Made by a program: the position numbers and the translations under genes | The notes under the pieces: model-generated | What the model saw: only the letters and a program-made list of their open reading frames with translations | Told to the model about the DNA's origin: nothing | Databases searched by the model: none | In this document: positions 1-64,000 of the stretch, piece after piece | Position numbering within the stretch: position 1 is the stretch's first letter | Layout of the letters: each line of letters begins with the position of its first letter | Source of the DNA: Flavobacterium sp. 9R | GTDB lineage: Bacteria; Bacteroidota; Bacteroidia; Flavobacteriales; Flavobacteriaceae | Direction of reading: 5' to 3' | Assembly: GCF_902506345.1 (NCBI RefSeq) | Contig: NZ_LR733413.1 | Location: 849,456 to 913,455, forward strand | Length of the DNA stretch: 64,000 nt

Positions 1-798
1 ACGTAATGCTTTTACAACGTTGTCTGCACCATGTTTTGTTCTTGAAAACACTAAAACATCAGTTAGATTTTCATTTTTAATTAAATGGTATAAAAGGTTT
101 CTTTTTTCTGATTTCTCAACAAAATACAAGCGTTGTTCCACTTTTTCTGCTGTAGAGGATACGGGAGAAACCGTAACCGTAGCAGGATCAGTTAAAAACA
201 TTTCTGCCAATTCTCTTATTGCAATTGGCATTGTTGCGGAGAAAAGAAGTGTTTGTCTATTTTTTGGAGTTAGCTTAACGATTTTCTTTACATCATTTAC
301 GAATCCCATATCCAGCATCTGATCTGCTTCGTCTAGAACTAAAGTGTGTAAATGATCTAAGTTGATAAAACCTTGTTTGTGAAGGTCTAATAGTCTTCCT
401 GGAGTAGCAATTAAAACATCAACTCCTTGTCTTAAGGTGTCAACTTGAGGATTTTGTGAGACACCTCCGAAAATAGTTAATTGCGTTAGATTAGTATATT
501 TTGCATAGGTGTCAAAATTTTGTCCAATTTGAACAGCTAATTCTCTAGTAGGAGTTACTACAAGGGCTCTAACGACCTTGGCTTTTTTTGATGACCCTAC
601 GATTCGGTGTAACTGATGGATAATAGGTATTGCGAATGCAGCTGTTTTTCCAGTTCCTGTTTGTGCGCAACCTACTAAGTCTCTACCAGACAAAACTAAC
701 GGAATCGATTGTTCTTGTATTGGAGTTGGCTCTGTATAGCCTTCTTCAAACACTGCTTTTTGTATACTTTTTGAAAGGGATAAATCTTCGAATAACAT
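1..798 (-). CDS. DEAD-box ATP-dependent RNA helicase (RhlE-like), 3' end outside window
   Basis: Translating the minus strand from the ATG at 796-798 gives 266 residues with the helicase core motifs in order: a Q motif (PTPIQEQ, about residue 25), motif I AQTGTGKT (about 46), PTRELA (about 83), TPGRLLD (about 133), DEAD (about 156) and SAT (about 185). The open frame runs off the window just after the first RecA-like domain, so the second domain and C-terminal tail are not seen. Such proteins unwind short RNA duplexes in ribosome assembly or mRNA turnover and are often cold-induced. RhlE-like is the closest description, but without the C-terminus the subfamily is not certain. A -7 element and a 5'-terminal stem-loop lie just upstream. 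Confidence 0.95.
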   Translation of the reverse strand, partial: MLFEDLSLSKSIQKAVFEEGYTEPTPIQEQSIPLVLSGRDLVGCAQTGTGKTAAFAIPIIHQLHRIVGSSKKAKVVRALVVTPTRELAVQIGQNFDTYAKYTNLTQLTIFGGVSQNPQVDTLRQGVDVLIATPGRLLDLHKQGFINLDHLHTLVLDEADQMLDMGFVNDVKKIVKLTPKNRQTLLFSATMPIAIRELAEMFLTDPATVTVSPVSSTAEKVEQRLYFVEKSEKRNLLYHLIKNENLTDVLVFSRTKHGADNVVKALR

Positions 799-814
799 AT
801 TTTTTGAAATTTAA

Positions 815-837
815 ATTCTTTGTATAGTACAAAGAAT
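815..837 (-). promoter_or_regulatory. 5' UTR stem-loop of the helicase mRNA
   Basis: ATTCTTTGTA at 815-824 and TACAAAGAAT at 828-837 form a perfect 10-bp stem with a 3-nt loop. With the -7 element at complement(845..852), transcription should begin near 838, so the hairpin would sit at the extreme 5' end of the mRNA, 17 nt before the ATG. Such hairpins can protect mRNA or control its translation. The function here is inferred. Confidence 0.5.
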
Positions 838-839
838 AA

Positions 840-872
840 GGCAACAAAGATAGTGTTATTATTTTTGTTGCC
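840..872 (-). terminator. Inverted repeat, probable terminator after the formimidoylglutamase gene
   Basis: GGCAACAAA at 840-848 pairs with TTTGTTGCC at 864-872. It lies 60 bp past the stop of the gene at 932-1972 on the same strand and is followed by the T-rich TTATTCTTTG. It overlaps the promoter of the next gene. The T tract is interrupted, so termination efficiency is uncertain. Confidence 0.45.
845..852 (-). promoter_or_regulatory. -7 promoter element for the helicase
   Basis: The minus strand reads TATCTTTG, an exact match to the Bacteroidota TAnnTTTG -7 element, about 47 nt before the start codon. No clear TTG -33 box is seen at the usual spacing. The element lies inside an arm of the inverted repeat at 840-872. 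Confidence 0.5.
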
Positions 873-931
873 TATTTTATTTAATAATCGAAGGTTTTTC
901 TTTTAAATTATCGATAGGTTTTGTTGATGCT

Positions 932-1972
932 CTACAATAAGTTTAAGTTGTATCCTTTTATGAAATCGGTTACTAAATAACCAATTAATTTTCCAATTAA
1001 GTGATTGTTTTTTTCTTGATCTAAATCTGGAGCACCTTCACAAATATGAATATAAGAAGTGTTTTTTTGTTTAGCAAAAAAGGAAATAAAACTTCTTAAT
1101 TCTTCTATAGAAAAACCACTCAAAGTCATTGCACTACTGGCAATATTTGGAATTGCATCCAAGTCAATTTCTATTCCAAAGGGGTCATTTTTAATAAAAT
1201 CTAGTGCTACAGCCATTTCTTGTCTGAAGTCTTTTTCTTTCCTAATATTAATGCTATCATATGTATTATAGCGAACGCGATCTTCAAGTTTCTTAATAAT
1301 GTCTAGTACACTTTTTGAGGTATAATTTTCGTGCAAGCCAAAAATGAAGTATTTTTTAAGAAAACCTTCTTCAAATGCATAGGAAAAACCATTGCCACTG
1401 TGCCTTCCTTCAAGAATTCTGAAGTCGGAATGAGCATCGAAATTAACAGCATTAATTGCTTTTCCTTTTGCTAATGCGGTTCCTTTTATGTTTCCGTAGG
1501 AATTGTTGTGTCCACCGCCAATGATAATAGGTATTTTGCCCGCTTGAATAATTTTACAAACAATATAAGATACTTCTTTATCTATTTTCTTTACTAATTG
1601 ACTGAGTTTTGATCGGTCATCTACATCATTGAAGTCTAGATTTTCTACTTCATTCATTTGTTCTTGGACATCTATTTGTCCCAAAACAAGAATTTGGCTG
1701 CCCTTGCAAAAACGATTATGCTGGATATTTGCAATACTTTTAATAGCGCTTTCCCATGCTGATGCTGCTCCGGGTCTGCCATAATTGGCTCTAATCCCTA
1801 TGTCTTCAGGAATTCCTAATAAAACATATTTTGCCTCAGTAGTTTTAATAAAGGAATTAAGATCTGTGCCCTTTGGTATGGTAACCATTTTTTCACCGAA
1901 CTTAATTTCCCCACTTCTATGATTGGTAATTTTAGCCAGATCACTTGCGGTGAATTGGATTAATTTTTCCAT
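932..1972 (-). CDS. hutG: Formimidoylglutamase (arginase/agmatinase family)
   Basis: This 346-residue ureohydrolase hydrolyses N-formimino-L-glutamate to glutamate and formamide, the last step of one histidine-degradation route. The binuclear manganese ligands are visible: GGGHNN (about residue 151), NFDAHSDFR (about 177) and EIDLDAI (about 268). The last motif differs from the SxDxDxxDP of agmatinases, which favours the formimidoylglutamase branch common in Bacteroidota. The imidazolonepropionase for the preceding step lies at 2990-4228 on the same strand, but an opposite-strand gene separates them, so they are not one operon. Histidase and urocanase are not in the window. Arginase or agmatinase activity cannot be fully excluded from motifs alone. 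Confidence 0.8.
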   Translation of the reverse strand: MEKLIQFTASDLAKITNHRSGEIKFGEKMVTIPKGTDLNSFIKTTEAKYVLLGIPEDIGIRANYGRPGAASAWESAIKSIANIQHNRFCKGSQILVLGQIDVQEQMNEVENLDFNDVDDRSKLSQLVKKIDKEVSYIVCKIIQAGKIPIIIGGGHNNSYGNIKGTALAKGKAINAVNFDAHSDFRILEGRHSGNGFSYAFEEGFLKKYFIFGLHENYTSKSVLDIIKKLEDRVRYNTYDSINIRKEKDFRQEMAVALDFIKNDPFGIEIDLDAIPNIASSAMTLSGFSIEELRSFISFFAKQKNTSYIHICEGAPDLDQEKNNHLIGKLIGYLVTDFIKGYNLNLL

Positions 1973-2015
1973 TTTTTTTATTTCAAAAATACTATAAATA
2001 TGTTAACAGACGTTA

Positions 2016-2023
2016 TATCTTTG
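2016..2023 (+). promoter_or_regulatory. -7 promoter element for the coiled-coil protein
   Basis: TATCTTTG matches TAnnTTTG exactly, 38 nt before the ATG at 2061. No good -33 TTG is seen. Confidence 0.5.
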
Positions 2024-2060
2024 TATTATATCCCTAAATTTGAATAAAAATTAAAAAAGC

Positions 2061-2936
2061 ATGGAAAAACAACAAAACAATTCAAGTCTAAAGGCAATTA
2101 TTGCCGTTTTAGCAGTATTATTAGTAGGTAGTTTAGTATATATTTTCAAAATGTCCTCCGACGCAGAGGTGGTTAAATCGGAATTAACAACGACTTTAAC
2201 GGAGAAAGAATCTGTAATGAAGGATCTACAAACGTTAAAAACAACTTATGACGCAGCAATTGCTGAAAACACTTCAATGTCTGAAGAATTAATCCAAGAA
2301 AGAGACAAAATCGTTGCTCTTATGGACGAGTTAAATCAATCTAAAGGCGATGTTTCAAAATTCAAGACACAATTATCAGCTTTACAAAACAAAATGAAAG
2401 CTTTGATGACAGAAAATGAAGGATTGAAAATAGCGAATGAAAAAGTAACTGCTCAAAGAGACAGTACTGTAGTAGTTTTAGGTGAGTCTAAAAAGTTTAA
2501 CGAGGTTTTAGTTGGTCAAAACGAAGAACTTTCTAAAACCGTTGAAAAAGGTGCGAAATTAACTATTTTGAATACCAAAACATCAGCTTATAAATTGAGA
2601 AGCTCTGGAAAACAAATTGAAACAGATAAAGCAAGTAGAGCAGATATCTTAAAAATTAGTTTTACTATTGCTGAGAATCAAATTGCAAAATCTGGTGATA
2701 AAACTTATTATGTTCAGGTTATTGATAGTAAAAACAATGTTTTGGGAGAAAAACAAACTGAAACTTTTGGAGAAAACACTTTGACTTACAGTTTTGCTAC
2801 AACAGTAACATATGAAAATAAAACGGTAAATGTTTCTGAAGATTTACCAGGGAAAAACTTTGAAAAAGGAGCTTATTTTATCAATATTTTCGATAAAGAC
2901 GTATTGGTTTCTAAAACAAGTTTTACTTTGAGATAA
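2061..2936 (+). CDS. Membrane-anchored coiled-coil protein of unknown function
   Basis: The 291-residue product starts with a short polar head, a single hydrophobic segment (about residues 12-30), a long charged stretch with the heptad character of a coiled coil (about 32-165), and a compact C-terminal domain rich in beta-prone sequence (about 175-291). The topology suggests an inner-membrane anchor with the rest in the periplasm. I do not recognise a named domain. Similar proteins in flavobacteria tend to be labelled SMC-like or hypothetical because of the coiled coil. It has its own promoter and a terminator shared with the convergent hutI, and it splits the two histidine-degradation genes, so no pathway link is implied. 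Confidence 0.85.
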   Translation: MEKQQNNSSLKAIIAVLAVLLVGSLVYIFKMSSDAEVVKSELTTTLTEKESVMKDLQTLKTTYDAAIAENTSMSEELIQERDKIVALMDELNQSKGDVSKFKTQLSALQNKMKALMTENEGLKIANEKVTAQRDSTVVVLGESKKFNEVLVGQNEELSKTVEKGAKLTILNTKTSAYKLRSSGKQIETDKASRADILKISFTIAENQIAKSGDKTYYVQVIDSKNNVLGEKQTETFGENTLTYSFATTVTYENKTVNVSEDLPGKNFEKGAYFINIFDKDVLVSKTSFTLR

Positions 2937-2958
2937 TAAAGAAAATTTAGATTTTTAT

Positions 2959-2990
2959 AAAAAAGGAGGAATGTAAATTCCTCCTTTTTT
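2959..2990. terminator. Bidirectional terminator between the coiled-coil gene and hutI
   Basis: AAAAAAGGAGGAA at 2959-2971 pairs with TTCCTCCTTTTTT at 2978-2990. A-run and T-run flanks make it work in both directions. It sits between convergent stops at 2936 and 2990. Confidence 0.85.
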
Positions 2991-4228
2991 TATTGGTAAA
3001 GCTTGCCATTCAATAGTACACTTTCTATGAGATTACTTCCAAAAGCATAGGGTATTTGATAATAGGAAGGGATAGGTTTTGTGATGATAAGATTGGCTTT
3101 TTTTCCTATAGTAATACTTCCATGAGTAGAACTGATTCCCATAGCGTAAGCGCCGTTGAGCGTAGCAGCATTTATAGCTTCTTCAGGAGTCATTTTCATT
3201 TTGATACAAGCTGTTGCGACAACAAAGTTCATATTCCCAGACGGCGTAGAGCCAGGGTTAAAATCTGTGGCTAGAGCTAGCGGAAGCCCTGCTTTTATCA
3301 TTTCACGTGCAGGAGTGTAAGGAATACTCAGGAAATAAGAGCAAGACGGTAAAGCAACTGGCATTGTTACGGTTCCTTTTAGTACTTCTATATCTTCGGG
3401 TTTCATTACCTCAAGATGGTCAACAGAAAGCGCTTTATTTTGAACTCCAACTTGAATTCCACCAATAGAATTGAACTGGTTGACATGGATTTTTGGTTGC
3501 AATCCATATTGAATTCCAGCCGCAATAATTTTTTCGGTTTGTGCTACCGTAAAATAGCCGTTCTCACAAAAAACATCTATAAAATCAGCTAAATTTTCGT
3601 TAGCGATTTCAGGAAGCATCTCATTAATAATTAAATCAATATAGGCTTCTTTATTGTCTTTGAATAGGCTAGGGAAGGCGTGTGCTCCTAAAAAAGTAGC
3701 TTTAATTGCAATAGGGTAGTTGCTGGCCAATTTTTTTATAACACGCAACATTTTTAGCTCACCTTCTACGGTTAATCCGTATCCCGATTTTATTTCTACG
3801 GCACCAGTTCCCAATTGTATTACTTCTTTAAGTCTTTCTTCTGATTGGTGATACAATTCTTCTTCGGAGGTTTCGTTTAATTTTTGAGCTGAATTTAATA
3901 TACCACCACCACGATTTGCGATTTCTTCATAAGTCAAACCGTTGATTCTGTCTACAAATTCTTGTTCCCGATTTCCAGCATAAACAATATGTGTATGGCT
4001 ATCACACCAAGTAGGGAGTACAATTTTACCACTGGCATCAATTGTTTTATAGGCCTTTAAATTAGGGAGGTTTTCCATTGAACCAAAATCAGCAATCAAA
4101 TCATTATGGATAACTAAATACGCATTTTTGATGGTTGGTAAAATAGCCATTTCTGCTCCAGAAACTTTTAAAATATCAGAGTTTCGTACTTGCAAAAGTT
4201 CTTTTATGTTGGTGATTAATGTAGTCAT
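2990..4228 (-). CDS. hutI: Imidazolonepropionase
   Basis: This 412-residue amidohydrolase opens the ring of 4-imidazolone-5-propionate to give N-formimino-L-glutamate, the substrate of the formimidoylglutamase at 932-1972. Metal and substrate motifs are present: CDSHTHIVYAGNRE, NRGGGILNSA, EIKSGYG, FLGAHAFP, HVNQF, SVDHLE and the late ATDFNPGS. The ATG at complement(4226..4228), giving MTTLITN, is chosen because the 17 upstream in-frame residues are unlike the family N-terminus and read through an intergenic palindrome. Length is normal for the family. The gene ends at the bidirectional terminator. Confidence 0.93.
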   Translation of the reverse strand: MTTLITNIKELLQVRNSDILKVSGAEMAILPTIKNAYLVIHNDLIADFGSMENLPNLKAYKTIDASGKIVLPTWCDSHTHIVYAGNREQEFVDRINGLTYEEIANRGGGILNSAQKLNETSEEELYHQSEERLKEVIQLGTGAVEIKSGYGLTVEGELKMLRVIKKLASNYPIAIKATFLGAHAFPSLFKDNKEAYIDLIINEMLPEIANENLADFIDVFCENGYFTVAQTEKIIAAGIQYGLQPKIHVNQFNSIGGIQVGVQNKALSVDHLEVMKPEDIEVLKGTVTMPVALPSCSYFLSIPYTPAREMIKAGLPLALATDFNPGSTPSGNMNFVVATACIKMKMTPEEAINAATLNGAYAMGISSTHGSITIGKKANLIITKPIPSYYQIPYAFGSNLIESVLLNGKLYQ

Positions 4229-4242
4229 AATATGATGTGTGT

Positions 4243-4303
4243 AAACACAAATTTCACAAATAATCATGAATAGATTCATGAAATCTGTGAAACTTGTGTG
4301 TTT
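4243..4303. repeat. Large imperfect palindrome between the glutamine cyclotransferase gene and hutI
   Basis: The centre is a perfect palindrome, TCATGAAT-AG-ATTCATGA (4264-4281). The arms extend outwards through TTTCACA / TGTGAAA and AAACACA / TGTGTGTTT, with few mismatches, to about 60 bp. It lies between two same-strand genes and could end transcription of the upstream one, but it has no clean T tract. It looks like the AAATTTGTG-type palindromes scattered through Flavobacterium intergenic DNA. Confidence 0.6.
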
Positions 4304-4316
4304 GTTTTAAAAAAAA

Positions 4317-5366
4317 TTATTCAGAGACTTTAATCTCAAACATTTTATCCCAGTTTTTACCTGTAACAAAGATGGTTTTGGTTTTTGGGTTGTATGCTAT
4401 ACCATTTAACGCTTCTGCTGTAGGGCTTTTTAATTCTTTTCTTAATTTTGATAAATCCAAAACTCCTTCAACTGCTCCGTTTGCTGGATTGAAAACTGCA
4501 ATGGCATCTTTTAACCAAACATTAGTATATATTTTGCCATTTATATATTCGAGTTCATTGATACTTTTTATTTTAGAAGTACCAGAATATACATTGATAT
4601 TTGTTTCTAACTTTTGAGTTGAAGGGTTTAAAGTCCATACTTTTTCAGTACCATCAGTATGAAATATGTTTTTTCCATCATTGGTCATTCCCCATCCTTC
4701 AATTTCTTTATCATAGGTGAATTTTTTTTCTAGTTTGAAAGTATTAACATTATAAATAAAACCAGTTTTCTCTTGCCAAGTTAGTTGGTAAATTTTATTA
4801 TTCAAAATTGTGATACCTTCACCAAAATAAGCTGGGTCTAAATCAATTTGCTTGAATATTTTTCCAGTTTTATAGTCATATTTTCTGATATAAGAGGAAC
4901 CTTTTTGACCAGTACTTTCATACAGTGTATCTTTATAGAACTCTAATCCTTCGGTGAAAGATTTTACATCATGAGGAAATGTATTGACGATGGTGTATTT
5001 TAATAATTTTGGTTGCACATCAGAAACCAATTCTATTCTAGCGGTTGCTTCAGAACTATCTCCTCCAAAATAAACCAAGGCTTTAATGTTTTGGTAGCCT
5101 AATTTTTGATTGTTGAATGGAAAATCAAGACCTGCATTTCCTTTACTAGTGGAGATTTTGACATCATTAATGTAATATACAATACTGTCAATTGTTTTAG
5201 AATTTGGATTCAAAACACCAACTTTTAAGACATCTTTTGTTGTGTAAAAAGGTTTAAAAGTAGAATTATCAATAGTAAAAATAGAATTTTCACCATTTTT
5301 TGTGTTACCACAGTTGGTTAAAATAATTCCTAATAAAATGATATAAAGGAGGTTGAGTTTTTTCAT
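4317..5366 (-). CDS. Glutaminyl-peptide cyclotransferase lipoprotein
   Basis: The 349-residue product has a lipoprotein signal (hydrophobic residues 5-16, lipobox LTNC with Cys19). A roughly 95-residue beta-rich N-terminal domain is followed by a beta-propeller-like domain with EGLEFYKDTLYESTG, YFGEGITI, TFVTGKNW and similar motifs of the plant/bacterial glutamine cyclotransferase family. These enzymes convert N-terminal glutamine of exported proteins to pyroglutamate, which would act on proteins exposed after signal cleavage. The mature protein should be tethered in the envelope. Its start lies about 90 bp from the divergent SRP RNA gene. Confidence 0.85.
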   Translation of the reverse strand: MKKLNLLYIILLGIILTNCGNTKNGENSIFTIDNSTFKPFYTTKDVLKVGVLNPNSKTIDSIVYYINDVKISTSKGNAGLDFPFNNQKLGYQNIKALVYFGGDSSEATARIELVSDVQPKLLKYTIVNTFPHDVKSFTEGLEFYKDTLYESTGQKGSSYIRKYDYKTGKIFKQIDLDPAYFGEGITILNNKIYQLTWQEKTGFIYNVNTFKLEKKFTYDKEIEGWGMTNDGKNIFHTDGTEKVWTLNPSTQKLETNINVYSGTSKIKSINELEYINGKIYTNVWLKDAIAVFNPANGAVEGVLDLSKLRKELKSPTAEALNGIAYNPKTKTIFVTGKNWDKMFEIKVSE

Positions 5367-5422
5367 TTCTAATTTTTTTAATTAAGCCAATATACAACGA
5401 TATTTTTAAGAGTCAAAGCTCT

Positions 5423-5452
5423 TGCAAAAATATAAAAAGATTGTATATTTGC
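5423..5452 (+). promoter_or_regulatory. Promoter of the SRP RNA gene
   Basis: TTG at 5423-5425 and TATATTTG at 5445-5452 are separated by 19 nt, a full match to the Bacteroidota TTG / TAnnTTTG pattern. The RNA begins about 5 nt downstream, as expected. Confidence 0.8.
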
Positions 5453-5456
5453 ACCG

Positions 5457-5548
5457 GCAAGTCCTACACGACCAGCTCCTGCAGACTCCCCCAGGGTGGG
5501 AACGCAGCAAGGGTAAGCGGTTGAGCGGTGCGATGTAGGTCGCTTGCC
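5457..5548 (+). ncRNA. ffs: Bacterial small signal recognition particle RNA (4.5S type)
   Basis: The ends pair as GGCAAG (5457-5462) with CTTGCC (5543-5548), then CCTACA (5464-5469) with TGTAGG (5534-5539), closing a long hairpin. The apical part carries the conserved Ffh-binding features: CCAGG, a GGAA tetraloop context (GTGGGAACGC) and AGCAAGG. A run of seven T follows as terminator. With Ffh protein this RNA targets nascent membrane proteins. Exact ends are set by the outer stem and could differ by a few bases. Confidence 0.93.
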
Positions 5549-5671
5549 TTTTTTTATTTCTTTTTATCAAATGTAGTCTTCCTCTTGGAAGATTTTTTTA
5601 TTTTTACCCAAAGCGGTTTTAACTTTAAAATGATTTTACCAAGTATATTGGTAAATAATAAACATAAAATA

Positions 5672-6475
5672 ATGAGTAAAGTTGTATTGATAACAGGCGG
5701 GTCTTCGGGTATTGGTAAATCAATTGGTATTTATTTACAACAAAAAGGTTTTGTTGTTTACGGTACAAGTAGAAATCCTGCTTTGAATAAGGATTCTGTT
5801 TTTCCTTTAATCAAACTTGATGTTAGAGATGTAGCATCAATTAAAGAAGCTGTGGATTATATTATTACTACTTCTGGAAAAATAGATGTAGTAATTAACA
5901 ATGCAGGGGTTGGTATTACAGGGCCTTTAGAAGAGATTCCATCAGAAGAAATAAAAAATAATTTCGAAACCAATTTATTCGGTCCCATCGAAGTTATGAA
6001 GGCAGTTCTACCACAAATGCGTCTTCAAAAATCAGGATTAATTATCAATGTAACTTCTATTGCTGGGTATATGGGGTTGCCTTATCGAAGTGTGTATTCC
6101 GCTTCTAAAGGTGCTTTGGAACTCATTACAGAAGCGCTACGTATGGAAGTACAATCTTTTGGTATAACAATTACAAACATTGCACCTGGTGATTTTGCAA
6201 CAAATATTGCAGCAGGAAGATATCACGCTCCTATTATTAAAGGTTCTGATTATGAAGTGGTTTATGGTAATATACTTCAAGCTATGAATGAACATGTGGA
6301 TAGTGGAAGCAACCCTCTCGAAATGGCAGAAGCAGTTTACAAAATTATCGAAACTCCTTCACCAAAAATACATTATAAAGTTGGGGCTTTTATGCAAAAG
6401 TTTTCTATTGTTTTAAAGCGAATACTTCCTGATAAAGTCTATGAAAAAATGCTTATGAATCATTATAAATTGTAA
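5672..6475 (+). CDS. Short-chain dehydrogenase/reductase (SDR family)
   Basis: The 267-residue protein has a classical SDR core: cofactor loop TGGSSGIGKSIG (residues 7-18), NNAGVG (about 83), an active-site serine in VTSIAGY (about 137) and YSASK (about 150). The ATG at 5672 is chosen because it starts four residues before the first beta strand. An upstream in-frame extension to 5528 would overlap the SRP RNA. It lacks an obvious N-terminal signal, so it is cytoplasmic. The substrate cannot be told from sequence. The last codons overlap the -7 element of the next gene. Confidence 0.9.
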   Translation: MSKVVLITGGSSGIGKSIGIYLQQKGFVVYGTSRNPALNKDSVFPLIKLDVRDVASIKEAVDYIITTSGKIDVVINNAGVGITGPLEEIPSEEIKNNFETNLFGPIEVMKAVLPQMRLQKSGLIINVTSIAGYMGLPYRSVYSASKGALELITEALRMEVQSFGITITNIAPGDFATNIAAGRYHAPIIKGSDYEVVYGNILQAMNEHVDSGSNPLEMAEAVYKIIETPSPKIHYKVGAFMQKFSIVLKRILPDKVYEKMLMNHYKL

Positions 6476-6480
6476 TTTTG
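6473..6480 (+). promoter_or_regulatory. -7 promoter element for the transaldolase-like gene
   Basis: TAATTTTG matches TAnnTTTG and uses the TAA stop codon of the SDR gene as its first three bases. The start codon is 38 nt downstream. No clear -33 box is seen. Confidence 0.45.
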
Positions 6481-6517
6481 CAAGCAATTTAAACACACAA
6501 TTAAATATAAATCAATT

Positions 6518-7174
6518 ATGAAATTTTTTATTGACACAGCTAATTTAAGTCAAATTAAAGAAGCTCAAGCATTAGGAGTTTTGGATGGAGTAACTACCAA
6601 TCCATCTTTAATGGCGAAAGAGGGAATTACTGGGAAAAACAACATCTTAAAGCATTACGTAGATATTTGCAATCTAGTTGAAGGCGATGTTAGTGCTGAA
6701 GTAAATGCCTTGGATTATGATGGAATGATTAAAGAAGGTGAAGAATTAGCTGAATTGCACGAGCAAATTGTCGTAAAATTACCAATGACCAAAGAAGGTG
6801 TAATGGCAGCAAAATACTTTTCTGATAAAGGTATCAAAACAAATGTTACTCTTGTTTTCTCTGTTGGGCAAGCAATTTTGGCTGCAAAAGCTGGAGCTAC
6901 TTATGTTTCTCCTTTCGTTGGTCGCTTAGATGATGTTTCTACTGATGGATTGAATTTGATTGAAGAAATTCGTTTGGTTTATGATAACTACGGATACGAA
7001 ACTCAAATTTTGGCTGCTTCAGTTCGTCATACTATGCATATTGTGAACTGTGCTAAAATTGGTGCTGATGTTATGACTGGTCCACTTTCTGCTATTTACG
7101 GTTTATTAAAACACCCTTTGACTGATATTGGATTAGCGCAATTTGTTGCTGATTTTGAAAAAGGAAATAAATAA
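6518..7174 (+). CDS. Transaldolase-like / fructose-6-phosphate aldolase family protein
   Basis: The 218-residue product begins [13 protein letters not shown] and has DGVTTNPS (residues 23-30) and the Schiff-base lysine in [10 protein letters not shown] (Lys87). The small size, about 220 residues, is that of the TalC/MipB group, which carries either transaldolase activity (pentose phosphate pathway) or fructose-6-phosphate aldolase activity. Sequence alone does not decide between the two. It is cytoplasmic, with its own promoter overlapping the SDR stop and a strong terminator downstream, so it is probably monocistronic. Confidence 0.9.
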
Positions 7175-7227
7175 AAATTGATTTATTTTATCAATATTTG
7201 ATAATAATTTGAATCAATTTTAGTTAC

Positions 7228-7265
7228 AAAAAAGTCTCATTTCATTCTTGGAATGAGACTTTTTG
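7228..7265 (+). terminator. Terminator after the transaldolase-like gene
   Basis: AAAAAGTCTCATT pairs with AATGAGACTTTTT across a 10-nt loop. Confidence 0.8.
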
Positions 7266-7294
7266 GCTTACTATAATTTGATAGTCTAAATTTG
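7263..7294 (+). promoter_or_regulatory. Promoter candidate for the M48 protease
   Basis: TTG at 7263-7265 and TAAATTTG at 7287-7294 are 21 nt apart, within the usual 17-23. The start codon is about 108 nt downstream, so the leader would be long. Confidence 0.45.
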
Positions 7295-7402
7295 TATTAT
7301 ACTTTATGCTTAAGTTTAAGTTTTAGAAAAAAAATAATAACTTAAGCCTTAAATAAAAAGGAAATAGAAATTGATGTATTTACTTAATTTAAAAAATGAT
7401 AT

Positions 7403-8218
7403 ATGAGAAATTGTTTCGGTTTTATTACGTTTTTAAGTATGATGTTTTTTTTATCGTGCGCTACTAATCCAATGACTGGAAAAAAAACTTTGAATCTTGT
7501 TTCCAATAGCGAGTTGTTTCCAGCTTCATTTCAGCAATACGGTCAATTCTTGAAAGAAAATAAAGTAATCCAAGGTACCGCAGATGCCAAAAGGGTTGAA
7601 AATATTGGTATCAAAATAAAAGAAGCTGCTGAGAAATATTTAACCTCTATTGGTCAGAATCAATATTTAAATGATTATCGTTGGGAATATAAGTTGGTAG
7701 ATAGTAAGGATGTAAATGCATGGTGCTTACCTGGCGGAAAGATTGTTGTTTACACAGGTATTTTGCCTGTAACAAAAGACGATGCTGGATTAGCTACCGT
7801 TATGGCTCATGAAGTTTCTCATGCATTAGCCAATCATGGTGCACAACGTATGAGTGCTGCTAAGTTGCAAGGTGTTGGAGCTGTTGGATTAGCGGTTTTA
7901 ACTGGAGGTCAATCGGCAGAAAGTCAGTATATGTGGCAACAATTATACGGAGTTGGTTCTCAAGTAGGAGTAATGCTTCCCTTTAGCCGAGGACATGAGA
8001 GTGAGGCTGATAAAATTGGTTTGACTTTAATGGCAATAGCGGGTTATAATCCACAAGAAGCAATTGCTTTTTGGAAACGAATGGCAGCACAATCTGGTGG
8101 AAAATCACAACCAGAGTTTATGAGTACTCACCCTTCAGATGCGACGAGAGTTGCTAACTTACAAAATCTTGTACCAGAAGCAAAAGCCATTGCAGCTAAA
8201 TTCGGAAAGGTATATTAA
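7403..8218 (+). CDS. M48 family zinc metalloprotease, lipoprotein
   Basis: The 271-residue protein starts with a lipoprotein signal (hydrophobic residues 5-17, lipobox FLSC, Cys19). The zinc motif HEVSH lies at 136-140 and the third ligand is in ESEADKIG (about 197). A C-terminal STHPSDATRV motif is typical of periplasmic M48 proteases related to LoiP/BepA, which degrade misassembled outer-membrane proteins. It is shorter than BepA and lacks TPR repeats. It should be anchored in the envelope. A stress role is inferred from the family only. Confidence 0.9.
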   Translation: MRNCFGFITFLSMMFFLSCATNPMTGKKTLNLVSNSELFPASFQQYGQFLKENKVIQGTADAKRVENIGIKIKEAAEKYLTSIGQNQYLNDYRWEYKLVDSKDVNAWCLPGGKIVVYTGILPVTKDDAGLATVMAHEVSHALANHGAQRMSAAKLQGVGAVGLAVLTGGQSAESQYMWQQLYGVGSQVGVMLPFSRGHESEADKIGLTLMAIAGYNPQEAIAFWKRMAAQSGGKSQPEFMSTHPSDATRVANLQNLVPEAKAIAAKFGKVY

Positions 8219-8243
8219 ATTGAATATTTAGGAATAGATTAAA

Positions 8244-8270
8244 AAGCCAAGTTTCAGCTTGGTTTTTTTT
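8244..8270 (+). terminator. Terminator after the M48 protease gene
   Basis: AAGCCAAG and CTTGGTTT pair around a 6-nt loop, followed by a T run. Confidence 0.8.
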
Positions 8271-8352
8271 TTGACTATAATTTAAAGCGGTTTTATTTTC
8301 TTAATTGAAGAAAAAAGATATTTTTACATTACTTAAAAACAATCAAAAACAT

Positions 8353-9714
8353 ATGGCAAACTTACCTAAAGGAGATAAAAAATTACTGAATGCTTGGGCT
8401 TTCTATGATTGGGCAAATTCGGTATATACTTTAACCATTGCATCGGCTGTTTTTCCAATATTTTATGAGGCTTTGTTTACCGATAAGAGTCACTATATTG
8501 ACGTTTTTGGAATGCATTTAAAAAACTCAGCTTTGATAAGTTTTATTACGGCTTTAGCTTTTTTGGTAGTGGCTTTTATGTCTCCTTTGTTATCTGGAAT
8601 TGCAGATTATGTGGGGAATAAAAAAAGCTTTATGAAGTTTTTTTGCTACCTAGGAGCTTTGTCTTGTATGGGATTGTATTGGTTTGATTTAGATTCAATT
8701 TACAGTGGGTTATTATTTTATTTTCTTGGATTACTAGGGTATTGGGGAAGTTTGGTTTTTTATAATTCCTATTTACCAGATATTGCTTTTACTGAACAAC
8801 AAGATGCGATTAGTGCTAAAGGTTACTCTTTAGGATACATAGGTAGTGTGATTTTATTGATTATCAATTTGGCAATGATTATGAAGCCAAAATTATTTGG
8901 AATCACAGGGACTGATGGTGAAGCTGCAATGAAAGCAATGCGCTACTCGTTTGTGATGGTTGGAGTTTGGTGGATTTTATTCAGTCAGTATACTTACTAT
9001 TTTTTGCCTAAAGGAAATAAAAAAACTGGAGAAGCTATAAATAAAGATATTATTTTCAATGGATTCAAAGAGCTAAAAAAAGTATGGCTTATTCTGAGTG
9101 AAAATTTGCCGTTGAAACGTTATTTGTATGGATTTTTCGTTTCAAGTATGGCGGTGCAAACAGTAATGTTGGTCGCTACTTATTTTGGTGCTCAAGAAAT
9201 CGAATGGAAAACGAAGGAAGACAGCACTACAGGATTGATTATATGCATTCTGTTAATTCAATTGGTTGCAGTTCTTGGTGCTTATTTGACATCAAAAGCT
9301 TCTGAAAAATTCGGAAATATCAAGACCTTGATTGTGATTAACAGTTTCTGGCTATTACTTTGTATTGGTGCTTTTATAATTACTTCTCCTGACCAATTCT
9401 ATATTATGGCTGCTTTTGTAGGCTTAGTAATGGGAGGAATTCAGGCCTTATCACGTTCAACTTATTCAAAATATTTACCAGAAACTACCGATACCGCTTC
9501 CTTTTTTAGTTTTTATGATGTGGCTGAAAAAGTAGGTATCGTAATCGGAATGTGCGTGTATGGTATAATCGACCAAGTGACTGGAAGTCCAAGATTTGCG
9601 ATTGTTTTTTTGGCTTTATTCTTTTTCATCGCGGTTCTTTTATTAAAACGTGTACCATTAAAAAAAGCGTCTTTAATAAAGACGCTTTTAGTGACTAAAA
9701 ACAAAAATAATTAA
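8353..9714 (+). CDS. MFS transporter (UMF1/Atg22-like)
   Basis: The 453-residue protein is very hydrophobic with about 12 predicted membrane segments and begins NAWAFYDWANSVYTLTI, the hallmark of the UMF1/Atg22-like branch of the major facilitator superfamily. The substrate is unknown. The ATG at 8353 (MANLPKGDKK) is preferred over an upstream TTG at 8305 because the added residues are lysine-rich and not family-like. The last 50 bases encode a perfect hairpin that should act as terminator, and the TAA stop overlaps the stop of the convergent gene. Confidence 0.9.
   Translation: MANLPKGDKKLLNAWAFYDWANSVYTLTIASAVFPIFYEALFTDKSHYIDVFGMHLKNSALISFITALAFLVVAFMSPLLSGIADYVGNKKSFMKFFCYLGALSCMGLYWFDLDSIYSGLLFYFLGLLGYWGSLVFYNSYLPDIAFTEQQDAISAKGYSLGYIGSVILLIINLAMIMKPKLFGITGTDGEAAMKAMRYSFVMVGVWWILFSQYTYYFLPKGNKKTGEAINKDIIFNGFKELKKVWLILSENLPLKRYLYGFFVSSMAVQTVMLVATYFGAQEIEWKTKEDSTTGLIICILLIQLVAVLGAYLTSKASEKFGNIKTLIVINSFWLLLCIGAFIITSPDQFYIMAAFVGLVMGGIQALSRSTYSKYLPETTDTASFFSFYDVAEKVGIVIGMCVYGIIDQVTGSPRFAIVFLALFFFIAVLLLKRVPLKKASLIKTLLVTKNKNN
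9663..9689. terminator. Terminator hairpin inside the end of the MFS coding sequence
   Basis: AAAAGCGTCTTT (9663-9674) and AAAGACGCTTTT (9678-9689) form a perfect 12-bp stem with a 3-nt loop, A-run on one side and T-run on the other. It lies wholly inside the coding region, 23 bases before the stop, and can serve both convergent genes. Confidence 0.75.
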
Positions 9715-10445
9715 CCTTTAGAAATCTCACCTGAGCCATTCACTTTAGTGTCTTTTTTGGCTGGATTTCCAAAATAAACGATATCGCCTGAACCAGATAC
9801 TCTTGCATAAAGGCTTTCAGAGCAACTTACTTTAGTGTCACCAGAACCTGAAATGCTGATTGAGGCTGTTTTTGATTTTAAATTGGAAGCATTAATGTCT
9901 CCTGAACCTGAAATACTGCTAGAGAAGTCATCGGCAGTTCCGCTTAAAACGATGTCTCCAGAACCGCTCAAACTCATATTGAATTTTTGAGCATCTACAG
10001 CTAGTTTTAAATCACCAGAACCAGAAAGTTTGGCGTCGAAAGCATCAGTTTTGATAACATCTTTACTAACAATATCGCCTGAACCGCTTAATACTAAACC
10101 ATTAATGGATTCAAAAGGAATGGTAATATGAACTGATTTTCCTGGAGATAATTTAAAGTTGTATCCTTTCTCAGTTCCAATTTTTAAGACATTATCTACT
10201 ACTTCTACATCAATATAATCCAAAATATTTTGTTCTCCTTTGATGGTGATACTACCTTCTTTTCCAGATACTAAATCCACATCAAAAAAGCCAGAAACTT
10301 TTATGGATTCATAACTTGTAGTAGTTCGGGTTTCTGTAATCACATTCCCGTTACCTTTAATTTGTTTTCCCATATTCCATTGTCCATAGGATAGGAAAGA
10401 GCTAAAAGACAGCAATAAAACACTCGCAATAGATAGACTTTTCAT
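9711..10445 (-). CDS. Secreted DUF2807 (GIN domain, adhesin-head-like) protein
   Basis: The 244-residue product has a signal peptide (residues 1-21, cleavage near YGQ) and then about 200 residues of beta-helix-like repeats with recurrent SGSGDI / GSGD motifs every 18-20 residues, diagnostic of the DUF2807 'auto-transporter adhesin head GIN' family. The function is unknown and the location is periplasm or outer surface. It is the last gene of the operon led by the ECF sigma factor at 12606, 19 bp after the preceding gene. The stop TAA shares the palindrome TTAA (9711-9714) with the stop of the convergent MFS gene. Confidence 0.85.
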   Translation of the reverse strand: MKSLSIASVLLLSFSSFLSYGQWNMGKQIKGNGNVITETRTTTSYESIKVSGFFDVDLVSGKEGSITIKGEQNILDYIDVEVVDNVLKIGTEKGYNFKLSPGKSVHITIPFESINGLVLSGSGDIVSKDVIKTDAFDAKLSGSGDLKLAVDAQKFNMSLSGSGDIVLSGTADDFSSSISGSGDINASNLKSKTASISISGSGDTKVSCSESLYARVSGSGDIVYFGNPAKKDTKVNGSGEISKG

Positions 10446-10464
10446 AAGTATTGTTTTTTTATAG

Positions 10465-11529
10465 TTATAGTTTTTTGGTTAATGCGACATTTCCGTATTC
10501 AGAGGTTATTACAACCGTATTCATTCCTTTTTTCTTGTAATAGCCATTAAAATTTTTGGTATAATTGGTCTCAGCTTTGTTTAATAATTCAAAATCGCTA
10601 TCGTATCTGAAGTCGGCATAACGAAGGGTTACATCAAAATCGAAAGCATAATTGGGGCTAAAACCTACTTTTACTCCAGTATATCCAGCATTGATAGCAA
10701 TCGAATTGGCCTTGGCTTGCACTAATCCAACATCTACACTGCTGTATTTGGTTTGTAATTTTAGCTGATTGTTCAAAGTTCCCACTTTAATGGTCAAATA
10801 GTTCCCGATTCCTTCAAGCGAATTCACTTCTTTGATTTTCACTGTTCCATACTTGCTGGTATATTTTACATCGCCTGCATCGCCAATCGTAGTGTCTGTG
10901 TAGTCAGAAATTAAATCTATTTTCGAAAGGGCATCAATACTAAGTCCTGAGTAACGACCTGTAATGTAGCCATTTTTTAAATAAGAAATGCTGGAGTTGG
11001 AGCAATATTCTATAGTGATGTTGTTTTTATTGCTATTCAATCTTCCCATAGTAATTTTTCCATATTTACAAAGGATATTTGTAGCAGCGTTCAAATCGGT
11101 GGTGGAGATGTTTCCGTATTTGTTATCAATCGTTACGCTACCATTTTTTGGAATTTTGATAACATAATTAATCTCAAAACTGTTATTTCTTCCTTTTGAG
11201 CGATAATTGTTGTTTTCGATTTGCGTTTTTGCAGTAACTAGTGATTTTAGTCCAATAATGTCAACTGTTATGTCGTTTAAGCGCTGGTTAACCCAGTTTT
11301 CGCTATCACCACTTACTTTTATTAAAATATCAAGCTCAATTTTGTCTTCATCCCAAGTTGTAACAAATACCGTCCCGTATGAATTGGTGATGTTAATACC
11401 AGCATCAGCGTTTACAATAAATGCTTTCTTAATATTTTTTTGTTTTGTGATTATTGCATCATCATTCGCAAAACCAATAATTGGTGAAAGCAGCAATACA
11501 ATAATTGTTTTATAAAGTTTTTTCATCAT
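10465..11529 (-). CDS. Secreted beta-repeat protein (DUF4097-like)
   Basis: The 354-residue protein has a signal peptide (residues 1-21) and a repetitive beta-strand pattern with recurring 'YGNI / YGKI / YSSVD / YGTV' turns spaced 20-30 residues apart, as in DUF4097-type beta-helix proteins. No catalytic motif is visible. It overlaps the upstream anti-sigma-like gene by 20 bp and precedes the GIN-domain gene by 19 bp, so translation is probably coupled. Two start codons (MM) are adjacent. Location outside the cytoplasm is firm. The function is not known. Confidence 0.8.
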   Translation of the reverse strand: MMKKLYKTIIVLLLSPIIGFANDDAIITKQKNIKKAFIVNADAGINITNSYGTVFVTTWDEDKIELDILIKVSGDSENWVNQRLNDITVDIIGLKSLVTAKTQIENNNYRSKGRNNSFEINYVIKIPKNGSVTIDNKYGNISTTDLNAATNILCKYGKITMGRLNSNKNNITIEYCSNSSISYLKNGYITGRYSGLSIDALSKIDLISDYTDTTIGDAGDVKYTSKYGTVKIKEVNSLEGIGNYLTIKVGTLNNQLKLQTKYSSVDVGLVQAKANSIAINAGYTGVKVGFSPNYAFDFDVTLRYADFRYDSDFELLNKAETNYTKNFNGYYKKKGMNTVVITSEYGNVALTKKL

Positions 11530-12055
11530 TCCGAATATTAAGTTGTTCTGTTGTTTCTATTTGGTTTAATACATTTTGCAGAAATGAAATTCGAGTTTGC
11601 AAATTGCTAATCATCGCATAAATAATTTGCTTGTTTTCTCCATTTCTAGCAATCTCTTTAATGATTTTTTGATAATCATTATCCAAGACCTTCATTTGCT
11701 GTAGAGCATCAGCAATAATTTTTTGATTCTGAGGAGATTCTTTTTCCTTGAGTTTGTTCAGTTCATTTTTAATAAGAACATTAAAAATCGAATCCGTTTG
11801 TTTGGTTTCTTTTGAAGCAAAAGTGAGCTTGTTCGTTTTTGCCTCAGGTTTAAAAAAGAATGACAAACTAAACATTACTAACACTGTTGCCGCAATAGAA
11901 ATCGTAGTGTATAAATTTCGTTTTCTATTCTTAATCGCTTTATTGCTCAATTTATCCATAAATCGATTCTCGTGATTTTTGGGTAATTCAACAACATCCC
12001 AATCTGAATCGAATTTTGCAAATAATTGCTCTAATTTTTCCTCTTCATTTCTCAT
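11510..12055 (-). CDS. Membrane protein encoded with ECF sigma factor, probable anti-sigma factor
   Basis: From the chosen start the protein has 181 residues: an acidic cytoplasmic head (about 1-42), one membrane segment (about 45-62, ending SLSFFF) and an extracytoplasmic tail predicted mostly helical. No zinc HxxxCxxC motif is present, so it is not a ZAS-type anti-sigma. The role is inferred from topology and position. The ATG at complement(12053..12055) forms an ATGA overlap with the sigma stop and is preferred to the ATG nine bases upstream. It overlaps the next gene by 20 bp. Confidence 0.75.
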   Translation of the reverse strand: MRNEEEKLEQLFAKFDSDWDVVELPKNHENRFMDKLSNKAIKNRKRNLYTTISIAATVLVMFSLSFFFKPEAKTNKLTFASKETKQTDSIFNVLIKNELNKLKEKESPQNQKIIADALQQMKVLDNDYQKIIKEIARNGENKQIIYAMISNLQTRISFLQNVLNQIETTEQLNIRNDEKTL

Positions 12056-12606
12056 ATTTCGCATAATTTATTTCTTAAACTTTCTTTGGCTCTACTCAAA
12101 GTTGTTCTGCAATTCGCGTAGCTTATTTTTAGGATTTCGCTTATTTCTTCTTGGTCGTAACCTTCAATATAAAATAAAGTCAAAACCGTGCTATAGTTTG
12201 TTTTTAAAGATTGAATTGCACTCAAAATTTGTTTGACTTTAATCTCGTCAAAGTTTATTTCTTCAGTAAATTCAGCTTCTTTATCTTCAACTTTGTGTAG
12301 GTTTTTTTCAAAATCATCTGCTTTTAGCTTATTGTTTTTTTTGCAAAAATCAATGCTGTAATTAATAACGATTCGTTTTAGCCACGCGCCAAAAGCAACT
12401 TCTTTTTTATAAGAATCTATCTTAGTAAAAGCTTTCAAAAAACTCTCTTGCATCACATCTTCGGCAAAATGTTCATCTTTTACAATTCGAAAAGCGACAT
12501 TATACATTGCTTTACAATACCTATTGTAGACTTCAAATTGAGCCTTTTGGTTTTGTTTTTGGCAAAGTGTTACCAATTCTTCGATATGTAATTGTTGATA
12601 TGACAA
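12052..12606 (-). CDS. ECF-type RNA polymerase sigma factor
   Basis: The 184-residue protein has region 2 (YNVAFRIVKDEHFAEDVMQESFLKAF, about residues 34-60, given here as two joined motifs) and region 4 with a helix-turn-helix (GYDQEEISEILKIS, about 148-161) and no region 3, as in extracytoplasmic-function sigma factors. The start is TTG at 12606; no ATG is available without losing region 2. It heads a four-gene operon with overlapping junctions: sigma, probable anti-sigma, two secreted beta-repeat proteins. This suggests the operon reports on envelope state. No own-promoter sequence could be assigned. Confidence 0.92.
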   Translation of the reverse strand: MSYQQLHIEELVTLCQKQNQKAQFEVYNRYCKAMYNVAFRIVKDEHFAEDVMQESFLKAFTKIDSYKKEVAFGAWLKRIVINYSIDFCKKNNKLKADDFEKNLHKVEDKEAEFTEEINFDEIKVKQILSAIQSLKTNYSTVLTLFYIEGYDQEEISEILKISYANCRTTLSRAKESLRNKLCEI

Positions 12607-12777
12607 GTAGCTAGTAATCGTTTTAATGAAAGACGTTCCTTTTTTTGTAGTGTTACAGTTTTTGAAAAAAAAATATATTTAAAGGTATCAAAATAAAGCT
12701 ATTTAGGACGAAAAGCTTCATTTTCAATTTCGTTCTTTTCTTTTGGAGCAGAAAGATTTGGCTTTTTTGTAGACATA

Positions 12778-12856
12778 GTCCCGCTGTTCGTTCTATCTTT
12801 GCTTTTATAAAGAAAAAAAGCAAAGGATGCCACTACCATCGGGGCTAGCAGTTAGT
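12778..12856 (-). repeat. Structured intergenic repeat, copy 1
   Basis: On the minus strand it reads CTAGCCCCGAT, then GGCATCCTTTG, a hairpin (AAAAGCAAAG at 12816-12825 with CTTTGCTTTT at 12797-12806), then AGATAGAACGAACAGCGGGA. The same order of blocks occurs at 62430-62506, and the first block alone at about 51861-51875. It may belong to the conserved flavobacterial RNA-like repeats (for example Flavo-1), but that identity is from memory and unchecked. Confidence 0.65.
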
Positions 12857-13007
12857 ATTGTTTTTCTTTTGCTGGCAAACTGTAAAATATACCTTAACCT
12901 TTTTCGTTTTAAAAGCTCTGGCACAAAGATTGTCTTTGCTAGTGTGAATAATACAACGCCAAACGGCATAAGTATTGAATTCCAGATAAATAAAAAGTAT
13001 AAATCAT

Positions 13008-13015
13008 TAACTTTG
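13008..13015 (+). promoter_or_regulatory. -7 promoter element for lon
   Basis: TAACTTTG matches TAnnTTTG, 45 nt before the ATG. The motif GACAAAATGAC at 13039-13049 lies between the predicted start of transcription and the ATG, where a repressor could act. Confidence 0.55.
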
Positions 13016-13060
13016 CATTGAATGACTTTTCATTTAATGACAAAATGACTTAATAACGAT

Positions 13061-15514
13061 ATGTCAAATCACAAAATACTTACAATTGACAACTTGTCAC
13101 TTCAAGAATTTGATTCCGAATCAGATTTAATTCCGCTTTTAACTCCCGAGGATGAAGAGGAAATGAACAACGAACTATTGCCAGAGACATTACCAATTTT
13201 GCCTTTGCGCAACACCGTTTTGTTTCCTGGAGTAGTGATTCCAATTTCTGCAGGAAGAGATAAATCCATTAAATTAATCAATGATGCCAATGCTTCAGGA
13301 AAAGTTATTGGAGTTGTGGCTCAAATCAACGAAGCTGACGAAGACCCTTCTAAAAACGATATCAATAAAATTGGTACTGTTGCCAAAATTTTACGTGTTT
13401 TAAAAATGCCTGACGGTAATGTTACCGTAATTCTGCAAGGTAAAAAGCGTTTCGAAATCGACGAAGTTGTAGCTGAAGAACCTTATCTAACAGCTACCAT
13501 AAAAGAAGTTACTGAGAAAAGACCAAGAAAAAATGACTCAGAATTTTCTGCGATTATCGATTCAATAAAAGAATTGGCAATAAAAATTATTCAAGAAAGT
13601 CCAAATATTCCAACCGAAGCCACTTTTGCTATCAAAAACATCGAAAGTCAATCGTTTTTGGTCAATTTCGTTTCTTCCAATATGAATCTTTCTGTAAAAG
13701 AAAAACAAGATTTATTAGCCATTAATGGTTTAAAGGAGCGTGCGTTAGAAACTTTGCGATTTATGAATGTTGAATTGCAAAAGTTAGAGTTGAAAAACGA
13801 TATTCAATCCAAAGTTCGTTTTGACTTAGACCAACAACAAAGAGAATATTTCTTGCACCAACAGATGAAAACCATTCAAGAAGAATTGGGTGGCGTTTCT
13901 CAAGAGGAAGAAATGGACGAAATGAGTCAAAAAGCCAAAACAAAAAAATGGGACGAAAAAACGCAACAACACTTCGAAAAAGAGTTGTCCAAAATGCGTA
14001 GAATGAATCCTCAAGCTCCAGATTTTGGTATTCAAAGAAACTATTTAGAAATGTTTTTAGACCTTCCTTGGGGAGAGTTTTCAAAAGACAATTTTGATTT
14101 AAAACACGCTCAAAAAGTTTTAGACAAAGACCATTTTGGATTAGAGGAAGTAAAAAAACGAATGATAGAGCATTTGGCAGTTCTTAAACTAAGAAATGAT
14201 ATGAAGTCTCCAATTATTTGTTTAACAGGACCTCCGGGTGTTGGAAAAACTTCAATTGGTCGTTCGGTTGCAGAAGCTTTAGGAAGAGAATATGTTCGTA
14301 TTTCGTTGGGTGGTTTGCGTGACGAAGCAGAAATTCGTGGTCACAGAAAAACCTATATTGGAGCAATGCCTGGGCGTATCATTCAAAGTTTGAAAAAAGC
14401 GGGTACATCTAATCCAGTTTTTGTTTTAGATGAAATCGATAAATTGTCAAGTAGTCATAACGGAGATCCTTCTTCGGCTTTGTTAGAGGTTTTGGATCCT
14501 GAACAAAACAATGCTTTTTATGATAATTTCCTAGAAATGGGGTATGATTTGTCTAAAGTAATGTTTATTGCTACTTCCAATAATATGTCGGTTATTCAAC
14601 CCGCATTACGTGACCGTATGGAGGTGATAAAAATGTCGGGATACACAATTGAAGAAAAAGTTGAAATTGCCAAAAAGCATTTATTTGCTAAACAACTTGA
14701 GGCTCACGGTTTGACTTCTAAAGATTTGACTATTGGAAAAAAACAACTAGAAAAAATCATTGAAGGTTACACTAGAGAATCTGGAGTGCGTGGTTTGGAG
14801 AATAAAATTGCTCAAATTGTTCGAAATGCCGCGAAATCTGTTGCGATGGAGGAGGAGTACAACAAAAAAGTAACCGACGAAGACATCGTGAAAGTATTAG
14901 GTGTTCCAAGATTGGAGCGCGATAAATATGAAAGCAATGATGTAGCAGGAGTTGTTACAGGTTTGGCTTGGACTAGTGTTGGTGGTGATATTTTATTCAT
15001 AGAATCATTGATTTCTCCAGGTAAAGGAAGTATGACGATTACTGGGAATTTAGGTAATGTGATGAAAGAATCGGCTACGATTGCTTTAGAATACATCAAA
15101 GCTAACGCTGAGTTGTTGGGCTTGAACCCTGAAATCATTTCTAAATACAACATTCACTTGCACGTTCCTGAAGGAGCTACACCAAAAGACGGTCCAAGTG
15201 CGGGTATTGCAATGTTGACTTCTTTGGTATCCTTGTTTACACAAAAGCGAGTGAAGAAAAACTTAGCGATGACTGGCGAAATAACTTTACGTGGTAAAGT
15301 ATTGCCTGTAGGTGGAATCAAAGAAAAAATATTGGCTGCCAAAAGAGCGAATATCAAAGAAATTATTCTTTGTCACGAAAATAAAAGTGATATTGATGAA
15401 ATTAAATCGGAGTATTTAGAAGGACTTACGTTTCATTATGTGAAAGAAATGAGTGAAGTTTTAGCTATCGCTATTACAAATCAAAAAGTGAAAAACGCCA
15501 AAGATTTAAAATAA
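13061..15514 (+). CDS. lon: ATP-dependent Lon protease
   Basis: The 817-residue protein has the LonA order: N-terminal substrate domain (about 40-250, LPILPLRNTVLFPG), coiled linker, AAA+ module with Walker A GPPGVGKTS (about 390) and Walker B VFVLDEIDK (about 455), and a C-terminal serine/lysine protease domain with the catalytic serine in KDGPSAGIA (about 713) and the lysine in GGIKEK (about 756). It degrades misfolded and regulatory proteins in the cytoplasm. A TAACTTTG promoter precedes it and a strong terminator follows. A motif shared with the clpB upstream region suggests common heat or stress control. Confidence 0.98.
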   Translation: MSNHKILTIDNLSLQEFDSESDLIPLLTPEDEEEMNNELLPETLPILPLRNTVLFPGVVIPISAGRDKSIKLINDANASGKVIGVVAQINEADEDPSKNDINKIGTVAKILRVLKMPDGNVTVILQGKKRFEIDEVVAEEPYLTATIKEVTEKRPRKNDSEFSAIIDSIKELAIKIIQESPNIPTEATFAIKNIESQSFLVNFVSSNMNLSVKEKQDLLAINGLKERALETLRFMNVELQKLELKNDIQSKVRFDLDQQQREYFLHQQMKTIQEELGGVSQEEEMDEMSQKAKTKKWDEKTQQHFEKELSKMRRMNPQAPDFGIQRNYLEMFLDLPWGEFSKDNFDLKHAQKVLDKDHFGLEEVKKRMIEHLAVLKLRNDMKSPIICLTGPPGVGKTSIGRSVAEALGREYVRISLGGLRDEAEIRGHRKTYIGAMPGRIIQSLKKAGTSNPVFVLDEIDKLSSSHNGDPSSALLEVLDPEQNNAFYDNFLEMGYDLSKVMFIATSNNMSVIQPALRDRMEVIKMSGYTIEEKVEIAKKHLFAKQLEAHGLTSKDLTIGKKQLEKIIEGYTRESGVRGLENKIAQIVRNAAKSVAMEEEYNKKVTDEDIVKVLGVPRLERDKYESNDVAGVVTGLAWTSVGGDILFIESLISPGKGSMTITGNLGNVMKESATIALEYIKANAELLGLNPEIISKYNIHLHVPEGATPKDGPSAGIAMLTSLVSLFTQKRVKKNLAMTGEITLRGKVLPVGGIKEKILAAKRANIKEIILCHENKSDIDEIKSEYLEGLTFHYVKEMSEVLAIAITNQKVKNAKDLK

Positions 15515-15532
15515 AGCTAAGGTTTATTGTTA

Positions 15533-15580
15533 TTCCAAATTCCAGCTGTTTATCAAGTTCGGAATTTGGAATTTCTTTTT
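15533..15580 (+). terminator. Terminator after lon
   Basis: TTCCAAATTCC (15533-15543) pairs with GGAATTTGGAA (15561-15571), followed by a T-rich tract. Confidence 0.8.
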
Positions 15581-15657
15581 TATACAGAAAAGCATTTTTT
15601 TATTGGATATAATTTTATCTTCGTTTTATCGTTCTAGTTAATCAAAAAAACACCGTC

Positions 15658-16683
15658 TTGAGGGTATTCAAAAAGTTTTTAGTTGTACTCATAATTTTAC
15701 TTTGTTTGCCTGTTTTTGGGCAAATAGGAGGAAGGTATACCTATCAGTTTTTGAATTTAGTTACTTCTCCCCGTCAAGCTGCTTTGGGTGGAAAAACGGT
15801 AACGATTTATGACGAAGATGTCAATCAGGCGCATTTTAATCCAGCTTCGATTAATCCAAAAATGCATAATCAATTGGCGCTCAATTACGGAAGTTATTTC
15901 GGAGAAGTCAGTTATGGTACAGCGTCCTATGCGTACACTTATGATAGGCATCTACAAACTTTTCAAGCAGGAATCAATTATATCAATTATGGTAAATTTG
16001 AAGGTTATGACGAAAATGGTCAAGCAACCAACTCTTTTACCGGTAGCGAAGTAGCGGTTTCTTTGGGATACGCTTATAATATCCCTTTTACAAGTTTACA
16101 TATTGGTGCCAATGCCAAACTAATCTCATCTGTTTTAGAAAACTATAATTCATTAGGTGGCGCATTGGATATAGGTGCGGTTTACATAGATGAACGCAAC
16201 GATGTGAACTGGGCTTTAGTGATAAGAAATATAGGGACACAATTCACTACTTATTCAGGGGTTCGTGAAAAATTGCCTTTAGAAGTGCTACTTGGTGTTT
16301 CCCAAGAATTAGACAATGTTCCCATTCGATGGCATTTGACATTAGAAAATTTACAACAATGGAATGTTGGTTTTTCAAACCCAGTTCGAGGAGAAACGTC
16401 TATTGATGGAACCGAGACCCAGGAGAAAGTTTCTTTTGTAAATAATGCGTTGAGGCACGTTATTTTTGGAGTTGAATTGTTTCCCAAAAGAGCTTTTAAC
16501 GTAAGACTTGGTTATAATTTTAGACGTGGAGAAGAATTACGTGTAGTTGATAAACGTCATTTCTCTGGGATTTCTGTTGGTTTTGGTTTGAAAATGAACC
16601 GACTAAAATTCAATTATTCCTACTCTCGATATACCTTGGCGGCAAACACAAGTTTGTTTGGTTTGACGTTGAACTTGCAATAA
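15658..16683 (+). CDS. porQ: Type IX secretion system protein PorQ
   Basis: The 341-residue product begins with a signal peptide (hydrophobic residues 6-20, cleavage near FGQ) and then GGRYTYQFLNLVTSPRQAALGG, with motif NPASINP (about 60), the conserved start of PorQ (motif cited in two parts). The rest alternates as an outer-membrane beta barrel. PorQ helps the type IX secretion system, in which it contributes with PorU, PorV and PorZ to processing and attachment of cargo at the surface. The start is TTG at 15658. It lies directly before cmk, an order I associate with Flavobacteriia. The window also contains a likely T9SS cargo at 46899-51713. Confidence 0.9.
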   Translation: MRVFKKFLVVLIILLCLPVFGQIGGRYTYQFLNLVTSPRQAALGGKTVTIYDEDVNQAHFNPASINPKMHNQLALNYGSYFGEVSYGTASYAYTYDRHLQTFQAGINYINYGKFEGYDENGQATNSFTGSEVAVSLGYAYNIPFTSLHIGANAKLISSVLENYNSLGGALDIGAVYIDERNDVNWALVIRNIGTQFTTYSGVREKLPLEVLLGVSQELDNVPIRWHLTLENLQQWNVGFSNPVRGETSIDGTETQEKVSFVNNALRHVIFGVELFPKRAFNVRLGYNFRRGEELRVVDKRHFSGISVGFGLKMNRLKFNYSYSRYTLAANTSLFGLTLNLQ

Positions 16684-16699
16684 GAGTTTGTTAACTTTG
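16669..16699 (+). promoter_or_regulatory. Promoter for cmk
   Basis: TTG at 16669-16671 and TAACTTTG at 16692-16699, spaced 20 nt, a full match. The -33 box lies within the end of porQ. Confidence 0.6.
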
Positions 16700-16758
16700 T
16701 CCATTATTAAAAATCAGCAATTTTCTCATTGGGAAGATTGCAAAAAATCGCCTTCATT

Positions 16759-17454
16759 TTGAATACTAAAATCACTATCGCTATTGACGGATTCTCGTCT
16801 ACAGGTAAAAGCACTTTAGCAAAACAATTAGCTAAACATTTAGGATATATTTATGTAGATACAGGAGCAATGTACCGAGCTGTTGCGTTTTTTGCTATGC
16901 AAAAAGGATTCATCACTTCATCAACTTTTGATAAATCAGCGTTGATAGCAGCGCTTCCTACTATTCAATTGTCTTTTGAATTCAATGAAACATTAGGCTT
17001 TGCTGAAATGTATTTGAACAATGAAAATGTAGAAACTCAAATCAGAACTATTGAAGTGTCTAATTATGTGAGTAAAGTGGCCGAGGTTTCAGAAGTTAGA
17101 GCGAAATTGGTTGAGCAACAGCAAGAAATGGGAAAAAACAAAGGAATCGTTATGGACGGGCGTGATATTGGAACCGTAGTTTTTCCTGAAGCGGAACTTA
17201 AAATTTTTATGACTGCAAGCGCAGCCACTCGTGCCCAAAGACGTTTTGCTGAGTTGCAACAAAAAGGAGACGAAGTAAGCTATGAAGAAGTGCTTAAAAA
17301 TGTTGAAGAGCGCGATTATATTGATACACACAGGGAGGATTCACCGCTTGTAATTGCTGATGACGCAATAGAAATTGATAATTCTGAACTTAGTAAAGCA
17401 GAACAATTTACCATTGTTTTAGATTTAGTAAATGATGTGATTAAAGCCATCTAA
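16759..17454 (+). CDS. cmk: (d)CMP kinase
   Basis: The 231-residue kinase phosphorylates CMP and dCMP to diphosphates. The P-loop GFSSTGKST is near the N-terminus, followed by VDTGAMYRA and MDGRDIGTVVFP, all typical. The TTG at 16759 (MNTKITIAIDGF) is preferred because it places the P-loop at the usual distance. A longer frame from a TTG at 16729 adds ten residues and cannot be excluded. Promoter TAACTTTG lies about 60 bp upstream, so it can be expressed apart from porQ. Confidence 0.93.
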   Translation: MNTKITIAIDGFSSTGKSTLAKQLAKHLGYIYVDTGAMYRAVAFFAMQKGFITSSTFDKSALIAALPTIQLSFEFNETLGFAEMYLNNENVETQIRTIEVSNYVSKVAEVSEVRAKLVEQQQEMGKNKGIVMDGRDIGTVVFPEAELKIFMTASAATRAQRRFAELQQKGDEVSYEEVLKNVEERDYIDTHREDSPLVIADDAIEIDNSELSKAEQFTIVLDLVNDVIKAI

Positions 17455-17523
17455 GTTTTGTAAATCTCTTTTTAAAATAGTAGATTTACCGCTTACTTAT
17501 ATTTACTACTTCAATTCAACAAT

Positions 17524-18900
17524 ATGGGAATTAAAATTAGATTGATTATAATGAGTTTTCTTCAATTTTTTGTTTGGGGAGCTTGGCTCATTACTATTGC
17601 CAATTTTTGGTTTGGCACAAAAAGCTGGGACGGAACACAATTTGGATTAGTCTTCAGTACAATGGGAATCGCCTCATTGTTTATGCCAACTCTTACAGGT
17701 ATTCTTGCAGACCGTTGGGTAAATGCTGAAAAACTTTATGGTATTTTACACATTTTATACGCTCTAGTTTTATTTTATTTACCTCAAATTACTACTCCTG
17801 ATAACTTTATTTATGTGATGCTTTTGGCGATGTGTTGTTATATGCCAACCATTGCTTTGAGTAATTCAATTTCATATAATGCTTTAAAACTAAACAATTG
17901 TGATGTAGTTAAAGATTTTCCACCGATTCGTGTTTTTGGAACCATTGGTTTTATTGTAGCGATGTGGATTACCAATTTAACAGGGAATAAAGCATCGGCT
18001 TACCAGTTTTATATTGCGGGAGTTGCTGCCATTGGATTGGGATTGTATGCTTTTTCATTACCAAAATGCAAACCACAGAATTTAACCAAAGAAAACGCTT
18101 CTTTTATGGAGCTAATGGGATTGGAGTCATTTAAATTGTTTGCCAATTATAAAATGGCTTTATTTTTTATATTCTCAATGTTTTTGGGAGCAGCCTTACA
18201 GTTAACCAATGCTTATGGAGATGTGTTTTTAGATGAATTCAAGCACTTTCCAAAATATGCCGATTCTTTTGTGGTAAAGTATTCCACCATCATTATGTCG
18301 ATTTCTCAAATATCTGAAACCTTGTTTATTTTAGCTATTCCATTCTTTTTAAAGCGTTTTGGAATCAAACAAGTAATGTTGATTAGTATGTTGGCTTGGG
18401 TATTGCGATTTGGTTTGTTTGCTTTTGGAGACCCAGTGAATGGATTGTGGATGATTATTTTATCGTGTGTAGTATACGGAATGGCTTTTGACTTTTTTAA
18501 CATCTCAGGTTCGTTGTTTGTTGAAACCAATACGGATTCTAAGAATCGTTCTTCTGCACAAGGTTTGTTTATGATGATGACTAATGGTATTGGTGCTATT
18601 TTAGGAAGTTTTACATCGGGTTGGGCTATAGACCAGTTTTTTACTAAATCATTTACAAGCACTACTGATTTAGCTGGTTTTTTGCAAACAGAAACAACAA
18701 ACCCTAAGATGATGGAGTTCATTGGGGCACAAGGCAAGCAAGTAACAGCAGATGGTTTGTTAGATTCTGCTTTATTGATGAAAGATTGGCATCAAATATG
18801 GTTAGCTTTTGCTATTTATTCTTTGATTATAGCTATTGCGTTTGCGGTCTTGTTTAAACATGAACATCATCCTTTGGATGTAGAAAACGCAAGCCATTAA
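17524..18900 (+). CDS. MFS nucleoside permease (NupG/XapB-like)
   Basis: The 458-residue membrane protein starts IRLIIMSFLQFFVWGAW, which is the nucleoside:H+ symporter branch of the MFS, and has about 12 membrane segments. It would import nucleosides across the inner membrane. It lies 69 bp after cmk, which phosphorylates the CMP that cytidine salvage can yield, so a salvage link is plausible but inferred. A terminator follows. Confidence 0.88.
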   Translation: MGIKIRLIIMSFLQFFVWGAWLITIANFWFGTKSWDGTQFGLVFSTMGIASLFMPTLTGILADRWVNAEKLYGILHILYALVLFYLPQITTPDNFIYVMLLAMCCYMPTIALSNSISYNALKLNNCDVVKDFPPIRVFGTIGFIVAMWITNLTGNKASAYQFYIAGVAAIGLGLYAFSLPKCKPQNLTKENASFMELMGLESFKLFANYKMALFFIFSMFLGAALQLTNAYGDVFLDEFKHFPKYADSFVVKYSTIIMSISQISETLFILAIPFFLKRFGIKQVMLISMLAWVLRFGLFAFGDPVNGLWMIILSCVVYGMAFDFFNISGSLFVETNTDSKNRSSAQGLFMMMTNGIGAILGSFTSGWAIDQFFTKSFTSTTDLAGFLQTETTNPKMMEFIGAQGKQVTADGLLDSALLMKDWHQIWLAFAIYSLIIAIAFAVLFKHEHHPLDVENASH

Positions 18901-18921
18901 ATAATATATCAATACTATAAA

Positions 18922-18956
18922 CCCGGGAGCAAAGAAATGTTCTCGGTTTTTTTATA
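18922..18956 (+). terminator. Terminator after the nucleoside permease gene
   Basis: AAACCCGGGAGCA and TGTTCTCGGTTT pair (with G-U and a bulge), followed by seven T. Confidence 0.65.
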
Positions 18957-18968
18957 ATTTCAAATTAA

Positions 18969-19565
18969 TTATTTGTTTAAGGAGTCCTTAAAACATTGGA
19001 TATTATACTCACTTTCGAAATCTATAATAGTTAGTACTTGTTCCAGTGTTAAGATATTTCTTTTAATTAATGTTTTCAAGAATGGATATATTGTCTCATG
19101 TTGCGCCTCAAATTCTTTTCTGAAAAAGATTTTATTATTGACGCCATTTTTTAAGCAATATTCAATCCAATTATTTGTTCCGTTTGAAGCTACTCCATTT
19201 AAATTAGGACTGCGATGATTATATCTATAAAGTTCTCCCATAAAATCCCCAACCGATAGTTCAATAGATTGAATTTCAGATATATCAATTCTGATATTAT
19301 TTACTACAAGGCTTTCTTTTTCAAAAAGAATTAATCCTTCTAATTTTCCTTTGATTGGTTTAGTTCTAAATGTTCTTGTAGCAACCAAATAAATGTAAAT
19401 TATTGCAAAAAATATCAATATGAAATTAATAATACTATGATATGGTTCTAATCGTAAATTTAAAAACAAGATGATAAATACTGCCAAAAGTGGATAGTAT
19501 ACCAAGTTAATGGAAAGTGTAAATTTGTTGTAATCTGGGATAAAAATTTGAAACGAATTGTACAT
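18969..19565 (-). CDS. Two-transmembrane protein with PH-like domain, unknown function
   Basis: The 198-residue product has two membrane segments (about 20-38 and 45-64) in its first third. The cytoplasmic remainder starts with a beta-rich stretch (KGKLEGLILFEKESLVVNNIRIDISEI, cited as an overall region at about 73-98) like bacterial PH domains, followed by helices. No catalytic motif is seen. Codon use is AT-rich like its neighbours. It is convergent with the nucleoside permease and appears monocistronic. Confidence 0.7.
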   Translation of the reverse strand: MYNSFQIFIPDYNKFTLSINLVYYPLLAVFIILFLNLRLEPYHSIINFILIFFAIIYIYLVATRTFRTKPIKGKLEGLILFEKESLVVNNIRIDISEIQSIELSVGDFMGELYRYNHRSPNLNGVASNGTNNWIEYCLKNGVNNKIFFRKEFEAQHETIYPFLKTLIKRNILTLEQVLTIIDFESEYNIQCFKDSLNK

Positions 19566-19711
19566 AAACTTTTTTTTACAAATATATGTAATTTGTAAGA
19601 AATTGTTCTGATAAAGCTGTATGTCTCTAAGTGCATAAATAGAGGGATTCTTCCAAGTAAAATGCCGATTCTTTCGCTTCTAAATAGTTTTATTTATTCT
19701 TATGATTTTAG

Positions 19712-19810
19712 TTGACTACATCTAGGGTTAAATATTTTGCCATATTGATGAATGTTATATTCTTTAACAAAATACCCCAAAAAGAACTTAGCTTTTTGGG
19801 GCATTTTTTT
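19712..19810 (+). ncRNA. Possible small RNA gene (promoter-like boxes plus terminator)
   Basis: TTG (19712-19714), an 18-nt gap and TATTTTG (19733-19739, one base short of TAnnTTTG) are followed by a hairpin CCCCAAAAAG / CTTTTTGGGG (19775-19801) and an eight-T tail. A transcript of about 65-70 nt without an open frame would result. The hairpin could instead simply end clpB transcripts from the other side. Confidence 0.3.
19775..19810 (+). terminator. Intrinsic terminator hairpin
   Basis: CCCCAAAAAG and CTTTTTGGGG pair across a 7-nt loop, followed by CATTTTTTTT on the plus strand. Confidence 0.7.
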
Positions 19811-19832
19811 TCTACTTACTTATTTTAAAGAA

Positions 19833-19869
19833 ACAACCCTTTCAAATTTTTGATTTTTAAAAGGGTTGT
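19833..19869 (-). terminator. Terminator candidate after clpB
   Basis: ACAACCCTTT (19833-19842) pairs with AAAGGGTTGT (19860-19869), 18 bp past the clpB stop. On the minus strand it is followed by TTTCTTT. Confidence 0.6.
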
Positions 19870-19887
19870 ATTCGAATAAATTAGAAA

Positions 19888-22494
19888 TTAACTAACTAAT
19901 TCACTTTGATTTCTAAAAACTAATTTACCATCAAAAGCATCAATTAAAATGATACTATCAGCAGTAATTTTTCCTGATAGAATCTCCTTTGAAAGTTCAT
20001 TGAGAACTTCACGTTGAATAACACGTTTTACAGGTCTTGCTCCAAATTGTGGGTCATATCCTTTTTCGGACAAGTAAACAATAGCTTCAGGAGTAGCATC
20101 CATAACAATGCCTTGTTGTGCTAACATTTTTGTCACTGATTTCAATTGAAAGCTTACAATTTGCGCAATATTTGCACTTGTTAATGGCGTGAACATTACA
20201 ATTTCATCAATTCGATTGATAAATTCAGGACGGACTGTTTGCTTTAGCAAACCTAACACTTCAATTTTAGCAGCTTCTGTAGCAGCATCAATACTTCCTT
20301 TTAAGTTTTCAAATTTATCTTGAATGATTTGACTACCCATATTTGAGGTCATGATAATAATTGTGTTTTTAAAATCAGCCAAACGTCCTTTATTGTCTGT
20401 CAATCGACCTTCATCTAACACTTGAAGTAGAATATTGAACGTATCAGGATGCGCCTTTTCGATTTCGTCTAACAAAATGACTGAATATGGTTTTCTACGA
20501 ACAGCTTCTGTCAATTGTCCACCTTCGTCATATCCTACATAACCAGGAGGCGCTCCTACTAATCTACTCACGCTGTGACGTTCTTGGTATTCACTCATAT
20601 CAATTCTAGTCATGGCATTTTCATCATCGAATAAATACTCAGCTAATGCTTTTGCTAATTCTGTTTTTCCTACTCCTGTAGTTCCCAAGAAAAGAAAAGT
20701 ACCTAAGGGTTTTTTCATATCTTGAAGGCCTGCTCGGCTTCTGCGAACTGCATCACTTACAGCTTCAATGGCTTCTTCTTGTCCAACAACTCTTTTGTGC
20801 AATTCATCTTCGAGTTTTAAAAGTTTTTCTCTTTCACCTTGGAGCATTTTTACAACGGGTATGCCTGTCCATTTTGCAACAACTTCTGCAATATCTTCTC
20901 GAGTTACTTCTTCTTTTATTAATGAAGTTCCTCCAGATTGATTCTCTTGAAGCTGATGCGTAAGTTCTGATAATTTCTCTTGTGCTTCTTTAATTTTTCC
21001 ATATCTAATTTCTGCAACTTTACCATAATCGCCTTCTCGTTCGGCACGCTCGGCTTCGTATTTAAAGTTTTCAATTTCAGTTTTTGTAAATTGAATACTA
21101 TCTACAATGTCTTTTTCAGATTTCCATTTGGCAAAAATTTCGTTTCGTTCATCTTTTAGATTGGCTAAATCTAAGCCCAAAACTTTTAGTTTACTTTCAT
21201 CTTTTTCTCTTTTAATTGCTTCAATTTCAATTTCAAGCTGCATTATTTTACGGTCCAAAACATCAAGTTCTTCGGGTTTAGAATTGATTTCCATACGCAG
21301 TTTAGAAGCGGCTTCGTCCATTAAATCAATGGCTTTATCTGGTAAAAAACGATTGGTAATGTATCGTTGTGATAATTCTACTGATGCAATAATTGCTTCG
21401 TCTTTAATTTGTACTTGATGATGCGTTTCATATTTTTCTTTAATACCTCTAAGGATGGAAATAGCGCTCTCCGTATCGGGTTCTTCAACCATTACTTTCT
21501 GAAAACGACGTTCTAATGCTTTGTCTTTTTCAAAGTATTTTTGGTATTCGTCTAAAGTTGTGGCTCCAATGGCACGTAGTTCTCCACGTGCTAATGCAGG
21601 TTTTAAAATATTAGCGGCATCAATTGCTCCTTCGCCACCTCCAGCACCTACAAGAGTATGAATTTCATCGATAAATAAAACGATATCACCTTCAGAAGAT
21701 ATCACTTCTTTGACCACAGATTTTAGACGTTCTTCAAATTCACCTTTATATTTAGCGCCCGCTATTAAAGCACCCATGTCGAGTGAGAAAATGATTTTGT
21801 TCTTTAAATTTTCAGGAACATCTCCAGCAACAATTCTATGTGCAAGACCTTCTGCAATAGCGGTTTTACCTACACCAGGTTCTCCTACGAGCATAGGATT
21901 ATTTTTGGTTCTTCTAGTCAAAATTTGAAGTACGCGACGAATTTCTTCATCACGACCAATAACAGGATCGAGTTTGCTGTTTTTTGCTAAATCATTAAGG
22001 TTTTTTGCATATTTATTCAAAGAGTTATAGGTTTCTTCTGCGGAAGCAGAGGTTACTCTTTCACCTTTTCGTAATTCATCAATTGCAGCTTTTAAGTTTT
22101 TTTCAGTTACTCCTTGGTCTTTTAAAATTTGCGCTACTTTACTTTTTGTGTTAAAAATTGCAAGTAGTAAATGTTCTATTGCAACGAATTCATCATTCAT
22201 TTTCTTAGCAATAATTTCAGCCTCGTTGAGTGCGGTGTTGGCACTTCTAGACAATTGAATTTCACCTCCAGAAACTTTTGGGAAATTCTTTATAACGCTA
22301 TCCAATAATTGAAGAAATAGCGGAACGTTTACTTGTAGTTTCTTTAAGATAAATGGTGCTACATTTTCATCAACTTCAAAAATTGCTTTGAAGATGTGTT
22401 CATTTTCTATTTGTTGTTGCCCTAGACTTTGCACCAGTTGTTGTGAGTGCTGAATTGCCTCTTGGGATTTGATTGTAAATTTATTACTATTCAT
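19888..22494 (-). CDS. clpB: ATP-dependent disaggregase ClpB
   Basis: The 868-residue AAA+ protein has a Clp N-terminal repeat domain (about 1-145), NBD1 with Walker [10 protein letters not shown] (about 205), a coiled middle domain (about 410-525), NBD2 with GTTGVGKTE (about 610), and a C-terminal D2-small domain. No ClpP-binding loop (IGF/L) is apparent, which fits ClpB rather than ClpA/C. With DnaK it rescues aggregated proteins. The upstream region carries GACATTTTGAC, close to GACAAAATGAC in front of lon. Confidence 0.97.
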
Positions 22495-22578
22495 GATTGG
22501 TAGATTTGATGATTAATAACTATTTATTAGTTAATTTTGTTGAGTAGACGTCAAATGGTATTCCAATATAAAATCAAC

Positions 22579-22631
22579 GACATTTTGACCTATTTCTAAT
22601 TAATTTTTAAAACATTTAACGACAAAAAGTC
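22579..22631. promoter_or_regulatory. Palindromic motifs between clpB and ytxJ
   Basis: GACATTTTGAC at 22579-22589 and GACAAAAAGTC at 22621-22631 lie in the divergent promoter region. The first, on its other strand GTCAAAATGTC, differs at two positions from GACAAAATGAC in the lon leader. A shared stress regulator is a guess. Confidence 0.3.
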
Positions 22632-22646
22632 ATAAAAAGAGACAAT

Positions 22647-23036
22647 ATGAGCCTATTTAATTCCATTTTTGGTAGTTCTGATGAAAAAAAAGAAAAGCTT
22701 AGCAGTGTCAATTGGATTCCATTGCAATTGATGGGGCAATTGGATGAATTAATTGCTTTATCAAATGAAAAACCAGTTCTAATCTTTAAGCATAGTACTC
22801 GCTGCAGTATTAGTAGATTTGCATTGAAGCAATTTGAAAATGAATTTGATTTGCACAATCAGGTAGATGCTTATTTTCTAGATTTATTGGAGTTTAGAGC
22901 TATTTCAAATGAAATTGCAAGCCGCTTTGGAATTTTGCACCAATCGCCGCAACTTCTTTTGATAAAAGAAGGAAAGGTGCTTTATGACGCTTCGCACAGC
23001 GATATTCAAGCGGATGAACTGAAGAAATATATTTAG
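22647..23036 (+). CDS. ytxJ: Bacilliredoxin-like monothiol protein YtxJ
   Basis: The 129-residue protein has a thioredoxin-like fold with HSTRCSIS (Cys53) and a cis-proline region SPQLLLI, the pattern of the YtxJ family. Such proteins are thought to remove bacillithiol from oxidised protein thiols. It is divergent from clpB with a 150-bp shared upstream region and is followed by a bidirectional terminator. Whether this organism makes bacillithiol cannot be told from the window. Confidence 0.85.
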   Translation: MSLFNSIFGSSDEKKEKLSSVNWIPLQLMGQLDELIALSNEKPVLIFKHSTRCSISRFALKQFENEFDLHNQVDAYFLDLLEFRAISNEIASRFGILHQSPQLLLIKEGKVLYDASHSDIQADELKKYI

Positions 23037-23052
23037 CTTTTACTCTATCAAA

Positions 23053-23090
23053 AAAAAAAATCTCATTCTAGTAAGAATGAGATTTTTTTT
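23053..23090. terminator. Bidirectional terminator between ytxJ and the MFS sugar transporter gene
   Basis: TCTCATTC (23061-23068) pairs with GAATGAGA (23075-23082), extended by A and T runs on the two sides. Confidence 0.85.
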
Positions 23091-23108
23091 AAAAATATAA
23101 TAGACAAA

Positions 23109-24548
23109 TTAATGTCCTCCAGCAATTTTCTTATCAAAATCTATGCCTTGAGCTCTAAGGATTCCACTAACTCTCCAAGCATAAAAAGCTAAGTAAGCAA
23201 AACATAGAATTCCAACAATATAACTTTCTTGTATTCCGATTCCTTCAGCTACTTTACCTTGTAATACACTGATAAAACCACCACCCATAATCATCATAAT
23301 CAAGAAACTACTTCCTTGGCTAGTGTTTTTTCCGAGTCCACTTACTGCTAAAGTAAAGATACAAGGCCATAACGTACTACAAAACAAACCAACGCTTGTG
23401 AAAGCATAAACACTTATCATTCCACTTGTTGTCATTCCTATAGCTGTCGCTATTATTCCAAGCGTTGAAAAAATCAATAACATTCTAGCTGGGTTTCCTT
23501 TACTGGCCATATCAGCAGCAATAAGAACTATAATTACTAATCCGTAAATGTAGAAAGGAGTCAAGTCGTGTTTCGCAATTGCGTTTACACCTAAAAACAC
23601 ACCAAAAGCTAGGTAAGGCGCGATAAATCTCAATATTTTTTGCCAACTCATATTGTCTGTAAAAGCTTCAACAGCTCCTGTCCAACGACCAATCATCAAA
23701 CTTGCCCAATATAAAGAAATGTATGGTGCTACATCTTTAGTTAAAAAGCCTAATTTGCTTTCCATATAAGCTGGTAAGTTACTTGCTGTAGAAACTTCAA
23801 CTCCTACATACAAGAAAATTGCAATCATACCCATTACTAACTGAGGGTATTGCAAAGCTGATTTTTTTGCAAGAACTCCATCGTGAGCTTCTGTTTCTTC
23901 AACCAAAGCAGGTTTGTCTGGTAAAGATGAAAATTTTAGAAGTATTGCTACTAACAAGAATGCAACACCTAATACTAAATAAGGAATTTTTACACTTTCG
24001 ATACTTGCACTTGTATTGGCATTTGTACTTGAACCGAAAATAGCAAAACTAACAATAAGCGGCCCAATTGTTGTTCCTAAATTGTTTATTCCACCCGCTA
24101 AAGTAAGACGTTGTGAACCTGTTGTGATGGGACCTAAAGCAATTGCAAGAGGATTAGCAACAGTTTGTTGCAATGAAAAACCTAAACCAACAATAAAAAG
24201 ACCAGCGAGCATTAAAGGAAAAGAACCTGTATTCGCTGCTGGATAAAATAAAAGGGTTCCTAACGCAGAGATTAATAGTCCTAAAGAAAGACCATTTTTA
24301 TAGCCGATTTTGTTTACTAAATCTTCTTTGATTGCTACGGAAACTCCCATATAGATCAATGAGCCTACGGTGTAAGCAATATAAAATGCAAAAGCAACTA
24401 ATTGGCTTTCACCTTGTGATAAATTGAATGCGGTTTTGAAAACAGGGATTAAGATGTCATTACTTGCAGCGACAAATCCCCAAAAGAAGAAGACAGTTAC
24501 TAGGGGAATAAATTGCCCCCAATTGGTTTTTAAATTTTCAGAATTCAT
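23109..24548 (-). CDS. MFS sugar transporter (FucP/NagP/GluP family)
   Basis: The 479-residue inner-membrane protein begins with FIPLVTVFFFWGFVAASND and has about 12 membrane segments, the pattern of the fucose/glucose/N-acetylglucosamine permease family. The neighbouring chitin genes point to N-acetylglucosamine or chitobiose-derived sugar as substrate (NagP-like), which is inferred from context. Its promoter carries the same 21-bp-spaced motif as susC and the nagB fusion, which supports co-regulation with the chitin locus. It is separated from the response regulator gene by 170 bp and is transcribed in the same direction. Confidence 0.9.
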   Translation of the reverse strand: MNSENLKTNWGQFIPLVTVFFFWGFVAASNDILIPVFKTAFNLSQGESQLVAFAFYIAYTVGSLIYMGVSVAIKEDLVNKIGYKNGLSLGLLISALGTLLFYPAANTGSFPLMLAGLFIVGLGFSLQQTVANPLAIALGPITTGSQRLTLAGGINNLGTTIGPLIVSFAIFGSSTNANTSASIESVKIPYLVLGVAFLLVAILLKFSSLPDKPALVEETEAHDGVLAKKSALQYPQLVMGMIAIFLYVGVEVSTASNLPAYMESKLGFLTKDVAPYISLYWASLMIGRWTGAVEAFTDNMSWQKILRFIAPYLAFGVFLGVNAIAKHDLTPFYIYGLVIIVLIAADMASKGNPARMLLIFSTLGIIATAIGMTTSGMISVYAFTSVGLFCSTLWPCIFTLAVSGLGKNTSQGSSFLIMMIMGGGFISVLQGKVAEGIGIQESYIVGILCFAYLAFYAWRVSGILRAQGIDFDKKIAGGH

Positions 24549-24598
24549 AATTTAAATTTAATTAATAGGTTAGTAAAATAATTGTTGCTGCAATACCG

Positions 24599-24606
24599 TA
24601 AATGTA
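24599..24606 (-). promoter_or_regulatory. -7 promoter element of the MFS sugar transporter gene
   Basis: The minus strand reads TACATTTA, one base from TAnnTTTG and of the same TAnnTTTA form as susC. It lies exactly 59 bases downstream of the first G of the GTTGGT half-site. Confidence 0.6.
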
Positions 24607-24638
24607 TTTCTTAACTAACAGATAAAAAAATTATTTCG

Positions 24639-24670
24639 ATGAAAAATCAATACTTTTAAACCAACAGCCT
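24639..24670 (-). promoter_or_regulatory. Putative LytTR operator upstream of the MFS sugar transporter gene
   Basis: The minus strand reads GTTGGT (first G at 24665), ten bases, then TGATT (TGA at 24649-24647) and TTT. The half-sites lie 21 bp apart. The second half-site is weaker than those at susC and nagB, but phase and distance to -7 (59 bases) are identical. Confidence 0.6.
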
Positions 24671-24718
24671 GTTTTTTTCTACAAAAAGCTAATTTTTAAA
24701 TTTATAAAAAGTAAGATT

Positions 24719-25426
24719 TTAATCTAATATCTTACTCTTCACTTCTTTACTGTAATTTCGGCCAATTGGTAATGTGTAAGAAGTGATTTGTATTCTATTT
24801 CCTTCAATAGTTTTTACTTTATCTAAGGCGATGGTGAAGGATTTGTGAATTCGAATAAAACGTTCTTCGGGGAGTTCTTCAGTCAATGAAGAAAGGGATT
24901 TATGCGTGATATAGGTTTTTTCTGGAGTTACCACTTTGATGTATTCTTTCATTCCCTCGATAAAAAGAATCTCATCAATGTTAATCTTAACCATTTTTTT
25001 ATCGACTTTGATAAAAATATGAGGTTCTACACGATGACTGTCTTGTTTGGAAATCATTCGGTTTTGAAACTCACCAGTTATTTTCGAAATACATTTTATA
25101 AAACGTGGTAATGGTATGGGTTTAACCAAATAATCTAAAACGTCTAAATCATAACTTTCTGCAGCAAATTCTCGGAAGGCAGTGGTGATTATAATTTTGG
25201 TATTCGATTTGTTTTTGTACAATTGAATCAATTCAAAACCTGACATTAAAGGCATATTAATGTCAAGAAATAAGGCATCGATAGTATTGTTGTTCAAAAA
25301 GTCAAGTGCCTCTATAGAATTATTGAAGGTGCCAATAATTTCAAACTCAGGAAAATTTTGAAAATAATTTAGCAAAACCTTAATCGCTAACGGTTCATCA
25401 TCAATCAATACGCACTTAATCTTCAT
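24719..25426 (-). CDS. LytTR-family response regulator
   Basis: The 235-residue protein has a receiver domain (1-118) with DD at 9-10, phospho-acceptor Asp55 in FLDINMP and the KPI lysine (about 107), and a C-terminal LytTR DNA-binding domain (about 135-235, with FIKVDKKMVKI, FIRIHKSF and LPIGRNY). LytTR proteins bind pairs of direct half-sites about 21 bp apart. It overlaps the sensor kinase gene by 11 bp, so the two form a two-component system. Location inside the chitin locus and the three operator-like sites suggest it activates susC, nagB and the MFS gene. Confidence 0.95.
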   Translation of the reverse strand: MKIKCVLIDDEPLAIKVLLNYFQNFPEFEIIGTFNNSIEALDFLNNNTIDALFLDINMPLMSGFELIQLYKNKSNTKIIITTAFREFAAESYDLDVLDYLVKPIPLPRFIKCISKITGEFQNRMISKQDSHRVEPHIFIKVDKKMVKINIDEILFIEGMKEYIKVVTPEKTYITHKSLSSLTEELPEERFIRIHKSFTIALDKVKTIEGNRIQITSYTLPIGRNYSKEVKSKILD

Positions 25427-26468
25427 TGCTTATAGGGATTTGTAAACGAATTATGTAGAAATTAAACTTGACTTGATGGCTTAATTGATAATCGTTTTTA
25501 AATATTAAATTCAATCTTTCTTTGGTATTGGTTAACCCAATTCCTTTTTTTGATTTTTCATGTTGTGAAAGTACAAAATTATTTATTATTTCAAAATCTA
25601 GGGTATTTTGAGAGCTAACTTTGCAATTGATTTTAATTTTTAAGTCCTTGTTGTTGATTCCTCCGTGTTTGAAAGCATTTTCAATCAAAGAAATTAATAA
25701 TAGTGGAGGGACACTTACTTGGTCAATGTTGGATTCGAGATTAATAAATACGGTTGCGTTTTCAAAACGTAATTTTTCTATTTCGATATAATTATGGATA
25801 TAGTCGAGTTCTTTTATTAAAGGAACAAATTTAGTTCCTTCTATATCATAAAGTACGTATTCCATCAAATGGGATAGTTTGATAATTACATTGGGCACTT
25901 TGTCTGAAGCTTCAAGCGAAAGTGCATACAGGTTATTTAAGGTATTAAAGAAAAAGTGGGGTTGAATTTGATTTTTCAAATATTCGAGCTTGATTTTGTA
26001 TTGGTTTTCTCTTAATATTCTGTTTCTCTCCCGTTCTCTAAGCCAAGTTAGTGTTAAGTATACAGATGATGCCATAGCTAAGACATATAGTTCTCCTATA
26101 CAAACAGCTAGAATATGATTGATTTCGAAGGGCTGATAATCTCTATTAGCTTCTGGCCAGATGTTTTTTGAAATTAAAAAATAAGTCAAACCCGTTTTTA
26201 AAATATAAATACAACCTAAACTAATTAAGAGAGCAAAAGTATAGAGTGAGTATTTTGATTTTAAAACCAATCTTGGAACCAATACGAATAGATTGAAATA
26301 CACCAATGGAATATGTAAAGCAAATTCTATTAGGTTTGATTTAAAGGAGTACTCGTAGTCATTAAAATATGCTCCCCAACGCAGAAAGTTTAATAAAAAG
26401 TACAATCCCCAAAACCAAAAATGATTCTGGATTTTGATATCGAAATTCATGTCTTTTATTTTGCTCAT
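25416..26468 (-). CDS. LytS/YehU-type sensor histidine kinase
   Basis: The 350-residue protein has four to five N-terminal membrane segments (about 15-150), then the His_kinase domain of the LytS type with NQIQPHFFFNTLNNL (phospho-accepting His about 170) and an ATPase domain with PPLLLISLIENAFKHGG and GIGLTNTKERL. No periplasmic ligand-binding domain is apparent, so the signal may be membrane or transport linked. It is translationally coupled to the LytTR gene. A TAAATTTG motif at complement(26470..26477) would place transcription start past the annotated ATG, so the Met at residue 7 (26450) may be the true start. Confidence 0.93.
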   Translation of the reverse strand: MSKIKDMNFDIKIQNHFWFWGLYFLLNFLRWGAYFNDYEYSFKSNLIEFALHIPLVYFNLFVLVPRLVLKSKYSLYTFALLISLGCIYILKTGLTYFLISKNIWPEANRDYQPFEINHILAVCIGELYVLAMASSVYLTLTWLRERERNRILRENQYKIKLEYLKNQIQPHFFFNTLNNLYALSLEASDKVPNVIIKLSHLMEYVLYDIEGTKFVPLIKELDYIHNYIEIEKLRFENATVFINLESNIDQVSVPPLLLISLIENAFKHGGINNKDLKIKINCKVSSQNTLDFEIINNFVLSQHEKSKKGIGLTNTKERLNLIFKNDYQLSHQVKFNFYIIRLQIPISNED

Positions 26469-26614
26469 ACAAATTTATGGTTGGAAAGTATTATGATGAT
26501 TACTTTTGTCTTTTTTTCTTTGAACATGCAACTTTAATCATTTTGTCAATAAAAACAAGCTTTTTCGAGTAAAAAAGGAAGTAAAAACAGAAAAGCTAAT
26601 AAATTACAAAACAA

Positions 26615-26626
26615 GAAAACGTTTTC
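26615..26626. promoter_or_regulatory. Perfect 12-bp palindrome, LacI-type operator candidate
   Basis: GAAAACGTTTTC is the classic half-site pair of LacI/GalR-family regulators, with a central CG. It lies 25 bp upstream of the LytTR site and 126 bp before susC. No LacI-family gene is in the window, so the regulator is unknown. Confidence 0.4.
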
Positions 26627-26650
26627 GCAAAACATATTATTGAACAAAAG

Positions 26651-26682
26651 ATGTCGTTGGTTTAAAAAAAGTGACTGTTGGT
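26651..26682 (+). promoter_or_regulatory. Putative LytTR operator upstream of susC
   Basis: GTTGGT at 26656-26661 repeats at 26677-26682, 21 bp on, with TGAC immediately before the second copy. This is the best of three such sites. The -7 candidate TAAGTTTA lies at 26715-26722, 59 bases from the first G. Confidence 0.7.
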
Positions 26683-26714
26683 ATAATTTATTTTTTTTAA
26701 CAATCCCTTAAGGA

Positions 26715-26722
26715 TAAGTTTA
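26715..26722 (+). promoter_or_regulatory. -7 promoter element of susC
   Basis: TAAGTTTA differs from TAnnTTTG at the last base. It lies 30 nt before the ATG at 26752 and has no TTG -33 box at normal spacing, which fits an activator-dependent promoter. Confidence 0.55.
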
Positions 26723-26751
26723 CATCATAACTAACAAATACATTTAAAAAA

Positions 26752-29700
26752 ATGAAACAAATTTTATTAATCGTTATGATTATTTTTGCTTCGCAACTCT
26801 CATTTGCGCAAGTAAAAACGCTCAAAGGAACGGTAGTGGATGGTAGCGGTGCTCCAATACCTGCTGCTAATGTTCAAGTACAAGGAGAGTCAAATGGAAC
26901 ATCAACTGATTTTGATGGAACTTTTACTATCAAAGTGAATAAAGGAAAAACCTTAATGGTAACTTACTTGGGTTACGAATCAAAATCAGTAGTAGTTGGT
27001 GATGAAGATACAATTAAAGTGATTTTGAAAAGTGAATCTACTACTGCATTGACTGAGGTAGTAGTTACATCATTAGGTATTAAGAAAACTAGAAAATCTA
27101 TTACTTATGCCGCTCAAGAGTTGAAAGGAGAGGAATTCACAAGAGTAAAAGATGCTAACATTATTAATACTGTAGCTGGTAAAATTGCCGGTGTTGCTGT
27201 AACAAGAAGTTCAGGTGGAACTGGTGGATCAACTAAAGTAGTTATTCGTGGTAACTCTTCTGTAAGTAACAACCAACCGTTATATGTTATAGATGGTATT
27301 CCTTTGTACAATGGTACTTCAGGTCAGCCAAACAATGCTTTTGGTGATACTGCAGGAGGAAATCGTGATGGTGGTGACGTAGTTTCTTTGATTAATCCAG
27401 ATGACTATGAGGGAATGACTGTATTGAAAGGTGCAGCGGCTTCTGTATTGTATGGTTCTCAAGGAGCAAATGGTGTTGTGTTGTTATCAACTAAAAAAGC
27501 TAAACAAGGAAAATCTCAATTAAAAGCTTCTTCTGTAACAACTTTTGAGTCTGCAGCATTTTTGCCAAAATTCCAAAGTGATTATGCAGCTGTTGCTGGT
27601 GGTGAAGAAACTTGGGGAGCTAAGCAAAAAGTAAATGATCACGTAAAAGGTTTCTTTGAAACAGGAAGTACTCAAATTTCATCATTGAATTTTACAACTG
27701 CTTCTGATGTAGCTTCTACTTCATTGTCTTATTCTAATACTACAGCATCAGGAATTATTCCTGGAAACGGTTTAAAACAAAATAACTTTGGTTTCCGTCA
27801 GTCTGGTAAATTATTTGATAAAGTAACAGTTGCTGCTAATGCAAACTATACAACTAGAACAGTAAACAACAGACCAGTAAATGGTTTATACTTTAACCCA
27901 TTGACAGGTGTTTATTTAATGCCAAGAGGGAATGATTTTAACGATTATAAAAAGAATTTCGAAGTATTTGATCCAGTTAGAAATATGTATGTTCAAAATT
28001 GGATGACTGATAGAGATATTATGCAAAATCCATTTTGGGGAATCAACAGAAATCAATCAGAAGATACAAATAACTTCTTCAATGGAAACTTAGCTTTAGA
28101 TTATAAAGCTACAGATTGGTTGTCTATTGCAGCAAGATATAGCTATAATAGAATCGAAAGTGGATTTACAAAAGAAATTTTTGCTACTACTCAAGGTACA
28201 TTATCTCATATCAATGGTAGATATATTGATATTAACAACTTAAGTACACAACGTTATGGTGATTTGATTGCTACTATCAATACAAAATTCAATGATGACT
28301 TTAGTTTTAATGCTAACATTGGTACAAGTATTACTAATACTTTGGCAAACAAAAGAACAACATTAGATTCAGGAATTGGTGGAGGTTTGCAAATCGCTAA
28401 CTGGTTCACATTAGGAAACTTTGTAAATAATGCTTTGAACTTACAAACAGTTGATTCAAGAAAAGAAGTACAATCTGTTTTTGCAGCTACAACTTTAGGT
28501 TACAAAGAGATGTTATTCTTGGACTTAGCTGCTAGAAATGACTGGTCATCAACATTGGCAAATACTGATAATACAGGGTTTTTCTATCCATCTGTTGGGG
28601 TAACGGCTATTCTTAGTGAAATGGTAAAAATGCCAGATTTCATCAATTATGGTAAAGTTCGTGCTACTTATGCTCAAGTAGGTAATGATATTTTTCCATT
28701 CGTAACTTCACCAACTTACGGTTTTACAGCTGAAGGTAATAAACCAGCAACAGTTGCTCCACAACCTGGAACTTCTTTACGTCCTGAGTTAAAATCAGAG
28801 ATTGAGATTGGTACAGAGTGGAGAATGTTTGACAGTCGTTTAGGATTTGAATTGTCTTACTATAATTCAGATACAAAACACCAATATTTACAAGTTTTAG
28901 CTCCACCAACAAATCCATTAGGAGTTAAATATTACGGAATTAATGCTGGAAGTATTTCTAACAAAGGTTTTGAAGCAGTAGTTACAGGAAAAATCATCAA
29001 AGGAGATAAGTTCTCTTGGGATGCAACAGTAAACTATTCTAAAAACATCAACAAAGTTGAAGAAATTCCTGCTGAATTAGGAGGAAAAGTAATTTTGACA
29101 GAAGCTGGAGTGAATAACTACAGATATGTTTTACAACAAGGTAAACCATTTGGTGTTATTGAAGGTGTAAACATTAAGAGAGATGCACAAGGTAGAGTAC
29201 TTTTAAATGCTGACGGAACTATTCAAAAAACAGAATTTGAAGAAGTAGGTAATTCTAATCCTGATTTTATGTTGGGTTTTTCTAACTCATTTAAAGTTGG
29301 TTCTTTCTTTGCAAATGTATTGATTGATGCTAGATTTGGAGGAGATGTAATGAGTTTGACAGAAGCAACAAATGATGAGTTTGGAGTTTCAAAAGCAACG
29401 GGCGATGCTAGAAATGCAGGTGGTGTAACTATTAATGCGGTTTACCCTGATGGAACAGCCTATGCAGGTAAATATCCTGCAGAAAGTTATTACAAACAAG
29501 TTGGTGGTAGAGCTGGAGCAACTGGAGAATATGTATATGATGCTACAAATGTAAGTTTAAGAGAGGTTTCTATTGGATATACATTCAATACTAAAAAGTT
29601 ACCATTTTTACAATCTGCAAGCTTGTCTTTAATTGCTAGAAACTTAGGATTTATCTACAAAGATGCTCCTTTTGATCCAAACATTTCATTAAGTACTGGT

Positions 29701-29778
29701 GAAGGTTTACAAGGTATAGATGTTTATGGAATGCCATCTACAAGAAGTATCGGTCTTAACTTAAACGTAACTTTCTAA
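26752..29778 (+). CDS. SusC/RagA-family TonB-linked outer-membrane transporter
   Basis: The 1008-residue protein has a signal peptide (1-19), a carboxypeptidase-regulatory-like domain (about 22-105, with [18 protein letters not shown]), a plug domain with [15 protein letters not shown] and [11 protein letters not shown] (about 120-250), and a beta barrel ending with aromatic LNLNVTF. It would import chitin oligosaccharides with its SusD partner at 29789, judged from the adjacent GH18, GH20 and NagB genes. Ten bases separate it from susD. Control by the LytTR system is proposed from the operator just upstream. Confidence 0.96.
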
Positions 29779-29788
29779 TTAAAAAAAC

Positions 29789-31369
29789 ATGAAACTAAAT
29801 ACAATTAAAAAAACAGCTATTTGTGTTTCCTTACTCGCAGCAGTAAGTTGCACAGACAATTTTGAGGAAATTAATACCAATCCAACGGGTATTACTGAGG
29901 CACAATACGAACAAGATTTTAATAATATCAAAGGTGCTTTTGCTCCAATGTTTAACAATATTATTGTCTTGACTCCAGAATGGAAATACCAAGTTCAACA
30001 AGGACTTCAAGGAGATATTTGGTCTGGTTATATGGCGACTGGAACTGCCTTTAGAGGAGGTACAAACAATACTACTTATGACTTAGTAGATGGTTGGAAT
30101 GGTTTTGCTTGGGGTGCTGCTTACGGTGACGTAATGTACAATGCTTATTCAGTAGAGCAAAAAGCAAAAGGGAAATACGATCAATTCTATGCTTTAGCTT
30201 TAATTTTGAAAGTAGAAGGAATGCATAGAATTACGGATACCTATGGTCCAATTGTGTATTCTAAATTTGGTACTACAGACAAAACAATTGAGTACGATTC
30301 ACAAGAAGAAGTGTACAACTTGATGTTCAAAGAATTAGATTTTGCAGTTACCGATTTAACAAAAAGAGTTGACGCAGGAGAAGCTTCTACATTTACAACT
30401 ACTGATTTGACTGCTTACAAAGGGGATTACAAAAAATGGGTAAAATTTGCTAACTCTTTACGTTTGCGTTTAGCCATGCGAATTGTGAAGAAAAATCCAA
30501 CTTTGGCTAAAGCTGAATCAGAGAAGGCTTTGGCACATAAATTCGGTGTGATGACTACTAATGATGATATCTTCAAAGTAGTTTCTCCAAACTTTACTAA
30601 TCCAATTGCTACTATTAGTGGTGCTTGGGGAGATATCAGAATGTCGGCAGATATGGAGTCAATTATGGGAGGATATGAAGATCCAAGACTTCCTGTGTTT
30701 TTCAAAACATCTGCACAGTTTCCTGGGCAATTCAAAGGTGTTAGAACTGGTATCGAAATTGCAGCAAAAGCTGATCACGTAGATTTTTCTGAGATTGGAC
30801 CAATCGTTAATTCTAAAGAAATTGTATTAATGACAACTGCTGAAGTTTATTTATTAAGAGCTGAAGGAGCATTAAGAGGATGGAATATGGGAGGAACAGC
30901 TCAAAGTTTGTATGAATTAGGAATCACAAACTCTTTTGCTCAACATGGAGTTTCAGGTGTGGCTGCTTACATTGCTGATAATGCTAAAACAGCCAAAGAT
31001 TATGTAGATCCAAATTTCCCAGTAAATAATGGAGCTGCACTAAATAAAGTTACTGTTGCTTGGGATGCAGCTACTTCTAATGAAGTGAAATTGCAAAAAA
31101 TTATCACTCAAAAATGGATTGCTGGTTTCCCAGAAGGACAAGAAGCTTGGTCTGAGTACAGAAGAACAGGTTATCCAAAATTGTTACCTGTACTTAAAAA
31201 CACTAGTGGAGGAAAAATATCTACTGCTTTAGGTGTACGTAGAGTAAACTTCGTGCAATCTGAAAAAGATGGTAATGCTGGTGGTGTTGCTACAGGTTTA
31301 GCAAAACTGGGTGGACCTGATACAGGTGGAACAAGATTGTGGTGGGATACTACAGGACCTAACTTTTAA
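29789..31369 (+). CDS. SusD/RagB-family surface glycan-binding lipoprotein
   Basis: The 526-residue protein has a lipoprotein signal (lipobox AVSC, Cys21) followed by NFEEINTNPTGIT, typical of SusD-like proteins of the RagB type, and helical TPR-like repeats such as YALALILKVEGMHRITDTYGPI, cited as a region near residues 135-160. It should sit on the outer face of the outer membrane as a lid on the SusC barrel and bind oligosaccharides. Its 3' end is followed by two consecutive hairpins. Substrate assignment to chitooligosaccharides comes from context. Confidence 0.95.
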   Translation: MKLNTIKKTAICVSLLAAVSCTDNFEEINTNPTGITEAQYEQDFNNIKGAFAPMFNNIIVLTPEWKYQVQQGLQGDIWSGYMATGTAFRGGTNNTTYDLVDGWNGFAWGAAYGDVMYNAYSVEQKAKGKYDQFYALALILKVEGMHRITDTYGPIVYSKFGTTDKTIEYDSQEEVYNLMFKELDFAVTDLTKRVDAGEASTFTTTDLTAYKGDYKKWVKFANSLRLRLAMRIVKKNPTLAKAESEKALAHKFGVMTTNDDIFKVVSPNFTNPIATISGAWGDIRMSADMESIMGGYEDPRLPVFFKTSAQFPGQFKGVRTGIEIAAKADHVDFSEIGPIVNSKEIVLMTTAEVYLLRAEGALRGWNMGGTAQSLYELGITNSFAQHGVSGVAAYIADNAKTAKDYVDPNFPVNNGAALNKVTVAWDAATSNEVKLQKIITQKWIAGFPEGQEAWSEYRRTGYPKLLPVLKNTSGGKISTALGVRRVNFVQSEKDGNAGGVATGLAKLGGPDTGGTRLWWDTTGPNF

Positions 31370-31382
31370 TTTTTTTAAAAAG

Positions 31383-31420
31383 GGAATAAGTAATTTTTAC
31401 ATTACTTATTCCTTTTTATT
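31383..31420 (+). terminator. First hairpin after susD
   Basis: GGAATAAGTAAT (31383-31394) pairs with ATTACTTATTCC (31401-31412) across a 6-nt loop, followed by a T-rich tail. Confidence 0.8.
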
Positions 31421-31422
31421 AC

Positions 31423-31475
31423 AAATTGCATAATTTATATTTTGCTGTACTATATAAATTATGCAATTTTTTCTT
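31423..31475 (+). terminator. Second, longer hairpin after susD
   Basis: An 18-bp perfect stem, AAATTGCATAATTTATAT (31423-31440) with its complement at 31452-31469, encloses an 11-nt loop and is followed by TTTTTCTTCC. Together with the first hairpin it makes a double stop between susD and the nagB promoter. Confidence 0.65.
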
Positions 31476-31579
31476 CCTTTTTTGGTAGTGTTAAGAAGAA
31501 ATTGAAAAACAATTTTATATTGAATAAATGAGGTTTTTCTGAAATATAGATACCAAAAACGCACTTTATTGACTAAATA

Positions 31580-31611
31580 ATGTCGTTGGTATATAAACTC
31601 TGACCGTTTGT
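31580..31611 (+). promoter_or_regulatory. Putative LytTR operator upstream of the nagB fusion gene
   Basis: GTTGGT at 31585-31590 and GTTTG at 31606-31610 are 21 bp apart, with TGAC before the second. The flanking bases (ATTGA upstream, ATGTC before the first half) match the susC site. Confidence 0.65.
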
Positions 31612-31643
31612 TTTTTTTATTTTTTTGCGACAAATAATAGGCC

Positions 31644-31651
31644 TACATTTG
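31644..31651 (+). promoter_or_regulatory. -7 promoter element of the nagB fusion gene
   Basis: TACATTTG is an exact TAnnTTTG match, 59 bases from the first G of the GTTGGT half-site. TTTG at 31624-31627 could be the -33 box. The leader to the ATG is about 150 nt. Confidence 0.65.
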
Positions 31652-31806
31652 AGGTATATTTAAAATTATATTGAGATTTTTAAGATGTAAATCGAAATAT
31701 ATCAGTAATTTAAAGATAATAAATCCTCAATGTTGTTTTAGAAATAAAACAGACTATTTAGCAAGAAAACCAAAAAAAAACTTTTAGAATTTAAAATTAT
31801 AGTACA

Positions 31807-33744
31807 ATGAAAAATGCTTTAGAGATAAAACCGGATATTAGTTACAAAAGTGCTGGTAAATTTGAAGAAACTAGATTTGAAAAAATTCATAACGAAATTT
31901 TTAAAAATTCAGTTGAAGCCTCAAAAATTGTAGCCGAAGAAATTGCCACTTTGATTAGAACCAAACAAGAAGAAAACAAAAACTGTGTTTTAGGTCTTGC
32001 AACAGGTTCTTCACCGATAAAAGTATACGAAGAGTTGGTTCGTATGCATAAAGAAGAAGGCTTAAGCTTTAAAAATGTGATCACTTTTAACTTGGATGAA
32101 TATTATCCAATGAACAAAGAAAGCAAGCAGAGCTATCACTATTTTATGCATCAACATCTTTTCAATCATATTGATATTCATCCAGATAATGTTCATATTC
32201 CAGATGGAACCGTAGCTATCGATGAATTGAATCAATACTGTATTGATTATGAAATGAACATTAAAAATGCAGGAGGTCTTGATTTTCAATTACTAGGAAT
32301 TGGTCGTACAGGTCACGTTGGTTTTAATGAGCCAGGATCGCACATCAATTCAGGTACTCGAATCATTACTTTGGATCATATTACTAGAGTAGATGCATCT
32401 TCTGATTTTAACGGAATTGCAAATGTTCCAAAACGTGCAATTACTATGGGAGTTTCAACCATTATGCGTTCTAAACGTATCGTTTTATTGGCATGGGGGC
32501 AAAATAAAGCGGACGTAATCAAAAGAACCATTCAAGGTGAGATTAGTTCAGAAGTACCTGCGACTTTTTTGCAAAATCATCCTAACGCAACATTTGTTTT
32601 GGATCAATCGGCTGCTTCTGCACTAACTCGTTTTGAAACGCCTTGGTTAGTAGGGGAATGTATTTGGAATCAAGAACTAAAAAGTAAAGCGATTGTTTGG
32701 TTGTGCCAAAAAACAAATCAGTCTATTTTAAAACTTACCGATAGAGATTACAACAACAACGGTATGTCTGACTTGTTAGCGCAAGAAGGATCAGCTTATG
32801 ATTTGAATATTAACATGTTCAATGTATTGCAGCATACCATTACAGGTTGGCCTGGAGGAAAACCAAATGCGGATGATGCACACCGACCAGAAAGAGCTAA
32901 TCCAGCTAAAAAGAGAGTGATTTTATTTAGCCCTCACCCAGATGATGATGTGATTTCAATGGGAGGTACTTTTGCTAAATTAATCAAGCAAGGACATGAA
33001 GTTCATGTAGTATATCAAACTTCAGGAAATATTGCTGTAACCGATGATGAGGCCTTGAAATTTGCAGAAGTATGTAATGATTTTGTTGGAGAAGATAGTA
33101 GTAAAATTAATTTCCAAGCCGTAATTGATTTCTTAAAAAATAAGAACGACAATCAAATCGATTCTTTAGAAGTTAGAAAATTAAAAGGTCTAATTAGAAG
33201 AAGAGAATCGTATGCAGCAGTGCGTTACATTGGGTTGAAAGATGAAAATGTTCACTTCTTGGATTTGCCTTTTTACGAAACTGGTCAGGTAAAGAAAAAC
33301 CCGCTTGGAACTGAAGATATTGAAATTGTAGCTGATATCATCGCTAAAATTAAACCGCATCAAGTTTTTGCAGCTGGAGATTTAGCTGATCCACACGGAA
33401 CTCACGAAGTATGTTTGAATGCAATTTTTGCCGCTTTGAAACAATTAAAAGGTAAACCTTATATGAAAGATTGTTGGTTGTGGTTATACAGAGGGGCTTG
33501 GCACGAATGGGATTTACACGAAATTGATATGGCTGTTCCTTTAAGTCCAGACGAAGTATTGTTAAAACGACAAGCGATTTTATTCCACCAATCTCAAAAA
33601 GATCGCGTGATGTTCCAAGGTAATGACTCAAGAGAATTTTGGGTACGTGCTGAAGACCGCAATAAAAATACTGCCAAGTTATACGATGATTTAGGGTTAG
33701 CAGAATATGAAGCTATCGAGGCGTTTAAACGATTTGACTATTAA
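31807..33744 (+). CDS. nagB: Glucosamine-6-phosphate deaminase fused to a PIG-L/LmbE deacetylase domain
   Basis: The 645-residue protein has an N-terminal NagB domain (about 20-300: ATGSSPIKVYE, FNLDEYYP about 95, GRTGHVGFNEPGS about 167), which converts glucosamine-6-phosphate to fructose-6-phosphate and ammonia, and a C-terminal PIG-L/LmbE deacetylase domain (about 370-640) with zinc motif SPHPDDD (His377) and DPHGTHE (about 530). The second domain could remove acetyl from a GlcNAc derivative, supplying substrate to the first. No separate NagA is in the window. Fusions of this type are known in Bacteroidota. The reaction of the PIG-L half is inferred. Confidence 0.92.
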   Translation: MKNALEIKPDISYKSAGKFEETRFEKIHNEIFKNSVEASKIVAEEIATLIRTKQEENKNCVLGLATGSSPIKVYEELVRMHKEEGLSFKNVITFNLDEYYPMNKESKQSYHYFMHQHLFNHIDIHPDNVHIPDGTVAIDELNQYCIDYEMNIKNAGGLDFQLLGIGRTGHVGFNEPGSHINSGTRIITLDHITRVDASSDFNGIANVPKRAITMGVSTIMRSKRIVLLAWGQNKADVIKRTIQGEISSEVPATFLQNHPNATFVLDQSAASALTRFETPWLVGECIWNQELKSKAIVWLCQKTNQSILKLTDRDYNNNGMSDLLAQEGSAYDLNINMFNVLQHTITGWPGGKPNADDAHRPERANPAKKRVILFSPHPDDDVISMGGTFAKLIKQGHEVHVVYQTSGNIAVTDDEALKFAEVCNDFVGEDSSKINFQAVIDFLKNKNDNQIDSLEVRKLKGLIRRRESYAAVRYIGLKDENVHFLDLPFYETGQVKKNPLGTEDIEIVADIIAKIKPHQVFAAGDLADPHGTHEVCLNAIFAALKQLKGKPYMKDCWLWLYRGAWHEWDLHEIDMAVPLSPDEVLLKRQAILFHQSQKDRVMFQGNDSREFWVRAEDRNKNTAKLYDDLGLAEYEAIEAFKRFDY

Positions 33745-33761
33745 GAATTAAAAATCCATTC

Positions 33762-33795
33762 GGTTGTGTATTCGGCCGAATGGTTCTTCTCAACA
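33762..33795 (+). terminator. Hairpin after the nagB fusion gene
   Basis: CCATTCGG and CCGAATGG pair, followed by TTCTTCTC. The T tract is weak, and the GH20 gene may be read through. Confidence 0.5.
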
Positions 33796-33841
33796 TTAGG
33801 ATTAACCACCTGATTGAAGATTTTATATACCAAAACCACTT

Positions 33842-35914
33842 ATGAAATACCTTTTTATACTGTTTTTTGTAACATTAGCTACGACAGCTCAAGTTAGCAA
33901 TGAGTCTTTAAATTTAATGCCTTGGCCGCAAAAAATTGAATTAAAGTCTGGAAATTTTGCTTTAAATTCATCTTTTAAAGTAAACGTTACTGGGCAACCT
34001 AATTCGAGAATTTTTGTAGCTACTTCTAATTTTTTAAGACGATTGGATGGTAGAACTGGGTTGTTTTTTAAGCAAGGTTTTGTGACTTCAACCAATGAAT
34101 TTCCTGATGCACAGTTGCAAATCAATTGTGTAAAAGCTGGAAAAATTGGCTTGTATGAAGATGAAAGTTATCAATTGACGATACAATCGAATACAATTTC
34201 AATCAATGCTTCCTCAGATTTAGGTGCGATGCATGGATTGGAAACTCTTTTGCAATTGCTTCAAAATAATGCTACTTCTTTCTATTTTCCTAACGTAACC
34301 ATAACAGATATGCCTCGTTTTACTTGGCGTGGACTAATGATTGATGCTGCAAGACATTTTCAACCTGTTGATGTTATTAAAAGAAACTTAGACGCTATGG
34401 CTGCTATGAAAATGAATGTTTTTCATTGGCATTTGGTAGACGATCAAGGTTGGAGAATAGAAATGAAAAAGCATAAAGTGCTTACAGATAAAGCTTCTGA
34501 TGGCCTTTTTTACACTCGAGAAGAAATTAAAGGTATCGTAAAATATGCTGCTGATAGGGGTATCCTTGTGGTACCTGAAATTGATGTGCCTGGTCATGCT
34601 TCTGCAATTTTAACAGCTTTTCCAGAAATAGGAAGTAAAGTTGTGACGATAAATAAAGGATCTTCTGAAACTACGCAGAAAGCTTCAGGTCTAGTAACGT
34701 ATTCGTTAGAGAGAAATGCAGGTATTTTTACACCTACATTAGACCCTACTAATCCAAGAACCTATCAGTTGTTAGGTGAAATTTTTGATGAAGTTTGTCC
34801 ATTGTTTCCTGGGAAATATTTCCACATTGGTGGTGATGAAAACGAAGGCAAAGATTGGGATGCTAATCCTAAGATTCAGGAATTTATGAAGAAGAATAAG
34901 TTAGCCAACAATCATGAATTGCAGACTTATTTTACCATGCAGTTAATTCCGATGTTAAAAAAGCATAAGAAGGAATTGATGGGGTGGGAGGAAATAATGA
35001 CCAAAAACATGTCCAAAGAAGCCATTATTCATTCTTGGAAAGGACCAAACGAAGGTGTAGCTGCTGGTGGTTCATTGATTGCAGCTGCAACAAATGGTTA
35101 TAAAACAGTTTTGTCCAATGGTTTTTATGTGGACTTGGTTCAAGGAGTTGAGAATCATTATTTGAATGATCCAATGCCTAAAAATGCCTCACTTTCATCA
35201 GAAGATAAAGCTAGAATTTTAGGAGGCGAAGCTACCATGTGGAGCGAATTGGTTACTCCCGAGACAATTGATTCTAGACTTTGGCCAAGAACTGCCGCTA
35301 TTGCTGAAAGACTTTGGTCTGATGCTAATGTAACGGATTTGGCAAGTATGCGAAAAAGATTGAAAGTCATTTCTTTTCGATTGGAAGAATTAGGAATTAC
35401 GCATATAAAAAATAAAGAAGTGTTGTTAAGAAATATCAGTAACAACCAAAATACAACTGCTTTGCAAACTTTTTCAGCAGTTTGTGAACCTTTAAAAATT
35501 TATTCCCGTAATGCGGGAGGAACAGAATATCAAATGTATTCTCCGTTTACTTTGTTTGCTGATGCTTGTACTCCTGATGCTGAAGATGCATTGGTTTTTA
35601 ATGGATTGGTTGAAGAATATGTAAAAAATAAAGAAGTATCATCAGAGAAAGAGATTGCTTTATTTTTAAACAAATGGATACAAAATCATAAAGAATTAGA
35701 GGTGTTAAGTCAAAATGCGCCATTGGTACAACCTCTTTTACCTTTATCCAAAGCATTGCAAGACATTTCAGAACAATTGCTTTATAAGTTGCAAAAGAAT
35801 TCTAGTTATAACGCTGTTACAGCGAAAGAGTTATTAGAAAAATGCAACTCCAAAGCACACGCAGATGTTGAATTGGCGGTTTATTTAGGATTAAAAAAAA
35901 TGGTAGAATTATAA
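33842..35914 (+). CDS. Beta-N-acetylhexosaminidase (GH20)
   Basis: The 690-residue protein has a signal peptide (1-16), a GH20b N-terminal domain (about 20-155), and the catalytic barrel (about 158-510) with RGLMIDAARHF, FHWHLVDDQGWR and HIGGDENEG, where Asp332-Glu333 are the catalytic pair. A helical extension of about 170 residues follows. It cleaves terminal GlcNAc from chitooligosaccharides, probably in the periplasm since there is no type IX sorting domain. It lies 97 bp after the nagB fusion on the same strand and may share its promoter. Confidence 0.94.
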   Translation: MKYLFILFFVTLATTAQVSNESLNLMPWPQKIELKSGNFALNSSFKVNVTGQPNSRIFVATSNFLRRLDGRTGLFFKQGFVTSTNEFPDAQLQINCVKAGKIGLYEDESYQLTIQSNTISINASSDLGAMHGLETLLQLLQNNATSFYFPNVTITDMPRFTWRGLMIDAARHFQPVDVIKRNLDAMAAMKMNVFHWHLVDDQGWRIEMKKHKVLTDKASDGLFYTREEIKGIVKYAADRGILVVPEIDVPGHASAILTAFPEIGSKVVTINKGSSETTQKASGLVTYSLERNAGIFTPTLDPTNPRTYQLLGEIFDEVCPLFPGKYFHIGGDENEGKDWDANPKIQEFMKKNKLANNHELQTYFTMQLIPMLKKHKKELMGWEEIMTKNMSKEAIIHSWKGPNEGVAAGGSLIAAATNGYKTVLSNGFYVDLVQGVENHYLNDPMPKNASLSSEDKARILGGEATMWSELVTPETIDSRLWPRTAAIAERLWSDANVTDLASMRKRLKVISFRLEELGITHIKNKEVLLRNISNNQNTTALQTFSAVCEPLKIYSRNAGGTEYQMYSPFTLFADACTPDAEDALVFNGLVEEYVKNKEVSSEKEIALFLNKWIQNHKELEVLSQNAPLVQPLLPLSKALQDISEQLLYKLQKNSSYNAVTAKELLEKCNSKAHADVELAVYLGLKKMVEL

Positions 35915-36039
35915 TTTTTCGTTCAATTATTAATAGTGTTTAGTTTGATTAAGTTTGGTTTATTTAGTTTCTATTAATATTTGAATTGGTGTTAATTTCT
36001 TTTCAATTTGGTTATTGTTTTTTGAGAAATTAATTTAGA

Positions 36040-36068
36040 AAACCTGGTAATTTTACCAGGTTTTTTTG
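36040..36068 (+). terminator. Terminator between the GH20 and GH18 genes
   Basis: AAACCTGGTAA and TTACCAGGTTT pair across a TTT loop and run into seven T. It is followed after about 37 bp by the GH18 start. Confidence 0.8.
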
Positions 36069-36104
36069 TAAATAGTAGTGTCTTTAATTTAAATTAAAAT
36101 ATCG

Positions 36105-37193
36105 ATGAAAGATTGTAAATTTTTAATTGTTTTCCTTTTGTTTTCTCTTTTTGCTGCAGCACAAAAGCATAAAGATTTTTCTGTGATTGCCTACTATACT
36201 GGCGATAATAAGCAAATCGATACTTATGATGTTAAAAAATTGACTCATATTATTTATAGCTTTTGTCATTTAAAAGAGGGAAAATTAAATGTTGATACGG
36301 CTAAAGATTCAGCTGCAATTAAGCATTTGGTTTCTCTAAAATCAATAAACCCAAAGCTAAAGGTGATGCTTTCTCTTGGAGGTTGGGGAGGTTGTGAACC
36401 TTGTTCGGAAGGCTTTGATTCAGCTGAGAAAATTGCTGTTTTTGCAAAGTCCGTACAAGAAGTAAATACCTATTTTAAATGTGATGGATTGGATTTAGAT
36501 TGGGAGTACCCTACAATAGAAGGTTTTCCTGGACACAAATTTCAACCTCAAGATAAATCAAATTTTACAGCTCTTGTAGTTGCCTTACGTAATGCTTTAG
36601 GACCAAAAAATGAACTGAGTTTTGCCGCAGGTGGGTTTATGAAGTATTTGAAAGAAGCTGTAGATTGGAAAGCGATTATTCCGTTGGTAGATAGAGTAAA
36701 TATTATGAGCTATGATTTAGTAAATGGCTATGCCGTCGTAACAGGTCACCATACGCCTTTATATAGTTCTAGAATAGAAGACGAATCAACAAACAAAGCT
36801 GTTGACTACCTTTTAAAGTTGGGTGTACCAGCTAAAAAACTTGTTATTGGGGCGGCTTTTTATACTCGTATTTGGAAAGATGTCGCTTCTATCAATAGCG
36901 GTTTGTATCAATCAGGTGCCGCTACAAACGGAATAGATTTTAAAGATTTTGAAACTAAATTAACTAAGGAAAAAGGCTGGAATTATTTTTGGGACGAGAA
37001 AGCTCAAGCTCCTTATTGGTACAATGAAAAAGAGCAATTGTTTGCAACTGGCGATGATCTTAAGTCGGTAGCAGTTAAAACAAACTATGTTATTAAGAAG
37101 AAGCTTGGTGGAATCATGTTTTGGGAATTGATTTTGGACAAAAACCAAGACGGAATGGTAGAAGCGATTGATAAAGTAAAACGAATCAATTAA
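36105..37193 (+). CDS. Chitinase (GH18)
   Basis: The 362-residue protein has a signal peptide (1-19, ending FAAAQ) and a GH18 barrel with LMLSLGGWGG-like SLGG motif (about 88) and DGLDLDWEYP (127-136, catalytic Glu134 in DxxDxDxE). No carbohydrate-binding module and no T9SS C-terminal domain is present, so it is a compact enzyme of the envelope or periplasm rather than a large surface chitinase. It ends with KVKRIN. It would cut chitin or its oligomers to substrates for the GH20 enzyme. A terminator separates it from GH20, so it needs its own promoter, which I could not fix. Confidence 0.93.
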   Translation: MKDCKFLIVFLLFSLFAAAQKHKDFSVIAYYTGDNKQIDTYDVKKLTHIIYSFCHLKEGKLNVDTAKDSAAIKHLVSLKSINPKLKVMLSLGGWGGCEPCSEGFDSAEKIAVFAKSVQEVNTYFKCDGLDLDWEYPTIEGFPGHKFQPQDKSNFTALVVALRNALGPKNELSFAAGGFMKYLKEAVDWKAIIPLVDRVNIMSYDLVNGYAVVTGHHTPLYSSRIEDESTNKAVDYLLKLGVPAKKLVIGAAFYTRIWKDVASINSGLYQSGAATNGIDFKDFETKLTKEKGWNYFWDEKAQAPYWYNEKEQLFATGDDLKSVAVKTNYVIKKKLGGIMFWELILDKNQDGMVEAIDKVKRIN

Positions 37194-37214
37194 GTACAAT
37201 TAGTTTATTTCCGA

Positions 37215-37257
37215 AAATACTGATTTATTTCTGCAAAATTAAATCAGTATTTTTTTG
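37215..37257 (+). terminator. Terminator after the chitinase gene
   Basis: AAATACTGATTTA (37215-37227) pairs with TAAATCAGTATTT (37240-37252), followed by TTTTT. The tail runs into the next promoter. Confidence 0.8.
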
Positions 37258-37265
37258 TATTTTTG
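37258..37265 (+). promoter_or_regulatory. -7 promoter element of the ABC-F gene
   Basis: TATTTTTG matches TAnnTTTG and directly abuts the T tail of the chitinase terminator. It is 26 nt before the ATG at 37291. Confidence 0.55.
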
Positions 37266-37290
37266 CAAAAAATTTTTAAAAAAGCAATTC

Positions 37291-38910
37291 ATGTTAACAG
37301 TTAATAATTTATCAGTTCAATTTGGTAAAAGAATTTTATTCGACGAAGTAAACACTACATTTACTCACGGTAATGTTTACGGAGTAATCGGAGCCAATGG
37401 TGCTGGAAAATCTACCTTTTTAAAAATAATTTCTGGTGAAATGGACCCAACTTCTGGACATATTCATTTAGAACCAGGGAAAAGAATGTCAGTGCTGAAC
37501 CAAAATCACAACATGTTTGATGAACACACGGTACTTGAAACGGTGATGATGGGTAATAAAGTTTTGTATGCTGTCAAAAAAGAAATGGACGAACTTTATT
37601 TGGATTATAATGACAAAAACGCTGACAGAATTGGAGAATTGCAAGTGCAATTTGAAGAAATGAATGGATGGAATGCTGATTCTGATGCAGCAGCTATGTT
37701 GTCAAATCTTGGTATTACAGAAGACAATCATTATACTTTGATGGCCGATTTGGAAGGAAAAATGAAGGTACGTGTCCTTTTGGCACAAGCTTTATTCGGA
37801 AATCCTGACTTGTTGATTATGGATGAGCCTACCAACGACTTGGATTTTGAAACCATTGCTTGGTTAGAAAATTTCTTAGCCAATTATGAAAACACAGTGA
37901 TTGTAGTTTCTCACGACAGACACTTTTTAGATGCAGTTTGTACGCATATTTCTGATATTGATTTTAATAAAATTAGTCATTATTCTGGTAACTATACGTT
38001 TTGGTACGAATCTAGCCAATTAGCGGCGAAACAACGTGCACAACAAAACAAAAAGGCCGAGGAGAAAAAGCAAGAATTGGAGGAATTTATCCGTCGTTTT
38101 AGTGCTAACGTGGCTAAATCGAAACAAGCAACTTCTCGTAAAAAAATGATTTCTAAATTGAATATTTCTGAAATCAAACCTTCTAGCCGTCGTTATCCTG
38201 CTATTATTTTTGATCAAGATCGTGAAGCAGGTGACCAAATTTTGAATGTACAAGATTTGAGTGCTTCTGTAGATGGAGAGCTTTTGTTTAAAGGCGTAGA
38301 TTTGAATATGGCCAAAGGAGATAAAATTGTGCTTTTTTCTAAAGATTCTCGTGCAACAACTGCTTTTTATGAAATTTTAAATGGCAATCAAGTTGCAGAT
38401 TCTGGTAAATTTGATTGGGGAGTTACAACGAATCAAGCCTATTTACCAAGTGAAAATCATTCTTTCTTTGAAAATGATTTAACTTTAGTAGATTGGTTAC
38501 GTCAATATGCAAAAACTGAAGAAGAGCGTGATGAAGTATTTATCAGAGGTTTTCTTGGAAAAATGATTTTTTCTGGAGAAGAAGCTTTGAAAACGAGTAG
38601 AGTTTTATCAGGGGGAGAAAAAGTGCGTTGTATGTTGTCTAGAATGATGATGGAACGTGCTAACATTTTAATGTTAGACGAACCTACCAATCACTTAGAT
38701 TTGGAGTCTATTACAGCTTTTAATAATTCATTAAAAAACTACAAAGGTTCAGTTATTTTTACCACTCATGACCACGAGTTTGCACAAACTGTTGGTAATA
38801 GAGTAGTAGAGCTTACTCCAAATGGAGCCATTGACCGTTACATGACATTTGACGAATATTTAGATGACGATAAAATACAAGAATTGAGAGTTAAAATGTA
38901 TAAACTATAA
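37291..38910 (+). CDS. ABC-F family ATPase (YbiT-like) with an asymmetric ATP-site pair
   Basis: The 539-residue protein begins MLTVNNLSVQFG. NBD1 has Walker A GANGAGKST and Walker B LLIMDEPTNDLD, but in place of LSGGQ it has LEGKMK. NBD2 has a canonical LSGGEK and MLDEPTNHLD, but its Walker A is replaced by SKDSRATT. A linker rich in K/E/R lies between (about 235-310). ABC-F proteins act on the ribosome; this one is closest to YbiT, whose first signature motif is also degenerate as I recall it. The ATG at 37291 is chosen over an upstream TTG. Confidence 0.9.
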   Translation: MLTVNNLSVQFGKRILFDEVNTTFTHGNVYGVIGANGAGKSTFLKIISGEMDPTSGHIHLEPGKRMSVLNQNHNMFDEHTVLETVMMGNKVLYAVKKEMDELYLDYNDKNADRIGELQVQFEEMNGWNADSDAAAMLSNLGITEDNHYTLMADLEGKMKVRVLLAQALFGNPDLLIMDEPTNDLDFETIAWLENFLANYENTVIVVSHDRHFLDAVCTHISDIDFNKISHYSGNYTFWYESSQLAAKQRAQQNKKAEEKKQELEEFIRRFSANVAKSKQATSRKKMISKLNISEIKPSSRRYPAIIFDQDREAGDQILNVQDLSASVDGELLFKGVDLNMAKGDKIVLFSKDSRATTAFYEILNGNQVADSGKFDWGVTTNQAYLPSENHSFFENDLTLVDWLRQYAKTEEERDEVFIRGFLGKMIFSGEEALKTSRVLSGGEKVRCMLSRMMMERANILMLDEPTNHLDLESITAFNNSLKNYKGSVIFTTHDHEFAQTVGNRVVELTPNGAIDRYMTFDEYLDDDKIQELRVKMYKL

Positions 38911-38927
38911 TTCAACAAAAACCTTTC

Positions 38928-38955
38928 TTTTGAAAGGTTTTTTTGTTTTCATCTT
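38928..38955 (+). terminator. Terminator after the ABC-F gene
   Basis: AAAACCTTTC (38928-38937) pairs with GAAAGGTTTT (38942-38951) and is followed by T residues. Confidence 0.8.
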
Positions 38956-39034
38956 AATCCGAAAAGCCTTTGATTTATTTTATGTGAGTTTTACTTTTAT
39001 CACTAATCCTAGTTTATTGCTAAATCGAAATTTG

Positions 39035-39042
39035 TATATTTG
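39035..39042 (+). promoter_or_regulatory. -7 promoter element of pyrR
   Basis: TATATTTG matches TAnnTTTG, 21 nt before the ATG. A TTG at 39017-39019 is only 15 nt upstream, shorter than usual. Confidence 0.5.
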
Positions 39043-39063
39043 TACACCAAACAAAACTATACC

Positions 39064-39609
39064 ATGAATCAAAAAGTATTGCTCACTTCCAAAGAAGTCA
39101 ATATCATCCTAAATCGTTTGGCTTGTCAATTAATCGAAAAACATCTTGATTTTTCTGAAACCATCTTAATCGGAATTCAGCCTAGAGGTACATTTTTGGC
39201 CAAACGTTTAAAAAGTATTTTAGAAAACGACTACCAAGTTTCCAACATAAAAATAGGGTTTTTAGACATCACTTTTTTTAGAGATGATTTTAGAAGAACC
39301 GATAAACCGTTGGAAGCCAATATTACACAAATCGATTTTTTGGTCGAAAATAAAAAAGTAATTTTTGTAGATGATGTTTTGTACACGGGAAGAAGTATTA
39401 GAGCTGCTTTAACTGCAATTCAATCCTTTGGAAGACCATCAGGTATTGAACTTTTGACCTTAATCGATAGAAGATTCAGTCGTGATTTACCCATTCAGCC
39501 GGATTATCGCGGACGACAAGTCGATGCAATTAATGACGAAAAAGTAAAAGTTACTTGGGCTGAACAAGGAGGAGAAGATGGTGTTTTTTTAATCAATAAT
39601 AATCAATAA
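39064..39609 (+). CDS. pyrR: PyrR-like uracil phosphoribosyltransferase / pyrimidine regulator
   Basis: The 181-residue protein has the PRPP motif VIFVDDVLYTGRSIRAAL (about 102-119) and GIQPRG (about 39), typical of PyrR, which can have UPRTase activity and control pyr mRNA. The ATG at 39064 is used because it gives the family N-terminus. It lies 9 bp before pyrB. No anti-terminator hairpin is obvious in the short leader, so the mechanism may not be attenuation as in Bacillus. Confidence 0.9.
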   Translation: MNQKVLLTSKEVNIILNRLACQLIEKHLDFSETILIGIQPRGTFLAKRLKSILENDYQVSNIKIGFLDITFFRDDFRRTDKPLEANITQIDFLVENKKVIFVDDVLYTGRSIRAALTAIQSFGRPSGIELLTLIDRRFSRDLPIQPDYRGRQVDAINDEKVKVTWAEQGGEDGVFLINNNQ

Positions 39610-39618
39610 GTATAAAAA

Positions 39619-40545
39619 ATGAGCGAGTTAAGCGTAAATCATTTATTAGGAATTAAATATATCACCAAAAACGATATTGACCTTATTTTTGAAACAGCTG
39701 ATCATTTTAAAGAAGTTATCAATAGACCCATTAAAAAAGTTCCTTCTTTACGAGACATTACCATAGCCAATATTTTTTTTGAAAATAGTACCAGAACAAA
39801 ACTATCGTTTGAACTGGCCCAGAAACGTTTATCTGCAGATGTAATTAGTTTTTCTGCCGCTCAATCTTCTGTGAAAAAAGGGGAGACGTTAATTGATACC
39901 GTTAATAATATTTTATCAATGAAGGTGGATATGGTTGTTATGCGTCATGCAAATCCTGGAGCTGCTTATTTTTTGTCAAAAAATGTAAAAGCAAGTATCG
40001 TAAATGCGGGAGATGGTGCTCATGAACATCCTACACAAGCGCTGTTAGATAGTTATTCTATAAGAGAAAAATTAGGTGATGTAGGAGGAAAAAAAGTAGT
40101 TATTGTTGGAGATATTTTACACTCGCGAGTAGCTTTATCTAATATATATGCTTTGCAAATGCAAGGGGCAGAAGTTAAAGTTTGTGGTCCAAAAACATTG
40201 ATTCCTAGATATATCGAATCACTTGGAGTAACAGTTGAATCAGATTTACGTAAAGCATTGGAATGGTGTGATGTAGCGAATATGCTGAGAGTTCAAAATG
40301 AACGAATGGATGTTAACTTTTTCCCTTCTACACGAGAATATGCACAACAATATGGAGTCGATAAAAATTTATTAGATTCGTTAAGTAAAGATATAGTAAT
40401 TATGCACCCAGGACCTATCAATCGTGGAGTTGAAATTACTTCTGATGTGGCAGATTCTCAACAATCTGTTATTTTGAATCAGGTAGAGAATGGAGTAGCC
40501 ATTCGAATGGCAGTGATTTATTTATTAGCTTCAAAAATTCAATAA
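39619..40545 (+). CDS. pyrB: Aspartate carbamoyltransferase catalytic subunit
   Basis: The 308-residue enzyme joins carbamoyl phosphate and aspartate at the first committed step of pyrimidine synthesis. The carbamoyl-phosphate motif is NSTRTKLSFE (STRTK instead of the usual STRTR) and HPTQALLD confirms aspartate specificity. No pyrI regulatory gene is next to it. It follows pyrR by 9 bp and precedes a small gene by 1 bp, so the pyrR-pyrB pair is an operon. Confidence 0.97.
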   Translation: MSELSVNHLLGIKYITKNDIDLIFETADHFKEVINRPIKKVPSLRDITIANIFFENSTRTKLSFELAQKRLSADVISFSAAQSSVKKGETLIDTVNNILSMKVDMVVMRHANPGAAYFLSKNVKASIVNAGDGAHEHPTQALLDSYSIREKLGDVGGKKVVIVGDILHSRVALSNIYALQMQGAEVKVCGPKTLIPRYIESLGVTVESDLRKALEWCDVANMLRVQNERMDVNFFPSTREYAQQYGVDKNLLDSLSKDIVIMHPGPINRGVEITSDVADSQQSVILNQVENGVAIRMAVIYLLASKIQ

Positions 40546-40546
40546 G

Positions 40547-40879
40547 ATGAAAGTAGATACTAAAGGACATACAATAACTATTAAAGATACTGAAGGTGTT
40601 GTAACTGCTTTTATTGAAAAAGTAACGAATCAATATGCCAGTTTCAAAGATTTTAATTTGATTTTGGATGTATCCAATGATAAAACAGTCGATATTGCTT
40701 CAATAAAACTTTTTTTGCCTTTGGCTAAAGCTCATAAAAAAGCTAAAAAGTCTTTGGTTATTGTTGCTGATGCTATTGATTTTAATGCGGTTCCACAAAC
40801 CATAACTGTAGTTCCCTCTTTGTTAGAAGCAAATGATATCATTGAAATGGAAGAAATTGAAAGAGATTTAGGTTTTTAA
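40547..40879 (+). CDS. Small conserved protein between pyrB and rnz, unknown function
   Basis: The 110-residue product is soluble, alternating beta and alpha (VDTKGHTITIKD, ..., KSLVIVADAIDF, ..., NDIIEMEEIERDLGF) and reminiscent of a STAS-like fold, but I cannot place it in a named family. It starts 1 bp after pyrB and ends 38 bp before rnz, so it is co-transcribed with both. It has no membrane segment or signal. Such proteins are easily mislabelled 'ribonuclease Z' because of this position. Confidence 0.75.
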   Translation: MKVDTKGHTITIKDTEGVVTAFIEKVTNQYASFKDFNLILDVSNDKTVDIASIKLFLPLAKAHKKAKKSLVIVADAIDFNAVPQTITVVPSLLEANDIIEMEEIERDLGF

Positions 40880-40917
40880 TAAGGTATCTAGATAATTTAC
40901 TACCAACACGCTTTACT

Positions 40918-41823
40918 TTGAAATTAACCGTACTTGGCTGCTATGCTGCAACACCTCGAACTTTTACAAATCCAACAGCTCAATTGTTGGAAGTAAAAAA
41001 CAGGTGTTTTTTAATTGATTGCGGTGAAGGAACTCAAGTGCAATTGCGTAAAAACAAAATTAAGTTTACCAAAATCAGTCATATTTTTATTTCTCATTTA
41101 CACGGAGATCATTTTTATGGCCTTATCGGTTTAATTTCTTCTTTCTCTCTTTTATCAAGAGTGGCAGATTTGCATATCTATGGTCCCAAAGGCTTGAAAG
41201 AAATTATTCAATTACAGTTAAAGCTTTCACACTCGTGGACCATTTATGAAATACATTTTCATGAGTTAGATTCCAAAGAAAGTGAATTGATATTTGAAGA
41301 TAAAAAAGTTACAGTTCGCACTATTCCATTAAAACATAGAGTATATACCAATGGCTTTTTATTTCGGGAGAAAGAAGGAGATAGGAAATTGAATATTGAT
41401 GCTATTCAAGAATTAGCTATTGATGTTTGTTATTATAAGAAGATTAAAAAAGGAGGTAACCTTACGCTAGAAAATGGACAAGTTATCGAGAATGAACAGC
41501 TTACTTTTTCAGGAGAGCCTACAAAATCGTATGCTTTTTGTTCTGACACAGCTTATACAGAGTCAATAATTCCTTTAGTACAAGAAGTAGATTTGTTATA
41601 TCACGAAAGTACTTTTTTAGAAAGCGAGTCACAATTGGCTGCTAAAACGATGCATTCTACTGCTATTCAAGCAGCGACTATTGCGTCAAAAGCAAATGTT
41701 AAATCGTTGCTATTGGGACATTATTCTACACGATACGAAAGTATTTCTTCGTTTAAAGAGGAAGCCTTAACTGTTTTTTCTAATGTGCAATTGGCAGATG
41801 ATGGAAAGTCCTTTGAGATATAG
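40918..41823 (+). CDS. rnz: Ribonuclease Z
   Basis: The 301-residue metallo-beta-lactamase-fold nuclease matures tRNA 3' ends. Zinc motif SHLHGDHFYGL (about 59-69) and late histidines in LLGHYSTR (about 262) are present, as is the CDTAYTE-type aspartate motif (SDTAY, about 203). The start is TTG at 40918, giving MKLTVLGCYAATPR. It is in the expected length range (about 300). It follows the small gene closely in the pyr cluster. Confidence 0.95.
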   Translation: MKLTVLGCYAATPRTFTNPTAQLLEVKNRCFLIDCGEGTQVQLRKNKIKFTKISHIFISHLHGDHFYGLIGLISSFSLLSRVADLHIYGPKGLKEIIQLQLKLSHSWTIYEIHFHELDSKESELIFEDKKVTVRTIPLKHRVYTNGFLFREKEGDRKLNIDAIQELAIDVCYYKKIKKGGNLTLENGQVIENEQLTFSGEPTKSYAFCSDTAYTESIIPLVQEVDLLYHESTFLESESQLAAKTMHSTAIQAATIASKANVKSLLLGHYSTRYESISSFKEEALTVFSNVQLADDGKSFEI

Positions 41824-41896
41824 TTAAGATTTTTTGACATTAAATAACTACAAAGGATGTTTTTTAAATTTGTTATATTTTTTAAAATTGAAAGCC

Positions 41897-42541
41897 ATGA
41901 AAGATTTAAGTAATTACAGAAAGTCCTATGATAAAAGTGAATTATTAGAAAACAATATTCCCGAAGATCCTATTAATTTATTTAACCGATGGTTTCATGA
42001 AGTAGAGGATTTTGGTGGTGTAGATGAAGTTAATGCTATGACTGTTGCTACCATTGGTTTAGATGGATTTCCAAAATCTAGAGTGGTATTGTTGAAAAAA
42101 TTTAATGAAGAAGGTTTTGTTTTTTATACCAATTATAATTCTCAAAAGGGGAGAGCAATAGCAGCAAATCCAAATGTTTGTCTTTCTTTTTTTTGGCACA
42201 GCATGGAACGACAAGTTATAATCAAAGGGCGTGCTCAAAAAACAAGTGAAGTAGTTTCTGATGGCTATTTTGATTCTAGACCTGATGGAAGTAAATTAGG
42301 AGCAATCGTTTCTAATCAAAGTGAAGTAATTCCATCAAGAACTTTTTTAGAGAATAACTTGAAAGAACTTGAACGAAAATTTGAAGGAAAAGAAATCCCA
42401 AGACCTGATTTTTGGGGAGGATTTTTAGTTGTTCCTCACGAGGTCGAGTTTTGGCAAGGAAGACCCAATCGTTTACATGATAGGATTCAATATTTACTGC
42501 AAGAAGACTATTCATGGAGTATAAATAGACTTTCACCATAG
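41897..42541 (+). CDS. pdxH: Pyridoxine/pyridoxamine 5'-phosphate oxidase
   Basis: The 214-residue FMN enzyme makes pyridoxal phosphate. Typical motifs are SRVVLLKKF (FMN phosphate), FYTNYNSQKG, and the C-terminal EFWQGRPNRLHDR and RLSP. The ATG at 41897 (MKDLSNYR) gives the usual length; the frame is open further upstream but without family similarity. It lies 73 bp after rnz, on the same strand. Confidence 0.97.
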   Translation: MKDLSNYRKSYDKSELLENNIPEDPINLFNRWFHEVEDFGGVDEVNAMTVATIGLDGFPKSRVVLLKKFNEEGFVFYTNYNSQKGRAIAANPNVCLSFFWHSMERQVIIKGRAQKTSEVVSDGYFDSRPDGSKLGAIVSNQSEVIPSRTFLENNLKELERKFEGKEIPRPDFWGGFLVVPHEVEFWQGRPNRLHDRIQYLLQEDYSWSINRLSP

Positions 42542-42575
42542 TATAAGAATATAACTATAAATACATAGTAATCAT

Positions 42576-42610
42576 GTAGTTCGTCGATAAAATTTGGTAG
42601 TTTGCCGATG
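42576..42610 (+). promoter_or_regulatory. Direct repeat with 21-bp period upstream of the CAP-domain gene
   Basis: TAGTTCGTCGAT (42577-42588) and TAGTTTGCCGAT (42598-42609) are 10/12 identical and 21 bp apart, the geometry of a two-half-site activator such as LytTR. The -7-like TAAATTTA is at 42618-42625. The sequence differs from the chitin-locus sites, so another regulator is likely. Confidence 0.5.
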
Positions 42611-42697
42611 TTATTATTAAATTTACATAATAATTAACACCAAAAATATTTAAAGCAGTTTTACCCAAATCTACTTTAATCTTAAACTACCATTATT

Positions 42698-43207
42698 ATG
42701 AAAACTACAAATCGCATAGTATCGTTTGTTGTTTTAGGTCTATTATTTTTGACCTCTTGCTCAACTGAGCCTGAAGAAACAACTCTTTCTGATACAAAAA
42801 CTGTAATTGACAATTCTGCTGTCTATAACTACAGTGCTACTGAGATTGAAACTCTAGATTTAATCAATAATTATAGAAAATCAATTGGATTAAATACACT
42901 TGTTAAAATAAACTTCATTTCTTTAAAATCTGAAGAACATGTTAATTATATGATTGCAAATAATGTTGTTAATCATAATGATTTTGTTTCTAGATCCAAC
43001 GAGATAATTAGAGTTTTAGGTGCAAGAAATGTTTCAGAAAATATTGCTTATAATTATCAAACGCCATCTGGAGCATTTGACGCTTGGTTAAAGAGTCCAA
43101 GCCATAAAGAAAACATAGTAGGTGATTTTACACATTTTGGAATATCAATCCGACAAGATGCAGCTACTGGAAAAAAATATTATGTAAATATCTTTGCGAA
43201 GATTTAA
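42698..43207 (+). CDS. CAP/SCP-domain lipoprotein
   Basis: The 169-residue protein has a lipoprotein signal (lipobox LTSC, Cys21) and a CAP domain (about 48-169): LDLINNYRKSIGLNTL, a histidine in SEEHVNYM, then SENIAYNY, AFDAWLKSPSHKENI and HFGISI. Proteins of this group (PR-1/SCP) are extracellular or envelope proteins, often without known enzymatic activity. The gene is monocistronic and has a 21-bp-period repeat upstream that probably controls it. Confidence 0.88.
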   Translation: MKTTNRIVSFVVLGLLFLTSCSTEPEETTLSDTKTVIDNSAVYNYSATEIETLDLINNYRKSIGLNTLVKINFISLKSEEHVNYMIANNVVNHNDFVSRSNEIIRVLGARNVSENIAYNYQTPSGAFDAWLKSPSHKENIVGDFTHFGISIRQDAATGKKYYVNIFAKI

Positions 43208-43232
43208 ATTTACTTTTTGGATTATCTCAAAA

Positions 43233-43265
43233 AAAAGCTACTTATCAATAAGTAGCTTTTTTAGT
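43233..43265. terminator. Terminator between the CAP gene and the OmpA-family gene
   Basis: AAAAGCTACTTA (43233-43244) pairs with TAAGTAGCTTTT (43249-43260) across TCAA. It is bidirectional between convergent genes. Confidence 0.85.
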
Positions 43266-43278
43266 TTTGAAAAAATAA

Positions 43279-45222
43279 TTAGAGTGCTGTTATAATAAAT
43301 TCACTTCTTCTGTTCATTTGGTGTTGTTCTTCGGTGCAGTTTGAAGCATTTGTAGGTTCACAACCACAATCGTTGATTAGTTGTGACTCTCCATAACCAC
43401 GTCCAGTCAATCTTGACGGATCTATTCCTTTTGATACTAACCAAGCTATAGTTGATTTTGCTCTTCGTTCTGACAATGCCATATTGTATTTTGCGGTATG
43501 TCTGCAATCTGTATGAGAACGTATATCCAATTTCATTGATGGGTTTTGGTTCAATACGTCTAGTATTTTAGCTAAATCTAATGCAGCTTCCTTACGAATA
43601 TTCGATTTGTCCAAATCAAAATATATCATTGTGATACCGAAACATTTTCCTAGATTATCACCAATAGCCACTTTACAAATACTACTTTCTAACTGAATAT
43701 CAAGTTTTGTTTCTCCTGTTGTGGAGGGAATGCTAATTTTAACTTCTTTTGGAGTATAATCGGTTTTGATGGCGCGTACACTGTAGTTTTTATTACAGGA
43801 CACATCAAAACTGTAGTTTCCTGAAGCATCTGTAGTAATCGAAGCAATGGTATTGTATTGACTATCTATCAATGTAACCACAGTTCCAGCTAAAACTGAT
43901 CCAGTACTGGCATCAGTAATTGTCCCTTTTAAAATTTGCTTGCAACTAGGCTTGAAATTAAATTTATATATATCATCTGAACCTATTCCTCCATCACGAT
44001 TGGAAGTAAAAAAACCTTTATTAATTGCACTATCTCTGTAGTATCCAAAATCATCTTTTGGTGAGTTAACTTCAGCTCCGTCGTTTTCAACAGTTCCAAT
44101 AGTACCATCATTATTAATTTTAGCAGTAAAAATATCTAATCCTCCAAGCCCAGGATGTCCATCTGATGCAAAATACAATTGATTATCTTTGGTTACAAAA
44201 GGGAAAGTTTCTCTCCCTTCGGTATTAATCTCTTTGCCTAAATTTATTGGTGTTCCAAAACTTCCATCAGCATTGATTGATACTTTATACAAATCAGATT
44301 GTCCTATAGTACCGGGTCTATCTGAAGCAAAGTACATTGTTTGCTCATCAGGACTTAACGCAGGGTGTGCCGTGCTAAAATTGCTACTATTAAAAGGTAA
44401 TTCGGTTACATTAGTCCATCGATTATTTATTAATGTTGCTTTATAAATTTTAAGCAATGTAACTTTATTCGTGTCTTTTCCTTTTTTGCCATCTAAGTAG
44501 TTGTTTCTAGTGAAGTACATGGTAGTTCCGTCTTTTGTAAAGACTGGTGAAGCTTCATGAAATTTTGAGTTAACATTAGCATCATATCTCATTGGAGCAC
44601 TTGGTGTTAGTTCTCCGTCAACATTCGCTGAATATAGATTTGTAAAATGTTCTCCTGTCCAAGTATGAATCCGTTGACTAACTCCTCCTGTATCTCTGGC
44701 GGAAGTAAAAATTAATTTATTATCAACTATGGTACTACCATAATCTGAATATTTTGAATTAATACCTGTATTTTCAATTGTATATCTGCCAATATTAGCT
44801 TTTATTTCATTCAAATAATTATTATTTTTTTTCAATAGTTTACTTCTGCTATCTTGATTGGATTTGCTTTCAAATTTATTCAGAACAGCAACTGCTTCTG
44901 ATTCTTTTCCTATTGCCTTCAGAGATTGAGCATAACGATAGTAATATTCTGGATCTAATTCTGGTGAGAGTTGGTATAATTGTTCGTACCAATGTGCAGA
45001 CTTTTCAAAATCAGAATTGAAATAATAAGCATTACCTAATTTTTCGAACATTTCGGCTGATTGATATCCTTTTGCTGCAATACGTTCATAGGTTTGTATT
45101 GCATCAACATAAGCATAGCTATTGTATTTTTTATCAGCAGAAGCTATCTTACCTTTTTGAGCAAAACTATGGCTCAAAAAAAGGAAAATGATAGCAAGGC
45201 AAAGGATGTACTTTTTTTTCAT
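43279..45222 (-). CDS. OmpA-family protein with TPR, PD40 and carboxypeptidase-regulatory domains
   Basis: The 647-residue protein has a signal peptide (1-21), a TPR-like region (about 25-125), WD40/PD40-like beta-propeller repeats (about 140-420, e.g. YFASDGHPGLGGLDIF), a carboxypeptidase-regulatory-like domain (about 428-515) and a C-terminal OmpA peptidoglycan-binding domain (about 530-645, RSHTDCRHTAKYN). It likely links the outer membrane complex to peptidoglycan. It ends a minus-strand cluster with the T9SS repeat protein and PorP/SprF, as often seen for type B cargo in flavobacteria. Confidence 0.93.
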   Translation of the reverse strand: MKKKYILCLAIIFLFLSHSFAQKGKIASADKKYNSYAYVDAIQTYERIAAKGYQSAEMFEKLGNAYYFNSDFEKSAHWYEQLYQLSPELDPEYYYRYAQSLKAIGKESEAVAVLNKFESKSNQDSRSKLLKKNNNYLNEIKANIGRYTIENTGINSKYSDYGSTIVDNKLIFTSARDTGGVSQRIHTWTGEHFTNLYSANVDGELTPSAPMRYDANVNSKFHEASPVFTKDGTTMYFTRNNYLDGKKGKDTNKVTLLKIYKATLINNRWTNVTELPFNSSNFSTAHPALSPDEQTMYFASDRPGTIGQSDLYKVSINADGSFGTPINLGKEINTEGRETFPFVTKDNQLYFASDGHPGLGGLDIFTAKINNDGTIGTVENDGAEVNSPKDDFGYYRDSAINKGFFTSNRDGGIGSDDIYKFNFKPSCKQILKGTITDASTGSVLAGTVVTLIDSQYNTIASITTDASGNYSFDVSCNKNYSVRAIKTDYTPKEVKISIPSTTGETKLDIQLESSICKVAIGDNLGKCFGITMIYFDLDKSNIRKEAALDLAKILDVLNQNPSMKLDIRSHTDCRHTAKYNMALSERRAKSTIAWLVSKGIDPSRLTGRGYGESQLINDCGCEPTNASNCTEEQHQMNRRSEFIITAL

Positions 45223-45249
45223 GATCTATTTTTTTAAATCTTGTAACTT

Positions 45250-45888
45250 TTAGTTTTTTTGCTTAGCTATAAGTAATTTATATTTTTCAAATATTTCTTC
45301 CGAGTACGATATTTGACCCATATTTTTTAATGCATTTGAATATCTTAAATAATATTCTGCATTAAGATCATGAGTCATTTTAAATAGTGCTTCGTAGTAT
45401 TTTATCGCTTTTGCATATTCGTTTTTATAATAATAAGAATCACCTAAACTTTTAAATATCTCAACTGATTTAATGCCTTTTTCAGCCATTCTTTCATAGG
45501 TTTCAATTGGATTTATGTAAACAGTTTTTATTGCTTTTTTTTCACTAGTAATTAAATTGCCATCAGTTGATGTATTAGTATTTAGACTACTATTTGTTTT
45601 ATGACTATCAATTTCTTTTTTAGCTTTAGATTTCGATTTTTCTATTACAACTCTTGTATTATTTGGACCTAAATTATTTGTACTAATTAAATTCTTGTTA
45701 CTTACAGTATAGATAATAGTGGATTTGCCAAAAGGCATATTTGTAGTTTCCGTAACCTCGTACCAAATAATTTTGTCATCAAATGAAGAGCTAGTTGTAT
45801 TATTTTTATTTTCTTGATAAATTAAATTGCTATACAGCCAACTATATTTTAAAAAAATAATTACTACTATGGCTATCCTAACTTTCAT
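45250..45888 (-). CDS. Stand-alone TPR-like protein related to the N-terminus of the OmpA protein
   Basis: The 212-residue protein has an N-terminal hydrophobic segment (about 3-20), a variable middle, and a C-terminal part (about 125-205) that closely parallels the TPR region of the OmpA protein: IETYERMAEKGIKSVEIFKSLGDSYYY against IQTYERIAAKGYQSAEMFEKLGNAYYF (each a motif cited in one phrase; the paired residues recur). It lacks PD40, regulatory and OmpA domains. It lies 27 bp before the OmpA gene and 2 bp after the PorP/SprF gene. It probably arose by partial duplication of its neighbour. Confidence 0.8.
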   Translation of the reverse strand: MKVRIAIVVIIFLKYSWLYSNLIYQENKNNTTSSSFDDKIIWYEVTETTNMPFGKSTIIYTVSNKNLISTNNLGPNNTRVVIEKSKSKAKKEIDSHKTNSSLNTNTSTDGNLITSEKKAIKTVYINPIETYERMAEKGIKSVEIFKSLGDSYYYKNEYAKAIKYYEALFKMTHDLNAEYYLRYSNALKNMGQISYSEEIFEKYKLLIAKQKN

Positions 45889-45890
45889 TT

Positions 45891-46802
45891 TTAGAAAAAT
45901 CTTGGGGTAACAATTTTTTCATTGTTTTTGAAGATTTCATAACGCAAGAAGATTTCATGTGATCCTGAATTATAGTTTTCTAAATTAGTGGTTTCTAAAT
46001 CGTATCCATAACCAATGTACATACCATCTGTAACCTGAAATCCAACCATAGCACTCATAGCCGCGCTCCATCGGTATGCTACACCAACTACTACTTTTTC
46101 TATGAACATAAAGTTGGCTGATACATCCACTTGTAATGGAGAACCTTCGACTAATTTGGTTAAGAATGCTGGCTTGAATTTAATATCATTTGTCAGATCA
46201 AATACATACCCCCCTATTAAGTAATAATTGATTTTTTCTTTGAAAATAGCTACATCATTATCGTCATATCGATTAGTTTGAATAAAGTTGGGTACCGATA
46301 ATCCTAAATAAGCTTTATCAGAGTGATAATATATTCCTGCTCCAATGTTAGGCGTAAATACGTTTCGTAAGTTTTGAAATTGTGGATCACCCTGATCAGC
46401 TGGATTAAGTTTATCGACATTCAGATTGAATAAATTTGCTGTTGCTTTCATTCCAAAAGAAAGTTTAAAATTCTCTGAGGTAGGAATGGTATATGATAAG
46501 TCAGCTGAAATTGTGTTTTCATTTGTTGGGCCTATTTTATCATTTACAAATGAAACACCTAATCCTAAATTACTGTTGTTTATTGGAGTATTAATTGATG
46601 CAGTATTTGTTGTAGGTGCACCGTCTAAACCTACCCATTGTGTACGATGTAGCGCAAAAATGCTCATTGCCCCTCGACTTCCCGCATAGGCAGGATTAAT
46701 ATTGATAGTGTTATACATATACTGGGTGAATTGTGCATCTTGTTGACCATAACTCACTATTGCTAGTAACATCGTAATGAAGGAAATTATTCTTGTTTTC
46801 AT
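45891..46802 (-). CDS. PorP/SprF family type IX secretion protein
   Basis: The 303-residue protein has a signal peptide (1-19, SYGQQ) then DAQFTQYMYNTININPAYAG, the signature of the PorP/SprF family, and outer-membrane barrel strands to the C-terminus. SprF-like proteins are needed for secretion or attachment of cargo with a type B C-terminal domain, such as the adjacent gene at 46899. It lies 96 bp after that gene and 2 bp before the TPR gene, so this is one operon in the minus direction. Confidence 0.93.
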   Translation of the reverse strand: MKTRIISFITMLLAIVSYGQQDAQFTQYMYNTININPAYAGSRGAMSIFALHRTQWVGLDGAPTTNTASINTPINNSNLGLGVSFVNDKIGPTNENTISADLSYTIPTSENFKLSFGMKATANLFNLNVDKLNPADQGDPQFQNLRNVFTPNIGAGIYYHSDKAYLGLSVPNFIQTNRYDDNDVAIFKEKINYYLIGGYVFDLTNDIKFKPAFLTKLVEGSPLQVDVSANFMFIEKVVVGVAYRWSAAMSAMVGFQVTDGMYIGYGYDLETTNLENYNSGSHEIFLRYEIFKNNEKIVTPRFF

Positions 46803-46898
46803 AACAGCTATTTTTTTAGCATTAGATTTAATAGGAAATCAGTAGATTAATAGGTTTTTAAATAATATTATGTATTTAATTATGAGTAAATTACATAT

Positions 46899-49800
46899 TT
46901 ATTTTGATAAATACAAATAACCATCTTTTTTATTTTGAATTGGATTTCCGTTTAAATCAAAAGAAGTGTAATTCAAGATATAAAAATAAGTTCCTGTTGG
47001 TAAACCTGATGACTGGCTAATTGTTGTTCTTCCTCGAGATATACCATCAAAATAATTAGATGTATTGTTGTAGTTTTTGGTTTCGAAAACTAACACGCCC
47101 CAACGATTATATATTTCAATACTATTTTCTGGATAGCAGATTGTATCATCAATATTGTCAATTTTAAAGACCTCATTTAAACCATCACCATTTGGAGTAA
47201 AGGCATTGTGAACAATTACAGTTCCACATCCTAAAACTTTACAATCAAAATTAACATTCATATCTATAACAACACTTTGTGGGCAATCTCCATTAGTAAT
47301 TTTGTACTCAAATTGATAATTTCCAAGTGCTAGTTCAAAAGGAGAAAAAATGCTTCCATTTAGTGCAGATGAATTACTTGAATCAATCCAAGCTCCACCT
47401 GAAGGAATATTGGTTGGAAGCAAGGTATTCAAATCAATCACAGACGTATCAGCATTACAAGCAGTACTATTGATAGTTATTGAAGCAATTGGAGTTACTT
47501 CTATGGTAACGGTAGCCGTATCACAATCTGTTGGGAATTGATTATTACATATTTGATAAGTAAATACATATTTTCCAACTGCTATTCCATTTAAGATAGT
47601 CACATTACCAATACTATCAAAAGTGATGAATGGATTGGAACCAGTTAAGATTTTAAAGTTAACATCAGTAGAAGTAGCTTTAATTCCGTTTAACAAATCA
47701 TTGTTCGTGATTACATTTCCAATTACACCGGTTTGACTGCACTGTACAAAGCTATAGGTATCATCAACAGCATCTAATCCTGCAAAAGTTTTACAGCTAA
47801 TTCCAAAATCAATATCAAGATTTACAAGTTTTTGATCAGTAAGCGTAGCAAAAAGAACATTGTTTGTTGTAGTACCACAATCAATATAACTAGTTGCTTT
47901 GTATAGCTTTGGATTAATTTCTTTATTACTTGTTGATGGTAATACTTTTACAAGACCAGTGGCAGCCATAGCTTGTGAGGCTGCTTCCAACAAAGGTTCT
48001 TCTTTGATTTCAATTCTATACTCACCATAGGCTCCTGCTGCTGGTCGTGTTCTCCAATATCCAAGAATTCCCATCGTTACAGTTCTTGAAAAACCATTAG
48101 GCCCAGTGATATAAATGTTAGGAATATCGGTTGTTCCGTTTCCAAAACCAGCAGCGTTTAATTCTCCTGTATTTTGAACTCCTTTGTAACTTCCATCACC
48201 GTTGAAATCAATCCATTCCCATTTACTGTAGTCAATTACACCATTAGCGTCAGGAATATTTTGAGTTACCAAATTATCATTGTTAGCATCATACCATTCA
48301 TCTTGTTTACCATTATTATTCAAATCATACCAAACAAAATCGCCTAAAACAGGAAGATCTGTTTTGCCGTAGCCAAAGTCTCTTATTAGGTAATTACATT
48401 TTTCAACTTTAATAATCAAGAAACTAGGAGTAGTGTTGAATAACTCGTAAGCACTATTCAAGTTGGCATCTTGAACTTGCAAAACATACTCTCCAGCTAC
48501 CATATTGTCAAATGAGTAAGAACCGTCTGCTTTAGTAACTCTGAAAAGTACTGGTCCAGGAGTTCCATTTAATGGTTTTAAGGTAATAGGTACATTAGCC
48601 AATGGAGTATTTGTATCTACATTGGTAACTTTACCATAAACTTTGGTGAAATCATTACATATAACAGTTACTGTTACCGTAGCTGTATCACAATTTGTTG
48701 GCTTACCGATTTCACATATTTGATACACAAAAGTGTAAGTCCCTGCTGGTGTACCTGGTTTTACATCTATAGTACCATCAGGGTTTAATGTTAAACTTCC
48801 TGTTGGGTCTGGAGTAACAAGAGTTAAGATAACAGTATTTAACGTTGGTGTTTTGTTATCCAAGAAATCATTGGTAAGAACATTTAAAATGTTTGTAGCT
48901 CCTGAAGCACCATTTACATTTAATACCAAATCATCTTCTGCAAATATAGGAATTGGTGGCGCTGGTGGTGGCGTATTAACAACAGTTACTGTTACCACAG
49001 CTGTATCACAATTGTTAGCATCTGCTTTTTCACAAATTTGATAAGTTAATGTGTAAGTTCCTGTAGGTGTATTTGGTTTAACATCTACAGTTCCATCTTC
49101 ATTAAGGGTTAATAGACCATTAGAACTGTTGGCTATTTCTTTCAAATTAACATCATTTGGATTTACCGCAACAGTATTTAATGTGTCATTGGTGAAAACA
49201 TTTAACACATTAATTTCTCCATAGAATCCATTTATCGGACCAGCTGTATCATCAACAGCATCGATTTTAAACGTTGGTCTTGAAGTACAGAATGGATCTG
49301 CAGGCGGATAATTTACGATAACAGTTACTTCTGGATTTAATGCAAAAGTTACAGATGCTGTTGGTCTAATGTTTTCGAATCCATCTGCTCCTTGAATCCA
49401 TTTATTATCAACAAGTAACCAACCAGGCCAATCTGTTCCTACACCATTTGAGTCAACGGTAGCACCAGGCCATAAAACTTGACCGCTCAATGGTAAATTT
49501 TCCATTGTACTAACGATTTTGTTAGTTCCATCTACCCAAGTTAATGTAACACCGTTAGTAGGAGTAAAGTTTACTGCTGTTGCAGTGTATTTTAAATAAG
49601 GCACATCATTGATACAAATAGCTTCTGCATTAACCGTCATAATTGGTTTTACAATTGTAATAGTTACTGTTGCAGTATCACAATTGCTGATGTTCAATTT
49701 TTCACATATTTGATAGGTTAGTGTCAAAGTGCCTTCTGGTGCATTTGCTAATACATCAACTGAACCATCTTCATTTAAATATAAGTATGGGTTAGAATTG

Positions 49801-51713
49801 TCTGTTGAAAGTATCACATCATTTGGATTAACAGCAGTTCCGTTTAATGTATCATTAGTGAAAACATTAATTACATTAGTTGTAATTTGATTTATTCCTA
49901 CGATTGGTCCAGCTGTATCATTTACAGCATCAATTGGAGTTTCTTTTTCGCTAACTATTTCGCTGTCTTCATCAGAAACAGTACCTCCTTTTGGATCTTT
50001 GCCAGTAGCTGATGCCACATTAAGCACTGAGCCTTTGTTCAAATCTTCTTGTGTTACCGTATAGCTTTGAGGAAACTCTCTAGTTTCACCTGTAGCTAAT
50101 ACTTCAATGGTTGCATTTAAACCTGTCAATGGGTCTTTAACCATTACTTGGTTCAAAGTAACGTTTCCAGTATTTTTAACTGTAATTATATAATTGATTA
50201 CATCTCCAACTTTTGCAAAACTTGTTGTAATTGCAGTTTTTACCACCTCGATACTTGGATTTTGATTCAATTCAGTGATAGTACAATCAGTACATTCTGG
50301 ATTTTTAGGACAAGTACTGCAAGGAGTAGGGTCTGAAGAAGTATCAGTTACTGGTTTGTCATTTGGATCTTTAGCAGTTGCCAAAGCCAAGTTGTAAACA
50401 AATCCTGCATTGATGTCATCTTGAGTAATGGTATGTGAAGCTGAGAATGTAGTGCTATCTGTTGCACCCACAGCAAGTGTTGCAATTGGACCACCAGTTA
50501 CCACAGCATTATTATCAGTTACAGTTACATTAGTCAAGGTTACATTACCTGTATTTTTGATTATAAAGTTGTACGAAACAATATCACCTACATTGGTTTT
50601 ACCATCATTGTTACTGTCAACATAAGTACCATCTTTTGTGATGTCGATACTTGGATTTTGATTCAATTCAGTAATAGTACAATCAGTGCACTCTGGATTT
50701 TTAGGACAAGTAGTGCAAGGAGTAGGGTCAGAAGAAGTATCAGTTACTGGTTTGTCATTTGGATCTTTAGCGGTAGCCAAAGCCAAGTTGTAAACAAATC
50801 CTGCATTGATGTCATCTTGAGTAATGCTATGTGAAGCTGAGAATGTAGTGCTATCAGTTGCACCTACAGCAAGAGTTGCAATAGGACCACCAGTTACTAT
50901 AGCATTATTATCAGTAACTATTACATTAGTTAAAGTTACATTTCCAGTATTTTTAATTACAAAGTTGTACGAAACGATATCGCCTACATTGGTTTTACCA
51001 TCATTGTTGCTATCTACATAAACCCCATCTTTTGTGATGTCAATACTTGGATTTTGATTCAATTCAGTGATAGTACAATCAGTACACTCTGGATTTTTAG
51101 GACAAGTAGTGCAAGGAGTAGGGTCAGATGATGTATCAGTTACTGGTTTGTCATTTGGATCTTTAGCAGTTGCTAAAGCCAAGTTGTAAACAAATCCTGC
51201 ATTGATGTCATCTTGAGTAATGCTATGTGAAGCTGAGAAGGTAGTGCTATCTGTTGCACCCACAGCAAGAGTTGCAATAGGACCACCAGTTACCACAGCA
51301 TTGTTATCAGTTACCACTACATTAGTTAAGGTAACATTACCTGTATTTTTAATTACAAAGTTGTACGAAACGATATCGCCTACATTGGTTTTACCATCAT
51401 TGTTGCTATCTACATACACACCATCTTTTGTGATGTCAATACTTGGGTTTTGATTCAATTCAGTAATAGTACAATCAGTACACTCAGGATTTTTAGGACA
51501 AGTAATGCAAGGAGTAGGGTCAGAAGAAGTATCAGTTACAGGTTTGTCATTTGGGTCTTTAGCAGTTACCAAAGCCAAGTTGTAAACAAATCCTGCATTG
51601 ATATCATCTTGAGTAATGGTATGTGAAGCTGAGAAGGTAGTGCTATCTGTTGCACCCACAGCAAGAGTTGCAATAGGACCACCAGTTACCACAGCATTGT
51701 TATCAGTTACCAC
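46899..51713 (-). CDS. Large type IX-secreted repeat protein with type B sorting domain, 5'-truncated
   Basis: The 1604 residues from a GTG at 51713 lack any signal peptide. In-frame homology continues to about 51746, in mid-repeat, then stops. From the N-terminus there are a partial and three near-identical 132-residue DUF11-like repeats (91-486), a divergent copy (487-600), several DAVNDTAGPI...NVFTNDTLN Ig-like modules (about 600-1080), an SdrD-B-like domain with LGDFVWYDLNNNGKQDEW (about 1145-1290), another Ig module, and a type B gliding/T9SS C-terminal domain (about 1510-1604: AFTPNGDGLNEVF, IYNRWG). The organisation with PorP/SprF and OmpA genes suits a surface adhesin. A missing 5' end means a pseudogene or an assembly collapse. 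Confidence 0.85.
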   Translation of the reverse strand: MVTDNNAVVTGGPIATLAVGATDSTTFSASHTITQDDINAGFVYNLALVTAKDPNDKPVTDTSSDPTPCITCPKNPECTDCTITELNQNPSIDITKDGVYVDSNNDGKTNVGDIVSYNFVIKNTGNVTLTNVVVTDNNAVVTGGPIATLAVGATDSTTFSASHSITQDDINAGFVYNLALATAKDPNDKPVTDTSSDPTPCTTCPKNPECTDCTITELNQNPSIDITKDGVYVDSNNDGKTNVGDIVSYNFVIKNTGNVTLTNVIVTDNNAIVTGGPIATLAVGATDSTTFSASHSITQDDINAGFVYNLALATAKDPNDKPVTDTSSDPTPCTTCPKNPECTDCTITELNQNPSIDITKDGTYVDSNNDGKTNVGDIVSYNFIIKNTGNVTLTNVTVTDNNAVVTGGPIATLAVGATDSTTFSASHTITQDDINAGFVYNLALATAKDPNDKPVTDTSSDPTPCSTCPKNPECTDCTITELNQNPSIEVVKTAITTSFAKVGDVINYIITVKNTGNVTLNQVMVKDPLTGLNATIEVLATGETREFPQSYTVTQEDLNKGSVLNVASATGKDPKGGTVSDEDSEIVSEKETPIDAVNDTAGPIVGINQITTNVINVFTNDTLNGTAVNPNDVILSTDNSNPYLYLNEDGSVDVLANAPEGTLTLTYQICEKLNISNCDTATVTITIVKPIMTVNAEAICINDVPYLKYTATAVNFTPTNGVTLTWVDGTNKIVSTMENLPLSGQVLWPGATVDSNGVGTDWPGWLLVDNKWIQGADGFENIRPTASVTFALNPEVTVIVNYPPADPFCTSRPTFKIDAVDDTAGPINGFYGEINVLNVFTNDTLNTVAVNPNDVNLKEIANSSNGLLTLNEDGTVDVKPNTPTGTYTLTYQICEKADANNCDTAVVTVTVVNTPPPAPPIPIFAEDDLVLNVNGASGATNILNVLTNDFLDNKTPTLNTVILTLVTPDPTGSLTLNPDGTIDVKPGTPAGTYTFVYQICEIGKPTNCDTATVTVTVICNDFTKVYGKVTNVDTNTPLANVPITLKPLNGTPGPVLFRVTKADGSYSFDNMVAGEYVLQVQDANLNSAYELFNTTPSFLIIKVEKCNYLIRDFGYGKTDLPVLGDFVWYDLNNNGKQDEWYDANNDNLVTQNIPDANGVIDYSKWEWIDFNGDGSYKGVQNTGELNAAGFGNGTTDIPNIYITGPNGFSRTVTMGILGYWRTRPAAGAYGEYRIEIKEEPLLEAASQAMAATGLVKVLPSTSNKEINPKLYKATSYIDCGTTTNNVLFATLTDQKLVNLDIDFGISCKTFAGLDAVDDTYSFVQCSQTGVIGNVITNNDLLNGIKATSTDVNFKILTGSNPFITFDSIGNVTILNGIAVGKYVFTYQICNNQFPTDCDTATVTIEVTPIASITINSTACNADTSVIDLNTLLPTNIPSGGAWIDSSNSSALNGSIFSPFELALGNYQFEYKITNGDCPQSVVIDMNVNFDCKVLGCGTVIVHNAFTPNGDGLNEVFKIDNIDDTICYPENSIEIYNRWGVLVFETKNYNNTSNYFDGISRGRTTISQSSGLPTGTYFYILNYTSFDLNGNPIQNKKDGYLYLSK

Positions 51714-51746
51714 TACATTAGTTAAGGTAACATTACCTGTATTTTT
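50256..51746 (-). repeat. Tandem 396-bp coding repeats in the type IX-secreted protein
   Basis: Three full units (51443-50256) and a partial one upstream repeat with a period of 396 bp, 132 residues. The units are nearly identical, each ending with the cysteine motif C-x2-C-x6-C-x2-C (e.g. CTTCPKNPECTDC). Such arrays recombine easily and are prone to collapse in assembly. Confidence 0.9.
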
Positions 51747-51939
51747 TAAAAATAACTTATGAAAGGCACAACAAACCTTCGTGTAATTCTTATTCGAAGG
51801 CTTGTTATGTCTTTTTTTTAAACTAAAAAATAAATAAATTTTTAGTTTGTATATATCATAGTAATCGGGGCTAGGTAAGACGTTTTATTTTCATAAGAAG
51901 TTTTGAAAAAAACCGATTTAAAAATGAAGTATCACTTTA

Positions 51940-52318
51940 CCAACCTGCAAGGTCTTTTTCTAGACCTTGTAGGTTTTCCTAATTAGTTCTTATGCCTACA
52001 AGGTTTTAAAAAAAACCTTGCAGAGATATAAAAAAAGGCAACGACACTTCGATGCTAAAGTACAGGGTAGAGCCATAGATTAACAAGATACAGCTAAAGG
52101 ATAATAGAAATAGCACTATTTTCACTCCTTGTTAGCTATGTGAAGAGTATAACGTCTATTTTTTCTTTTAATAAACTATAAATGCTATGACTCTATGTGG
52201 TAAAAATAATTTCATTAACCGCTTTTTCAGAAGTTATTTTTGCTTGGTCTTTCAAGATAGTGTAGGTTTTTATAAGTATTTCATATACCTACAAGGTTGA
52301 AAAAAACCTTGCAGGAAA
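51940..52318. repeat. Three CCTACAAGGT / ACCTTGCAGG palindromes
   Basis: Copies are at about 51942-51976, 51994-52021 and 52290-52317. Each pairs a CCTRCAAGGT-like arm with an ACCTTGYAGG-like arm. Two surround the MITE-like copy at 52067-52201. Confidence 0.65.
52067..52201 (-). repeat. MITE-like dispersed repeat, copy a
   Basis: On the minus strand it begins ACCACATAGAGTCATAG, then AATAGACGTTATACTC, TCACATAGCT and AAATAGTGCTATTTCT, as in copies at 59624-59763 and 62639-62785. Its far end is degenerate. Size 135 bp. Confidence 0.7.
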
Positions 52319-52469
52319 CCCAAAGAAAATAATTTAGCTCAACGCAACGTATTAAATTCCGTTCCAACGGAACTTATACATTCGATAAAGAGCCGTAAGC
52401 TCGCCCCATTTTGTAAGGCTGGACTTCAGTCCAGTCCACAAACAGCAAATCGAAAAGAGCCGAAGGCTC

Positions 52470-52660
52470 TAAAAACCGATAACCGATAACCGATAACCCA
52501 CAACCCACAACAACTTTAAACAATCCCTAACCCTAAACGATTATCCCAATTAACCGATTAAACTTTAAACAATCTTAAACAATCTTAAACCACCTTAAAC
52601 CACCTTAAACAACCCCAAACCCTAAACGATTAACCAATTAACCGATTAAACTTTAACCAA
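52470..52660. repeat. Low-complexity region of degenerate TTAAAC-type repeats
   Basis: Tandem CCGATAA units (about 52469-52498) are followed by many CTTAAACAA / CTTAAACCA units. A longer block, CCCTAAACGATTA...AACTTTAA, occurs twice (about 52531-52568 and 52620-52656). Confidence 0.7.
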
Positions 52661-52730
52661 CCTACCTCATAATTCATAAACTTTCCCGAAATTGCCATCA
52701 ACTATAATGTTCCAAAACCAACCTATAACT

Positions 52731-54101
52731 ATGAAGAAAACTTTTTTTACAGCCCTATTGCTAAGCCTTGGTGGAGTCGTTTTTTCGCAATCATCAGATG
52801 AGTTGCAACTCAAAGCCATTTACCAATCCGCATTGACCAAAGGGCAAGGCTACCAATGGCTGGACCATCTTTCTAACCAAATCGGACACCGTTTATCAGG
52901 CTCTGATAATGCTGAAAAAGCGGTACAATACACCAAAGCACAATTAGAAACCTTAGGGTTAGATAGAGTGTTTTTGCAGGAAGTAATGGTGCCAAAGTGG
53001 GTGCGTGGTGCTAAAGAAACCGCTTATATTAAAGATGGAAAAAACAAAATTGAAGTGCCAATTTGTGCTTTGGGTGGGTCGATTGCTACACCTAAAAAGG
53101 GGTTGCTAGCTCCCGTAATCGAAGTGCATAGTATCAAAGAATTAGAAAGCTTGGGAACGGCTTTGAAAGGAAAAATAGTCTTTTATAACCGCCCAATGGA
53201 CGCAGAACAAATCGAAACGTTTAAAGCTTACGGACATTGTGTGGACCAGCGTTCTTCGGGCGCTAGAGAAGCAGCAAAGTATGGTGCGGTGGGAACGATT
53301 GTACGTTCTATGAATTTGCGTTTGGATGATTTTCCGCATACTGGTAACCAAAGCTATGGCGACTTACCACAAGCACAATGGATTCCTACAGCAGCCATCA
53401 GTACCAATGGTGCGGACTTGTTAAGCAAGAAGTTAAAAGAAAACCCACAACTGCAATTCTATTTTAAACAATCTTGTGAACAAATGGCCGATGTGTTGTC
53501 TTATAATGTGGTGGGCGAATTGAAAGGAAGTGAAACCCCCGAAAACATTATGGTAGTGGGCGGTCATTTGGATTCTTGGGATTTAGCCGATGGTTCTCAC
53601 GATGATGGAGCAGGAGTGGTGCAAAGTATGGAAGCCTTACGCATTTTGAAGCAGCTGAATTTTAAACCCAAAAACACGATTCGTGTAGTGTTGTTTATGA
53701 ACGAAGAGAATGGCAACCGCGGAGGGAAAAAATATGCAGAATTGGCACAAACCAATAAAGAAAATCACGTTTTTGCACTAGAAAGCGATTCGGGAGGCTT
53801 TTCGCCAAGAGGTTTCTCATTCGAATGCAATGACGAGGAGTTTGCTAAAATTAGCAGTTGGAAAGGGTTATTTGAGCCTTATTTGATTCATAGTTTTGTA
53901 AAAGGGCATAGCGGAACAGATATTGGCCCATTGGCATCCAAACACATCGTCAAAGCAGGACTCAAGCCCGATTCTCAACGCTATTTTGATTACCATCACG
54001 CGGCTAACGATACCTTTGATGCCATCAACAAAAGAGAATTGGAATTGGGAACAGCTACGATGGCTTCTTTGTTGTATTTGATGGATCAAAAAGGATTGTA
54101 A
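52731..54101 (+). CDS. M28-family zinc aminopeptidase with PA domain
   Basis: The 456-residue protein has a signal peptide (1-19, VVFSQ), an N-terminal peptidase part, a PA insert (about 110-235), and the M28 metal motifs GGHLDSWDLADGSHDDGAG (about 281-299) with MNEENG (about 325) and a late SGTDIGPL / YHHAAND. It would cleave N-terminal residues of peptides outside the cytoplasm. The ATG at 52731 (MKKTFFTALLL) gives a clean signal peptide and is preferred over an ATG 39 bases upstream. It is 1 bp from the next gene. Confidence 0.92.
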   Translation: MKKTFFTALLLSLGGVVFSQSSDELQLKAIYQSALTKGQGYQWLDHLSNQIGHRLSGSDNAEKAVQYTKAQLETLGLDRVFLQEVMVPKWVRGAKETAYIKDGKNKIEVPICALGGSIATPKKGLLAPVIEVHSIKELESLGTALKGKIVFYNRPMDAEQIETFKAYGHCVDQRSSGAREAAKYGAVGTIVRSMNLRLDDFPHTGNQSYGDLPQAQWIPTAAISTNGADLLSKKLKENPQLQFYFKQSCEQMADVLSYNVVGELKGSETPENIMVVGGHLDSWDLADGSHDDGAGVVQSMEALRILKQLNFKPKNTIRVVLFMNEENGNRGGKKYAELAQTNKENHVFALESDSGGFSPRGFSFECNDEEFAKISSWKGLFEPYLIHSFVKGHSGTDIGPLASKHIVKAGLKPDSQRYFDYHHAANDTFDAINKRELELGTATMASLLYLMDQKGL

Positions 54102-54102
54102 G

Positions 54103-54447
54103 ATGAAACCCGCTGAAGCCTATATTTTTAATCAGCCGCACTTGTACCAGAGTATTATGTTGCATTTACTTCAGGTGATTCAGCAACAACTACCCGAAAG
54201 TGAAGTGTTGTTCAAATGGGGCATTCCTTATGTGTATTATAAAAAGAAACCCTTTTGCTATCTCGCTCCCAATCACAAGAAAGGATTTGTCGATTTGGGT
54301 TTCGCCAAAGGTTTTCAATTGCAACAAAATCAGTCCCATTTGATTGGCGAGAAGCGAAATACGGTAAAATCGTTACGTTATTTTAACCTAGAAAATATCG
54401 ACCACGACATTTTACTAGCCGTAATTACCGAAGCAAAGACATTGTAA
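54103..54447 (+). CDS. DUF1801-family small protein
   Basis: The 114-residue protein resembles the DUF1801 (YdhG-like) family, with YKKKPFCYLAPNHKKGFVDLGFAKG in its middle (cited as a region at about 44-70) and a helical end. The biochemical role is unknown. It follows the M28 peptidase by 1 bp and probably shares its mRNA. Its last codons (GCAAAGACATTGTAA) reappear downstream inside the intergenic repeat units, which suggests that the repeat array grew from this gene's 3' end. Confidence 0.82.
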   Translation: MKPAEAYIFNQPHLYQSIMLHLLQVIQQQLPESEVLFKWGIPYVYYKKKPFCYLAPNHKKGFVDLGFAKGFQLQQNQSHLIGEKRNTVKSLRYFNLENIDHDILLAVITEAKTL

Positions 54448-55056
54448 CCTTATTGGGTTGTTATTTTCATGCAAAAAATGAATAGGAATGGGCTTTAGCC
54501 CGTTGTATTATTATTTTTTCGTAAAAATTCAATAGGAATGTGCTTTAGTCCATCCTTTTATCGCCGTATTCGATTATTTTTTTTGTAATAATTGAATAGG
54601 AATGGGCTTTAGCCCATTCATTAAAATGAGTTATGTATTGGGCTTTAGCCCATTCTATTATTGCAAAGGCAAGACATTGCAACCTTATTGGATTGTTATT
54701 TTATGCAAAAAAAATGAATAGGAATGGGCTTTAGCCCGTTCTGCTATTGTGATCGATTATTGTTTTTTATGCAAAAAAAAATCAATAGGAATGTGCTTTA
54801 GTCCATCCTTTTATCGCCGTATTCGATTATTTTTTTTTGTAATAATTGAATAGGAATGGGCTTTAGCCCATCCTTTTATCGCCGTATTTAATTATTATTT
54901 TTTTGTAATAATTGAATAGGAATGGGCTTTAGCCCATTCATTAAAATGAGTTATGTATTGGGCTTTAGCCCATTCTATTATTGCAGAGGCAAAGCATTGT
55001 AACCTTAATGGATTGTTATTTTTATACAAAAAATGAATAGGAATGGGCTTTAGCCC
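54432..55056. repeat. Array of ten GGGCTTTAGCCC-type palindromes with higher-order duplication
   Basis: GGGCTTTAGCCC occurs at 54490, 54604, 54640, 54726, 54858, 54924, 54960 and 55044, and the variant GTGCTTTAGTCC at 54540 and 54793. Copies are mostly preceded by AATAGGAAT. Larger units start with versions of GCAAAGACATTGTAACC (54433, about 54663 and 54983), so the array is a nested duplication. Spacing is irregular and there are no cas genes, so it is not CRISPR. Confidence 0.88.
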
Positions 55057-55073
55057 ATTCTGTTATTATAAAA

Positions 55074-55102
55074 AAAAATCTCCTGAAAAGGAGATTTTTT
55101 TT
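55074..55102. terminator. Bidirectional terminator after the palindrome array
   Basis: AAAAATCTCCT and AGGAGATTTTT pair across GAAA, between convergent units (DUF1801 and the outer-membrane barrel gene). Confidence 0.85.
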
Positions 55103-55123
55103 ATATCATTTTGCGGTAAAAGT

Positions 55124-55975
55124 TTAGATTCTAAATTTTCCTCCTACAGCAAGTATTCTCTGAAAAAAAAATAAATCTTGTGATGCTTTGTCGTCCGTAC
55201 TCATTGTAGTTCGGATGTCATGCATGTTGATATAACCGCCTTTAAATTCTCCTTGAATATAGAAATATTTAAAGAAAGTAATATTCAAACCCGCTTTCAA
55301 GGAAGTTCCAAAACCGGATACGTGAAAATCATCATGACGTTCTTTTCCAAGTAATTTGGTATTTGTTTTTGGATACAATACCCCAAAACCAATTCCTTCT
55401 GTCAAGTTAACCTGAATTTTGTCCGTATTCCCAATTTTGAATAACTTAGAAATATCATCATGACGGGAAACTTCGGTATTGATATAGTTCAAACCATCAG
55501 TATGCTCGTAAGTTAAAAACTGTTCATCAGTAAAGTTAACCGGAGTGTTATTGTAAGTACCGTTAAACACAGATCCAGGGTCCGATGCAGGTAAATTGAT
55601 GGTTCCTGTTACATTGGCCGTTTGATCTTGGGTCATCACATATTTCATATGATCCACACCAATAGCCACACTATAATGATCTGAGAAAAAATACCCTAAA
55701 CGTAAATTCGTTTGTGGAATCGTCATTTTGGTAGGGTTAATGTAGTCGATATGCCAACCTTTGGGTTTGTCGTGAGCTCTCATATCCGCTACCGTAAAAC
55801 GATAATCTTTACCAGTAAAGGTAACATCCGATTTGGTATAGGATTCTCTGTTTCCTCCCCACGAGATAAAGAACTTTCCTTTATTGTGAGCAGTGTATCT
55901 TATAGGAGTGCTTTCTTGTGCAAAGGCAATTGTACTCGTTAAAAAAAGAACGAAATAATAATACGATGTTTTCAA
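55124..55975 (-). CDS. Predicted outer-membrane beta-barrel protein
   Basis: The 283-residue protein has a signal peptide (1-19, IAFAQ) and alternating amphipathic strands, with LRLGYFFSDHYSVAIGVDH and IGFGVLYPKTNT in the barrel, ending VGGKFRI. No recognised family beyond a general OmpW/opacity-like barrel. It is separated from kdsA by 21 bp on the same strand, so it may be co-transcribed. Function unknown. Confidence 0.85.
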   Translation of the reverse strand: MKTSYYYFVLFLTSTIAFAQESTPIRYTAHNKGKFFISWGGNRESYTKSDVTFTGKDYRFTVADMRAHDKPKGWHIDYINPTKMTIPQTNLRLGYFFSDHYSVAIGVDHMKYVMTQDQTANVTGTINLPASDPGSVFNGTYNNTPVNFTDEQFLTYEHTDGLNYINTEVSRHDDISKLFKIGNTDKIQVNLTEGIGFGVLYPKTNTKLLGKERHDDFHVSGFGTSLKAGLNITFFKYFYIQGEFKGGYINMHDIRTTMSTDDKASQDLFFFQRILAVGGKFRI

Positions 55976-55996
55976 GGGGCTAGTAAATAAAATAAA

Positions 55997-56815
55997 TTAA
56001 AATTGATTGATAGTTTGTCTAATAGCCACAAGTTTGGTCATTAAAGCTTCAAAATAATCCAAATGCAACATATTCGCGCCATCACTTTTAGCATTAGCTG
56101 GGTCAAAATGAGTTTCAATAAAGATACCGTCTACACCTACTGCAATTCCAGCTTTGGCAACAGTTTCTATCATATCTGGTCGACCTCCAGTTACACCAGC
56201 GGTTTGGTTGGGTTGTTGTAAAGAATGCGTAACATCCAAAACCGTTGTAGCGTATTGCTGCATCGTTGGAATACCTCTATAGTCTACAATCATGTCTTGA
56301 TAACCAAACATAGTACCGCGGTCAGTAACCATTACATTTTCGTTTTGGCAATCCAATACTTTTTGTACGGCGTGTTTCATACTCTCTGGACTCATAAATT
56401 GTCCTTTTTTCAAGTTGACTACTTTTCCCGTTTTGGCAGCAGCCACAACCAAGTCAGTTTGTCTTACCAAAAAAGCTGGAATTTGCAACACGTCTACATA
56501 AGCAGCAGCCATAGCCGCATCCTCATTAGTATGAATATCTGTAACGGTTGGAACGCCAAACGTTTCAGAAACTTTTTGAAGAATTTTTAAGGCTTTTTCG
56601 TCTCCAATTCCAGAAAAACTATCAATTCTAGAACGGTTGGCTTTTTTGAAAGAACCTTTGAATACGTATGGAATTTGCAATTTGTCTGTGATGCCAACCA
56701 AACGCTCTGCGATACGCAAAGCCATTTCTTCTCCTTCAATGGCGCAAGGACCAGCTAATACAAAAAAATTACCACTATCGGTATGCTTAATTTGCGGGAT
56801 ATGTTGTATGTTCAT
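55997..56815 (-). CDS. kdsA: 3-deoxy-8-phosphooctulonate synthase (KDO-8-P synthase)
   Basis: The 272-residue aldolase condenses phosphoenolpyruvate with arabinose-5-phosphate in lipopolysaccharide synthesis. Typical motifs are VLAGPCAIEG, KGSFKKANRSR, QIPAFLVRQTDL, KKGQF and TDRGTMFGY. The ATG at complement(56813..56815), MNIQHIPQI, is preferred to the longer frame. The minus-strand TACCTTTG (complement 56834..56841) is an exact -7 element just upstream. Confidence 0.96.
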   Translation of the reverse strand: MNIQHIPQIKHTDSGNFFVLAGPCAIEGEEMALRIAERLVGITDKLQIPYVFKGSFKKANRSRIDSFSGIGDEKALKILQKVSETFGVPTVTDIHTNEDAAMAAAYVDVLQIPAFLVRQTDLVVAAAKTGKVVNLKKGQFMSPESMKHAVQKVLDCQNENVMVTDRGTMFGYQDMIVDYRGIPTMQQYATTVLDVTHSLQQPNQTAGVTGGRPDMIETVAKAGIAVGVDGIFIETHFDPANAKSDGANMLHLDYFEALMTKLVAIRQTINQF

Positions 56816-56833
56816 TTTTTTAAATTTTGTGTG

Positions 56834-56841
56834 CAAAGGTA
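56834..56841 (-). promoter_or_regulatory. -7 promoter element of kdsA
   Basis: TACCTTTG on the minus strand matches TAnnTTTG, 18 nt before the ATG. No clear -33 box. Confidence 0.5.
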
Positions 56842-56935
56842 ATTAGCTTTTGCGATTTTTGATTATAAATAAGAACTAAAATAGTGTTTTTAGCATAGTA
56901 TTTAAGAAAGTCTTAAGCATTGCAGCAAACGCAAC

Positions 56936-57388
56936 CTAACTTTTCTTCAAGCTAAAGCCAACAGGAACCATCAATTGGCCTCTTTCATAGATGTTCAAAT
57001 ACAACAATATAGGTTTTTTAAGTCCTTCCCATTTTATTTCATAGACATCTAGAAATCCAGCACCCATTTCCGTATTTTTTGAAGGAAAAGGACAACAACT
57101 TTCTAGTTTCGAAAAAGTAATCGCTTCCCCGTTTGGCCCAGCCAAAGCATTCAAAAAGCGCTGCTGATTGATGACATCGTCTTTGGTACCACGATAAAAG
57201 ATATTGATAGGGTAATCTTTGTCATACCCATACTTTTTGTCTTTACTAAAGGCTGTAATGACAAACGTATTGTTTTTGGTAAGTTGCGGAACTGGCGCAT
57301 TGTTGTCCACATTTTTCAAAGTCGATTTGGTACTGATGCAGGAGGCAAATAGAAAAAGACTAGCTACTAGTCCAAAGATTTTTTTCAT
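56936..57388 (-). CDS. Small lipoprotein, unknown function
   Basis: The 150-residue protein has a lipoprotein signal (lipobox FASC, Cys17). The mature part has a beta-rich pattern with NTFVITAFSKDKKYGYDKDYP (about 43-63, cited as a region) and paired cysteines (LESCCPFP, about 95). I do not recognise the family. It lies 120 bp upstream of kdsA on the same strand, which may be coincidental, and is prone to be mislabelled after kdsA. Confidence 0.8.
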   Translation of the reverse strand: MKKIFGLVASLFLFASCISTKSTLKNVDNNAPVPQLTKNNTFVITAFSKDKKYGYDKDYPINIFYRGTKDDVINQQRFLNALAGPNGEAITFSKLESCCPFPSKNTEMGAGFLDVYEIKWEGLKKPILLYLNIYERGQLMVPVGFSLKKS

Positions 57389-57739
57389 AGTCAGAAGTTA
57401 TTATTTTGTATTCTTTTCAAGTGTTTCGGGTAGATACGCTGTTTGGGTCAAACAAGAATGATACCAACTTTTGTAATGCTTTTCAAAAGCAAATATAAAC
57501 ACTTTACACTTTACTACTCGAGATTATTTCTGTTGTTGAGAGTAGGAATTTCAAGTTTATAAAATGTCATATTTTTAGAAGCAATAAAAGGTTTTCTAGG
57601 GCAATAAAGGCCAAATCTCCGCTATTTTCGAGCCTTTACTTTGCAGTAGAGTAAAAACAGTAAATGTAGGGTAGGCAAACTTTGTTTTGAATTACGCTCA
57701 GAATTTTCAAGATGCGATTTTAATTCAAAAAAGCACTTT
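57389..57739. other. Intergenic region without recognised features
   Basis: About 350 bp between divergent genes. I see no gene, repeat or strong hairpin. The short open frames here are not coding-like. Confidence 0.5.
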
Positions 57740-57772
57740 TTGTATGAAACTTAGATTTGCTTACTATCTTTG
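57740..57772 (+). promoter_or_regulatory. Promoter for the YeeE/YedE pair
   Basis: TTG (57740-57742) and TATCTTTG (57765-57772) are 22 nt apart. The ATG follows 20 nt downstream. Confidence 0.65.
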
Positions 57773-57792
57773 CCGAAAATTAAACAGTGTAT

Positions 57793-58353
57793 ATGGATTT
57801 TATTTCTCAAACTTGGGCGTGGTACGTTTCTGGTTTTATCATCGGATGCGTCATGCTTCTTTTGGTTTATTTTGGAAAAACATTTGGTATGTCTTCTAAC
57901 CTTCGTTCTTTATGTACCTTGGCTGGTGCGGGCAAAAAAGTGCCTTTCTTTGATTTTGACTGGAAAGCTTCCCGCTGGAATTTAGTAGTGGTACTAGGAG
58001 CAATGCTAGGTGGATTTGTGGCGGTGCATTATATGAGCGCTCCAACCAACGTAGCAATCAATCCTCAGACTGTCGAGCAATTGGCAATATTAGGAATCGA
58101 TGCTCCAGCTGGGAAATTAGTCCCTGATGCGCTTTTTAGCAGTTCGGTGTTTCAATCTCCAAAAGGAATAGCACTTTTGCTTTTAGGTGGGTTTTTAATT
58201 GGTTTTGGCTCTCGTTATGCCGGTGGCTGTACCTCAGGACACGCCATTACAGGCTTAAGCAATTTGCAATTGCCTTCGCTAAAAGCGGTAATTGGGTTCT
58301 TTATTGGTGGTTTAATTATGGCGCATCTCTTGTTGCCTTTACTTTTAAAATAA
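57793..58353 (+). CDS. YeeE/YedE-family transporter, first half
   Basis: The 186-residue membrane protein has four to five hydrophobic segments and the GSRYAGGCTSGHAITG motif (about 138-153) of the YeeE/YedE family. Members of this group import thiosulfate or related sulfur species. It pairs with the next gene, 7 bp downstream, which carries the second half. The ATG at 57793 is preferred to an upstream GTG at 57787. Substrate inferred only from the family. Confidence 0.9.
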   Translation: MDFISQTWAWYVSGFIIGCVMLLLVYFGKTFGMSSNLRSLCTLAGAGKKVPFFDFDWKASRWNLVVVLGAMLGGFVAVHYMSAPTNVAINPQTVEQLAILGIDAPAGKLVPDALFSSSVFQSPKGIALLLLGGFLIGFGSRYAGGCTSGHAITGLSNLQLPSLKAVIGFFIGGLIMAHLLLPLLLK

Positions 58354-58360
58354 TTACGAT

Positions 58361-58777
58361 ATGTTCAAAGCTTTAAAATACCTTCTCGTTGGATTTCTAT
58401 TCGGAATTGTTTTAACGAAATCGGAAGCCGTTTCTTGGTACCGCATTTACGAAATGTTTCACTTTCAATCCTTTCATATGTATGGTATAATTGGCGTTGC
58501 CGTAGCCACTGGATTAATCGGAATGCAATTGGTGAAACGGTTTCAAATCAAAAATATTAAAGGGACTCTTATGCAAGTTGAAGACAAAGAAAAAGGGTCA
58601 GCTCGCTATTGGATTGGAGGCATTCTTTTCGGCTTAGGATGGGCCCTTGTAGGCTGTTGTCCTGGACCTATCTTTATATTACTAGGCGCTGGCTTTTTCC
58701 CAGTGGTGCTAGTGCTATTGGGAGCACTTTTAGGAACTTTTGTCTATGGATTGACAAAAGACAAACTACCTCATTAA
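58361..58777 (+). CDS. YeeE/YedE-family transporter, second half
   Basis: The 138-residue membrane protein has four hydrophobic segments and the conserved GLGWALVGCCPGPIF motif (about 91-105) with the transport cysteine region. It completes the two-gene version of the YeeE channel begun at 57793. The gene ends at a strong terminator. Confidence 0.9.
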   Translation: MFKALKYLLVGFLFGIVLTKSEAVSWYRIYEMFHFQSFHMYGIIGVAVATGLIGMQLVKRFQIKNIKGTLMQVEDKEKGSARYWIGGILFGLGWALVGCCPGPIFILLGAGFFPVVLVLLGALLGTFVYGLTKDKLPH

Positions 58778-58810
58778 GCTTCTGAATAGAATTTTAGTTA
58801 AAAATTGATA

Positions 58811-58850
58811 AAAAAAGTAGTCTTTTCTATGCTGAAAAGACTACTTTTTT
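58811..58850. terminator. Bidirectional terminator between the YeeE pair and the YhhN-like gene
   Basis: AAAAAAGTAGTCTTTT and AAAAGACTACTTTTTT pair across a short loop. The right arm covers the last codons of the gene at 58841-59512. Confidence 0.85.
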
Positions 58851-59512
58851 TGGTTTAGGCGAAGTATACCTGAAACAATAAAGAACTGTGCCAAGATGTA
58901 AGTGCTCATAATCCAAAAACCAGATTGAGCTAATGGTTGGTAAAATTTATTAATAGCCAAAATACTGTCCGAAAGCACAAAGAAAATGGCACCTGTTAGG
59001 ATAAAATAAGCAGCTGGTTTTTCCCAAGTCAAACTTCCTTTATAAGCAACAAAGAGCATTGTAGTAATAACTGCAGCGTAAACCATCACAGGGATTTGCA
59101 AAGGACCTAATTTCGGAAACAATAGACCAACCATACCAAAGAAGTAACCAAGAATCAGGATAGCTCCTAGATACAAAGCAACGGAACTACCTTTAATCGC
59201 TGATTTGGGTTGTCTGATAAAAAGGACAATGTACAGGATGTGAGAAAGTAAAAAGGAAACCAATCCTAAAATGAAATAAATTTCGGCTTTGTCTGCAAAC
59301 ATCAAAATGATATCTCCTATCCAAGAAAACAATAAAGCGCTAAGCAATAATTTTTTGCCTTGGAAATCGGCTGTAAGGAGAACAGTTCCTAGCAAAAAGG
59401 GCAACAAAAAAGGCTTTAAATACCAGTTAACAGTATCTAGTCCTATAAAAGGTAATACTAAGTAGAGTAGGCTAAAAATAAGGTAGCTGTTAAGGATGCT
59501 GTTTGTTTTCAT
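58841..59512 (-). CDS. YhhN/TMEM86-family membrane protein
   Basis: The 223-residue protein has about eight hydrophobic segments and motifs LSALLFSWIGDIILMF and TGAIFFVLSDSILAINKF (about 170-187), which mark the YhhN family, whose animal relative TMEM86B is a lysoplasmalogenase. Activity in bacteria is not certain. The ATG at complement(59510..59512) is chosen for the family N-terminus. Its last codons lie in the terminator arm. Confidence 0.87.
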   Translation of the reverse strand: MKTNSILNSYLIFSLLYLVLPFIGLDTVNWYLKPFLLPFLLGTVLLTADFQGKKLLLSALLFSWIGDIILMFADKAEIYFILGLVSFLLSHILYIVLFIRQPKSAIKGSSVALYLGAILILGYFFGMVGLLFPKLGPLQIPVMVYAAVITTMLFVAYKGSLTWEKPAAYFILTGAIFFVLSDSILAINKFYQPLAQSGFWIMSTYILAQFFIVSGILRLNQKK

Positions 59513-59816
59513 AAGACACAAGAAGTAGTTAGCAGTCAAACGACCACTTAATAAAGATTAAATATGTTTGGAATAAAACCATTAGGTGAAATTGTTTTTT
59601 AACACTTCTATGCTTCAGTTCTAGATAGAAGCATAGAATTTATAGTTTTTAGAAAGATAAATAGACGTTTTACTAATTGCATAGCTTATCTATTGTGGGA
59701 AATAGTGCTATTTCTGTTTTTTCTTAGTTGATTTGCTTTTAATCTATGCTGCTCCTATGTGGTTAAATTTTGTTTAATTAGAATTTCACCCAACGGGTTA
59801 AAATATGTTAAAGCAA
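59513..59816. other. Intergenic region with MITE-like repeat copy b
   Basis: About 300 bp between two minus-strand genes. It holds the repeat at 59624-59763 and an inner hairpin (CTATGCTTC / GAAGCATAG, about 59608-59636). No other feature seen. Confidence 0.6.
59624..59763 (+). repeat. MITE-like dispersed repeat, copy b
   Basis: It carries AGAAGCATAG near the left end, AAATAGACGTTTTACTA, GCATAGCT, AAATAGTGCTATTTCT and a right end CTATGCTGCTCCTATGTGGT, which is the reverse complement (19/20) of the left end of copy c. Confidence 0.8.
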
Positions 59817-61082
59817 CTAGGCGAGTGCTATTTTTTCTTTTTCAAAATCAACAGCCACAAAGTAAATACTCATAGCAAGGGAAATCGAAAAATACCCGAT
59901 TAAAATGAAGGTACTCAAGGGTAATAAATGGGTCAATCCAAACCAATCACCATAAAAATAGAGCAGTCCCATTGCAAAAAGGAATCGTAAAGCCTCCCAA
60001 AAGACAGCCGTTTTTCGGGCATCCATCAATTCTGTGTAACTGTATACGGTTACAAAGATAAAGGCACCATACACAAACACGTGCGGTAAGCCAATCGTAC
60101 CTATAGAATCATACATATAAGTAATCAAAAGCAAAGTAACCAAGGCCTGAAAAATAGACCAATACATTAATTTTTTAGAATGCTGTGTGCCGTATTTTTC
60201 AAAATGATAGACATCGCTAATTTTAGTAACGGGATATTTTTCTTCAAAATTTTCTGGACGCCAACCTGTAGGCTTGAACCAAATGGTGAGTTTATCTTTC
60301 CAGTTTTCGGCACGCCAAGCATCTGAAATCAACAATCCTAAATGCTGAAAATTAATTCTAATGGGGTTCCAAGTTTGTGCTGGTCGGGTAATCCCAAAAA
60401 CAGGAGGTACTGCATCCAATTCTTCTTGGAAGGTGCCAAAGAGTTTGTCCCAAAAAATGAAGATTTGGGAATGATTCTTATCAATATATTCTGGATTGAT
60501 GGCGTGATGCACTCTATGGTGAGAAGGTGTTACTAAGATTTTTTCTAGAAAGCCCATTTTTTTGATGTGTTTGGTATGGTACCAAAACTGCAAAAACAAA
60601 TGAATGGGTAAGGTAATAGCAATTACGACTGAGGGAACTCCTAAAACTGCTGCTGGAATCAACAAAAACGTAAAAAGATTGACAAAACTTGAAATGGTTT
60701 GACGTAACGCACAAGCCAAATTGAATTCCTCACTACTGTGATGAATAGCGTGCTTGTTCCATAAAAAATTAATTTGATGTGCCCAACGATGCGACCAATA
60801 TCCGTAAAAATCAATACAAATAAAAGCAATGATATACGCCCAAACAGTGGCTTCCAAATGAAATAAGGCAATATGGGATTCAAGCCATTCATAAGTTAGA
60901 ATGGAAACACTAATCCCCAAAACATCTTTGACCGAATTGGTCATTCCTGAACTTACACTCGATACCGTATCCATATAGGGTGCAGTGTCCTGACCTTTAA
61001 AATGACCGTAAATTTTTTCAATCGCAATGAGTAGTAAAAATATAGGCATTACAAACACCAATATTTTGCCGTATTCTTCCAT
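59817..61082 (-). CDS. Sterol desaturase / fatty acid hydroxylase superfamily enzyme
   Basis: The 421-residue membrane protein has the di-iron histidine motifs HRWAHQ (about 107), HHSSEE and HRVHHAIN (about 184), typical of the superfamily that hydroxylates or desaturates lipids. About eight membrane segments are present, more than in short members; the C-terminal third is an extra membrane region. The substrate is unknown. The ATG at complement(61080..61082), MEEYGK, is chosen; a TATATTTG element lies about 20 bp upstream. Confidence 0.9.
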   Translation of the reverse strand: MEEYGKILVFVMPIFLLLIAIEKIYGHFKGQDTAPYMDTVSSVSSGMTNSVKDVLGISVSILTYEWLESHIALFHLEATVWAYIIAFICIDFYGYWSHRWAHQINFLWNKHAIHHSSEEFNLACALRQTISSFVNLFTFLLIPAAVLGVPSVVIAITLPIHLFLQFWYHTKHIKKMGFLEKILVTPSHHRVHHAINPEYIDKNHSQIFIFWDKLFGTFQEELDAVPPVFGITRPAQTWNPIRINFQHLGLLISDAWRAENWKDKLTIWFKPTGWRPENFEEKYPVTKISDVYHFEKYGTQHSKKLMYWSIFQALVTLLLITYMYDSIGTIGLPHVFVYGAFIFVTVYSYTELMDARKTAVFWEALRFLFAMGLLYFYGDWFGLTHLLPLSTFILIGYFSISLAMSIYFVAVDFEKEKIALA

Positions 61083-61100
61083 AAAGTACTTTTTTTTTAC

Positions 61101-61134
61101 CAAATATATAAAAAAGAAAAAGCAGAACTACCAA
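61101..61134 (-). promoter_or_regulatory. Promoter of the sterol desaturase-like gene
   Basis: On the minus strand, TTG at complement(61132..61134) and TATATTTG at complement(61101..61108) are 23 nt apart. The -33 box lies in the loop of the clpS terminator. Confidence 0.6.
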
Positions 61135-61157
61135 TTGTATTGATAATTCTGCTTTTT
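61117..61157. terminator. Terminator after clpS
   Basis: AAAAAGCAGAA (61117-61127) pairs with TTCTGCTTTTT (61147-61157). It lies 17 bp past the clpS stop and overlaps the next promoter. Confidence 0.8.
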
Positions 61158-61173
61158 TATGAAAGTTTTTTTC

Positions 61174-61449
61174 TTAGACTATTTCAGCGTTTAAACCCGC
61201 GGCCAATAGCTTAGTACATTGTGGTTTCAATTTGTCATAAGGCCCTGTTTTTACAGTACATTTTCCGTTATAGTGAATGATTAACGAGCATTGTTCTGCT
61301 TGTTCAGGGGTGTGGTCGCAAACTCGAATTAAAGTCTCAATTACGTGGTCAAAAGTGTTAACATCGTCATTGTATACTATAATTTCATTGTTGAGCCCTA
61401 GCAATTCCTTGATATTGACTTTTTCTCTTACTTTTTCTTTAGTACTCAT
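61174..61449 (-). CDS. clpS: ATP-dependent Clp protease adaptor ClpS
   Basis: The 91-residue adaptor delivers N-degron substrates to ClpA/C-type unfoldases. Motifs YNDDVNTFDHVIETL (about 26-40) and the HYNGK region are family-like. It lies 36 bp after prmA on the same strand, an operon also found in other Bacteroidota as I recall. The clpB gene in this window is not its partner, as ClpB lacks the ClpP-coupled role. Confidence 0.95.
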   Translation of the reverse strand: MSTKEKVREKVNIKELLGLNNEIIVYNDDVNTFDHVIETLIRVCDHTPEQAEQCSLIIHYNGKCTVKTGPYDKLKPQCTKLLAAGLNAEIV

Positions 61450-61485
61450 AATGGTATGTTTTATACTATGAATGGTGTAAAATGA

Positions 61486-62319
61486 TTACTTGTTATATTT
61501 AAGCGAAACCCAATTGTTTCTTTGTAGTTTTTTTACAAAAGTTAGTCCTTTTTCAGTACAAGAGGCATCTAGGAACGGAATGTCCTCTTCGTAAAAACCA
61601 CTCAATAATAAGGTTCCTTTTGGATTCAAACAATCAACATAACTTTGCATATCGTTCAATAAAATGTTTCTGTTGATGTTGGCAATAATCAAATCGTATT
61701 GTTTGCCTGCAAGTAAAGCGGCATCTCCTTCGTAAACGCTAATGTGTTCACAATTATTGCGTTGTGCGTTTTCTATTGAATTCAAATAACACCAATTATC
61801 GATATCAATGGCATCAATAGGTTGAGCTCCTTTCATTTCGGCTAAAATGGCCAAAATAGCAGTACCACATCCCATATCTAGTGTTTTTAAACCGGCAACA
61901 TCCATATCTAGTAAATGCTGAATCATCATATGGGTAGTTTCGTGATGGCCTGTACCAAAACTCATTTTCGGTTCGATGACAATATCAAATTCGGCATCGG
62001 TTTTTGGGTGAAAAGGAGCGCGAACGTGACAGTTTCCATCTACATCTATAGGTTCAAAGTTTTTTTCCCACTCTTCATTCCAATTGATTTGTTCGATTTC
62101 TTCGAAGGTATAGCTAATCTTGAACTCTTCGGATTGTAGAATAAAAATATCCTCTAAAATAGTTTCCTCCCAAAGGTCTTTTTGAACGAAGGCGTCAATT
62201 CCTGTTTCAGTTTCAGTAAAGCTTTCGAATGCTTTTTCGCCCAACTCGGCAATTAGAATTTCTGAACCTAATTCTTTGGGTTCAATAGTAAAATGGTATC
62301 CTATGTAACTATTTGACAT
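61486..62319 (-). CDS. prmA: Ribosomal protein L11 methyltransferase
   Basis: The 277-residue SAM-dependent enzyme has an N-terminal recognition part (about 1-105), linker, and a methyltransferase domain with SFGTGHHETT, TLDMGCGTAILAI (about 146-158), DIDNW and ANINRNIL, the PrmA signature. It methylates L11. A TACCTTTG element (complement 62335..62342) precedes it. It leads a two-gene operon with clpS. Confidence 0.96.
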   Translation of the reverse strand: MSNSYIGYHFTIEPKELGSEILIAELGEKAFESFTETETGIDAFVQKDLWEETILEDIFILQSEEFKISYTFEEIEQINWNEEWEKNFEPIDVDGNCHVRAPFHPKTDAEFDIVIEPKMSFGTGHHETTHMMIQHLLDMDVAGLKTLDMGCGTAILAILAEMKGAQPIDAIDIDNWCYLNSIENAQRNNCEHISVYEGDAALLAGKQYDLIIANINRNILLNDMQSYVDCLNPKGTLLLSGFYEEDIPFLDASCTEKGLTFVKKLQRNNWVSLKYNK

Positions 62320-62334
62320 CTTTCAATTTTTTTG

Positions 62335-62342
62335 CAAAGGTA
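62335..62342 (-). promoter_or_regulatory. -7 promoter element of prmA
   Basis: TACCTTTG on the minus strand matches TAnnTTTG, 15 nt before the ATG. No -33 TTG at normal spacing. Confidence 0.5.
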
Positions 62343-62429
62343 CTATTTCTGTAATGAAGCTGCGTTAAAAATATCAAAAAGCTATGGTGCTATTTAGTAG
62401 GTTGGAAACCAAAAAAGCAACAATGCTGC

Positions 62430-62506
62430 TCCTTAGCCTTGATCGCAGCGGCATCCTTTGTCTTTTTTCTTTAAAAAGACAAAGATATAGCGGAGAGCAA
62501 GTACCC
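62430..62506 (+). repeat. Structured intergenic repeat, copy 2
   Basis: Blocks CCTTAGCCTTGAT, GCGGCATCCTTTG, a hairpin (CTTTGTCTTTTT at 62456-62467 with AAAAAGACAAAG at 62473-62484), then AGATATAGCGGAGAGCAAGT follow the same order as copy 1 on the minus strand at 12778-12856. Confidence 0.65.
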
Positions 62507-62547
62507 TACTAACAAATAAGCCTTTTGTTTTGTGCTTCTAAAAATTG

Positions 62548-62584
62548 AAAACCTCGACTTGTTGTATATATAAGTCGAGGTTTT
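62548..62584. terminator. Hairpin between the XRE pair and prmA
   Basis: AAAACCTCGACTT (62548-62560) pairs with AAGTCGAGGTTTT (62572-62584). It may stop transcripts of the XRE/DUF2975 pair, about 240 bp past its end. Confidence 0.5.
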
Positions 62585-62638
62585 GTGATGGTTTGAGAAC
62601 GGTTATTTTTTCTAAGCTTCTTCTTGTTGTTAATTTTT

Positions 62639-62785
62639 ACCACATAGGAGAAGCATAGGATATGTGGCTTTTTAAAAGGACAAATAGACGTTTTACTATT
62701 CACATAGCTGGTCTATGTGTAAAATAGTGCTATTTCTATTGGTTTCTTTATTTATTTAGCGTTTGTCTATGATTTTCTATGTGGT
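62639..62785 (+). repeat. MITE-like dispersed repeat, copy c
   Basis: The 147-bp element has 9-bp perfect terminal inverted repeats ACCACATAG / CTATGTGGT, extended as ACCACATAG-N6-CATAG at both ends. Inside are AAATAGACGTTTTACTA, a small hairpin CACATAG / CTATGTG and AAATAGTGCTATTTCT. It is the most intact of the three copies. No open reading frame is present. Confidence 0.85.
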
Positions 62786-62822
62786 TAATTTTTTTGATTT
62801 ATTTGTATTTCTTTCAACTGAT

Positions 62823-63026
62823 CTATTTTTTGTATTCCAGTAAATCGCCTGGCTCGCATTCTAAGGCTTTGCAGAGGGCTTCGAGGGTATTAAAACGAAT
62901 GGCTTTTGCTTTGCCTGTTTTTAAAATCGAAAGGTTGGAGAGCGTTAAATCTACTTTTTCGGAAAGCTCGTTGAGGGACATTTTTCTTTTGGCCATCATT
63001 ACATCTAGGTTGACTACTATAGGCAT
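62823..63026 (-). CDS. XRE-family helix-turn-helix regulator
   Basis: The 67-residue protein is a minimal Cro/C1-type helix-turn-helix: MSLNELSEKVDLTLSNLSIL (about 16-35) and RFNTLEALCKALECEPGDLLEY. It lies 2 bp after the DUF2975 gene, so the two are co-translated. This pairing (membrane protein plus small XRE, YoaS/YozG type) is common in Firmicutes and Bacteroidota. The function is unknown, and autoregulation is likely. Confidence 0.92.
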   Translation of the reverse strand: MPIVVNLDVMMAKRKMSLNELSEKVDLTLSNLSILKTGKAKAIRFNTLEALCKALECEPGDLLEYKK

Positions 63027-63028
63027 AA

Positions 63029-63571
63029 TTATATGGTTAATTCGTTATCGGATTGGATTTCGATGCCTCTTTTGAAGATTTTTGCTATCAGAAATAAGAT
63101 GATGCCCATAAAAAACCAAACATCGCCTCCGCCTACTGCGAATGTACTCAAGTCAGGAAGGGCAATAGGTTTTTCTTGCAACCACTTCAAGTAGTTGAGA
63201 CCGTAATTAGAGAAAAAGGCGATTACGACACTTAAACCGCTTAAGGTTAAGAGAAAATGATACATTTTTGTGCTGAAGGGCTGATAAAGGTTCAGGTTTT
63301 TATCGTGCAATAGTTTTACGATAACAAAAAAGAGTACGGCTTTTAAAGTGGTAACGATGCTTAACAGCAGCATCACTACACCATAATGTCCAGGGTCAAA
63401 TTGATAGAGTGCTTTTAGACTCAAAAAATTGGCGTTGTACGAATTGATAGTGAAGGTGTAGAGGCCATTAAAAATGTACATTCCCGACTCAATGCAAATG
63501 CCAACAAAAAGGAAAAGGGCTACATAAAATAGAATTTTGAGTAGCTGTTCGGTGCTAATTCTGATTTCCAT
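63029..63571 (-). CDS. DUF2975-family membrane protein
   Basis: The 180-residue protein has four membrane segments (about 10-28, 57-79, 105-125, 145-165), as in the DUF2975 family, with no enzymatic motif. It pairs with the XRE regulator 2 bp downstream. AT-rich direct repeats upstream (63608-63642) are plausible operator sites. The role is unknown. Confidence 0.88.
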   Translation of the reverse strand: MEIRISTEQLLKILFYVALFLFVGICIESGMYIFNGLYTFTINSYNANFLSLKALYQFDPGHYGVVMLLLSIVTTLKAVLFFVIVKLLHDKNLNLYQPFSTKMYHFLLTLSGLSVVIAFFSNYGLNYLKWLQEKPIALPDLSTFAVGGGDVWFFMGIILFLIAKIFKRGIEIQSDNELTI

Positions 63572-63607
63572 AAAAGTTTGTTTTTTTAGATTTGTTGATT
63601 CAAAAAT

Positions 63608-63642
63608 AATAAAAATTTATTGATAAACAATAAAAATTTATT
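63608..63642. promoter_or_regulatory. 21-bp-period AT-rich direct repeats upstream of the DUF2975/XRE pair
   Basis: AATAAAAATTTATT occurs at 63608-63621 and 63629-63642. Each is itself near-palindromic. The position, 37-71 bp upstream of the DUF2975 start, suits autoregulation by the XRE protein. AT-richness makes chance possible. Confidence 0.35.
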
Positions 63643-63835
63643 ATTTTTATTTATTTAAATAAAAACGGTAATTCAGAAAATAGTGAAAGTGAGGGATTTA
63701 AAAAATGGGGTACGCCTAATGAAAACCCTTGTTTTTGCTGGTTTTTTTTCGAGGAATTTTGATAGTTTATTTTGGTTTTTAGACTAGCTTTTGCCATCGT
63801 TTTTGATTAATTTAGCACCACAAAAAAAGAAGAGA

Positions 63836-64000
63836 ATGATTTCAGAAGCACAGTTTCAACAAGAGTTACAATTGTTTATTGCCAATGGTATTCGTGAAGA
63901 TGTTGGCCCAGGAGATTACAGCTCCTTAGCTTGTATTCCGTCAACGGCCACAGGAAAAGCAAAATTGCTGGTAAAAGAAGATGGGATTATCGCGGGTGTT
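63836..64000 (+). CDS. nadC: Nicotinate-nucleotide pyrophosphorylase, 5' part only
   Basis: The first 55 residues are in the window: MISEAQFQQELQLF, then EDVGPGDYSSLACIP, which matches the NadC (quinolinate phosphoribosyltransferase) start, with the conserved D-x-G-x-GD-x-(S/T). The enzyme makes nicotinate mononucleotide from quinolinate and PRPP in NAD synthesis. The active site lies outside the window. The ATG at 63836 is the only reasonable start. Confidence 0.88.
   Translation, partial: MISEAQFQQELQLFIANGIREDVGPGDYSSLACIPSTATGKAKLLVKEDGIIAGV

What the first reader, a model, noticed from the sequence alone, without database searches (positions are those of the whole stretch)
24599..31651. 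Three chitin-locus promoters share a LytTR-type operator at a fixed distance from -7
susC (26651-26722), the nagB fusion (31580-31651) and the MFS sugar transporter (complement 24599-24670) each carry GTTGGT-N10-TGA, with the second half-site 21 bp after the first. In all three the first G is exactly 59 bases upstream of the first T of TAAGTTTA, TACATTTG or TACATTTA. Paired half-sites two helical turns apart are the known mode of LytTR domains, and the locus encodes a LytTR response regulator with a LytS-type kinase. The three sites define a candidate regulon and show that the MFS gene, on the other strand, belongs to it. Identical spacing in three places is hard to get by chance.
Basis: partly seen in the sequence, partly recalled or inferred. 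Interest (0 to 1): 0.85.

Follow-up and report, generated by a model that had tools for sequence, protein, structure and literature searches.

The report
Conserved operator of the chitin regulator
A short repeated DNA switch sits at one exact distance in front of the chitin-use genes of Flavobacterium and some relatives, and it goes together with one two-component regulator, so it is very probably that regulator's landing site.

Summary
The sites are real and far above chance. GTTGGT-N10-TGA occurs three times in the window; with a -7 element 55-63 bases on, it occurs nowhere else in the 3.58 Mb genome. The locus matches the Flavobacterium chitin utilization locus, whose CusS/CusR pair is genetically required for chitin growth in F. 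johnsoniae (PMC5127042). In 60 relatives' loci plus the window, a half-site pair (TGYYGTTKGT, 21 bp apart) anchored 59 bp from -7 precedes susC in 57 of 57, nagB in 20 of 56 and MFS in 43 of 54; reversed sequences give 2, 0 and 1. A composite pattern hits 107 of 130 genomes with a CusR ortholog and 4 of 268 without; reversed control zero. Paralogous LytTR regulators have other half-sites but the same 21/59 geometry. Corrections: the TGA is incidental; MFS lacks the +21 half-site and has one at -21, so its repeat lies one unit further upstream. Likely mechanism: CusR binds the repeat and activates RNA polymerase, like AgrA. Binding is not shown.

The parts
26652..26661 (+). susC promoter, half-site 1 (TGTCGTTGGT), first G at 26656
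   Evidence: 15/15 by half-site score; site present in 57 of 57 SusC promoters
26673..26682 (+). susC promoter, half-site 2 (GACTGTTGGT), 21 bp after half-site 1
   Evidence: 13/15
26631..26640 (+). susC promoter, degenerate third half-site at -21 (AACATATTAT)
   Evidence: 6/15 in the window; mean PWM over 57 promoters -12.2 at -21 against -30.0 at -22 and -35.7 at -20
26615..26627 (+). LacI-like palindrome GAAAACGTTTTCG upstream of the susC operator
   Evidence: core AACGTT at exactly -38 in 42 of 57 SusC promoters; in 1 of 20 nagB and 1 of 43 MFS promoters; four other exact places in the own genome
26691..26698 (+). susC promoter T-tract over the expected -33 position
   Evidence: conserved column block in the three promoter classes
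26715..26722 (+). susC promoter -7 element TAAGTTTA, 59 bp after the first G
31581..31590 (+). nagB promoter, half-site 1 (TGTCGTTGGT), first G at 31585
   Evidence: 15/15; 20 of 56 NagB promoters have the pair, all 20 at 59
31602..31611 (+). nagB promoter, half-site 2 (GACCGTTTGT)
   Evidence: 13/15
31560..31569 (+). nagB promoter, degenerate third half-site at -21 (CGCACTTTAT)
   Evidence: 9/15; local PWM peak at -21
31644..31651 (+). nagB promoter -7 element TACATTTG
24660..24669 (-). MFS promoter, half-site at register 0 (GGCTGTTGGT), G at 24665; here the promoter-proximal half-site
   Evidence: 14/15
24681..24690 (-). MFS promoter, distal half-site at -21 (AGCTTTTTGT)
   Evidence: 12/15; in 42 of 43 MFS promoters the -21 half-site outscores the +21 one
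24639..24648 (-).
   Evidence: 8/15
24599..24606 (-). MFS promoter -7 element TACATTTA
24719..25426 (-). CusR-like response regulator (receiver + LytTR)
   Evidence: Pfam PF00072 and PF04397; match in 132 of 398 genus genomes at E<=1e-70, 130 after leaving out two with only a paralog
25416..26468 (-). CusS-like histidine kinase (PF06580)
   Evidence: Pfam
26752..29778 (+). susC-like TonB-dependent transporter, target
   Evidence: Pfam Plug, CarbopepD_reg_2
29789..31369 (+). susD-like lipoprotein, just downstream of susC
   Evidence: Pfam PF12741
31807..33744 (+). NagB-PIG-L fusion, target
   Evidence: Pfam PF01182 and PF02585
33842..35914 (+). GH20, downstream of nagB
   Evidence: Pfam PF00728
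36105..37193 (+). GH18, downstream of GH20
   Evidence: Pfam PF00704
23109..24548 (-). MFS sugar transporter, target (same place as Fjoh_4565, needed for growth on chitin, GlcNAc and glucose in F. johnsoniae)
   Evidence: Pfam PF07690; PMC5127042 section 6

Best explanation
The three sites are operators of the LytTR response regulator CusR (24719-25426), partner of the kinase CusS (25416-26468). Inferred steps: CusS responds to chitin breakdown products and phosphorylates CusR; a CusR dimer binds two half-sites (TGYYGTTKGT) on one face of the DNA, 21 bp (two helical turns) apart; at susC and nagB the promoter-proximal half-site ends about 9 bp before the -33 position, where a T-tract stands in place of the usual -33 letters, so RNA polymerase starts well only when CusR touches it. 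The centre of the repeat lies about -60 from the expected transcription start. The MFS operator is the same repeat one unit (21 bp) further upstream. The spacing from the register-0 half-site to the -7 element, 59 bp, is fixed. The regulon in this genome is susCD, nagB with GH20 and GH18 behind it, and the MFS sugar importer: uptake across both membranes plus breakdown.
For: By computation here: (1) anchored site (half-site pair, 59, TAnnTTT) before SusC 57 of 57, NagB 20 of 56, MFS 43 of 54 in 60 relatives' loci plus the window; the same regions reversed give 2, 0, 1 and reverse-complemented 1, 0, 0. In 56 named loci, partly the same species, SusC 71 of 72, NagB 9 of 32, MFS 46 of 54, reversed control 2, 0, 2. 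(2) Where nagB is the first gene beside the regulator genes it has the site in 8 of 8 loci, and of 55 GH20 promoters only the one where GH20 is first (L120) has it. (3) Over 398 genomes the looser pattern is in 122 of 130 CusR+ and 51 of 268 CusR- genomes; of 150 listed rows 103 of 119 in CusR+ genomes lie at exactly 59, against 4 of 31 in CusR- genomes; the composite pattern is in 107 of 130 against 4 of 268, reversed control 0. (4) In G204 the MFS gene is on another contig than cusR and still has the site. (5) F. johnsoniae CI04 has it before both cusC genes; Cloacibacterium rupense (CusR 66%) before susC and nagB and a Bacteroidia MAG (52%) before susC, all at 59. (6) LytTR paralogs have other half-sites in the same geometry, 5 of 5 loci. 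(7) CusR has the LytTR motif FhRhHRS as FIRIHKS. (8) AgrA repeats are centred near -60 (PMC4227749) and LytTR repeats tend to lie 10 bp above -35 (PMC6193735); here about -60, taking TAnnTTTG as -12 to -5 (PMC9723704), and 9 bp. Genetics by others: deleting cusS-cusR abolishes growth on chitin and ChiA, a plasmid copy restores growth and ChiA (PMC5127042).
Against: No binding or expression data for any site. 21-bp-period direct repeats also belong to AraC-type hybrid regulators in Bacteroides (PMC3878776), so the period alone does not prove LytTR. G036, 99% complete and with no CusR match at E<=1e-70, keeps the site before its MFS gene. Of 29 scorable nagB promoters in CusR- genomes, 3 pass the score threshold of 24 and 2 more score 22, all five with -7 at 59; by eye their letters differ from the CusR type. 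36 of 56 nagB and 11 of 54 MFS promoters fell below threshold; 10 of those 11 MFS hits are only 27-51% identical to the window's MFS, one is 88%. 8 of 130 CusR+ genomes missed the looser pattern: six have substituted sites at 59, one (G298) has the half-site pair with a -7-like element only at 54, one (G046) has cusR cut by a contig end and was not examined. Most relatives belong to one genus, so counts are not independent.
Confidence: 0.87

Rival explanations
1. Another regulator, for example an AraC-type hybrid two-component system or a SusR-like protein, binds the repeats, and CusS/CusR acts indirectly.
For: HTCS and SusR motifs in Bacteroides are direct repeats too, some with a 21-bp period (16-bp sites with 5-bp spacer, 12-bp sites with 9-bp spacer; PMC3878776). 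G036 has the MFS site without a detected CusR ortholog.
Against: Tight co-occurrence with CusR; LytTR paralogs of CusR at other loci go with other half-sites in the same geometry; no AraC-type regulator among the 16 ORFs scanned between 16729 and 40545. I did not scan the relatives' loci for AraC-type genes.
Confidence: 0.07
2. The block is a general architecture of SusCD or strong promoters in Flavobacterium, not a specific operator.
For: T-tract and -7 element are ordinary promoter features.
Against: In the own genome the composite pattern has the three sites at 0, 0 and 1 mismatch and the other seven at 3 mismatches, against 4 reversed-control hits; CusR- genomes rarely have it (4 of 268).
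Confidence: 0.03
3. The susC promoter is mainly controlled by a LacI-type regulator at the conserved palindrome, with the LytTR site as a minor input.
For: AACGTT at exactly -38 in 42 of 57 SusC promoters; the own genome has 5 LacI matches, two of them about 10 kb from another exact palindrome that precedes a SusC-like gene at a GH13/GH32/GH65 locus.
Against: The palindrome core is missing in 15 of 57 SusC promoters and in nearly all nagB and MFS promoters, while the LytTR site is in all 57; the cusSR deletion alone abolishes chitin growth (PMC5127042). With one mismatch the palindrome is rarer in the own genome than its reversed control, 27 against 78.
Confidence: 0.05

Closest known systems
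CusS/CusR two-component system of the F. johnsoniae chitin utilization locus (PMC5127042; passages and section 6 read)
   Same: MFS, cusR, cusS, susC/susD, nagB and GH20 together; CusR 77% identical between window and F. johnsoniae CI04; sites before both cusC genes of CI04 at 59
   Different: The main text of the paper holds neither 'promoter' nor 'LytT', so I take it that no binding site is given; the window has one susC/susD pair and a separate nagB promoter
AgrA/ComE-type LytTR direct-repeat operators (PMC4227749 and PMC6193735; passages read)
   Same: Two direct half-sites, 9-12-9 layout with 21-bp period, repeat centre near -60, about 9-10 bp above the -33/-35 position; FhRhHRS-type motif
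   Different: Bacteroidota promoter (TAnnTTTG type), T-tract at -33, fixed 59 spacing, extra half-site at -21, second register at MFS; a polymer-use regulon
LRS-like LytTR operons of Bacteroides (PMC6193735, Table 3 passage)
   Same: LytTR direct repeats in front of a Bacteroidota promoter
   Different: 11-bp repeats with 11-bp spacer (22-bp period) and other letters; regulators with membrane segments, presumed autoregulation. Here no site precedes cusS (0 of 54 named loci; 1 weak score in 58 of the other loci plus window)
HTCS and SusR regulons of Bacteroides (PMC3878776; passages read)
   Same: Direct repeats in front of SusC/SusD operons, some with 21-bp period
   Different: AraC-type DNA-binding domain in a hybrid protein (HTCS); none found among the window ORFs scanned

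Membership tests
LytTR-type operator | Two direct half-sites about 21 bp apart (9-12-9) | tested here: met
   susC and nagB at 0/+21, MFS at -21/0
LytTR-type operator | Half-site fits the consensus [TA][AC][CA]GTTN[AG][TG] (consensus recalled, from no call) | tested here: inconclusive
   by eye: nagB half-site 2 ACCGTTTGT fits fully, susC half-site 2 misses one position, the register-0 half-sites miss two of nine
LytTR-type operator | Lies just upstream of -35/-33, an activating position | tested here: met
   about 9 bp above the -33 position at susC and nagB, fixed 59 to -7, compared with PMC6193735; one repeat unit further at MFS
LytTR-type operator | Bound by a LytTR protein | not testable with these tools
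   needs EMSA or footprinting
Chitin utilization locus with CusS/CusR | Regulator pair beside susC/susD, chitinolytic enzymes, nagB and MFS | tested here: met
Chitin utilization locus with CusS/CusR | Expression depends on CusS/CusR | not tested
   shown by others for ChiA in F. johnsoniae (PMC5127042), not for the window's genes
LytTR response regulator | Receiver plus LytTR domain with FhRhHRS motif | tested here: met
   PF00072 and PF04397 over cut-off; FIRIHKS, K in place of R
HTCS/SusR operator | Cognate AraC-type hybrid or SusR regulator in the locus | tested here: not met
   none among 16 ORFs scanned by Pfam between 16729 and 40545

The most novel reading that the evidence does not exclude
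CusR-type regulators read a three-half-site array on a 21-bp ruler (-21, 0, +21). Which neighbouring pair is good sets the promoter class: 0/+21 at susC and nagB, -21/0 at the monosaccharide importer. The ruler and the 59-bp spacing are frozen across paralogs whose half-site letters have diverged, and a LacI-type operator locked 38 bp upstream adds a second input at susC only. If so, regulons of many unassigned LytTR regulators in Flavobacteriia could be read from sequence.
Probability: 0.4. Interest if true: 0.65.

Novelty: new member of a known kind. Interest (0 to 1): 0.5.

Why it matters
CusS/CusR is the genetically proven switch of a well-studied chitin-degrading locus, but no DNA target turned up in the papers I searched. 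This gives a testable operator, a regulon and a geometry (21-bp repeat, 59 bp to -7) that paralogous LytTR regulators share, so targets of other LytTR systems in Flavobacteriia might be predicted from sequence. It also gives a defined candidate inducible promoter for these bacteria.

Tried and rejected
Literal motif GTTGGT-N10-TGA as the operator: rejected, TGA is incidental. Second half-site at +21 for MFS: rejected. A wider regulon in the own genome: scans with 2 and 3 mismatches gave, beyond the known sites, only hits at the level of the reversed control (one hit with 1 mismatch was not followed). Site before cusS (autoregulation): none above threshold in 54 named loci, and 1 weak score (L123) among 58 in the other set. 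Solved structures: the LytTR part matches AgrA only weakly (E about 0.8) and 3d6w at 0.002, so no contact mapping was attempted; no structure was predicted. Non-chitin matches of the looser pattern: L189, L194, L197 and L198 looked like chance by eye; L190/L191 lie before kinase-like genes and L195/L196 before 950-aa sensor-like proteins (named by eye). The Urechidicola-like MAG L268 has a CusR homolog (50%) and nagB, but I saw no site. A family-level search (93 of 349 genomes with a match at E<=1e-65) was not analysed further. Of the 80 named loci, L211-L266 were scanned by script, L241, L263 and L267-L283 were scanned with the pattern, ten were read by eye, and L284-L290 were not used.

Papers: terms around CusR, LytTR, chitin, Flavobacterium, PUL and regulon listed no paper that I recognised as giving a CusR binding site; most listed papers were seen as listings only, passages were read in PMC5127042 (plus its section 6), PMC6193735, PMC4227749, PMC9723704, PMC3878776 and PMC10197871. 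The library lacks most subscription journals; one search was left unused.
Full report
OBSERVATION. GTTGGT-N10-TGA is found three times in the window against 0.41 expected, 0 of 100 shuffles reaching three. The bare motif occurs 34 times in the 3.58 Mb genome, but with TANNTTTR at N36-44 only these three remain, reversed control 1. The distance from the first G to the T of the -7 element is 59 in all three.

CONTEXT. Pfam gives MFS_1 (23109-24548), receiver plus LytTR (24719-25426), His_kinase PF06580 (25416-26468), susC (26752-29778), susD (29789-31369), a NagB/PIG-L fusion (31807-33744), GH20 (33842-35914) and GH18 (36105-37193). This resembles the Flavobacterium chitin utilization locus. In F. 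johnsoniae, deletion of cusS-cusR abolishes growth on chitin and ChiA, with rescue by plasmid; loss of the MFS gene Fjoh_4565 abolishes growth on chitin, GlcNAc and glucose (PMC5127042, section 6).

PHYLOGENETIC FOOTPRINT. Of 398 genomes of the genus 132 have the regulator at E<=1e-70; two of these, G025 and G074, have only a paralog (53 and 51%) and were set aside, leaving 130. I fetched 60 loci of 60 of the 132 genomes, chosen by me for spread (one, L131, is the G025 paralog). With the window they hold 57 SusC, 56 NagB and 54 MFS hits. Choosing the best half-site pair without use of the -7 element, 57 of 57 SusC and 20 of 56 NagB regions score at least 24 of 30; TAnnTTTR then lies at 59 in 53 of the 57 and in 20 of the 20; for MFS this free choice fails, since it picks the -21/0 pair (29 of 54 score 24 or more, none with the element at 59). 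With the site anchored on the -7 element (threshold 19), 57 of 57, 20 of 56 and 43 of 54 pass; reversed sequences give 2, 0, 1 and reverse complements 1, 0, 0. Regions with a single half-site of at least 13/15 have the element at 59 in 52 of 57 (SusC), 20 of 20 (NagB) and 36 of 37 (MFS). The thresholds were set by me after seeing the first sequences. The same anchored test on 56 named loci, many probably the same species, gives SusC 71 of 72, NagB 9 of 32, MFS 46 of 54, cusS 0 of 54; reversed controls 2, 0, 2, 0.

THE SITE FOLLOWS THE FIRST GENE. Where nagB is the first gene beside the regulator genes it has the site in 8 of 8 loci (in three of the eight no cusS was matched); elsewhere 12 of 48, the window among them. 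Of 55 GH20 promoters one passes, L120, where GH20 stands first. In G204 the MFS gene lies on another contig than cusR and still has the site.

CO-OCCURRENCE. The looser pattern (two half-sites, N28-36, -7) is in 122 of 130 CusR+ and 51 of 268 CusR- genomes; of the 150 rows that the tool listed (275 matches in all), 103 of 119 in CusR+ genomes lie at exactly 59, against 4 of 31 in CusR- genomes, which are spread over the allowed range. Reversed-control hits of this looser pattern also occur and were not tallied. The composite pattern (half-site, T-tract, -7) is in 107 of 130 against 4 of 268, with no reversed-control match. The four exceptions: G221 (75% complete; susC-susD-nagB at a contig end), G391 (81%; MFS at a contig end), G207 (70%; the promoter of a 268-aa protein, see below) and G036 (99% complete; MFS only), the last a true exception. 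Genomes of one genus are related, so the Fisher values overstate independence.

SPECIFICITY. Of 41 genomes with NagB and no CusR match, 30 loci were given and 29 were scorable. Twenty-four show nothing with the element at 59. Five (L344-L348) do have a pair at 21 bp with -7 at 59, three of them over the score threshold of 24 (24, 24, 25) and two at 22; their letters (like CTTTTGCCGAA and GTTAGTCGAA) are of another type. In at least three of these genomes (L359-L361) a LytTR paralog (48-50%) stands beside that nagB. Paralogs of this sort (L199, L200, L359-L361) have, upstream of the gene divergent from their kinase, half-sites TGRTGTTTAG and TGTYRTCCGTCT, 21 apart and 59 from TAnnTTTA in 5 of 5 loci; the divergent gene is GH92 by Pfam in L359, by eye in L199 and L200. 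Two more loci (L187, L188) have GTTTGTCT repeats at 59, divergent from a paralog's kinase. So the letters change with the regulator and the geometry stays.

DISTANT RELATIVES. F. johnsoniae CI04 (L241) has the site at 59 before both cusC genes. Cloacibacterium rupense (L263, CusR 66%) has it before susC and nagB, and a Bacteroidia MAG (L267, 52%) before susC, all at 59. L263 susC and nagB were found by eye: the automatic test, which takes the 400 bases before the tblastn start, missed its susC. In a Urechidicola-like MAG (L268, 50%) I saw none. In L272 and L275, which have paralogs, a pair at 21 bp lies 59 before a TAnTTT-like element.

ANATOMY. Combined half-site counts give TGYYGTTKGTWTAA. 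A third half-site is suggested at -21: in all three promoter classes the matrix score at -21 stands far above that at -20 and -22; at susC two other offsets (-17, -14) score as well or slightly better, at nagB two (+30, +25) marginally better, so there it is weak, while at MFS it is the clear second-best. At MFS the -21 half-site beats the +21 one in 42 of 43 promoters, the window included. A T-tract covers the -33 position in all classes. At susC a palindrome (core AACGTT) lies at exactly -38 in 42 of 57 promoters and in 1 of 20 nagB and 1 of 43 MFS promoters. Exact copies in the own genome include one just before a SusC-like gene and one 14 kb on, at a locus with GH13, GH32 and GH65, about 10 and 24 kb from two LacI genes, which suggests a LacI-type operator; this is inference, and the pattern is not enriched genome-wide over its reversed control.

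MECHANISM. Shown here: sequence, spacing, conservation, co-occurrence. Shown by others: need for CusS/CusR. Inferred: binding, dimer on one face, contact with RNA polymerase, signal. The geometry fits known LytTR activators: AgrA repeats centred near -60 (PMC4227749, passages), LytTR repeats mostly with 12-bp spacers and a bias to 10 bp above -35 (PMC6193735, passages). With TAnnTTTG at -12 to -5 (PMC9723704, passages) and a 19-bp gap from -33 to -7 as in the Bacteroides example of PMC6193735, the susC and nagB repeats are centred near -60 and end 9 bp above the -33 position.

RIVALS AND NOVELTY. Direct repeats with a 21-bp period are also known for AraC-type hybrid regulators in Bacteroides (PMC3878776, passages), so the period is not diagnostic; the co-occurrence and the paralog swap are what point to LytTR. 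I file it as a new member of a known kind: a LytTR operator, with unusual constancy of spacing and two registers.

Noticed in passing
26615-26627: Palindrome GAAAACGTTTTCG, LacI-operator-like, core at a fixed -38 from the LytTR half-site in 42 of 57 SusC promoters; exact copies at a sugar locus about 10 and 24 kb from two LacI genes in the same genome.
   Followed up: partly
L182-L186, L396: The same operator with 59 spacing outside the chitin locus, before a gene for a 268-aa protein without Pfam match (six genomes, among them G207 without a detected CusR); in L186 a TonB-dependent receptor and a DUF4249 protein follow.
   Followed up: partly
L199, L200, L359-L361: Paralogous LytTR regulator and kinase beside a nagB paralog and divergent from a GH92 gene (Pfam in L359 only), with other half-sites but the same 21/59 geometry.
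   Followed up: partly
L344-L348: nagB paralogs with yet another half-site pair (GTTAGTCGAA type) at 21/59; which regulator reads it is not known.
   Followed up: partly
L190, L191: GTTGGTCGA-type direct repeats 60 and 59 bp from TACCTTTA before a kinase-like gene (named by eye): a possible autoregulated LytTR system of another type.
   Followed up: no
L395 (G036): A 99% complete genome without a CusR match at E<=1e-70 keeps the operator, with a clear GTTGGT at -21, before its MFS gene (86% identical): another regulator may read it.
   Followed up: no
G000:C1:3243567-3243633 (L350): One further match in the own genome with a single mismatch to the two-half-site pattern; not looked at.
   Followed up: no
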